Shown here: in pieces, positions 1-33,987 of the stretch
How the letters are laid out: each line of letters starts with the position of its first letter
Numbering within the stretch: the stretch's first letter is position 1
Assembly: GCA_005893265.1 (NCBI GenBank)
Contig: VBOX01000066.1
Location: 1 to 33,987 of the forward strand
DNA: 33,987 nt
Direction: 5' to 3'
Origin: Candidatus Eiseniibacteriota bacterium
GTDB lineage: Bacteria; Eisenbacteria; RBG-16-71-46; SZUA-252
The notes under the pieces: generated by a model
What the model was told of the DNA's origin: nothing
The model's input: only the letters and a program-made list of their open reading frames with translations
Database searches by the model: none
Position numbers and translations under genes: made by a program

Positions 1-930
1 GGAGCCCACCGTGAACGTGACGTCGTTCCGCCCGTCCGATCCGCTGGCTTGCACGATCATCCGGACGTTGACACCCTGCCCGCCGACCGCCTGGAAAATC
101 TCCGACGCGATGCCGGGACGGTCGGGAACGCCGACCAATGCGATTTTCGCAACATCGGCATCGTGCGCGATGCCTCGGATCACAACCTGTTCCATCGAAT
201 CCCCCCTCACGACTCGGGATCCTTCGTTCCAGTTGAAGCTCGACCGGACGTGAACCGGCACGTCGAACCGGCGCGCGATCTCGACCGAGCGATTGTGCAG
301 AACCTTCGCGCCGAGGGAGGCCAGCTCCAGCATCTCGTCGTAGGAGAGCCGCGTGATCTTGCGCGCTCCGGGGACGACCCGCGGGTCAGCCGTATATACC
401 CCATCCACATCGGTATAGATCTCGCATTCTGTGGCCTTGAGGGCCGCGGCGAGCGCGACCGCGGTCGTATCCGACCCTCCACGGCCGAGCGTGGTGACCT
501 CGCGGTCCTTGCTCACGCCCTGGAAGCCCGCCACGATCACGACCCGGCCCCGCTTCAGCTCCTCGCGGATCCGGTCCGCCTTCACCTCGAGGATTTTCGC
601 GCGCGTGTGCGACGTGTCGGTCACGATGCCGCTCTGGGAGCCGGTGAAGGAGACCGCCTCCTGACCCAGGTCGTTTACAGCCATGGACACGAGCGCCATC
701 GAGATTCGCTCCCCCGCGGTCAGGAGCATGTCCATCTCGCGAGGGTGGGACCGCCCCGAGACCTTGCGCGCGAGACCGATCAATTCATCCGTAGCATCCC
801 CCATCGCGGAGACGACCACGACCAATTCCGCGCCGCCGCGGCGCGTCCGGACGATGCGCTCGGCGACGTGCTGGATGCGCTCCGGCGACCCGACGGAGGT
901 CCCGCCGTACTTTTGAACCAGCACCGCCAT
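1..930 (-). CDS. lysC: Aspartate kinase, C-terminus cut by window edge
   Basis: Aspartate kinase phosphorylates L-aspartate with ATP, the first step of the threonine, methionine and lysine pathway, in the cytoplasm. The 310 visible residues begin with the family signature KYGGTSVG (residues 7–14). Later come the GSQSGIV and GFQGVSKD segments, the [12 protein letters not shown] nucleotide/aspartate-site motif and [13 protein letters not shown]. The sequence then enters the first regulatory ACT domain ([18 protein letters not shown]), so feedback inhibition by lysine or threonine is likely. The reading frame is still open at position 1, so about 90–100 residues are missing by comparison with the usual ~405. 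ATG at 928–930 is chosen because it places KYGGTSVG at the normal distance from the start. It is the last gene of hom–thrC–thrB–lysC, 19 bp after thrB. Confidence 0.95.
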
Positions 931-949
931 GGATTTCGGAGATGCGCCC

Positions 950-1912
950 CTAGAGAAGAGTCGAAGCGTGTGCGCCCTTCGTCGCGACGCGGCCCGGGAT
1001 GGCGCGTGCCTTCACACGTTGGCGGGCGAACGCGCGAACCATCGCACCGCCGATGCGCGAACCGAATCGCGGCGCATGAAATGCCAGCAGCGTCGGGCCG
1101 CTCCCGCTGATCGTGACGCCGTATGCCCCGGCGCGGCGCCCCGCCTCCACCACTCGATCGAACCCGGGAATTAGCCGCGCGCGGTACGGCACATGGTACA
1201 CGTCCCGAAGCGCTTCGGCCAAGAGTTCGAAGCGGCGGGTCGAGAGGGCGTGCGTCAGCGCCATCGCGCGCGCGGTGTTGCCCGCGGCGGAGCGGAGCGG
1301 CACCGAGGCGGGCAGGAGCGCGCGGGCCTTTTCGGTGCTGACGCGGATCGCGGGGACGACGAGCGTGATCGCCAGCCCGCGGGGGACGGGAAGGGGGAGC
1401 GCCTCCACGCTCCCGTCGAGACGGGGCATGGAAAGGGTGAGCCCTCCGAAAATCGCCGCGGCGACGTTGTCCGGGTGTCCCTCCAGGCGGATCGCCTCGC
1501 GGAAGATCTCCTCGCGCGTGTATCGCCCACCGATCCAGTGATTCGCGAGGGTCAGGCCGGCGACGATCGCCGCGGCGCTCGAGCCCAGCCCGCGCGCGAG
1601 CGGAATATCCGAGCGGATCGTGAGGGCGACCGTCGGGACCGGCCCGCCCGCGAGCCGGAGCAAGTGGCGAAACGCCCCGAGCACCTTGTCGTGGTGCGGA
1701 TCGATCGCGAGATCGCTGCCTTCCCCCAGGCGGCGGATCGAGAACCCGGAGGGAATCCTCGTGGCCGAGACCTTCAGGGGGAGCCGGAGCGCCAACCCGA
1801 GGCAGTCGAACCCGGGCCCCAGGTTCGAAGTCGATGCCGGCGCCACGGCCGTCCAGCGCGTCGGACGGACGCGCGCCCGCTTCCCTCTTCGCAGGCGACG
1901 GGTCGGGGTCAC
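950..1912 (-). CDS. thrB: Homoserine kinase (GHMP family)
   Basis: Phosphorylates L-homoserine to O-phospho-L-homoserine, the substrate of threonine synthase. The protein has 320 residues, a normal length for the family. It shows the N-terminal GHMP motif [20 protein letters not shown] (22–41), the ATP-binding [16 protein letters not shown] (104–119) and the HPDN motif in the middle ([16 protein letters not shown]). Near the C-terminus [11 protein letters not shown] forms the third GHMP motif. The start ATG overlaps the thrC stop by 4 bp (ATGA), which suggests translational coupling. The first ~18 residues are unusually Arg-rich and may not all be needed; no better internal start is evident. 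Confidence 0.94.
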
Positions 1913-3039
1913 TCGAGGATGACCCTACGTAAGACCTCGGGGTCGTCCTCGACCTTCTCAACAGCCTTCGAAACCGAAACCGCGCGCTCGGGGTCCTTGA
2001 GGCCGTGCCCAGTTACCGTGCAGACGATCGTGTGGAGCCCCTTGAGCCGGCCTTGCGCGCCGAGCTTCAGAACACCCGCGACGCTCGCGGCGGAGGCGGG
2101 CTCGACGAAAATCCCCTCCACTTCCGCGAGGGCTTGATAGGCGCCCAGGATCTCGTCGTCGGTCACGGTCTCGATCAACCCCCCCGAGCGGTCGCGCGCA
2201 TCGAGCGCGCCCTTCCACGAGGCGGGGTTCCCGATCTTGATCGCGGTCGCGATCGTCATGGGATCCTCCACCCGGGCGCCGCGGACGATCGGGGCCGCGC
2301 CCTCGGCCTGGAAGCCGAGCATCTTGGGCCGCGCGCCGGCGGACGCGGAGGCCGCGGCCCCCGAGGCTCCGGACGCGGACGCGACGGCCGCCCGCTCCTC
2401 GTAGCCTTTCCAGGTAGCGGTGATGTTCCCCGCGTTTCCGACTGGAAGGGCGTGGGCGTCGGGCACGCGGCCGCCGAGCGCCTGGACGACCTCGTAGGCC
2501 ACGGTCTTCTGCCCCTGGATGCGATCCGGGTTGATGGAGTTGACCACCACCACGCTGCCTTCCTCGGACATACTGCGCACCAGCTCGAGCGCGCGGTCGA
2601 AATTCCCGCGGATCGCGAGCACGCGCGCCCCGTAGATCATCGCTTGCGCGAGCTTCCCCAGCGCGATCTGCCCCTCCGGGATCACCACCACGCAGCGAAG
2701 CCCCGCGCGCGCCGCATACGCGGCCGCCGACGCGGAGGTGTTCCCGGTCGACGCGCAGAGCACCGCTTTGGCCCCGCGGGCCTTCGCGCGCGAGACCGCG
2801 ACCGTCATGCCGCGGTCCTTGAAGGAACCGGTCGGGTTCTGCCCCTCGATCTTCACGTGGAGGTCGAGGCCCAAGCCCGCGCGCCGCGAAAGCGCCGGCA
2901 TCGGGACGAGCGGCGTGCCCCCTTCGAGGAGGGTGACGACCGCATCCTCGGGTATTTCCGGGAGGATCGCTCGGAACTCCCGCACGACCCCGCGCCACGC
3001 CGCCACGGATCCCTTGGCCCCTTCCTTCGCCGCGCTCAT
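1909..3039 (-). CDS. thrC: Threonine synthase
   Basis: PLP enzyme that converts O-phosphohomoserine to L-threonine. The protein has 376 residues, in the range of the short bacterial/archaeal threonine synthases. The PLP-binding lysine lies in GQNPTGSFKDRGMTVA (Lys74). The substrate/PLP loop CASTGNTSASAAAYAAR and the phosphate-binding PVGNAGNITATWKGY are clear. ATG at 3037–3039 is preferred over an open frame reaching 3222 because it gives a 4-bp ATGA overlap with hom and a normal N-terminus. Oddity: an Ala/Ser/Gly-only stretch at about residues 213–234 sits between the PLP site and MLGFQAEGAAPIV. It looks like a low-complexity loop expansion. The downstream thrB also overlaps by 4 bp. Confidence 0.95.
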   Translation of the reverse strand: MSAAKEGAKGSVAAWRGVVREFRAILPEIPEDAVVTLLEGGTPLVPMPALSRRAGLGLDLHVKIEGQNPTGSFKDRGMTVAVSRAKARGAKAVLCASTGNTSASAAAYAARAGLRCVVVIPEGQIALGKLAQAMIYGARVLAIRGNFDRALELVRSMSEEGSVVVVNSINPDRIQGQKTVAYEVVQALGGRVPDAHALPVGNAGNITATWKGYEERAAVASASGASGAAASASAGARPKMLGFQAEGAAPIVRGARVEDPMTIATAIKIGNPASWKGALDARDRSGGLIETVTDDEILGAYQALAEVEGIFVEPASAASVAGVLKLGAQGRLKGLHTIVCTVTGHGLKDPERAVSVSKAVEKVEDDPEVLRRVILE

Positions 3040-4325
3040 ATATCGAAAATCCGCACCGCGCGGGGCGTCTTCCGGACGGCCGGAAGCTTGGCGATCCCCT
3101 TCACTGCCTCGCGCACGTCGCGGTCCCGCGCCTCGTGCGTGAGGATCGTGATGGACGCCTCGCCGCGGATTCCCTCCGCCTGAAACATCTGCGCCACGCT
3201 GACGTTCGTCCCTCCGAGGCAAGCGGCCACCTGGGCCAGCACCCCTGGCCGGTCTTCCACGATCAGCCGGAGGTAGTACTTCGTGCGCACCGCATCGAGC
3301 GGAAGCCGCCTCTCGGGCTCGTGCTTCTCCGCGGCGCCCAGGAACCTCACCCCGGCCACGAACTCGCGCGCGGCGACGATCACGTCCCCGAGGACCGCCT
3401 GGGCCGTCGGGAGGGCGCCCGCGCCCTTCCCGTAGAAGAGCATCGACCCCGTGGCCTCGCCCCGTAGATAGATCCCGTTGAACTCATCCCGCACCGCGGC
3501 GAGAAGGTACCGTTTGGGGATGAACGCGGGGTGCACGCGGAGGTCGAGCCCCTCGGAGTTTAGGAGCGCGATCCCGAGGAGCTTGACCGTATAGCCGAAG
3601 CGGTCCGCCTGCCGCAGATCCTCCAGCTCCATCCCGATGATGCCCTCGGTCGGGATCGAGCCGTAGGCGACGTCCATCCGGAAGGCGCGGCGCACGAGGA
3701 TGGCCAGCTTCTGCGCGGTGTCCGCGCCGGACAGGTCGAGTGTGGGGTCGGACTCGGCGAAGCCAAGCGACTGCGCCGCCTGGAGCGCCTCGGCAAAGTC
3801 GCGGCCGTCCCGCTCCATCGTGGAAAGAATGTAGTTCGTCGTCCCGTTCAGGATCGCGACCAGGAACTGGAAGTGCTCGGTGCGGAGCCCGTGCTCGAGC
3901 GCTTGGAGGACCGGGATTCCTCCGCCCGCCGAGGCCTCGGATCGGATCGTCGATTTCGAATCGGCCGCGAGCCGCTCAAGCTCTCCCCCATGGACCGCGA
4001 GGAGATGCTTGTTCGCCGTGACGACGGAGATTCCGCGCTGGAGCGCCGCGCGCACCGGCTCGAGCATGGATTCTCCGCCGATCAGCTCGATCAGGAGATC
4101 CACGTCTTCCGCGTTGGCAACGGCGAGAGGGTCGGTCGCGACGCGGATGCCGGTGAGGTCGCACTCACGGTGTTTGGCGGGATCCCGCACGGCGACGCGG
4201 GTGACGCGGAGGGTGGCGCCCACGGAGTCGCGGATCAGGCGTTCGCGCTCACGGAGGAGCCTGAGGAAACCTTGGCCGACGACCCCGCATCCCAAGAGGC
4301 CGATGCGAACCACGGAGGAGGGCAT
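3036..4325 (-). CDS. hom: Homoserine dehydrogenase with ACT domain
   Basis: Reduces aspartate-4-semialdehyde to L-homoserine with NAD(P)H. It has 429 residues, typical of the monofunctional enzyme. The N-terminal Rossmann motif is IGLLGCGVVGQG (8–19). VVTANKHLLAVHG supplies the catalytic region, and ILNGTTNYILSTM followed by GFAESDPTLDLSGADTAQKL is the characteristic homoserine dehydrogenase signature. A C-terminal ACT domain from about residue 350 (YYLRLIVEDRPGVLAQVAA) suggests threonine feedback. It is the first gene of the threonine operon, with a σ70-like promoter immediately upstream. The start ATG is the only one consistent with the Rossmann fold at residue 8. Asd, the remaining pathway enzyme, is not in the window. 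Confidence 0.95.
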   Translation of the reverse strand: MPSSVVRIGLLGCGVVGQGFLRLLRERERLIRDSVGATLRVTRVAVRDPAKHRECDLTGIRVATDPLAVANAEDVDLLIELIGGESMLEPVRAALQRGISVVTANKHLLAVHGGELERLAADSKSTIRSEASAGGGIPVLQALEHGLRTEHFQFLVAILNGTTNYILSTMERDGRDFAEALQAAQSLGFAESDPTLDLSGADTAQKLAILVRRAFRMDVAYGSIPTEGIIGMELEDLRQADRFGYTVKLLGIALLNSEGLDLRVHPAFIPKRYLLAAVRDEFNGIYLRGEATGSMLFYGKGAGALPTAQAVLGDVIVAAREFVAGVRFLGAAEKHEPERRLPLDAVRTKYYLRLIVEDRPGVLAQVAACLGGTNVSVAQMFQAEGIRGEASITILTHEARDRDVREAVKGIAKLPAVRKTPRAVRIFDI

Positions 4326-4334
4326 AGACCTCGG

Positions 4335-4363
4335 AGGCTACCGAAGGGGTGTTGGGCTGTCAA
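4335..4363 (-). promoter_or_regulatory. σ70-type promoter of the threonine operon
   Basis: On the minus strand TTGACA (4363–4358) is followed after exactly 17 nt by TAGCCT (4340–4335). The −35 is a perfect consensus match. The −10 differs from TATAAT but is identical to the −10 found upstream of the ECF σ gene. It lies only about 10 bp above the hom ATG, so the transcript would be nearly leaderless. Inference from sequence only. Confidence 0.5.
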
Positions 4364-4391
4364 ACCACGCTGGGGATGACGCCCGGAAGGC

Positions 4392-4409
4392 GGCCGCGCG
4401 GGCGCGGCC
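4392..4409. terminator. GC-rich hairpin between the membrane-protein gene and hom
   Basis: Perfect inverted repeat GGCCGCGC–GG–GCGCGGCC. On the minus strand a second smaller stem (GCCCG/CGGGC around 4406–4420) precedes it, directly after the stop of the upstream gene. There is no T-tract, so this is a possible but not canonical terminator separating the 4421–5827 gene from the threonine promoter. Confidence 0.35.
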
Positions 4410-4420
4410 CGAAGGCCGGG

Positions 4421-5827
4421 CTACGCCGAGAGCCGGCGCAGCTCGTCGTCGCGGCGCGAAATGGACCAGCGCTCGCGGAATGCCTTGAGCGAGAAGGAAG
4501 GATCGACCCGCTTCACCTCGCGCGCGGCGCGGCCGAGCCTCCGGCGCGCGTCCTTGCTGCGCGTCTTGTGCCACTCCACGTAACTATCCAGGAGCTCGTC
4601 CCAGGAATTCGTCTTGTGCGATTTTTCGAAGTGCTCCTGGGTGTCGTGCTCGAGGTGATACATCTCGCCCGAGCTGAGCTCATCCAGGAGATGCAGGTAC
4701 TCGCCGCTCATCCACACCATGACCTTGGTGTAGGCTTCGAAATTCCGCGAGAGCTTGTCCATCACCTCGGCGATGGCGGCGCCGCGTCCGTACAGGCGCT
4801 CCGCGTAGGCTGAGGCGAACTGATAGTAGGATTTTCCGCGCCCGGTGAGACGGCTCTGCGCGTCATCCGGCGTTTCCGGCACGTCACCCACCAGCGACGA
4901 CTCACCGAAGATTCCGAGCGAGACGTAGAGGAAATCCGCGTTCGCCTTGTACACGCGGTAACGCAGCCTCTGGTCCTTTGTCTCCTGCACGCGCGCGAAC
5001 ACGTCCGCATCGCGCGTGGAGATGAAGCTCGATTGGAGGAGATCGTGCTGTCCCGTCACCACGCCCGCGAGAAGCGACGCGGTATAGACGTTCACGTCCT
5101 CGTCATATTCCTTGAGGTCGGAAGGCATTTCCGAGTCGATGCGCGAAAGGAGAAAGTTATTGATAAAAAAGTAGCCGACGTCCTCCCGTGAGGGGTTCGC
5201 GATCGTCGCGAGGTCCGTGGCCAACTTGATGTAGGACTTACCGCTCACTATTTTGCTCTCCGCGACGCTGGTGCCCCCATGGCACCAGTTCACTTGTGCT
5301 TTTCGCACGATCCATGCCACCCCGTTCGCATATTTCGGTTGTCTCGAAACCGCGGTCCTGATTCCGGATAACCGATCTACATCCAGAGGCTTGCACCATT
5401 CTAACATCGCGGGTCCCTGGGCGCCAAAATCTTGACTGGCCCATAACAGATGTGGAGGAAGCAACATGTAGAGGAAACTCCGCATCACCACCGTGAAATA
5501 GACCGCAAACAACGTAACCACAGCGCCATGGATCCACTTCACCCGCTTCCGGTATCGCCACAGGAGGACACACCCAAGGGTGGGAACCAAAGTCTTGTAG
5601 AGCCAGAAGATGTAGGGGGAGTGCTCAAGCAGGAAGGCCATGATCCGGTTGGCCTCCACCATGAACCGTGCATTCAGCAAGTAGACCGTCTGGGCCGCGT
5701 CGGTGAAGTTGAGGACGCCGACCAGCCAGAGGAGCCAAAGCAGGCGCTGCTCGGCTCTTGCGGCCGCGCGCCTATCCCTGCGCCGGCGCTGAACGCCTCG
5801 CCGGTCCGATCCTTCGAACTTCGCCAT
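4421..5827 (-). CDS. Membrane protein with DUF5658-like N-terminus, unknown function
   Basis: 468 residues. A basic N-terminus (RRGVQRRRRDRRAAARAEQR) precedes three predicted membrane segments at about 29–51, 72–91 and 100–124. The first carries LNFTDAAQTVYLL, and the layout resembles the small DUF5658 membrane family; that assignment is tentative. Residues ~130–468 look soluble, charged and mostly helical, and match nothing I recognise. The start ATG at 5825–5827 is chosen because GAGGAGG lies 5–6 nt upstream, although the frame stays open to 6142. Bases ~5250–5460 within the gene are visibly less GC-rich and use more A/T-ending codons than the neighbours. It is transcribed divergently from hpt and has no operon partner. 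Confidence 0.75.
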   Translation of the reverse strand: MAKFEGSDRRGVQRRRRDRRAAARAEQRLLWLLWLVGVLNFTDAAQTVYLLNARFMVEANRIMAFLLEHSPYIFWLYKTLVPTLGCVLLWRYRKRVKWIHGAVVTLFAVYFTVVMRSFLYMLLPPHLLWASQDFGAQGPAMLEWCKPLDVDRLSGIRTAVSRQPKYANGVAWIVRKAQVNWCHGGTSVAESKIVSGKSYIKLATDLATIANPSREDVGYFFINNFLLSRIDSEMPSDLKEYDEDVNVYTASLLAGVVTGQHDLLQSSFISTRDADVFARVQETKDQRLRYRVYKANADFLYVSLGIFGESSLVGDVPETPDDAQSRLTGRGKSYYQFASAYAERLYGRGAAIAEVMDKLSRNFEAYTKVMVWMSGEYLHLLDELSSGEMYHLEHDTQEHFEKSHKTNSWDELLDSYVEWHKTRSKDARRRLGRAAREVKRVDPSFSLKAFRERWSISRRDDELRRLSA

Positions 5828-5906
5828 CGATCCTCCTCGAATCCGATCGTGGGGGATGAAGCGTCCGGCCAAGTATCGGCAAATGGCAAACGAACTTGCG
5901 CCTGAT

Positions 5907-5935
5907 TTGACAGGCCGTAAACCCGATGCTAGTCT
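5907..5935 (+). promoter_or_regulatory. σ70-type promoter of the nucleotide-salvage operon
   Basis: TTGACA at 5907–5912, a 17-nt spacer, then TAGTCT at 5930–5935. The predicted start of transcription, around 5942, is about 25 nt above the hpt ATG, leaving room for the GGGAGG ribosome-binding site. It has the same architecture as the promoters at 4335–4363 and 13692–13720. Confidence 0.55.
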
Positions 5936-5966
5936 GCGTTCCATTCGAGGTGGGAGGCCGGGTTCC

Positions 5967-6521
5967 ATGGAAGTCCTGATCGGCAGCGACGCCATCCAGA
6001 GCCGGGTCCGCGAGATCGGAAGGCAGATCGCGCGCGACCATCCGGCGGGCGTCCCGCTCTTGATCGGGGTGCTTCGCGGATGCGTCATCTTCATGGCCGA
6101 CCTCATGAAGAGCCTCCCCATCCCCCACGAGATCGATTTCATCAGTGTCTCCAGCTACGAGCATTCGTCGCAGTCCTCCGGGACGCCGCGCCTCGTGAAG
6201 GACATCGGACGCGACATCGCGGGGCGCGACGTGATCATCGTCGAGGACATCGTGGATACCGGCTACACGCTCGAGTTCCTTAGACGCACCTTCCTCGCGC
6301 GAAACCCGGCTTCCCTCAAGACCGTGGCGCTTCTCGACAAGAGGCCGCGCCGAGAGTGCCCGGTGCCGATCGACTACATCGGATTTGAGATCCCGGATCG
6401 CTTCGTCGTCGGCTACGGCCTCGATTTCGCGGAACGTTTCCGGCACCTTCCCTATGTCGCCGCACTCTCCCCCGAGGAGCTCCTGCCACAGCCGACCGCC
6501 CGCTCCGTGGGAGCGGCGTAG
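5967..6521 (+). CDS. hpt: Hypoxanthine phosphoribosyltransferase
   Basis: Transfers phosphoribose from PRPP to hypoxanthine or guanine, giving IMP or GMP. The protein has 184 residues, the usual size. The PRPP-binding loop VIIVEDIVDTGYT spans residues 89–101. GVLRGCVIFMADLMK (about 34–48) forms the pyrophosphate/flexible region. DYIGFEIPDRFVVGYGLDFAERFRHLPYV near the C-terminus is the conserved base-recognition stretch ending in Tyr-x-Leu-Asp. ATG at 5967 is preferred to the upstream in-frame ATG at 5856 because it has a GGGAGG sequence at the right distance and gives the family's normal N-terminus. It is the first gene of a five-gene plus-strand salvage operon, 3 nt before udk. Confidence 0.93.
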   Translation: MEVLIGSDAIQSRVREIGRQIARDHPAGVPLLIGVLRGCVIFMADLMKSLPIPHEIDFISVSSYEHSSQSSGTPRLVKDIGRDIAGRDVIIVEDIVDTGYTLEFLRRTFLARNPASLKTVALLDKRPRRECPVPIDYIGFEIPDRFVVGYGLDFAERFRHLPYVAALSPEELLPQPTARSVGAA

Positions 6522-6524
6522 CCG

Positions 6525-7166
6525 ATGGTCTCGGATTCGCAGCGCCGTGGGATCCTGATCGGACTCGCGGGCGGAACCGGAGCCGGCAAGACCCTCGTCG
6601 CGCAAACGATCGCCCAGGACCTAGGAAGCGATTCGGTCCTGCTCATCGAGCAGGACTCGTATTACAAGGACCTCCACCACATTCCGCTCGGCGAACGCGA
6701 GAACCGGAACTTCGACCATCCCGACTCGTTCGATCGCGATCTCTTGCGCGCCCACTTGGAGAAGCTTCTCGCGGGGGGCGAGGTGGACATGCCGATCTAT
6801 GACATGCGCACCCACACGCGGGTGAGCCAGCCGCTCCGGATCCGAGGACGCCGCATCATCATGCTCGACGGGCTCCTCGTGCTCGAGGATCCCGGGCTCC
6901 GCCATTTGATGGACATCAAGATCTACGTCGACGCCGATCCCGATATTCGATTCATCCGGCGTCTGAAGCGCGATCTCACCGAGCGCGGCCGCACGCTGGA
7001 TCAGGTGATCCGCCAGTACGAATCGAGCGTGCGTCCGATGCACCTGCAGTTCGTCGAGCCTTCGAAGCGCTACGCCGACCTCGTCATTCCCGAGGGGGGG
7101 TACAACTTCGTCGCGATCGACCTCATCAAGACCAAGATCCAATCCCTCCTCGCCGAGACGGCATGA
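6525..7166 (+). CDS. udk: Uridine kinase
   Basis: Phosphorylates uridine (and cytidine) to UMP/CMP for pyrimidine salvage. It has 213 residues, the family norm. The Walker A motif GGTGAGKT is at 16–23. IEQDSYYKDL and NFDHPDSFD are the conserved nucleoside-binding segments. PIYDMRTHTR and the DGLLVLEDPGLRHLMDIKIYVDADPDIRFIRRLKRD lid region match the family. The start lies 3 nt after the hpt stop, with GGAGCGG upstream. The partner enzymes around it (hpt, PNP) support a salvage role. Confidence 0.94.
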   Translation: MVSDSQRRGILIGLAGGTGAGKTLVAQTIAQDLGSDSVLLIEQDSYYKDLHHIPLGERENRNFDHPDSFDRDLLRAHLEKLLAGGEVDMPIYDMRTHTRVSQPLRIRGRRIIMLDGLLVLEDPGLRHLMDIKIYVDADPDIRFIRRLKRDLTERGRTLDQVIRQYESSVRPMHLQFVEPSKRYADLVIPEGGYNFVAIDLIKTKIQSLLAETA

Positions 7167-7212
7167 CCGCAAGGCTCAAGCCCGCACGACCGGGACCGAG
7201 GACCAGGTCGTG

Positions 7213-8100
7213 ATGGATTGGGTCCCGCTCGTCAACTTCCCGCTCGAATGGGCCGCGATCGCGCTCTTGGCCGCCGGCGCGATCTATTGGGAGCGCTCCG
7301 CGCTGAGCGGGGTCGGGATCGAAGGCTGCATGCTCTCGGCGGTGCTCGGCTTCTGCCTGGGATACGAGTGGAGCGGGAGCTACGTCATCGCGGTGGGCGC
7401 GGCGGCCGGGGGCGCCATGGCATTCGCCCTGGTCGCGGGTGCGATCTTGCTCGCCTTTCGCGCCGATCCCACGGTCGGAAGCTTCTGCTTGAGCCTCGTG
7501 CCCACGTGCGCCCTGGTGCTCTTTTCCCGCGCGGGCCCGCTCAAGCTCATGACCGAGACGCCTCCACCCGGGCTGATCGGCGGCACGATCTTCGCGGGCA
7601 CGTACGCCGAGGACTTGCTCGCGAGCCCCGGGCTGATCGTCGCCCCTTTGGTGCTCGCGATCGCCGGGTTCATCATGCTGAAGACGCCCTATGGCCTGAG
7701 GCTTCGTGCCTATTCCGAAACGCCCGCCCTTGCGCGCCGAGGGCCGGGACGGGTTGTGTGGGTTCGCCTGTCGGGAGCGGCGCTCGGCGCGCTCTGGGCC
7801 GTCCCCGCGGCGGCGATCCTTCTCCGCGTGCATCCGGCCTCTGCTCCGTTCGGGCTGGGGTACGTCGCGCTCGCGTGCGCGGTCGCCGGACGTTGGGGGT
7901 TTTTGCCGGCTATCTTGATGTCCGCGGGACCCGCCATCCTCCGCACGCTTCGTCCCTACGTCCCGGCCGGCACGGCGGGAGGGATCGCCCTCGAGGCCGC
8001 GCCGTTCGTGCTGGCACTCTTCTACCTGGTCCTTTTCTCGCGCCGCGCGCTCCGCGCTTCGGGGTCACGGAAGTCGCGCCTCGACCCGGACGTTCTGTGA
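7213..8100 (+). CDS. ABC-transporter permease-like membrane protein (nucleoside/sugar type)
   Basis: About 295 residues with some eight or more hydrophobic segments. ALSGVGIEGCMLSAVLGF near residues 28–46 resembles the conserved segment of BPD_transp_2 permeases (often SGVxNIGxEG). The later KTPYGLRLRAYSETP corresponds to the cytoplasmic EAA-like loop that contacts the ATPase. In known systems such permeases come as a pair with a long ATPase and a BMP-family lipoprotein, importing nucleosides. None of these partners is present here. The position between udk and PNP fits nucleoside uptake, but the protein is diverged and could act differently. The start could be GTG at 7210 or ATG at 7213. The 3′ end overlaps PNP by 4 bp (GTGA). 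Confidence 0.75.
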   Translation: MDWVPLVNFPLEWAAIALLAAGAIYWERSALSGVGIEGCMLSAVLGFCLGYEWSGSYVIAVGAAAGGAMAFALVAGAILLAFRADPTVGSFCLSLVPTCALVLFSRAGPLKLMTETPPPGLIGGTIFAGTYAEDLLASPGLIVAPLVLAIAGFIMLKTPYGLRLRAYSETPALARRGPGRVVWVRLSGAALGALWAVPAAAILLRVHPASAPFGLGYVALACAVAGRWGFLPAILMSAGPAILRTLRPYVPAGTAGGIALEAAPFVLALFYLVLFSRRALRASGSRKSRLDPDVL

Positions 8101-9005
8101 CCCCGGCCAAGACCGCGTCCTCGCGTTCGCATCGACCCGCGCCGTTCCATCCCGACGAAGCGCTCCAGGTCGTCCGCCGCCGCACCACCCTTGTGCCGAA
8201 GGTGGCGCTCGTGCTCGGGAGCGGCGTCGGCGTCCTGGCCGAGGGGGTCGCGTGGGAGGCGACCCTCCCGACGGAGGAGATCCCGGGCCTCCCGCGCTCC
8301 ACCGTGCCGGGACACTCGGGGCGTCTCCTCTTCGGGCGCTGGGCGGGGCGCTCGGTCGTGGTCGCACAAGGCCGTGCCCACCTCTACGAGGGATACTCCG
8401 CCGAGGAGGTCACCCGCGTCGTACGGCTCTTCGCGGCGCTCGGCGCCAGATCTCTCGTGCTGACGAACGCCGCAGGGGGCATCTCCTCGCGGATGACGCC
8501 CGGGACCCTCATGCTCGTCGAGGATCAGTTGAACCTCCAATGGCAGGCCCCCGGGCGGCCGGGACAGGGCTCCCCCGGTGACCCGCGGGCGGCGCAGGGC
8601 ATGGGCCCCTCCGGCCCAACGAACCCGCGCGGGCTCGCCTCGCGACCGGTCTACTCGCCCGATCTTCTCGCGAAGGCGACGCGCGCGGCGGTGAACGCGG
8701 GCGTCCACGTCGAGCGCGGGATCCTGGGCGTGACCCTCGGGCCCTCTTACGAGACGCCCGCCGAGGTCGCGATGCTCGAGCGCATGGGCGCCGACGCGGT
8801 CTGCATGTCCACCGCGGCCGAGGTCGCCGCGGCGAACGAGATCGGCCTGCCGGTCGCGTGCATCTCCTGCGTCACGAACTGGGCCGCGGGAAAGAACCCC
8901 GCTTACACCGCCCGCCTGAAGCACGACGACGTCACGACCGGCGTCGCCGCGGTCGCGCCGGCGCTCCGCTCGGTCATCGAGCGGCTCATCCTCGCGCTGG
9001 CGTAG
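8097..9005 (+). CDS. Purine nucleoside phosphorylase (trimeric class)
   Basis: Phosphorolyses purine nucleosides to free base plus ribose-1-phosphate, feeding base to Hpt. 302 residues. It shows the phosphate-site VLGSGVG (39–45), the PGHSG motif (71–75), QGRAHLYEGY (91–100), LTNAAGG, GPSYETPAE (216–223), the MST substrate motif (237–239) and VTNWAAG (259–265). The Asn in the last motif is the residue that gives 6-oxopurine preference in trimeric enzymes. GTG at 8097 is chosen as start because the frame is open far upstream only as a shadow of the permease gene, and this start gives a GTGA overlap. Residues ~150–184 form an enlarged Pro/Gly-rich loop where the family usually has a shorter conserved segment. 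Confidence 0.92.
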   Translation: MTPAKTASSRSHRPAPFHPDEALQVVRRRTTLVPKVALVLGSGVGVLAEGVAWEATLPTEEIPGLPRSTVPGHSGRLLFGRWAGRSVVVAQGRAHLYEGYSAEEVTRVVRLFAALGARSLVLTNAAGGISSRMTPGTLMLVEDQLNLQWQAPGRPGQGSPGDPRAAQGMGPSGPTNPRGLASRPVYSPDLLAKATRAAVNAGVHVERGILGVTLGPSYETPAEVAMLERMGADAVCMSTAAEVAAANEIGLPVACISCVTNWAAGKNPAYTARLKHDDVTTGVAAVAPALRSVIERLILALA

Positions 9006-9007
9006 CC

Positions 9008-9787
9008 ATGGTTTCCCTTCTTCACGCGTGGGATGCGTGGCTGCTCTGCCTTGTGCTGGCCGGGCTCGTCCCCTTTCACGGTGCTCTCGCCTACGGGCGC
9101 TTGAAGTCGGGGCCCGATCCGATCCCGACCGGGACCAAGCTCCGCCTCTACGCGACGATCATCGCCATGGAGTGGGGCCTCGTCGCGCTGACCTTTGCGG
9201 TCCTCCATCACCACGGGCTCACGCTGGGCGACGTGGGGCAGCGACTGGGCAATCCCGCGCTCACGCTCTCCGCCATGGTGGTCGGCTTTCTTGGGCTCGC
9301 CGCGATCACCGCGCTGAACGCTCGGCAGATTCGCGGCGCCGAACGCGAGGAGCTCGAGCGTTCGGTGGAGCGCGCGCGCAAGTTCGTGCCGATCGAATCC
9401 ACGGAGGTCGCCGCGTTCGCCATCGTGTCCCTGACCGCGGGGATCTGCGAGGAGATCCTCTACCGCGGGTGGCTCGTGACCTTCCTCGGGGCGTTTTTCG
9501 GATCGATCTGGATCGGCGTGGTCGTCGCGGCGGCTCTCTTCGGGCTCGGCCACGCATACCAGGGGTGGAAAGGGATTCTGGCAACCGGGATCTTGGGGGT
9601 TCTCTTCGGGGCGATGTTCGTCGGGGTGAAGAGCCTCGTCCCGGGACAGGCGCTCCATGCGGGGATCGACATCGTGAACGGGGTGCTGGCGGGCGGGATC
9701 GTGAAGCGGCTCGGCCCCCCGCCCGGCGGCCCGGTCCCGGACTCCGGCCCGCCGCCTACCGACCCGGCTCCGCCTACCGCAACGTGA
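9008..9787 (+). CDS. CPBP-family intramembrane metalloprotease
   Basis: 259 residues with several membrane segments, of the CAAX-protease/bacteriocin-processing family (Abi/CPBP), in the inner membrane. The conserved motifs are EEILYRG (148–154; Glu-Glu-x3-Arg), FGLGHAYQG with His182, and LHAGID with His217, the expected set of catalytic and metal ligands. A Pro-rich tail (about 237–259) follows the last helix. It is the final gene of the salvage operon, 2 nt after PNP, without an obvious functional link. Its 3′ end overlaps the end of the opposite-strand HEAT–cyclophilin gene by 14 bp. It is paralogous to the gene at 17370–18119 (shared SLTAG-x-CEE and HxYQG). Confidence 0.9.
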   Translation: MVSLLHAWDAWLLCLVLAGLVPFHGALAYGRLKSGPDPIPTGTKLRLYATIIAMEWGLVALTFAVLHHHGLTLGDVGQRLGNPALTLSAMVVGFLGLAAITALNARQIRGAEREELERSVERARKFVPIESTEVAAFAIVSLTAGICEEILYRGWLVTFLGAFFGSIWIGVVVAAALFGLGHAYQGWKGILATGILGVLFGAMFVGVKSLVPGQALHAGIDIVNGVLAGGIVKRLGPPPGGPVPDSGPPPTDPAPPTAT

Positions 9788-11699
9788 CCTTCATGATCCG
9801 GTCCCCGGGCATGAGGCGCTCCACGACCTCCATCCCCCGCGTGACCTTCCCGAACACGGTGTAGCGCCCCTCGAGCCGCGGTTGCGGCGAGAGGGTGATG
9901 AACCATTGGCTCCCGCCGGTGTCCTTTCCCGAAAGCGCCATCCCCACCGTTCCGGTCTCATAGGGCCGATCGTTGTACTCGCACGGGATCATGTAGCCTG
10001 GGCCGCCCCATCCGTCCCCCCGCGGGCAGCCGTCCTGGACGACGAAGTTCGGAACGACGCGGTGGAACGCGATCCCGTCGAAGTATTTCGCTCGCGCGAG
10101 CTTCACGAAATTCTCGACCGTCCCGGGCGCGTGGGCGTGATCGAACGCCAGCGTGATGATGCCCCGTTCCGTGTGGATGAGCGCCGTTCGCGGAACGAGG
10201 CTCTCGCTCACCGCGCGCAGCAGCGGATTGCTCACGAGGCCGATCGAATCGGGCGGCAGCCCGAGCGCCAGGCACACGGTCTCGCGGATCCGGCGCTCGG
10301 GATCGCGACGTACACGGGCGAGCGCCGCGAGCGCGTCTCTTGTCTTGATCGCGGCCAGGGCCGAGGCGGCCGCTGCGCGTATGTCGGCGTCGTCGGTGGT
10401 GCCGACGCGCGCGAGGAGCGAAGCGAGCGACGGCACCGACGCACTGTCCCCGAGCTGGCCCAGCGCGTCCGCCGCCGAGCTGACCACGGTGAAGTCTCGC
10501 GCGCCGAGAAGCGCCCGGAGAGCGGGAATCACCTTGGTGGAATCCGTTTTCCGTTGCGCGAGACCCGCGACCGCGCCCGCGGCCTGCGGCGCGTCGGTCG
10601 AGTCGCGCGCGCGCGCGAGGAGCGTTTGGAGCGCCATCGGACCGGGCACCGGCCCGAGAGCCTCCATCAGTCCGGCACGCATGAATCCGGGGAGCAGATC
10701 GAGGGGCTGAGCGATCGCCGGGATCGCCCGCTCACCCTGGATCTTGAGAAGGGCGATCGCGGCGCCCTGGACGACGCCGGTCGCGGAGTCGGAGAGCGCC
10801 CGCGTGAGCGCCGCCACGGAGACGCTGTCTCCAAGCGTGCCGACCGTCAGGGCGGCCTCCCAGCGGACGTGCGCGCTCGGATCCGCGAGGAGCGCCCGGA
10901 CCGCGCCGGCCTGCCCCTTCGCGCCCAGAACCCCGAGCGCGTGCGCCGCGTTCACCCGCACGCGCCAGGCGGGATCGCGCAGGAGCGTGGCCAGAAGCCC
11001 GGCCGCCGATGAATCCGCCGCCTCGCCCAGCGCGCGGGCGGCGCTCATCCGCACGACTTCGACCTTGTCGCGAAGGAGCGTTCGCAGGGCGGGCGCCCCA
11101 GCCCGATCGCCGATTCGGCCCAACGCATAGGCGACGCGCCATCGCATCTCGGGACGCGCGTCCGTGGCGTGGGCGGAAAGCGGCGATATGAGCGCACGGT
11201 CGCGGATACGCGCGGCCGCGAGGGCCGCGTCCCAGCGCTCGGGCTCGAGCCTGGCACTCAGGGCCCGCGATATCGTCGGGGCGCTCCCGTGCGCTCCGAT
11301 ATAGCCGAGAGCCACCACCATCGCCTCGCGCGCTCCCAGATCCGGCTCACGCTCCCAGCGGAGCGCGAGAGCGGGGGAGGCGGTCGAGTCCCCCATGAGC
11401 CCCAACGCGAACGCGGCCTGCCGGCGCACGGCTGCGGATCCATCGCGGAGTGCTACGACCAGCGCGGGAACGCTGGCGCGCTCCTGGATGAGCCCGAGCG
11501 CGCGCGCCGCGCCGGCACGCGTCACGGCGGAGCGGTCGCGAAGGAGCGCTCCGGAAAGGCCGGTGGTATCGCGCTCGGCCGCGCGACGCTCGAGCCACGC
11601 GACGCGCGCCTGGGCCGGCGCGGGGGGAGCCTGCGCCCCCGCCACGGGAGCAAGAGCGCACAGAAGGAGGACGCTGCCCACCACCGCCGGCCTCACCAC
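9774..11699 (-). CDS. Secreted HEAT-repeat protein with C-terminal cyclophilin domain
   Basis: 641 residues. An N-terminal signal peptide (hydrophobic VVGSVLLLCALAPVAGA, likely cleaved before QAPPAP) sends it to the periplasm. Residues ~35–495 are tandem HEAT/PBS-lyase-like repeats of about 31 residues (e.g. VTRAGAARALGLIQERASVP; VEVVRMSAARALGEAADSS). Residues ~506–641 are a cyclophilin-type peptidyl-prolyl isomerase: FHRVVPNFVVQDG, SQWFITLSPQPRLEGRYTVFGKV. The catalytic Arg of FHR is present; Tyr replaces the His of eukaryotic cyclophilins, a common bacterial variant. Start GTG at 11697–11699 (or the next GTG) follows the GT9 stop by 4 nt. As the last gene of the ECF σ operon it suggests a periplasmic folding role in an envelope response. 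Confidence 0.88.
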   Translation of the reverse strand: MVRPAVVGSVLLLCALAPVAGAQAPPAPAQARVAWLERRAAERDTTGLSGALLRDRSAVTRAGAARALGLIQERASVPALVVALRDGSAAVRRQAAFALGLMGDSTASPALALRWEREPDLGAREAMVVALGYIGAHGSAPTISRALSARLEPERWDAALAAARIRDRALISPLSAHATDARPEMRWRVAYALGRIGDRAGAPALRTLLRDKVEVVRMSAARALGEAADSSAAGLLATLLRDPAWRVRVNAAHALGVLGAKGQAGAVRALLADPSAHVRWEAALTVGTLGDSVSVAALTRALSDSATGVVQGAAIALLKIQGERAIPAIAQPLDLLPGFMRAGLMEALGPVPGPMALQTLLARARDSTDAPQAAGAVAGLAQRKTDSTKVIPALRALLGARDFTVVSSAADALGQLGDSASVPSLASLLARVGTTDDADIRAAAASALAAIKTRDALAALARVRRDPERRIRETVCLALGLPPDSIGLVSNPLLRAVSESLVPRTALIHTERGIITLAFDHAHAPGTVENFVKLARAKYFDGIAFHRVVPNFVVQDGCPRGDGWGGPGYMIPCEYNDRPYETGTVGMALSGKDTGGSQWFITLSPQPRLEGRYTVFGKVTRGMEVVERLMPGDRIMKVTLR

Positions 11700-11703
11700 G
11701 GCC

Positions 11704-12750
11704 TCACCCCACCGCGCATCGATCCTCCGCGAGCAACGGAAGTGCTGCGTCCAGGACGTCGCGCGGCTCCACCGATTCGAGCCTACCATCCGCCCCCCGC
11801 ACGCTTCGCACGCAGCGCCCGACCGGCCGCCACTCGGCGGGATCGGTCCAGCCGTAGATCCCGATCGAGGGACAGCCCGTCGCCCCCGCGAGATGGAGCG
11901 GCCCCGTGTCGTTTCCGACGTAGAGCGCGGCGCGCGCGAACCGCGCCGCAAGCGTCGGGATGGCCTCGTTCCGCACGACCGGGAGCGTCATCCGGAGCGC
12001 CGAGCTCACCGCTTCCACCGTACCCTGGTCCTGAGGCCCCTCGAGCCACCAGACGGAATACCCGCGCCCGACCAACTCGCGGGCAAGGGCCGCGAAGCGG
12101 TCGGCGGGCCAGCGGTTGTGGTGCTTCCCCGCGCCGGGATGGAGGTAGACGGCGTTCTCGGGCGCGTGCGCGAGGAGCGCGGGATCGGGGATGTAGTAGG
12201 GAGGCTCAGGAGCGGCGCCGGCTCCGACCGCGCGCGCGAGCGCCAGGTTTACCTCGGATTGGTGGAGAGGCGGTGCGGCCCCGGTGCCGCGGTTCGGCGC
12301 GGGGCATGTCTCGGTGCCGCCCGCCACGCGCGGGTACGCCACGGGCAGCGTCAGATCCGCTCGATCGCGCTCTCGATACCACGCGGCGTCGAAGCCCACG
12401 CGGTCGCGCGCTCCCGACCACCGCACGAGCATGGCCGCGCTCCTTGAATACGAGACGGTCGTGAAGTAGACAGCCAGGTGGGGTCGGGGACCCGGCAACC
12501 CACGCAACCCGGCCCGCGCGACGCCAAAAAAATTCCGCGTGTCGACCACGCGGATCTCATCGGCCCATGGCTGGCCGAGGACGGCGCCTGCATTCTGACG
12601 CCCGACGAACAATACAATGTGTGCGTCACGGAATCGCTCTCGAATCGAGCGGATCGCGGGAACGTTCAGGAGGAGATCGCCGAGCTGATTCTGGGGGCGG
12701 TACAGGTGAATCCGGGTCGAGGCCGAAGGGGTCGGCCCGGCCGCGGACAT
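11704..12750 (-). CDS. Glycosyltransferase family 9 (ADP-heptose:LPS heptosyltransferase-like)
   Basis: 348 residues. GT9 enzymes transfer heptose (or a related sugar) from a nucleotide donor onto lipopolysaccharide core at the inner membrane's cytoplasmic face. The N-terminal RPQNQLGDLLLNVPAIRSIRERF corresponds to the family's GDxLLtxPxI motif. The C-terminal half carries VYLHPGAGKHHNRWPADRFAAL and the donor-site YVGNDTGPLHLAGATGCPSIGIYG. ATG at 12748–12750 is preferred; an in-frame TTG at 12756 would instead overlap the anti-σ stop. The spacing to the anti-σ gene (2 nt) and the downstream gene (4 nt) places it inside the ECF σ operon, so envelope glycan modification may be part of that response. 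The exact acceptor is unknown. Confidence 0.88.
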   Translation of the reverse strand: MSAAGPTPSASTRIHLYRPQNQLGDLLLNVPAIRSIRERFRDAHIVLFVGRQNAGAVLGQPWADEIRVVDTRNFFGVARAGLRGLPGPRPHLAVYFTTVSYSRSAAMLVRWSGARDRVGFDAAWYRERDRADLTLPVAYPRVAGGTETCPAPNRGTGAAPPLHQSEVNLALARAVGAGAAPEPPYYIPDPALLAHAPENAVYLHPGAGKHHNRWPADRFAALARELVGRGYSVWWLEGPQDQGTVEAVSSALRMTLPVVRNEAIPTLAARFARAALYVGNDTGPLHLAGATGCPSIGIYGWTDPAEWRPVGRCVRSVRGADGRLESVEPRDVLDAALPLLAEDRCAVG

Positions 12751-12752
12751 GC

Positions 12753-13025
12753 TCAAACCATCTTGGGCGGCTCGCCGCCCTTCAACCTCAGCTTTTCAAT
12801 CTCGATCACCTTCACGAGACGATCATGGCATCCGACGGGCATGACCTGCGGCTTGGCGTCGTTTTCATGCTTGTAGAGTTTGATCGTCATGGTGAGGGTG
12901 TCGAATTCGGCACGGCAGTCGGAGCAGAAACCGATGTGTTTTCGCATTTCCGCGACCAGATCCGCTTTCATGTCCGCGTCGAGATAATCGGATATCGAGT
13001 CGAGGACCTCCTTGCACGTCAGCAT
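12753..13025 (-). CDS. Zinc-binding (ZAS) anti-σ factor, soluble
   Basis: 90 residues. It shows the ZAS signature HIGFCSDC, with ligands His30, Cys34 and Cys37 in H-x3-C-x2-C, and an additional Cys4. Proteins of this class bind their cognate ECF σ in the cytoplasm and release it on a signal. No membrane segment follows, unlike membrane-anchored anti-σ factors, so a cytoplasmic (for example redox or metal) signal is more likely than a periplasmic one. The start ATG overlaps the σ stop by one base (TGATG), a classical arrangement for stoichiometric σ/anti-σ production. The C-terminus ends close to the GT9 start. Confidence 0.88.
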   Translation of the reverse strand: MLTCKEVLDSISDYLDADMKADLVAEMRKHIGFCSDCRAEFDTLTMTIKLYKHENDAKPQVMPVGCHDRLVKVIEIEKLRLKGGEPPKMV

Positions 13026-13624
13026 CAGTGGGCTCCCATGACACGTTTCGGTTTGGCGTTCTCGCTGAAGTAACCGGCGATACGGTTTCTCACCTTGAGG
13101 CGCGCCCGGTGGAGCCGCGACTTCACGGCCGCCACGGATAGATCCAGAATGTCCGCCACTTCCGCATTGGACATCTCCTCAATGTCGCGCAGGACGAATA
13201 CCTGGCGAAACTCCGGAGGAAGGGCCCCGATCGCCTCATCCATCACCTGCTGCAGCTCCCGGTTGAGAAGTTGCTCCACGGGTCCCGGAGTCCAGTCCGC
13301 GATGTTGACCGGGGTCTCACGCTCATCGGCGTCTTCGATGGAGACCGTGGGAAGCTGCTTTTTCCGCAAACGCATCAATGCGGAGTTCGCGGTGATGCGA
13401 TAAATCCAGGTCGAAAAGGTGGATGCACCCTGGAAGGATTTGATGCCGCGATACGCGCGGAGGAACGTGTCTTGGAGTACGTCCTCCGCATCCTCGGGAT
13501 TGCGCACCATCTTCAGCGCCAAACTGTAGACCTTCGATTCATAGCGGGAAATCAACTCTCCAAAGGCCCTCTCGTCGCCCTCTTTGGATTTTCGGACGAG
13601 TTCCTCATCGGTAGGAGCGGGCAC
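13025..13624 (-). CDS. ECF-family RNA polymerase σ factor
   Basis: 199 residues, the normal ECF size. Region 2 is at about residues 20–90 (FGELISRYESKVYSLALKMVRNPEDAEDVLQDTFLRAYRGIKSFQ), with the RNA-polymerase-binding DAEDVLQDTFLRAY helix. Region 4 is at about 128–182 (IGALPPEFRQVFVLRDIEEMSNAEVADILDLSVAAVKSRLHRARLKVR) with its helix-turn-helix. The start is GTG at 13622–13624, preceded by a GAGGAA ribosome-binding sequence. It heads the σ–anti-σ–GT9–HEAT/cyclophilin operon. The upstream promoter looks σ70-like rather than an ECF autoregulatory GGAAC type. It belongs to the RpoE-like ZAS-controlled ECF group by context. Confidence 0.93.
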   Translation of the reverse strand: MPAPTDEELVRKSKEGDERAFGELISRYESKVYSLALKMVRNPEDAEDVLQDTFLRAYRGIKSFQGASTFSTWIYRITANSALMRLRKKQLPTVSIEDADERETPVNIADWTPGPVEQLLNRELQQVMDEAIGALPPEFRQVFVLRDIEEMSNAEVADILDLSVAAVKSRLHRARLKVRNRIAGYFSENAKPKRVMGAH

Positions 13625-13691
13625 TCTCGTTCCTCGCCTTCCTTTGATTCTGCCTGTGGGGAGCCGGTTCGATCAAAAACGCTTGTCGATA

Positions 13692-13720
13692 AGGCTATGG
13701 GGGCGGCGCTACGGTGTCAA
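13692..13720 (-). promoter_or_regulatory. σ70-type promoter of the ECF σ operon
   Basis: On the minus strand TTGACA (13720–13715), 17-nt spacer, TAGCCT (13697–13692). It is identical in both boxes and spacing to the hom promoter. The −35 directly abuts the target-site duplication of the insertion sequence, so everything upstream of −35 has been replaced by the element's left end. Confidence 0.55.
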
Positions 13721-13737
13721 GAAGTGCAGACTGCCCG
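13721..13737. repeat. Left target-site duplication of the insertion sequence
   Basis: GAAGTGCAGACTGCCCG, 17 bp, identical to 15108–15124. It marks the insertion point of the element at 13738–15107. Confidence 0.88.
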
Positions 13738-13785
13738 TGTAGAGAGCACATCATGTGTCCGCTTTTTAGCACGTCATTTGTCCGC
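13738..13785 (+). repeat. Left terminal inverted repeat
   Basis: 48 bp, containing TGTCCGC at 13756–13762 and 13779–13785 with CACGTCA between them. It pairs with 15060–15107 with one-base gaps. The doubled heptamer suggests two transposase-binding sites per end. Confidence 0.8.
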
Positions 13786-13840
13786 TTCCCTTTTTGGGGT
13801 TGGGGTGGGGACCCTCCCGGGTCTGGAAGGAGGGCCTGGG

Positions 13841-15055
13841 ATGATCCTGAGACCGACCCCGCAGGAGCGGGCGATGAAGGTGAAGGACGTGATGGTGCGG
13901 GCGCTGGCAGGGGAGCTTAGTTGGCTTCAGGCCGCAGATTTGGTGGGAATGAACGTTCGAAGCATGCGCCGCTGGCGACGGCGGCTGGAGACATGGGGTA
14001 TGGAGGGGCTGGTCGACCGACGCTTCCGTCCATCCTCGCGAAAGGTACCCGGACGGGTCATTGCGTGGATCCTGGGGCAGTACAAGAGCCGGTACCAAGG
14101 CTTCAACGTGCGACATTTCCATGCGGTGCTGAAGCGGGAGCACGGGTTCCGCTACTCGTATTCTTTCGTGAGGCAGGTGCTCCAACACGGAGGACTGGTG
14201 AAGACGATGCGTCCTCGAGGGCGGCACCGGCTCCGGCGAGAGCCCAGGGCCATGTTCGGAGAGCTCCTCCACATCGACGGGAGCGTTCATCGCTGGCTCG
14301 CCCGCTCTCCCGAGGAGCGCGCTTCGCTGATCACCATCGTGGATGACGCCACGAAGCAACTGCTCTACGCGCAGCTCGCTGAGGCAGAGAGCACCGCCAC
14401 CATCATGGAGGCGCTCACAGCAGTGTTCCGTCGCTGCGGGCTAGCCCAAGCCCTTTACTCCGACCGAGCGAGCTGGGCCGCCCACACTCCGGTGAGGAAT
14501 GAACCCGTCGACAGGACCAAAATCACCCAAGTAGGCCGAGCCCTGAAGCGACTCGGCATCGAGCACATCCTCGCCTACTCCCCTCAGGCCCGAGGCCGGA
14601 GCGAACGGGTGAATCGTACGTTGCAAGACCGCCTCGTGAATGAGCTTCGCATTCATGGGATCCGTACGATCGAAGGGGCGAACCGCTATATCGCCGACCA
14701 CTTCCTCCCCGGCTACAACCTCGAGTTCGGCCGCGCCCCGAGCGATCCCGCCTCAGCGTTCGTATCCCTCGGCAGCGTCGATCTCAATCAGATCCTCTGC
14801 TTTGAGGAAGAGCGCGTCGTCCAGAAGGACAATACCGTTGGCTGCGAGGGGCTCCGGCTCCAAGTGCCCAAACAACGCGGCCGTACCACCTGCGCCGGCC
14901 TTTCACTCATCGTCCGGCGCCACCTCGACCAGAGCTACAGCGTATGGCGAGGCACTCAGCGTATCGCTATGTACGACTCCCGGGGACGGCTCCCAGCCGC
15001 CTCCAAAAAAGCGGCCCCTCCGACTCCCAATTTCCAGACCGGAGAGGCCGCATAA
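13841..15055 (+). CDS. DDE transposase, IS1202/ISNCY family
   Basis: 404 residues. An N-terminal helix-turn-helix (about 10–60; LSWLQAADLVGMNVRSMRRWRRRLE) recognises the ends. It is followed by an rve-type integrase core: Asp146 in LLHIDGSVHRW, Asp208 in ALYSDRASW and Glu255 in QARGRSERVNRTLQ, the expected DDE triad. The C-terminal β-rich domain (about 320–395) matches the layout of ISNCY transposases. ATG at 13841 is chosen because GGAAGGAGGG lies upstream, although the frame is open from 13271. The gene appears intact and functional. Codon use is GC-rich but less extreme than that of the neighbours, in line with foreign origin. Confidence 0.93.
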   Translation: MILRPTPQERAMKVKDVMVRALAGELSWLQAADLVGMNVRSMRRWRRRLETWGMEGLVDRRFRPSSRKVPGRVIAWILGQYKSRYQGFNVRHFHAVLKREHGFRYSYSFVRQVLQHGGLVKTMRPRGRHRLRREPRAMFGELLHIDGSVHRWLARSPEERASLITIVDDATKQLLYAQLAEAESTATIMEALTAVFRRCGLAQALYSDRASWAAHTPVRNEPVDRTKITQVGRALKRLGIEHILAYSPQARGRSERVNRTLQDRLVNELRIHGIRTIEGANRYIADHFLPGYNLEFGRAPSDPASAFVSLGSVDLNQILCFEEERVVQKDNTVGCEGLRLQVPKQRGRTTCAGLSLIVRRHLDQSYSVWRGTQRIAMYDSRGRLPAASKKAAPPTPNFQTGEAA

Positions 15056-15059
15056 CCAT

Positions 15060-15107
15060 GCGGACACTTGACGTGTCAAACGCGGACATTTTGATTTGCT
15101 TGTTACA
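15060..15107 (+). repeat. Right terminal inverted repeat
   Basis: Contains GCGGACA at 15060–15066 and 15082–15088, the reverse complement of the left-end TGTCCGC boxes, and ends TGTTACA. It begins 5 bp after the transposase stop codon. Confidence 0.8.
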
Positions 15108-15124
15108 GAAGTGCAGACTGCCCG
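15108..15124. repeat. Right target-site duplication of the insertion sequence
   Basis: Perfect 17-bp copy of 13721–13737. Rejoining the two flanks restores an intergenic region in which AGTGCAGACT is followed 25 bp later by AGTGCAGATT (15135–15144), with a CCCGG/CCGGG stem between them. Confidence 0.88.
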
Positions 15125-15154
15125 GTGGCCCGGGAGTGCAGATTTTGCGGAAGC

Positions 15155-16609
15155 TCAGACTACGCTTAGACGATCCGCCTCGGACGGGGTTCCCACCCGC
15201 CGCTCACGCGGACGGTCGATGCCGTGGCGCCGCATCTTCGAACGCAAGCTCCCGCGGCCGATCTTGAGGAGTCGCGCCGCCTCCACGACGTTGCCGTCCG
15301 CGCGGTCGAGCGCCGCCTGGATCACGGCCCGCTCGACGGCCGGAAGGGACACGCCCTGCGGAGGAAAGGTGATGTTGAAGCCGGAGAGATCCTCCGTCCC
15401 CGACTCACCGCTCGTGTGGGGCATGGCCAGCTCCGCCGGTCCGATCTCTTCCGAGCGCGCGAGAAGAACGGCGCGCTCGATCACGTTCGACAGCTCCCGC
15501 ACGTTGCCCGGCCAGACGTACCGGGCGATTTCTCGCTCGGCATCGGCGGAAAGACCAGCCGTGCGTCCCAGCTTCCGTGCCACGCGCTCGACGAAAATCC
15601 GCGCGAGGAGCACAGGATCCCCCTCCCGCACCCGCAGGGGGGGAATCTCGATGGGCACGACGTTCAGGCGATAGTAGAGATCCTCGCGGAAGCGTCCCTG
15701 TTTCACCTCGTTGATCAGCTCCCGATTCGTCGCCGCCAGGATCCGGACGTCGACGGGAATATCCCGCGAGCCGCCTACCCTTCTCACGATCTTGGAGTCG
15801 AGGAACTTGAGGAGCTTCGCTTGAAGGGTGAGCGGAAGCTCGCCGATCTCGTCGAGGAAGACGGATCCCCCCTCGGCGGCCTCAAAGAGGCCGATGCGGG
15901 TTTGCGTCGCGTCGGTGAAGGCGCCCTTCTCATGGCCGAAGAGCTCCGATTCAAGAAGCTCGCGCGGGATTGCGGCGCAGTTCACATCCATGAATGGCCC
16001 TTGCTTCCTCGGGCTCTCGCCATGAATTGCCCGCGCGAAGAGTTCTTTGCCCACTCCAGACTCGCCCAGGATGAGAACCGACGTCGCGCTCGACTCGGCG
16101 ACCCGCCGCGCCAGATCCACCGATTCCTGGATCGCGAGGCTATGCCCGACGATGCGGTCGAAGCGGAATTCCTGCTCGATGCGCGCATGCTCGCGCTGCT
16201 GGCGCGCCTGCTGCGCGACGGACCGGCCCGCCGCGCTGAGAAGGGCGTCCAGCTGGGTGAGGTTGACCGGCTTGAGGAAGATGTTCCGCACGCCGAGCTC
16301 GAGCGTCTCGGTCGCCTGCTGGGTATCGCGATCCGCGAGCACCACGAGCTGGAGCTTGGGCCAATGATCCTTGAGCTGGCGAATCGCCGCCCGCTTTTGC
16401 TCCAGCGCCTGCGTGATGGCGGCCGGCAACCCAGACGCGGTCGGTCCAAAGTCGACCAGCGCGATCTCGCAGGAATCATTCCCCCCCCGTGCGAGATATT
16501 GGGGCACGTGGTCCGCGACGCGGACGGTGCAGTCCCGGCTCGTGATGTGCTCGACCAGGGAATCGCGTTCGTTCCCCGGCGGCATGATGACGGCTATGTT
16601 GAGATTCAT
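15155..16609 (-). CDS. σ54-dependent transcriptional activator (NtrC-type) with degenerate receiver
   Basis: 484 residues. Residues 1–125 are receiver-like: the phospho-acceptor position Asp53 (ALVDF) and Lys113 (FLKPV) remain, but the usual N-terminal acidic pair is replaced by MPPGNE. The AAA+ domain (about 152–385) has Walker A GESGVGKE (182–189), the σ54-contact loop as GAFTDA (229–234, normally GAFTGA), Walker B VFLDEIGE (250–257) and the sensor region [17 protein letters not shown] Fis-type helix-turn-helix ([24 protein letters not shown]) ends the protein. It should act as a hexamer that remodels σ54-RNA polymerase at −24/−12 promoters. No sensor kinase lies beside it. The 21736–21756 promoter is a candidate target. 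Confidence 0.92.
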
Positions 16610-16663
16610 ACGCTTAGGGCTCTCCCGAGCTTATTGCGGGGCCTTCAGTTGAGGCGGTCCCGA

Positions 16664-16691
16664 CCCCCGCCTACATCGTTATCGGCGGGGG
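16664..16691. repeat. GC-rich inverted repeat in the divergent σ54-activator/padR intergenic region
   Basis: CCCCCGCC (16664–16671) pairs perfectly with GGCGGGGG (16684–16691) across a 12-nt loop. It lies about 55 bp upstream of the activator ATG and about 100 bp upstream of padR. It may insulate the divergent genes or bind a regulator; no T-tract follows. Confidence 0.5.
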
Positions 16692-16752
16692 GGCGGAGGA
16701 TGGTTAGCGGGAAGTGAGGCCCGGGGTGTCCGCGGTTGGCGAGAAATAGTGC

Positions 16753-16793
16753 TGGACACGTATCTATCAGATATATATCTTTGAGATATATAT
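16753..16793 (+). promoter_or_regulatory. padR promoter overlapped by a palindromic operator
   Basis: TGGACA (16753–16758), a 17-nt spacer and TATCTT (16776–16781) make a plausible promoter. ATATATATCT–TTG–AGATATATAT (16771–16793) is a perfect 10-bp-arm palindrome covering the −10, the predicted start and the first two bases of the padR ATG. AGATATATATCT (16769–16780) is also self-palindromic. The AT-rich island stands out in this GC-rich DNA and fits an autoregulatory PadR operator. Confidence 0.6.
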
Positions 16794-17373
16794 GGCGGCG
16801 CGCACCCGGTCCACCCCATACGCGGTCCTCGGCATGCTCAGCTTGGCCCCGATGTCGGGCTACGACATCCGCAAGGAAGCGGCCTCGAGCATCGGCTACT
16901 TCTGGAACGAGAGCTACGGACAGATCTATCCCGCGCTCCGCGAGCTCCAAGCCCGCGGCCTCGCAAAGCGCCGCGCCGATCGGCACGCCGGGCATCGCGA
17001 CCGCCAGGTCTACGAGATCACCGAGCGAGGGAGAGAGGCGTTGCATCTCTGGCGAGCCGAGCCTCCCCGCGCGATGCCGCTGCGGAATGAGCTCCTGCTG
17101 AAGTTGTTTTTCGGCGAACGAAGCTCCGTGGAGCACGACGTCGGCTGGATCGAGCAGGTAATCCGCGAGGAATCCGAAGCCCTTCGCCAATATCGCCGCA
17201 TCAAGCACCAGATCATGAAGGAACAGCGCGACCACCCGAGCCTTCCCTTCTGGCTCATTACCCTGAGCTACGGCCAGCACCATTCTCGCGCCGTGCTCCG
17301 GTGGGGTCGCGAAACACTGAATGCGCTCCGCGCCGTCGAAGGTGGAGCCGCGAGAAGAGGTTCCGCACCATGA
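16792..17373 (+). CDS. PadR-family transcriptional regulator
   Basis: 193 residues. The N-terminal winged helix (about 8–85: YAVLGMLSLAPMSGYDIRKEAASSIGYFWNESYGQIYPALRELQARGLAKR) is typical of PadR, and a C-terminal helical dimerisation domain (about 95–185) resembles the Vir_act_alpha_C type. PadR proteins are usually dimeric repressors of the genes next to them. The ATG lies inside an AT-rich palindrome, and GAG six bases upstream is the only Shine–Dalgarno-like sequence. The stop overlaps the ATG of the following CPBP protease gene (ATGA), so the two proteins are made together. Divergent from the σ54 activator. Confidence 0.92.
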   Translation: MAARTRSTPYAVLGMLSLAPMSGYDIRKEAASSIGYFWNESYGQIYPALRELQARGLAKRRADRHAGHRDRQVYEITERGREALHLWRAEPPRAMPLRNELLLKLFFGERSSVEHDVGWIEQVIREESEALRQYRRIKHQIMKEQRDHPSLPFWLITLSYGQHHSRAVLRWGRETLNALRAVEGGAARRGSAP

Positions 17374-18119
17374 ACGAAGACGCCGTACCTACCGCGCCCG
17401 CGGGATCTCCCACCCCCGCGGCGGCCCGCCGCCTCGTCGCCCCGCTCTGGCACACGGGCGTGCTCCTGGCCGTGCTCGCGGCGCTCACCGCGTACGGGAT
17501 CTACATGCAGAGCATCGCGCGGAGCGGGACGCAGCTCGTGCAGCACCGCGGCTCGGCGCTGCCGATCTACCTCATGCTCATCGTGTTCGAATGGGGACTG
17601 CTTCGATTCGTCACGGCGGCCGGACTTCGGAGGACCGGAACCCAGCTTCGCGATCTCATCGGCGAGAGGTGGGAGAGTTGGAAGGACGTGCTACGGGACG
17701 TCGCGATCGCCCTGGCGGTTTGGGCCGTGTGGGCCGCTCTGGAGACCTTTGTCGGTCAAATGCTCGGGAAGGACAGCGCGAAAGACATAAGCTCCCTTCT
17801 CCCGCGAGACCCACTCGAAATCGCGGTTTGGGTCGCGCTGTCCTTGACGGCGGGCTTCTGCGAGGAGGCGGTTTTCCGAGGCTATCTCCAGAAACAGATC
17901 CAAGCGCTGACGGGAAACACGCTCGTCGCGGTTCTCGCGCAGGCCGTGATCTTCGGGGTGTCGCACGGGTATCAGGGGCTCAGGAACGTCATCGCCATCA
18001 CGGCGTTCGGCGCCCTGTTCGGCGCGCTCGCGATCTGGCGGCGAAGCTTGAAGCCCGGCATGATCCTGCACGCTTGGACGGATGTCTTCAGCGGGATCTT
18101 CGCGAGGCGAGGAGCGTAG
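17370..18119 (+). CDS. CPBP-family intramembrane metalloprotease, PadR-linked
   Basis: 249 residues with several membrane segments (about 28–48, 65–83, 108–130, 150–165, 185–200, 207–223). Motifs: EEAVFRG (165–171), FGVSHGYQG (His199) and ILHAWTD (His234), the complete CPBP set. The start ATG at 17370 overlaps the padR stop, with AGAAGAGG upstream. It is paralogous to 9008–9787, sharing EWGL, SLTAG-x-CEE and H-x-YQG. The substrate is unknown; membrane-stress processing or regulator cleavage are possibilities from the family. It converges on the kinase gene with a 9-bp gap. Confidence 0.9.
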   Translation: MNEDAVPTAPAGSPTPAAARRLVAPLWHTGVLLAVLAALTAYGIYMQSIARSGTQLVQHRGSALPIYLMLIVFEWGLLRFVTAAGLRRTGTQLRDLIGERWESWKDVLRDVAIALAVWAVWAALETFVGQMLGKDSAKDISSLLPRDPLEIAVWVALSLTAGFCEEAVFRGYLQKQIQALTGNTLVAVLAQAVIFGVSHGYQGLRNVIAITAFGALFGALAIWRRSLKPGMILHAWTDVFSGIFARRGA

Positions 18120-18128
18120 TAGGCGGCT

Positions 18129-21035
18129 CTATTTCTTGGCCGCGGCGAAGCGCTGCTTCAGCTCCTCGAAGAAATTCAGCGTGATGTCGAACCGCGTGAT
18201 CTCGTCCTCGTTCTCCGCCTTCTGGATGCCGAGGAGCTTCCCGTCGGGGAGGATGTCGAACAGAGGGTCCGCGATCCGAAGCGCGTCGAGGTCCCACGCG
18301 ACCGAGGGCACCGACGCCGTAAGCTCCGGCTTCGTCGCGATCGAGACCGACATGATCTTGTTCTGCGGCGTGCGGTAGTAGAGGCGCCGGCCATCCCGGC
18401 TCCACAAGGGGTGTTCCCCTCCCCCCTCCGAAACCACGAGCGGGTCCCCGGCCGGCGCGTTCGAGCCCCATCCACACACGTAGACCTCGCGCCTTCCCGT
18501 CTCGTCCGATACGAACGCGATGGACTGCCCATCCGGCGCGAATGCTCCCCCGCCGTACTCGGCGCCACCCTCGAAGAGCGGAGGCGGCCCGGGCGGCAGC
18601 TGCTCCGAGGCCGCGCCCGGCGGAGCCGACCCGGGAATGCTGGCGAGCTGCTGCTTTCCCGTGACTGTCATGGAAACCAAGATATGCGATCCATCCGGGG
18701 ACCAGGACAAGGGAGCGAGATCATATCTCGGCCCGCTGCGGAAGATGAGGCGAGGCGTCTCCGTCCCCGCGACGGATGCCACGTAAATGCCGTCCGCCTC
18801 CGTTCGCGCGAATTGTGCGTATGCGATCCGGGATCCGTCCGGGGACCAGCAAGGGAAGTCGCAATCGGCATCCGGCAACGCGATCACGCGTCTCGAGACG
18901 CGCCGCCCCCGCTCCGAAACCCAAATCTCGTACAGCGGTTTGGTGTTCGAGATCACCCCGGCAAAACGATTCCCGGTCGGTGACACGGCCATGCAGCTTT
19001 CGAAGGCCTGTCTTTCCCCCGACCACTCGGACGCCGTGCCGCCGGGGCTCACGATCACCGCGCGGCGGTCGGCCCACGCAGCACCTCCGGGCGCGATTTG
19101 CAGGGTTCCGTTCTGCGACAGATCAAAAGCGGCATTACGCCATCCCGCGTCAGCGCGAAGCCCATCCATGACGGGCAAAGGCTCTCCTACGAGCGCGAGT
19201 TTTCCGAGATCGAAGGGCGCCGCGTACAGCACGTCATGGCGTGTAAACAAAACGTGTCCCGTAGGTGCGTAATGAGGGCTCCCGCCGTCCGGGAAAAGGA
19301 TCCGAGTCTTCCCGGTCTTCAGATCGACGATGCTGATGCCCTGACGATATCCGCCTCGCTCGTAGAAGGTCGCCTGCAGAAGCGCTGCCCGATTGCCCGG
19401 CAAGAGCCCCGCGAAGACGAAGGATGCGCTGGAGTCCGGCGTGTCGAACTTCATCGGTTTCGACGGTGGTTCGCCGCTCTTAGGGACGCGCACGAAATTC
19501 TTCCCCCGGTCGGCGGCAACGATCAGGTCGCCGGAAGGAAGCCATAGGGCGGCGCCCGACCAGTTATCTCGGTAGTCGGCGACCGGAACCGGTGGCGCGC
19601 TTCCATCGAGCGGCACCTTGAAGAGTCGTGCCTGCGCCGTGCGGTCGGAGATGGGCGCGGCGAAGACAACCCAGCGCCCGTCGGGGCTGAACCCGAATCC
19701 CATGGCGCCTTCGGTGCCCCGAATCGGTTCGAACGAGGTCTTGTTGAAGAGTCGGGTATAGATCCGAGGACGCGGCTGACCCGCCCCAGTCGCGCCCGCC
19801 GGGGTGGTTGCTCCGGATACAGCACGCGGCTGAGCGATCAGCACTTCCATGCTCCCGTCCGGGGTGAGATCCGCATCCAGCGCTTTGAGATCGGGTGGGA
19901 TCGGAAGGGACAGGCGCGTCACGCTGCGGTCCGTGCGGCGCATGCTAGACGCAAGATCGCCGGCGCCGCCCCAGAGCTTGATACCCAGCGCCGCGCCGAA
20001 GGCAAGCCCGATTCCGAAAAGGATACCGCCACGTCCCTCGAACAGGCGTTGCATGCGGGACAGCGGCCTGGGGGCTGCGGCGGGCTCGGCTGCGGCGTAT
20101 GCGCTTGCGTCCGCAGCGCCCGTCCCCGCCCGCTGCTCCAGTACCAGCCGCGCCTCCCCGATGTCGCGGAGACGCTTCCTCGGATCCTTCTCGAGGCAGC
20201 GCTTGAGGAGCTCACGAATGCGCGTGGGCGTCGTCTTCGGGAGCCGGGTCCATTCCACGTCCCGCTCGAGAATCCTCGCGATCGTGTCGCTGACCGTCTC
20301 CCCTTCGAACGCGCGCTTCCCGGTGAGGCACTCGTAGAGCACGCACCCGAAAGACCAGATGTCGGTGCGGCGATCGACGGCCTTCCCGCGCGCCTGCTCG
20401 GGCGAGAGATAGGCCGCGGTGCCGAGGATCACGCCGGGAAGCGTCGCCGGCGATTGGACCGTGGGCGACTGTGGGAGCACCGGGGACTCGGTGAGAGTGG
20501 GTGAGTTGGCGAGCAGGTCGCGATCGTCCGCGGCCACCTTCCCCTTCGCGAGCCCGAAATCGAGGACCTTCACGTGATCGCCGGGCGTGATCATCACGTT
20601 CCCGGGCTTCAAGTCGCGGTGGATCACCCCGTTTTCGTGAGCCGCCTCGACCCCCGCCGCGATCTGGAGACAGATTTCTTGAGTCTCCGCCAGCGGGAGC
20701 GGTCCGCGAAGGAGCCGCGCTGCGAGCGTCTCCCCCTCGACGTGCTCGAGCGCGAGATACCGTCGCCCGCCGCTCTCTTCCACTCCATAAATCCCCGCGA
20801 TGTTCGGATGATTGAGCGAGGCGAGCGTTTTCGCTTCGCGCTCGAAGCGCGCCAGCCGGTCCGGATCGGCGGCGACGTCGTCCGGCAACGCCTTGATCGC
20901 GACCGCGCGGTCGAGCCTGGTATCCCGGGCGAGGTACACGATGCCCATGCCGCCGCGGGCGAGCTCGCGCTCGATGCGGTAGGGACCGACCTGGGCGGGG
21001 ATGCCCGCGCCCGTCGGTGAAGGTGCGGGGCTCAA
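18129..21035 (-). CDS. Ser/Thr protein kinase (PknB type) with C-terminal TolB/WD40-like propeller
   Basis: 968 residues. The cytoplasmic kinase domain (about 19–300) is complete: glycine loop ARGGMGIVY, Lys48 in VAIKAL, catalytic HRDLKPGN (139–146), DFG (159–161), activation segment ending GTAAYLSPEQARG, and DIWSFGC. The activation loop carries many Thr/Ser-Pro sites, suggesting autophosphorylation. One membrane helix (about 337–356) leads to a ~600-residue periplasmic β-propeller with repeated (W/F)SPDG motifs (e.g. WSPDGSRIAYAQ, FAPDGQSIAFVSD). Sensing by the propeller is inferred. The start is TTG at 21033–21035, overlapping the DinB-like stop as TTGA; there is no earlier ATG, and the next Met lies in the glycine loop. 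Confidence 0.92.
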   Translation of the reverse strand: MSPAPSPTGAGIPAQVGPYRIERELARGGMGIVYLARDTRLDRAVAIKALPDDVAADPDRLARFEREAKTLASLNHPNIAGIYGVEESGGRRYLALEHVEGETLAARLLRGPLPLAETQEICLQIAAGVEAAHENGVIHRDLKPGNVMITPGDHVKVLDFGLAKGKVAADDRDLLANSPTLTESPVLPQSPTVQSPATLPGVILGTAAYLSPEQARGKAVDRRTDIWSFGCVLYECLTGKRAFEGETVSDTIARILERDVEWTRLPKTTPTRIRELLKRCLEKDPRKRLRDIGEARLVLEQRAGTGAADASAYAAAEPAAAPRPLSRMQRLFEGRGGILFGIGLAFGAALGIKLWGGAGDLASSMRRTDRSVTRLSLPIPPDLKALDADLTPDGSMEVLIAQPRAVSGATTPAGATGAGQPRPRIYTRLFNKTSFEPIRGTEGAMGFGFSPDGRWVVFAAPISDRTAQARLFKVPLDGSAPPVPVADYRDNWSGAALWLPSGDLIVAADRGKNFVRVPKSGEPPSKPMKFDTPDSSASFVFAGLLPGNRAALLQATFYERGGYRQGISIVDLKTGKTRILFPDGGSPHYAPTGHVLFTRHDVLYAAPFDLGKLALVGEPLPVMDGLRADAGWRNAAFDLSQNGTLQIAPGGAAWADRRAVIVSPGGTASEWSGERQAFESCMAVSPTGNRFAGVISNTKPLYEIWVSERGRRVSRRVIALPDADCDFPCWSPDGSRIAYAQFARTEADGIYVASVAGTETPRLIFRSGPRYDLAPLSWSPDGSHILVSMTVTGKQQLASIPGSAPPGAASEQLPPGPPPLFEGGAEYGGGAFAPDGQSIAFVSDETGRREVYVCGWGSNAPAGDPLVVSEGGGEHPLWSRDGRRLYYRTPQNKIMSVSIATKPELTASVPSVAWDLDALRIADPLFDILPDGKLLGIQKAENEDEITRFDITLNFFEELKQRFAAAKK

Positions 21036-21559
21036 TCGAACTCGCTTCTCGCGGGCGGCGGGGACTGCTCGGGACCCACCCGGCCGATCTGGATGTCGGC
21101 CCGCGAATAGTTCTCGCCTCGCACGTGGGAGCCCGCGAGCCGGCGCAGCATCGTGATCTGTCCCGTGTGGTTCAAGGAGTCGGCGATGGCGCCCTGGAAC
21201 ATCCGCTCGGCCGGCTTGTGGAGAGGCTTCTTCGAAGCCAGGTAATCATCGAATGCCTTGAGCGCCGCGAAAAAGCGCTTCACCTCGCGGTCCCAGGGAA
21301 GCGGAGTCGCGTTGTGCCACGCCTCCTCCCCCTTCGCCTGCGACAGCGCCCAGTCGAGCAGATCGCCGATGTGCGCGAGGATCTCGATCGGCGTGCGCGT
21401 GGTCGGCCCCGCCTTGAAATCCGCAAATGACGCCGGCGCGCCGCGCACCGCCTTCCCGCAGCGATAGGCTAACGTCGCTACCGTGTGACGAAGGAATGTG
21501 CGGGCGTCATCCAGTCCGGGTTTTCGCGTGGTTCGCCTCTCGGCGCCTCTTGGGTTCAT
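21032..21559 (-). CDS. DinB-like four-helix protein
   Basis: 175 residues. Helices with spaced histidines (IEILAHIGDLLDWAL; MFQGAIADSLNHTGQITMLRRLAGSHV) match the DinB/YfiT-like metal-binding bundle, where three His ligands hold a divalent metal. Members often act as thiol-dependent transferases or have unknown roles. The ATG at 21557–21559 lies in a repeat-rich intergenic region. The stop overlaps the kinase's TTG start by 4 bp, so the two are probably cotranslated, which is an unusual pairing. The first ~20 residues are Arg-rich and uncertain. Confidence 0.75.
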   Translation of the reverse strand: MNPRGAERRTTRKPGLDDARTFLRHTVATLAYRCGKAVRGAPASFADFKAGPTTRTPIEILAHIGDLLDWALSQAKGEEAWHNATPLPWDREVKRFFAALKAFDDYLASKKPLHKPAERMFQGAIADSLNHTGQITMLRRLAGSHVRGENYSRADIQIGRVGPEQSPPPARSEFD

Positions 21560-21560
21560 C

Positions 21561-21603
21561 GGGGTTGCAGCTTACCACCGCGGTCAACCGGGGATTGCAG
21601 CTT
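21561..21603. repeat. 13-bp direct repeats with exact 30-bp period upstream of the glycan operon
   Basis: GGGGTTGCAGCTT (21561–21573) and GGGATTGCAGCTT (21591–21603) differ at one base. A CGGTCAACCG palindrome (21581–21590) lies between them. They stand about 135–175 bp above the −24/−12 promoter, a usual distance for activator sites in σ54 systems. A further AACCC-TCCC-GGGTT inverted repeat is at 21640–21653. Confidence 0.5.
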
Positions 21604-21735
21604 GGTAGTCAATTCGGACCCGGTCGTACCATTCTGAACAACCCTCCCGGGTTGGCTCCGGCCACTTGGCCCTCCCGACCTTCGACTGCGGCGCAGGGTC
21701 AACAGCTTCCCCCGGCTGTCCAAACGTGCCCTCCG

Positions 21736-21756
21736 ATTGGCACGCCTCATGCCAAT
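21736..21756 (+). promoter_or_regulatory. σ54 (−24/−12) promoter of the glycan assembly/export operon
   Basis: TTGGCACG-CCTC-ATGCC (21737–21753) matches the consensus TTGGCACGNNNNTTGCW perfectly in the −24 half and in three of four bases of TTGC. GG (21739–21740) and GC (21751–21752) are separated by exactly 10 bp. Predicted transcription start is around 21763, 59 nt above the first ATG. The same bases form a 7-bp palindrome (ATTGGCA/TGCCAAT), so the minus strand also has GG-N10-GC, but with a poorer match. Confidence 0.65.
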
Positions 21757-21821
21757 TGTAAGGAAGTTCGCCGGTAATCAACGGCCGTCGACCGCTACTC
21801 GCAACTTCCATCAGGAGAGTC

Positions 21822-23894
21822 ATGGCCGGGCGTAACTTCTCCCTTCGCGTCGCGATGTATTCCCACGATACCTTCGGGCTCGGGCATATCACGCGAACGC
21901 TTCGCCTTGCGCGCGCGACGGTCGAGGCGATTCCCAACGCGAGTGTGCTCGTGCTCACGGGTTCGCCCATTGCGCATCGCCTCACGTTTCCGCAAGGCGT
22001 TGAATACGTCAAGCTTCCTTCCGTCCGCAAGCGCGGCCCCGAAACGTATGTCCCGCGCGAGCTGGGCATTCCATTCTGGCGTCTCCGGCAGATGCGGGTG
22101 CGGATCCTCCGCGACGCCCTGCGGCTTTTCCGCCCCCATATCTTCTTTGTGGACAATGTGCCGCTCGGAATGAAGGGAGAGATCCTTCCCTCGCTGGAAG
22201 ATCTCAAGAAACATGGCACGGCGCTGCACCTCAATCTGCGCGACATCCTTGACGAGCCCGGGATTGTGCGGAGCCAGTGGGCCGAAGACGGTACTCACGA
22301 TGTCCTGAACTCTCTCTACGACGAGGTCCACGTCTTCGGCGACCGTTCGATCCATGATTCCGCCGCGGAGTACGGCCTCCCCGCCTGCAAGACCCTCTTT
22401 CACGGATACATCGCGCCGCCGGAGCCGGCGGCGCGCGAGCGGGTGCTGCCGACGCGCAGGAGAAACGGCCTGCCTTCCGTGCTCATCACGATTGGTGGAG
22501 GGGAAGACGGAGCCGGGATTCTCCGCTGCGCCTTGGAGGCCGAACGCCGGCTCGAAGCCGTTCGCAGGCTCAAGTTCGACCTCGTGCTGGGCCCTCTCAT
22601 GGGCGTTGAAGAAGCCGAGGTCATCCGAACGACCGCCCGCGGGAGAGGCGGGGTTTCCGCGTGCGAGTTCGTGGAGGATCTCGCCGACTTCATGCCGGAA
22701 TACGACCTCGTGGTCTCGATGGGGGGATACAACACGCTGTGCGAGGTCATGACGAGGGCGCAGCGTTCCCTGGTGATCCCGAGAATCCATCCGAGACGCG
22801 AACAAGAGCTGCGCGCCCGCGCCCTGGAAGCGCGCGGAATTCTGACGCTGATCCATCCGGGCGAGCTTACCCCGGAGCGGTTCGGCACGGCGCTCGCCGA
22901 GTCGTTGGAGCGTGGGCCGGTTCTCCCCTCGCCGCGAGCGCCGCGCCTCGAAGGCGTCGGCTGCTTCAAGCGGCGGCTCGAGGAGATCGCTCCCTCGTTC
23001 CGCGACCCGGCCCCTCGGAGACAAAAGCGCCCAGAGCAGTTGGTCGCGGGTGTGGACACGCGCCGTCGCGGCCTCGTGCGCAGCGTGCTCGGGCTCGGTA
23101 TCGTCGGGTTTCTGGCCTGCTCGGCGGGCTTCGCGAGGGCGGATCTGCGGCCCAAAGCCGTGAACGCGGAGATGCTCGTGGGCTACGACACGAACGTCCT
23201 GGACGCCTCCGACGCCGAGATCATGGCCTTCGAGACGCACGATCCAGGGTCCTTCTTCGTCGTGGAGCAAATGAAGGACGCCGCGCTGCAGATGAGCATC
23301 GACGGCCGTTGGGCCCTTGCGGCCGGCAGCAAGACCGACGCGCGCCTCCGGTACACGCGTCTTCAGTATCTGCGCGAGACGATTCGAAGCGAGAACCATT
23401 ACTCCCTGCAGTGGCGGAGCCGGGCGTCTACCAACACGCTGATCGATTTCAGCCTGGCCTTCGCGCCCAACGTCTATGCGCGCCATCGCAGGGACAAGGA
23501 CGCGCTTCCCGGGGATCCCGTCTTCCGTGCCGAAGTGCGCAACGAGTGGGATTCCGCGCTCCAGATCGCTCGAGCGCTGGGGCCCCACTGGTCCTCCGTC
23601 TCCGTGATGGAAGGGTCGATTCGGGACTACCGCCGGCCGTTCGACGAACGGGATCGATGGCGCGGGGGCGGCAGAACCGCTCGTACAAAGAGTGGTCGGT
23701 GCTATCGGCATTCGATTGCGCCCTCTTGGGGGATTTCCTTCGCGCGCGCGCCTACGTCAACCGGGATTGGACGCGCTACACCTCGACCGATCCCGGCGAC
23801 GAAAGCCACTTCGGCAGGCACGATAACGAATGGGAATTCGGAGGTTCGCTGCAGCACGCACTTTCACCTTCGATCGACTGGAAAGCCGGAGTAA
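21822..23894 (+). CDS. COG4671-like glycosyltransferase fused to a β-barrel-like protein (frameshifted)
   Basis: Residues 1–~395 form a MurG/GT28-fold transferase: SHDTFGLGHITRTLRLA at the N-terminus, SVLITIGGGEDG, then VSMGGYNTLCEVM and IPRIHPRREQELRARALE in the donor site. This resembles the predicted glycosyltransferase family COG4671. From residue ~411 the same frame continues into RRRGLVRSVLGLGIVGFLACSAGFARA, which looks like a signal peptide, and then an outer-membrane-barrel-like sequence (AEMLVGYDTNV). No stop separates the parts; GTG at 23052 could be an independent start. After the G5 run at 23664–23668 this frame becomes non-coding in character; the real continuation is one base back and ends at 24010. 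If repaired, the protein would be 729 residues. Start ATG has AGGAGAG upstream. Confidence 0.75.
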   Translation: MAGRNFSLRVAMYSHDTFGLGHITRTLRLARATVEAIPNASVLVLTGSPIAHRLTFPQGVEYVKLPSVRKRGPETYVPRELGIPFWRLRQMRVRILRDALRLFRPHIFFVDNVPLGMKGEILPSLEDLKKHGTALHLNLRDILDEPGIVRSQWAEDGTHDVLNSLYDEVHVFGDRSIHDSAAEYGLPACKTLFHGYIAPPEPAARERVLPTRRRNGLPSVLITIGGGEDGAGILRCALEAERRLEAVRRLKFDLVLGPLMGVEEAEVIRTTARGRGGVSACEFVEDLADFMPEYDLVVSMGGYNTLCEVMTRAQRSLVIPRIHPRREQELRARALEARGILTLIHPGELTPERFGTALAESLERGPVLPSPRAPRLEGVGCFKRRLEEIAPSFRDPAPRRQKRPEQLVAGVDTRRRGLVRSVLGLGIVGFLACSAGFARADLRPKAVNAEMLVGYDTNVLDASDAEIMAFETHDPGSFFVVEQMKDAALQMSIDGRWALAAGSKTDARLRYTRLQYLRETIRSENHYSLQWRSRASTNTLIDFSLAFAPNVYARHRRDKDALPGDPVFRAEVRNEWDSALQIARALGPHWSSVSVMEGSIRDYRRPFDERDRWRGGGRTARTKSGRCYRHSIAPSWGISFARAPTSTGIGRATPRPIPATKATSAGTITNGNSEVRCSTHFHLRSTGKPE

Positions 23895-24010
23895 CGCACA
23901 TGCGGCGTTATGCCGACTCCGCGCTTGCTTTGACTGCAGACCTCGATGAGGAAGGCTCGGTTCATGACACCTTCGTTTCGACCGGCATCGCCTGGCACTG
24001 GCAGCCTTAG
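23669..24010 (+). pseudogene. Out-of-frame C-terminal part of the β-barrel protein
   Basis: Read in the −1 frame after the G-run, this segment encodes about 113 residues of alternating barrel-like strands (SYKEWSVLSAFDCALLGD, NEWEFGGSLQHALS, TFVSTGIAWHWQP) ending in aromatic residues, as barrel proteins do. A single missing G in 23664–23668 would join it to the upstream part as R-G-G-R-Q-N-R. This may be a sequencing error, a real null mutation or phase variation. It overlaps the next gene by 47 bp. Confidence 0.65.
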
Positions 24011-24707
24011 GTCTCGGCGCGTCGCAACCTGGACGCTGCCGCTCGAGGGCGCGCTGCTCGCCGGCGTGCTGGCCTTGGTCGGCTGCTCCCCTGACGTGAA
24101 GGACGGCCTCGGGCCGCGCGTTCCCGTCCCCAACGTCTCCGGACGCGTGGAGCGCGATGGGGTGGCCGCCTCCGCCCTTGATGTCTCCGTCCGCGACCCC
24201 AATGACGATTCAACGATCGCCGACGTCAAGACGGACGCCAACGGCTCCTACGTAGTCCCGGTACCCGCGGGCATATGGGAGGTCAAGGTCAAGGGCAGGG
24301 TTACCGGCGACTTCGCCTCGGTGACCCGGGGGTTCGTGGTCTCAAGCGTCGGCCAGCAAGTCTCGATGGATTCGTTGGACATCTTCGCCTATCAGGCAGC
24401 GCTGGTCGCGCCCGCCGATGCGGCGACGCTCGGACTGCCGAACGCGTCCGATCCGGTGACGTTTCGGTGGAGCCTGCCGAGGCACGGCATCCTATCCGCG
24501 CGCGCTCAGCTCTATAACGCGAGCGGTGCGGCCGTCTGGTACTCGGCGAAGTCCTCCGACTCCTCCGCGGTGTGGGATGGCACGGGAAACCAAGGCACGT
24601 ACACAGGCGTCGGCTTGCCGGCAGCGACGTATACTTGGCGCGTGAAGTTCGATCTTCCGGATTCGAGCGAGGCGCGCACCCCAAGCGGGACCGTGACCTT
24701 TCAATGA
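23964..24707 (+). CDS. Lipoprotein with carboxypeptidase-regulatory-like domain
   Basis: 247 residues. An Arg-containing N-region (SLRSRRVATW), a hydrophobic core and the lipobox LALVGC predict lipidation of the Cys and an outer- or inner-membrane anchor. A β-sandwich follows at about 50–130 (VSGRVERDGVAASALDVSVRDPNDDSTIADVKTDANGSYVVPVPAG), like CarboxypepD_reg/transthyretin domains. The C-terminal part (about 145–247) looks like another β-domain. ATG at 23964 is preferred over 23946 because GAGGAAGG lies 8 nt upstream. It overlaps both neighbours (47 bp with the barrel frame, ATGA with the triple glycosyltransferase), so it belongs to the operon. A scaffold or secretin-like accessory role is inference. 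Confidence 0.8.
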   Translation: MTPSFRPASPGTGSLRSRRVATWTLPLEGALLAGVLALVGCSPDVKDGLGPRVPVPNVSGRVERDGVAASALDVSVRDPNDDSTIADVKTDANGSYVVPVPAGIWEVKVKGRVTGDFASVTRGFVVSSVGQQVSMDSLDIFAYQAALVAPADAATLGLPNASDPVTFRWSLPRHGILSARAQLYNASGAAVWYSAKSSDSSAVWDGTGNQGTYTGVGLPAATYTWRVKFDLPDSSEARTPSGTVTFQ

Positions 24708-27700
24708 CGTCCTCGGCGTCTCCCCGCCCCGCTTACGCGATCGGACACCTCGCCTATGTCGCGAAGATGTTCCCGCGGATCTCGGAAACCTTCATCCTGA
24801 ACGAGGTCCGGGCGTTGCGCCGCGAGGGAATTCCCTTCCGCATCTACTCGATCCTGCCCCCCTCGCGCGACCGGCGGATCCATCCCGAGGCCGAGTCGCT
24901 CGCCGCGGAGACGGAGGTCCTTCCTCAGCCGTCATGGCGCGGGCTGCCGGAGTTCTTTGCCGCCGCCCGCCGGTGCTTCCGCGCCGCGCCGCGGGAGACC
25001 GCTAGAGTAATGGCGCGCGCGTTGCTGCGGCCGACCCCGCGCTCCTTTCGGACCCTCTTCCGAGCGGTAGTCCTCGCGGAGAGGCTGCGCCGCGACGAGA
25101 TCTCCCATATCCACGCGGCATGGGCGCACACGCCGGCCAGCGTCGCGAGGATCGCCTCACGACTCACGCGGATGCCGTGGAGCATGGCCGCGCATGCGAA
25201 GGACATCCACACTTCGGATCAGCTCTCGCTGGCCAAAAAGATGGCCTCCGCGCGCTTCACGCTCGCGTGCACGAGGCATCACCGCGACCTGCTCGAGCGG
25301 CTCGGCGCTCGCCAGTCATCCCGGTTCCCACCGGGGCAGATCCACCTCGCGTATCACGGGGTGGACACTGAGTATTTTTCGCCTGCCGGCGCGGACGAGG
25401 AACCGGGGCGTCGTAATGGCCGGCGCGCGGAGGACATGGAAGCTCCCGTCATCCTTTTCGTCGGGCGCCTCGTCCCGAAGAAGGGACCCGAGCTGCTGGT
25501 CGAGGCCGCCGCGTTGCTGCGGAAGATGGGCCTTCCATTCACGATCGAAATGGTCGGGGATGGTCCCCTTCGCTCGCCGCTCGAACGCCGCATTCGCGAC
25601 CTGGGCCTCGAAAACGTCGTCTTCATGAGGGGCCCGTGGGTTCGCGAGGAGGTTCGGGATGTCATGCGGCGCGCGACCTGTTTCGCGCTTCCGTGCCTCG
25701 TCACGGCGGACGGAGACCGAGACGGGATTCCCAATTCCCTGGGCGAGGCCATGGCATCGGGCCTCGCGGTCGTTTCCACACGCCAGCCCTCGATCGAGGA
25801 GCTCGTCGAAGACGGCGAGACAGGGCTCCTCGTGCCGCCGGAGGACCCGGCCGCCCTGGCGGAAACCCTGGCGAGGCTCCTCGTGGATCCGGTGGAGCGG
25901 CAGCGCTTGGGGCGTCGGGCGCGCGCGGCCGTGGTCGAGCGATTCGCAGCCGCCCAGTGCGAATCAGAGCGCGTGCGACACCTGGCGCGCGGCCTCGAGG
26001 TCGGGCGCGTCCTCTATGTGTCCGGCGATCGTGGGGTACCGGTTCGCGGACAGAAAGGCGCCTCCATTCACGTCCGCGCGCTGATCGAGGCGTGGCGGGA
26101 GTCCGGGGTGGAATCCCGAGTCGTCACGACAAGCTCCGGTCCCTCACAGGGGGAAGCTCCGGCGGCCGACGTGCATGAAGCGCGGGCGGGCGTTTTCCTC
26201 ACGAATCTGGCCAAGGGCCTCGTGCGCCTTACTGGGAGCGGACCAGCCCTGGAGCGGGCGCTGCTCCGGATCGCGGACAATCTCGCGCTGCTCCGAGCCG
26301 CCCGAACGTGCGCGCGGTCGTGGCGTCCCGACATCGTCTACGAGCGCTACGCGCTGAGCTCCATCGCCGGAAGCCTCCTCGCGCGCCGGCTTGGAATACC
26401 CCACATTCTCGAGGTAAACGCGCCGCTGGCGGACGAGGAGGACCGCTTCCGTGGGCTTAGCCTTCCCCGCCTCACGCGACGGCTCGAGCGTTGGGTCATG
26501 TGCCGGGCCGATCTCGTCATCGTAGTCTCGCCACCTCTGGAGGAGCACGCGCGACGACTGGGCGTGCCACCGGAGCGGATCCGGGTTCTGCCGAACGGCG
26601 TCGACACGCGGCGTTTCAGCCCTGCACGCGATCGGGAGCGGGTACGCGCACGGCTGGGTCTCGACGGCGCGTTCGTCGCCGGTTTTGCGGGGACCCTGAG
26701 GCCCTGGCACGGAGTCGCGCATCTGATCCGGGGATTCGCATCCGCCGCGAGCACGCAGGCAAACATGAAGCTCATGATCATGGGGGATGGCCCCGAACGC
26801 GCCACGCTCGAATCGCTCGCGCGGGAGGTCGGTGTCGCGGAGCGTGTGGCGTTCCTCGGGGCGGTTCCCCACAGCGAAATGGGAGACCACCTCGCGGCAT
26901 GCGACGTGCTCTGCGCTCCGTACGGTCCGATCGAGGGATTTTATTTCTCCCCCATCAAGATCGCGGAGTACCTCGCCTGCGGACGGCCGGTGATTGCGTC
27001 CGCCGTCGGGCACCTCGCGCAGACGCTGGATGAATCGCGGGGCGCCGTGCTGACCGCCCCGGGGGACGAGGACGCGATTGGCCGCGCACTGCTGAGCCTC
27101 GCGCGCGATCCGAAACGCCGCGAGGCGCTGGGAGCCGCGGCCGCTTCATCCGTCTGGACCTGGTCCGATGTCGCAAGCGCCGTGCTCCGCGAAGCGGCGG
27201 AATCGCGGGCCCGACTCTGGGCCTGGCCCTCTGCGCGTCCGCTCACCGTCGGCTACGTGGTGAAGATGTTTCCGCGCTTCTCCGAGACCTTCATCCTAAA
27301 TGAGATTCTGGAATTGGAGCGCACCGGAACGCGCGTCGTCGTCTTCTCGATGAATCAACCGACCGAGTCGATCCGTCAGCCCGGGATCGACCGGGTGCGC
27401 GCGCCGGTGATCGTGCTCTCCGAGCACGCCGCCTCCAGAACGCGCCTCGCCGGCAGTCACCTTTGGTGTTTGCTCCGGTCACCGGCCCGCTACGCGCGCT
27501 CGCTGGCATTCGTCAAAGGGCGCGGCACCGAGAGCGCGCGGACGAAGTTCCTCCACGCGGCGATCCTGGCCCGGATCGCCTCCCGGCTCGGTGTGGAACA
27601 CTTGCATGCCCACTTCGCGAGCGCCCCCGCCCGGCAGGCGAAGCTCGCTTCCATGCTTTCCGGCATCCCATTCAGCTTCACGGCGCACGCGAAGGACCTC

Positions 27701-28546
27701 TACTGGTCCGGACACGGATATCGCGAAAGCCACAAGCTCAAGCACAAGATTCAGAGGGCATCCTTGGTCGTCGCGATCAGTGAATACAACAGACGTTTCA
27801 TGGAGAGCATGGGATTCCATGTGCCGCAAGGCAAGATCGCGACGATCTACAATGGTCTCGACCTGAGCGCGTGGCCCCTCCGGCGCCCGCGCGGACGTCC
27901 CATCGTGAGGAGCGAGGCTCCGGTGATCCTCGCCGTCGGACGGCTCGTCGAGAAGAAGGGATTCGACGTCCTCATGGAGGCAGCCTCGATTCTGGAGTCG
28001 CGCGGGATCCGGTTCCGTTGCTGGATTGCCGGCGAGGGTCCGGAACAGGAACGTCTCGCCGGGTTGGTCCGCGATAAGAATCTCGAGGGCTTAGTCGAGC
28101 TCCTGGGCGCGATCCCGCAGGATCGGCTCGCCGCCGATCTCTACACTCGCGCACACGTACTCGCCCAGCCCTCGATCATTGCTTCGGACGGGGACCAGGA
28201 CGGAATTCCGACCGTGATCCTCGAAGCGATGTCGGTCGGTCTGCCGGTCGTGGCCACAACCGTTTCCGGTATTCCTGAGGCCGTCGTGGACGGGGAGACC
28301 GGGCTCCTCGCCCAGCCGCGAGACCCACGGGCACTCGCGGACGCGCTCTCGCGGGTTCTCGCGGATGACGCGCTGGCGGAGCGGCTCGCCTTGGGAGCGA
28401 GGCGCATGATCGAGGAACGGTTCAGCCTACGGGAGAACGCGCAGCACCTAGTCCGGCTCCTGCGGCGCCCAGCGCACGGGCTTGGATTCGTAAGTCGCAA
28501 GCCGGCCGAGGACGACCCCGAACCCGCGTTGGTGGAGAACTCATGA
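24704..28546 (+). CDS. Triple GT4-family glycosyltransferase (three modules in one chain)
   Basis: 1280 residues. Module 1 (~1–430) and module 3 (~846–1280) are close relatives: KMFPRISETFILNEV (21–35) versus KMFPRFSETFILNEI (854–868), both with FTAHAKDL/MAAHAKDI segments, GRLV-x-KKG and DGDxDGIP followed by the GT4 Asp/Glu-x7-Glu (340–348; 1166–1174). Module 2 (~433–840) is a different GT4 subtype: GDRGVPVRGQKGASIHVRALIE, AGTLRPWHG and EGFYFSPIKIAEYLA. Each module has both Rossmann halves, so three sugar transfers could be done by one polypeptide. GT4 enzymes are retaining and use nucleotide sugars. Starts as ATGA with the lipoprotein and ends as ATGA with the ABC exporter. No signal peptide, so cytoplasmic. 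Confidence 0.92.
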   Translation: MTSSASPRPAYAIGHLAYVAKMFPRISETFILNEVRALRREGIPFRIYSILPPSRDRRIHPEAESLAAETEVLPQPSWRGLPEFFAAARRCFRAAPRETARVMARALLRPTPRSFRTLFRAVVLAERLRRDEISHIHAAWAHTPASVARIASRLTRMPWSMAAHAKDIHTSDQLSLAKKMASARFTLACTRHHRDLLERLGARQSSRFPPGQIHLAYHGVDTEYFSPAGADEEPGRRNGRRAEDMEAPVILFVGRLVPKKGPELLVEAAALLRKMGLPFTIEMVGDGPLRSPLERRIRDLGLENVVFMRGPWVREEVRDVMRRATCFALPCLVTADGDRDGIPNSLGEAMASGLAVVSTRQPSIEELVEDGETGLLVPPEDPAALAETLARLLVDPVERQRLGRRARAAVVERFAAAQCESERVRHLARGLEVGRVLYVSGDRGVPVRGQKGASIHVRALIEAWRESGVESRVVTTSSGPSQGEAPAADVHEARAGVFLTNLAKGLVRLTGSGPALERALLRIADNLALLRAARTCARSWRPDIVYERYALSSIAGSLLARRLGIPHILEVNAPLADEEDRFRGLSLPRLTRRLERWVMCRADLVIVVSPPLEEHARRLGVPPERIRVLPNGVDTRRFSPARDRERVRARLGLDGAFVAGFAGTLRPWHGVAHLIRGFASAASTQANMKLMIMGDGPERATLESLAREVGVAERVAFLGAVPHSEMGDHLAACDVLCAPYGPIEGFYFSPIKIAEYLACGRPVIASAVGHLAQTLDESRGAVLTAPGDEDAIGRALLSLARDPKRREALGAAAASSVWTWSDVASAVLREAAESRARLWAWPSARPLTVGYVVKMFPRFSETFILNEILELERTGTRVVVFSMNQPTESIRQPGIDRVRAPVIVLSEHAASRTRLAGSHLWCLLRSPARYARSLAFVKGRGTESARTKFLHAAILARIASRLGVEHLHAHFASAPARQAKLASMLSGIPFSFTAHAKDLYWSGHGYRESHKLKHKIQRASLVVAISEYNRRFMESMGFHVPQGKIATIYNGLDLSAWPLRRPRGRPIVRSEAPVILAVGRLVEKKGFDVLMEAASILESRGIRFRCWIAGEGPEQERLAGLVRDKNLEGLVELLGAIPQDRLAADLYTRAHVLAQPSIIASDGDQDGIPTVILEAMSVGLPVVATTVSGIPEAVVDGETGLLAQPRDPRALADALSRVLADDALAERLALGARRMIEERFSLRENAQHLVRLLRRPAHGLGFVSRKPAEDDPEPALVENS

Positions 28547-30408
28547 CCGGGACATCGCCGGGCCCGCGGCACCGGATTGGAAACGCGCTGCGCGACGGCC
28601 GTCGATTCATGGTTGCCCTGAGCCGGCTGCGCCCCTACATCAAGCCGCACGTGCCCAGCCTTCTTCTCGCCTCGCTCGCGTCGGTCGGGTATGCGGTCGT
28701 CACCCTGCTCGAGCCGTGGCCGATCCAGTTCCTCTTCGACGGCGTCCTTCTGGGACGGAAGGTGCATTTCCTCGGCCACACCTTGAAGAGCGTCCACGGC
28801 GATCCGATCGCGCTCCTGATCGGCTCGGTGGCGGCCATTCTCGTCCTCGCGGCCCTGCGCGGACAGCTCTACTACACACAAAACGTGCTGACGGCGACCG
28901 CGGGGCAGGATGTAGTCATGTCGCTCCGCCGCGAGCTGTTCCGCCATCTCCAATCCCTCTCCCTGCGCTACCACCACCGTGAACGCCTGGGAGACATCCT
29001 GATGCGGCTCACTGGTGACATCGTGATGCTGCGGGACATGGTCGTGGCGGCGCTCTTGAACACCCTCTCGCATACGCTCGTGGTGGTCGGGGTCCTGTGC
29101 GTCATGCTCACGATAAACTGGAAGCTCACCCTCGTGGCCGCGGCGGTGGCCCCGGCGCTCTTCATCATCCTCTCGATCTTCCGGGTCAAACTCATGGAAG
29201 CCGCCGCGCTTCAGCGAAAGCGCGAAGGGAGACTCGTCTCGAGCGCGCACGAAATTCTCCAGGCGATTCATGTGGTGCAGGCGAACACCGCGGAAGTGCA
29301 CGAACAGAATCGTTTCCGCGAAATGAACCAGCGCAGCTTGAACGCGGGGATCCGGTCCACGCGCATCGAGGCCAGGCTCCACCGGACCGTACAGATCACG
29401 ATCGCCGCCGGGGTCGGCGCCACCCTGGGGCTGGGAGCACTCGACGTGCTTGCGGGGAGGCTGAGCCCCGGCCAGCTCCTCGTGTTTGCCGCGTATGTGC
29501 GCGGGCTGTATGGACCCTTGCGTCAGGTCTCGAAGACGGTGCAGCGGACCGCCAAGGCCTCGGCGTGCGCGGATCGGGTTCTCGAGGTGTTGGAGGAGAA
29601 GCCCGAGATTCAGAGCGCCCCAAGCGCCCACGCGCTCCAGGACGTCCAAGGCGCGATCCGCCTCGACCACGTCACGTTTGGCTACACCCCGGGCAAGCCG
29701 GTTCTCCAGGACGTCCACCTCGACATCGCGCCCCGCACGACCGTGGCGCTGGTCGGCCCGACGGGATCGGGCAAGACCACCTTCCTCAACCTGATTCCGC
29801 GCTTCTACGATCCGCTGAGCGGCGAGGTTCGCATCGACGGCATGGAAGTCCGGAGCCTGGACTTAAATTCGCTCCGCCGGCACATCAGCTACCTCACCCA
29901 GGAAGTGGTCGTCATGGGTCTCACCGTGCGCGACAACATCGCCTACGGGGCGATCGGAAAGAACGGATCCGACCCCATGGAGGAAGAGATCCAGAGCGCC
30001 GCCCGTGCCGCATATGCGCACGAGTTCATAGTCAAGCTTCCGCACGGATACGACACGGTCTTGGGCGAGAGAGGCACGACCCTTTCCGGGGGCCAACGTC
30101 AGCGGATCGCCATCGCGCGCGCCTTCATCCGCGACGCGAGGATTCTACTTTTCGATGAGCCGATGACCGGGCTCGATCCGCTCGCGGAGCAGGCCGTGCA
30201 GCGGGCGTTCGCCAACCTGAGCCGTGGGAGGACGACCATCGTCGTCGCCCACCACCTTTCGACCATCCTGCACGCCGATCGAATCCTCTTCCTCGAGGCC
30301 GGGCGAATCGTCGAGCAGGGATCGCACGAACAGCTCCTCCGGCGCTCGGGCGCGTACGCGGAGTTCTACCGGACGCAGTGGGCGCTACCGACGCCGGAAC
30401 CGGCATGA
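28543..30408 (+). CDS. MsbA-type ABC exporter (membrane and ATPase domains fused)
   Basis: 621 residues. Six membrane helices at about 35–330, with the exporter loop ETVxR-like region, precede the ATPase domain. ATPase motifs: Walker A GPTGSGKT (405–412), Q-loop LTQEVVVMGLTVRDN, signature LSGGQRQR (514–521), Walker B ILLFDEPMTGLD and switch His in VVAHHLS. As a half-transporter it should dimerise in the inner membrane and flip a lipid-linked glycan or glycolipid. It is translationally coupled to the triple glycosyltransferase before it and the kinase after it (ATGA at both ends), strongly linking its substrate to those enzymes. Confidence 0.93.
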   Translation: MTGTSPGPRHRIGNALRDGRRFMVALSRLRPYIKPHVPSLLLASLASVGYAVVTLLEPWPIQFLFDGVLLGRKVHFLGHTLKSVHGDPIALLIGSVAAILVLAALRGQLYYTQNVLTATAGQDVVMSLRRELFRHLQSLSLRYHHRERLGDILMRLTGDIVMLRDMVVAALLNTLSHTLVVVGVLCVMLTINWKLTLVAAAVAPALFIILSIFRVKLMEAAALQRKREGRLVSSAHEILQAIHVVQANTAEVHEQNRFREMNQRSLNAGIRSTRIEARLHRTVQITIAAGVGATLGLGALDVLAGRLSPGQLLVFAAYVRGLYGPLRQVSKTVQRTAKASACADRVLEVLEEKPEIQSAPSAHALQDVQGAIRLDHVTFGYTPGKPVLQDVHLDIAPRTTVALVGPTGSGKTTFLNLIPRFYDPLSGEVRIDGMEVRSLDLNSLRRHISYLTQEVVVMGLTVRDNIAYGAIGKNGSDPMEEEIQSAARAAYAHEFIVKLPHGYDTVLGERGTTLSGGQRQRIAIARAFIRDARILLFDEPMTGLDPLAEQAVQRAFANLSRGRTTIVVAHHLSTILHADRILFLEAGRIVEQGSHEQLLRRSGAYAEFYRTQWALPTPEPA

Positions 30409-31424
30409 TCGACGGTGCCGGCATGATCGACGCCCCGCCCCTTCTCGCTCCCGAGAGCGCGCTCCGCCTGCTGCGCGACACCTGCGCGGGTTCCTCCTGG
30501 CGTGTGCGCGAGGTTCTAGAAGCCGAGGTCGTCAAGGAGAGGCCCGGCCGCAGGAGGACCCTTCGGTATCGCGTCGTAGCCGAGCGCCACGGAGGCGCAG
30601 CGCGCGAGGTTATTTGGTACGCGAAGCACTACCGAGGCTCGAGAGGGCAGCGGGTCTTTTGGCTCCTACGCTCGCTCGGAGCGGTCGCGCCGGATGTCCT
30701 GGTTCCGGAGCCCATCGGGTTTTCGCCGAAGCTGAAACTGCTCGTGATGAGCACCCTGGAAGGCTCGTCGCTGTCGGAGACGCTGGGGAGGTCTGGAAAT
30801 ACGGACTCGAGTGTGGGGAGGGTGGGCCGAGCTCTTGCTTGGGTCCACGGCGCGGAGATCCCCCGGTGTGCGGAGTATCTGAGAACCCACGGCCCCCGCG
30901 AGGAGATCGATGTGCTGGAGGGGGCACGCCGCCGCGCGAGCGAGTCGCCTCTTCCGGCCCAATGGGCCGGCCCGTTCATGGAGCTGTGCTCGCTCGTGGA
31001 GGACAAGCTCGCGCACTGCGAGAATCAAGACCTCGGCCAAAGGCGGGCCCTCGGCCAAACGCTTCTCCACCGCGACCTTCACCCAGGGCAGGTCATTCTG
31101 CCCGGCGATGGCGCCGGCATCGGACTGCTGGATTGGGACGATGCCGCTTTGGGAGAGCCGGAGCTCGACCTCGGAAATCTCGAGGCGCATCTTCTCCTCG
31201 ACGATTTGCAGCGTCGCGGAAGCGTCCGTACCGCTCCCCTGCTGATCGGCGCGCTGCGCGCGGGTTATCTCGCGCGAGGGGAGATCAGCCTCGCGCGGCT
31301 CGCGACGTACAGGCGAGCGGCTTTGCTTCGGCTTGCCACGTTGGAGCGCCTCGCGGACCCGCGCATCAGCGTGCTCGACTGGGCCGAGCTCGCGAGCGCA
31401 CTCACCAAGGCAGCGTCCATCTGA
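30405..31424 (+). CDS. APH-fold phosphotransferase (small-molecule or sugar kinase)
   Basis: 339 residues. The ATP lysine is likely Lys74 (WYAKHYRG). The catalytic loop is LLHRDLHPGQVIL (Asp224), and the metal-binding motif is LLDWDDAALGEPELDLGN (243–260). Together these match the aminoglycoside phosphotransferase/choline-kinase fold. In a glycan operon such kinases phosphorylate a sugar or lipid intermediate rather than an antibiotic. Start ATG at 30405 overlaps the exporter stop (ATGA). The first 18 nt are nearly repeated (ATGATCGACG… twice), so ATG at 30423 is an alternative. It is the last gene of the operon. Confidence 0.85.
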   Translation: MIDGAGMIDAPPLLAPESALRLLRDTCAGSSWRVREVLEAEVVKERPGRRRTLRYRVVAERHGGAAREVIWYAKHYRGSRGQRVFWLLRSLGAVAPDVLVPEPIGFSPKLKLLVMSTLEGSSLSETLGRSGNTDSSVGRVGRALAWVHGAEIPRCAEYLRTHGPREEIDVLEGARRRASESPLPAQWAGPFMELCSLVEDKLAHCENQDLGQRRALGQTLLHRDLHPGQVILPGDGAGIGLLDWDDAALGEPELDLGNLEAHLLLDDLQRRGSVRTAPLLIGALRAGYLARGEISLARLATYRRAALLRLATLERLADPRISVLDWAELASALTKAASI

Positions 31425-31443
31425 TCTACAGTCACGGGGTGAT

Positions 31444-31486
31444 CTACCGCCACGGGCCACGGAGGCAGAATTGTGGCGGGCGGTAG
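31444..31486 (+). terminator. Possible hairpin terminator after the glycan operon
   Basis: CTACCGC (31444–31450) pairs with GCGGTAG (31480–31486), with additional internal CCAC/GTGG pairing. It starts 20 bp after the last stop codon. No run of T follows directly (only TTCTTTAT a few bases later), so termination is uncertain. Confidence 0.35.
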
Positions 31487-31550
31487 CGGCAGTTCTTTAT
31501 CATAGGTATTTGGGGGAGGAGCGGCGGGCACCACCACGAAAGGATCCTCC

Positions 31551-32291
31551 ATGCAACTGGCCTCGAACACAGTCCTGATCACAGGAGGAGCGTCCGGGAT
31601 CGGCTTCGCGCTGGCGGAGCGGTTTCTCAGGGCGGGCAGCGAGGTGATCATCTGCGGCCGCCGAGAGGAGAAGCTCGCGGAGGCACGCGCGAAGCATCCG
31701 GGGCTCAAGACCCGCGTCTGCGACCTCGCCAAGGAAACCCAGCGCGCCGCGCTCCATAAATGGGTCACGAACGAGTTCCCACGCCTTAATGTCCTCGTCA
31801 ACAACGCGGGCATCCAGCGTCGCGTCCAGCTTCCCGAGGACCTGAAGTGGAAGCCCACGCATGAAGAGATCGCGATCAACTTGGAAGCGCCCGTGCACCT
31901 TTCCGCGCTCTTCATTCCGCACCTGAAGAAGCAGGCGCACCCCGCGATCATGAACGTGACTTCCGGCCTGAGCTTCGCGCCGATGGCGAACGTGCCGATC
32001 TACTGCGCCACGAAGGCGGCCCTGCACTCCTTCACGCTCTCGCTCCGACATCAGCTCTCGCCGACGCCGATCCGGGTCATCGAGATCATCCCTCCGGCTG
32101 TGAACACGGACCTGGGGGGCCCCGGGCTCCACACGTTCGGTCTGCCGGTCGAGGAATTTGTGAACGCGGTCATGGTCGGGCTCCAGGAAGGAAGCCCCGA
32201 GATCGCGTACGGGTACTCCCAGCGGGCGAGCCGCGCGTCGCGCGCGGAGCTCGACGAGATTTTTCAGCGCATGAATCAGGTAGCGCACTGA
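31551..32291 (+). CDS. Short-chain dehydrogenase/reductase (DltE-like)
   Basis: 246 residues, typical classical SDR. TGGASGIG (11–18) binds NAD(P)H; NNAG is at 84–87; the catalytic Ser138, Tyr151 and Lys155 lie in NVTSGLSF and YCATKAA. The sequence resembles DltE/YciK-type oxidoreductases by layout, but the substrate is unknown. AAAGGA six bases before the ATG is a good ribosome-binding site. A TATCAT sequence at 31498–31503 may be the −10 box. It is followed 2 nt later by the lipoprotein at 32294, so the two may form a unit. Confidence 0.92.
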   Translation: MQLASNTVLITGGASGIGFALAERFLRAGSEVIICGRREEKLAEARAKHPGLKTRVCDLAKETQRAALHKWVTNEFPRLNVLVNNAGIQRRVQLPEDLKWKPTHEEIAINLEAPVHLSALFIPHLKKQAHPAIMNVTSGLSFAPMANVPIYCATKAALHSFTLSLRHQLSPTPIRVIEIIPPAVNTDLGGPGLHTFGLPVEEFVNAVMVGLQEGSPEIAYGYSQRASRASRAELDEIFQRMNQVAH

Positions 32292-32293
32292 TC

Positions 32294-33409
32294 GTGACGA
32301 CGGCCGTACGGATGCGCACGTCGACGTTTGTTCCGGCCTGGGCGGCGGTGGCCGCGGTGGTCGCGGGCGCTCTCCTCGGTGGCTGCTCCAAGGGTAGCTC
32401 CCCCACCGGCCCCGCGCCCAGCCCGCGCACCTACTACATGGGCTTCTCTTCGTTTCCGCCGCGACCCGACCTCAACCTGGCGCTCCTGACCATCAACCTC
32501 TGGGCGCAGCGGGCCGACGCAGCGCTCATTCTGACCGATCCGCCCTGGGATTCACTCCTCGCGGGCCGCGCGCCCGACTCCCTGATCCGGAACAATCAGC
32601 TCGGCCTCGCGAACTATTACCGCGCGCGCGGGCTTCGCGTGATCGTGAGCATCGATCCCACGAACGGCCTCGATCGATCGGCCGAAGCGCCCAAGCTGGT
32701 CGCCGCGGGCCGAAGCCTCACTGAGCCCGCGGTCCAGCAGCTCTATCGAGACTACGTGACCGCGATGGATACGTTGATTCACCCCGATTACCTGGGCATC
32801 GCCTCCGAGACGAACCTGGTCCGCGCAATCGCGCCCGCATCGCTTTACAACGCTGTGGTCCAAGCCGCGGGTTCCGCGGCGACCAGCGTCTCCGTCGTCG
32901 ACTCCGTCGTGAGTCTGTACACGACCGTGCAGGTCGAGACCGCGTGGGGCAAGCTTGCCGGTCCCGGAGGCGCCTATGTCGGCATCGACCAGGACCTCGC
33001 GGATTTCGGTTTCATCCGCGCGCTCGGGTTGTCGTCCTATCCCTACCTCGGCGGCTACACCGATCCCGACAGCATCCCGAGCGACTACTACACGCGCCTC
33101 CAGCAGGGCCAGCCGATCCAGCGTCGGATGCTCGTCATCGAAGGGGGATGGCCGTCGGATTCAGTTGCGGGCGTGCCCTCGGACCCGCAGAAGCAGCGTC
33201 GGTATATCGCGCGCCATGCCCAGCTTCAGGATACGGCCAGCACCGTCGGCTGGTTCCAGATCACGTTCACGGATCTCGACGAGGCCGCATACGGTTTCCC
33301 GCCCGGCTCGCTCACGCCGTTCGCGATGCTGGGATTGGTGGATGTGAATTTCGTGTCGAAGCCCGCGCTCTCCGCGTGGGACGCTGTATTCGTGCGGCCG
33401 AGGAGGTAG
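32294..33409 (+). CDS. Lipoprotein with glycosidase-like (clan GH-A-like) domain
   Basis: 371 residues. The signal peptide ends in LLGGC with lipidated Cys31, followed by a Ser/Pro/Gly linker (KGSSPTGPAPSP). The globular part resembles a TIM-barrel glycosidase: GLRVIVSIDP, LGIASETNLV (Glu172), SSYPYLGG and MLVIEGGWPSD (Glu283). Two Glu at this spacing and in these contexts are what clan GH-A enzymes such as GH53 place on strands 4 and 7, but I cannot name a family. The start is GTG at 32294, or ATG at 32312 (which would leave a shorter signal peptide). A role in trimming or sensing extracellular glycan is inference. Confidence 0.75.
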   Translation: MTTAVRMRTSTFVPAWAAVAAVVAGALLGGCSKGSSPTGPAPSPRTYYMGFSSFPPRPDLNLALLTINLWAQRADAALILTDPPWDSLLAGRAPDSLIRNNQLGLANYYRARGLRVIVSIDPTNGLDRSAEAPKLVAAGRSLTEPAVQQLYRDYVTAMDTLIHPDYLGIASETNLVRAIAPASLYNAVVQAAGSAATSVSVVDSVVSLYTTVQVETAWGKLAGPGGAYVGIDQDLADFGFIRALGLSSYPYLGGYTDPDSIPSDYYTRLQQGQPIQRRMLVIEGGWPSDSVAGVPSDPQKQRRYIARHAQLQDTASTVGWFQITFTDLDEAAYGFPPGSLTPFAMLGLVDVNFVSKPALSAWDAVFVRPRR

Positions 33410-33414
33410 ACGGA

Positions 33415-33725
33415 ATGAACGTGGGTGTCATAGGGTCCGGCGTCGTGGGCCAGGTCCTGGGCGCGGGATTTATCTCGCGCGGCCACGAAGTGAAACTGGG
33501 GACGCGCGAGCCAGGCAAAGACACGGTGAAGGCCTGGGTCGTGAAGAACGGAGCCAAGGCGAGCGCCGGTACCTTCGAGGAGACCGCCAAGTTCGGCGAG
33601 CTGCTCGTGCTCGCCACTCTGTGGGACGGTACCAAGTCCGCGATCCAGCTCGCGAAGCCGGAGAGCTTCGCCGGCAAGGTCGGACCGGTAGCCCCAACCA
33701 CGCCCTCAAGATGCTGAGGAAATAG
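33415..33725 (+). pseudogene. F420-dependent NADP oxidoreductase-like gene with internal deletion
   Basis: The frame from ATG 33415 (GAGGAGG upstream) encodes 100 residues: Rossmann MNVGVIGSGVVGQVLGAGFISRGHEVKLGTREP, then LVLATLWDGT, ending at the TGA at 33715–33717 shortly after SFAGKV. Relatives are about 210 residues long. In the next frame 33678–33725 encodes GRTGSPNHALKMLRK followed by a stop, which matches the normal C-terminal end of these proteins. So roughly 110 internal residues appear to be missing, and the ends are joined out of frame at about 33676–33684. The product is unlikely to be active. Confidence 0.7.
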
Positions 33726-33771
33726 GGCCTAGCCAGACCAGACGGCGGCCCCCAGCCGCACCGAAAACCTC

Positions 33772-33800
33772 TTGCCTCTCGCGCAGCACCGTCCTAAGGT
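33772..33800 (+). promoter_or_regulatory. Possible promoter of the gene starting at 33967
   Basis: TTGCCT (33772–33777), 17-nt spacer, TAAGGT (33795–33800). Both boxes are imperfect. The rest of 33726–33966 is a 241-bp gap in which I see no gene or clear structured RNA. Confidence 0.3.
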
Positions 33801-33966
33801 GGGTTCGATCTAGAAGCGCGTTCTCAGGATCGCCCGAAAGAGGCACTCTCGTGCTGATATCGCGCCCGCATCCTCCGCCGTAACGAACGACCCCGCTGCG
33901 CCAGACCCCTGCGTCCCGATCGCCTCACCCGAGGCAGGTTACGTCCCCCGAAAGGTTTGGTGAGTC

Positions 33967-33987
33967 ATGAAGACCCCGACCATCTCG
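33967..33987 (+). CDS. Start of an unidentified gene, cut by window edge
   Basis: ATG at 33967 with a GGTGAG sequence 3–8 nt upstream opens a frame MKTPTIS that runs off the end. Only seven codons are visible, so no function can be proposed; a lysine after Met is compatible with a signal peptide. Confidence 0.4.

Follow-up and report, generated by a model that had tools for sequence, protein, structure and literature searches.

An IS1202-family insertion sequence beside the promoter of an ECF sigma factor gene in Candidatus Eiseniibacteriota, and sigma70-type promoters as the most likely target of its long-duplication branch

The window analysed here, a stretch of 33,987 nucleotides of contig VBOX01000066.1 from a Candidatus Eiseniibacteriota bacterium (assembly GCA_005893265.1), carries an intact insertion sequence of the IS1202 family, 1370 bp in length and flanked on both sides by a perfect 17-bp target duplication, between the gene of a sigma54-type activator and an ECF sigma operon (Table 1). 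The two direct repeats (GAAGTGCAGACTGCCCG) are identical at 17/17 positions; the repeat was reckoned as 18 bp by the program, the base before the left copy (A) being the same as the last A of the element. The termini are TGT...ACA, and the imperfect terminal inverted repeats are accompanied at each end by an extra inner box, as is characteristic of IS1202 elements. Two boxes thus lie within 48 bp at either end, an outer AGCAxATCA...TGTCCGC and an inner CACGTCAxxTGTCCGC, the latter 14/16 identical between the ends (compared by eye). A second copy in the same genome (L002, C15:1-117) is cut by the contig end and is identical over its 117/117 bp, from which it follows that the element moved recently and that the assembly breaks on it; this contig stops inside the element, about 50 bp before the start codon of the next ORF, and promoter likeness is weak there (score 5, under the threshold given below). 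The preliminary description of the locus, which had proposed a recent IS1202-type insertion with a perfect 17-bp duplication, two-box ends of 48 bp and an intact transposase, is borne out in all of these respects. Elsewhere in the window (9774-11951, minus strand) a long ORF was seen by eye to join HEAT-like repeats to a cyclophilin-type domain.

Table 1. Features of the insertion and of the adjoining genes (positions in the window)
Feature	Position	Strand	Remark
Zinc-finger anti-sigma factor gene (zf-HC2)	12753-13025	-	overlaps the end of the sigma gene
ECF sigma factor gene	13025-13624	-	driven by the target promoter
-10 box TAGCCT of target promoter	13692-13697	-	17-nt spacer
-35 box TTGACA of target promoter	13715-13720	-	abuts the left duplication
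Left copy of 17-bp target duplication (GAAGTGCAGACTGCCCG)	13721-13737	.	between element and -35 box
Insertion sequence, 1370 bp, long-duplication branch of the IS1202 family	13738-15107	+	
Left end, two boxes (TGTAGAGAGCACATCATGTGTCCGC ... CACGTCATTTGTCCGC)	13738-13785	+	end facing the promoter
DDE transposase, 404 aa (from ATG 13841)	13841-15055	+	transcription directed away from the target promoter
Right end, two boxes (TGTAACAAGCAAATCAAAATGTCCGC ... CACGTCAAGTGTCCGC, inward reading)	15060-15107	-	
Right copy of 17-bp target duplication	15108-15124	.	
Sigma54-type activator gene	15155-16609	-	adjoined the sigma gene on its upstream side until the insertion

The transposase ORF is free of stop codons, and its product passes the NCBIfam model NF033594 (transpos_ISNCY_2) with 297.5 bits at a cut-off of 250, while the IS481 model remained under its own cut-off; the ISNCY_2 and HTH models alone matched in the Pfam and NCBIfam scans, and the Mutator family (p-MULT) was absent from them. 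The predicted catalytic residues are D146, D208 and E255, followed by Q262 seven residues past the glutamate; E255 and Q262 are invariant among 17 aligned sequences. In the available part of the account of the family by Harmer, Pong and Hall (2023, PMC10132070), this Q seven residues after the catalytic E, here in place of K/R, is the hallmark of IS1202. An AlphaFold2 model (mean pLDDT 79.6, pTM 0.66), whose domain arrangement was taken from its secondary-structure string, predicts two N-terminal HTH domains, an RNase H core and a beta barrel, the fold expected of an IS1202 transposase. The closest solved folds are IstA of IS21 (Z 16.4, rmsd 11.6 over 268) and TnsB of ShCAST (Z 15.8, rmsd 14.1 over 334), both full-length superpositions being loose; a weak sequence match to TnsB was also found (E 2e-4). 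Tn7/CAST and IS21 pick their targets through the partner proteins TnsC and IstB, whereas no partner of this type is encoded in the window element. Regarding its place within the family, the 17-bp duplication falls within the 16-28 bp of the IS1202 long-duplication group, and in the transposase tree 6 rows of the short-duplication group were split from the 53 other rows with a support of 100/100.

The left duplication adjoins, on the minus strand, the TTGACA of a promoter-like sequence (TTGACA-17-TAGCCT) that stands 67 bp ahead of the ECF sigma gene. This contact had been noted in the preliminary description, where the sequence was called an ECF sigma promoter; it does precede the ECF sigma gene, but it is of the sigma70 type and not of the ECF type. 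Both hexamers are kept in 9/9 aligned sequences (the window and eight relatives whose sigma proteins are 73-96% identical), with a spacer of 17 nt in seven and 18 nt in two, and by this conservation the predicted promoter is real. Judged from the upstream sequences, the activator precedes the sigma gene in 6/8 of these relatives. In the nearest of them, the sister genome G003, whose sigma protein is 96% identical, the element is absent and the activator and ECF genes are adjacent. The sequence there continues without interruption from the end of the activator gene into the promoter, and immediately ahead of TTGACA it contains the duplicated stretch once, in diverged form (CCTGCACTGC vs TCTGCACTTC). 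This empty site supports the insertion as first described; the lack of a single copy at this place, named in that description as the refuting outcome, did not occur. The distance from the activator stop to the ECF start, now 1530 bp, comes to 143 bp after subtraction of the element and one duplication (1387 bp), in good agreement with the earlier estimate of about 150 bp. The core promoter is untouched by the insertion, and owing to the duplication the 17 bp next to the -35 box on its upstream side are still the original ones; lost to the promoter are the sequences beyond these and whatever read-through came from the activator gene. A 10-bp sequence, AGTGCAGAYT, occurs twice at the right duplication, 25 bp apart (15110-15144), with one similar stretch in the sister genome; it was rejected as a target motif, being found at 4 places in the genome (control 0) and bearing no relation to the other sites. 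A dif-like site was likewise rejected as the target, none being seen by eye beside the element.

Relatives of the element were gathered from six or more phyla. A search of the genome contigs with the transposase sequence alone gave no matches, and a two-row transposase alignment gave 79 loci. A search for the element in close relatives, covering the class (46 further genomes), gave no match at E 1e-40; the phylum search, which covered the same 47 genomes, gave five matches with 32-34% identity. The IS1202 subgroup with 24-29-bp duplications lies outside the site sample. The duplication could be measured at 33 sites including the window and was 17 bp at 16, 16 bp at 14, 18 bp at two and 15 bp at one of them. 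Just outside it on the left side, the sequence G-(T/G)-C-A-A is strongly conserved at the very edge; the complementary strand there reads TTG(A/C)C, followed at the canonical distance by a -10 consensus TATxxT (17-bp spacer), the predicted promoter pointing away from the element. Two Mesorhizobium loci (L051 and L111) have nearly identical promoters and differ in their duplicated sequences, the element being present at both; either these are two independent hits on homologous promoters, or the upstream stretch has diverged. In two Pseudohongiella genomes (L156 and L157) two related elements lie about 3.9 kb apart, with left ends facing promoter-like sequence, a possible composite arrangement. 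Homology to IS1202-like transposases was also seen in seventeen Vibrio phage records (H24-H40, 9-13 kb), mostly near one end and annotated as hypothetical proteins.

The usual -35 and -10 hexamers of bacterial promoters are TTGACA and TATAAT, separated by a characteristic spacing. Each site was scored by its matches to TTGACA at the edge of the duplication plus those of the best TATAAT at a spacer of 16-18, with a threshold of at least 7 of 12. This rule is the textbook consensus and was chosen after the first 33 flanks had been seen, so that the held-out set and the fresh set test it more cleanly. One locus with mis-set ends (L125) was dropped, which left 32 of 33 left ends; seven duplicate flanks were removed before counting, and a locus with a probably mis-set end (L060, score 4) was kept and counts against the promoter claim. 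Left ends without a measured duplication were placed on their TGT...TGTCCG termini, the choice between two closely spaced candidates being made by hand where it arose. The threshold was reached at 24/32 left ends with a measured duplication (1.4% of random host positions at the fixed distance), at 23/33 held-out left ends, for which the duplication was not used (null 2.7%, best of two distances), and at 6/9 sites with a measured duplication in fresh genomes searched later. The binomial tails, in which sites are treated as independent, are 1.5e-38, 5e-29 and 5e-10, respectively, and overstate the certainty because some of the sites are related. The mean score was 7.47 at the edge itself, 5.16 and 4.81 at one base to either side (-1 and +1), and 2.75-3.75 at 2-12 bases off. 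When the spacing was left free between 8 and 27, the -10 peaked at 17 nt (15.7/32 votes in the known set, 13.2/33 in the held-out set). Among 30 left-facing sites the base counts were T30 T25 G29 A13/C13 C20 for the -35 box and T22 A26 T19 ... T23 for the -10 box, with spacers (the best of 16-18 being chosen) of 17 at 23, 16 at five and 18 at two sites.

Scores of at least 7 are spread over the large clade of the transposase tree, among elements from Gemmatimonadota, Rokuibacteriota, Methylomirabilota, Myxococcota and Pseudomonadota besides the phylum of the window. Regarding the right ends, 9/62 reached a score of 7, among them the copies of Desulfobacillus denitrificans AP021857 (L089, L090 and L161), whose left ends score 3, 2 and 4 and whose right ends score 10, 9 and 10; by their scores these copies follow the same rule with the right end, a natural switch of orientation inside the group. 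Sequence comparison thus shows the register, the spacing, the orientation and the spread across the group. Seven relatives of the short-duplication group, from plasmid records, served as a control. The ends could be set in three of them, all with 5-bp duplications, and no promoter was found at 16-17 bp in these 3/7 (scores 4-6 at the 16/17 position); a dif-like site lay beside the left end in 2/3, which agrees with published data, with a weaker likeness in the third. The window element differs from this ISAjo2 pattern of a 5-bp duplication next to a dif-like site, having a 17-bp duplication and a promoter instead.

About a quarter to a third of the sites are under the threshold, including the second copy in the genome of the window and 3/5 measured-duplication copies of one genome (G183), and all promoters at insertion sites are predicted and not mapped. 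Regarding the genes on the promoter side, whose ORFs start within about 420 bp, Pfam matches were found for 10/20 scanned (of 28 besides the window), against 7/20 scanned (of 28) on the far side, a weak contrast; 8/10 held-out ORFs had matches, these 10 having been picked from 23. There are nevertheless clear cases, in which the downstream gene codes for ribosomal protein L20, for S2 (twice), for a universal stress protein or, in the window, for the ECF sigma factor. By its ends, its transposase and the length of its duplication, the element is a member of the IS1202 long-duplication branch (16-17 bp), and this branch very probably inserts preferentially beside sigma70-type promoters.

That promoters are the target of this branch is the most likely reading, and several others were weighed against it. 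The preliminary description had treated the contact with TTGACA as incidental to an ordinary recent insertion, significant for a possible change in the expression of the ECF sigma factor. The element is indeed recent and does separate two neighbouring genes, and the contact is real; it is, however, a property of the whole group, whose members show the same relation to promoters, and on this pattern a chance contact was rejected and that account is highly improbable. The insertion may change sigma expression, but this reading is weakened by the intact state of the core promoter and by the retention of its original 17 bp ahead of the -35 box. Equally at odds with the data, and extremely improbable, is an absence of any targeting, in which random insertions survive mostly near promoters and those within genes are lost. 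Such a loss would agree with the insertion points inside ORFs of at least 200 aa (15/30 against 73% of random positions), a mild depletion obtained with a crude ORF caller; selection cannot, on the other hand, yield a register exact to the base, with a mean of 7.47 at offset 0 and about 3.3 at two or more bases, nor a fixed orientation, nor the appearance of this rule at the opposite end in a single lineage.

It is also conceivable, if unlikely, that the transposase itself reads a short motif TTGxC (GxCAA at the edge of the duplication) and that promoters are struck only for containing it. The -35 half is in fact the sharper one, with 29-30/30 at two positions, and its place relative to the cut is fixed to the exact base. 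The -10, which lies 23-29 bp from the cut, speaks against such a motif: at TTGACA-like sites (4/6) in host non-ORF DNA (n=1183) a -10 of at least 3/6 was found in 30% and of at least 4/6 in 6.7%, against 20/23 and 11/23 at the insertion sites with a TTGACA-like -35 and 13/15 and 8/15 in the held-out set. By these counts the putative -10 is no by-product of the -35, and the commonest spacing is the canonical 17 nt, 16 and 18 being found at some sites.

On the promoter reading, one strand of the target is joined precisely at the upstream border of the -35 box, and the joint on the other strand lies a further 16-17 bp upstream. After repair the left end of the element is therefore found at a distance of 16-17 bp upstream of -35, separated from the promoter by one copy of the duplicated stretch (about -37 to -53). 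The orientation is fixed, with the left end to the promoter and the transposase reading away from it, and is reversed in one lineage. The transposase may locate the site by way of promoter-bound RNA polymerase rather than by its own reading of the DNA, the parts concerned presumably being sigma region 4 at the -35 box and the alpha C-terminal domain, which binds just upstream of it. RNA polymerase is suggested as the guide because the -10 lies at 23-29 bp from the cut with a spacing that varies as the polymerase allows, and because the cuts lie to either side of the region just upstream of the -35 box to which the alpha C-terminal domain binds. The long duplication would spare the promoter, since its own upstream stretch is kept.

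Regarding known systems, the available text on the IS1202 long-duplication group (IS1202, ISTde1, ISCARN53/62/63 and ISHahy13 among others; PMC10132070) describes the same TGT...ACA ends with inner boxes, the same transposase of about 400 aa with Q at E+7, 16-17-bp duplications and a size of about 1.4 kb; no conserved target is reported in that text, whereas a sigma70 promoter is the putative target here. The ISAjo2/ISAba32 group of the same family shares the architecture, a left end one duplication away from the target and the fixed orientation, but forms a separate clade with 5-bp duplications and dif/pdif (XerCD) targets. In the part of the study by Guerillot et al. (2014, PMC3942029) that was available, TnGBS, ISLre2 (p-MULT 3) and the ISKra4 group (p-MULT 4) insert 15-17 bp upstream of the -35 box of sigmaA promoters, mostly in a fixed orientation. 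The long-duplication branch of IS1202 inserts at this same predicted distance, although those elements have Mutator-like transposases and the right end by the promoter (PMC3942029), unlike the IS1202-family transposase and left end found here, and the likeness between these unrelated elements looks like convergence. Both the behaviour and the family are known; their combination was not encountered, promoter targeting by IS1202-family elements being absent from the titles, abstracts and passages that the literature search covered.

As a tentative generalisation, the whole IS1202 family might home on DNA to which a host protein machine is bound, namely XerCD at dif in one branch and the RNA polymerase holoenzyme at promoters in the other, with the length of the duplication given by the geometry of the captured complex and the outer cut located where the bound site ends. 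Under this view, elements of the long-duplication branch would be transposons guided by the polymerase, and their use of the same spot upstream of the -35 box as TnGBS and ISLre2 would be convergent. Should promoters be the target, the insertions of a widespread group would mark promoters and be predictable from sequence, and a second, unrelated transposase lineage would land 16-17 bp upstream of the -35 box. Whether a bacterial transposase is guided by RNA polymerase becomes a testable question, and the retention by the host promoter of its own upstream stretch is a candidate reason for the odd long duplication.
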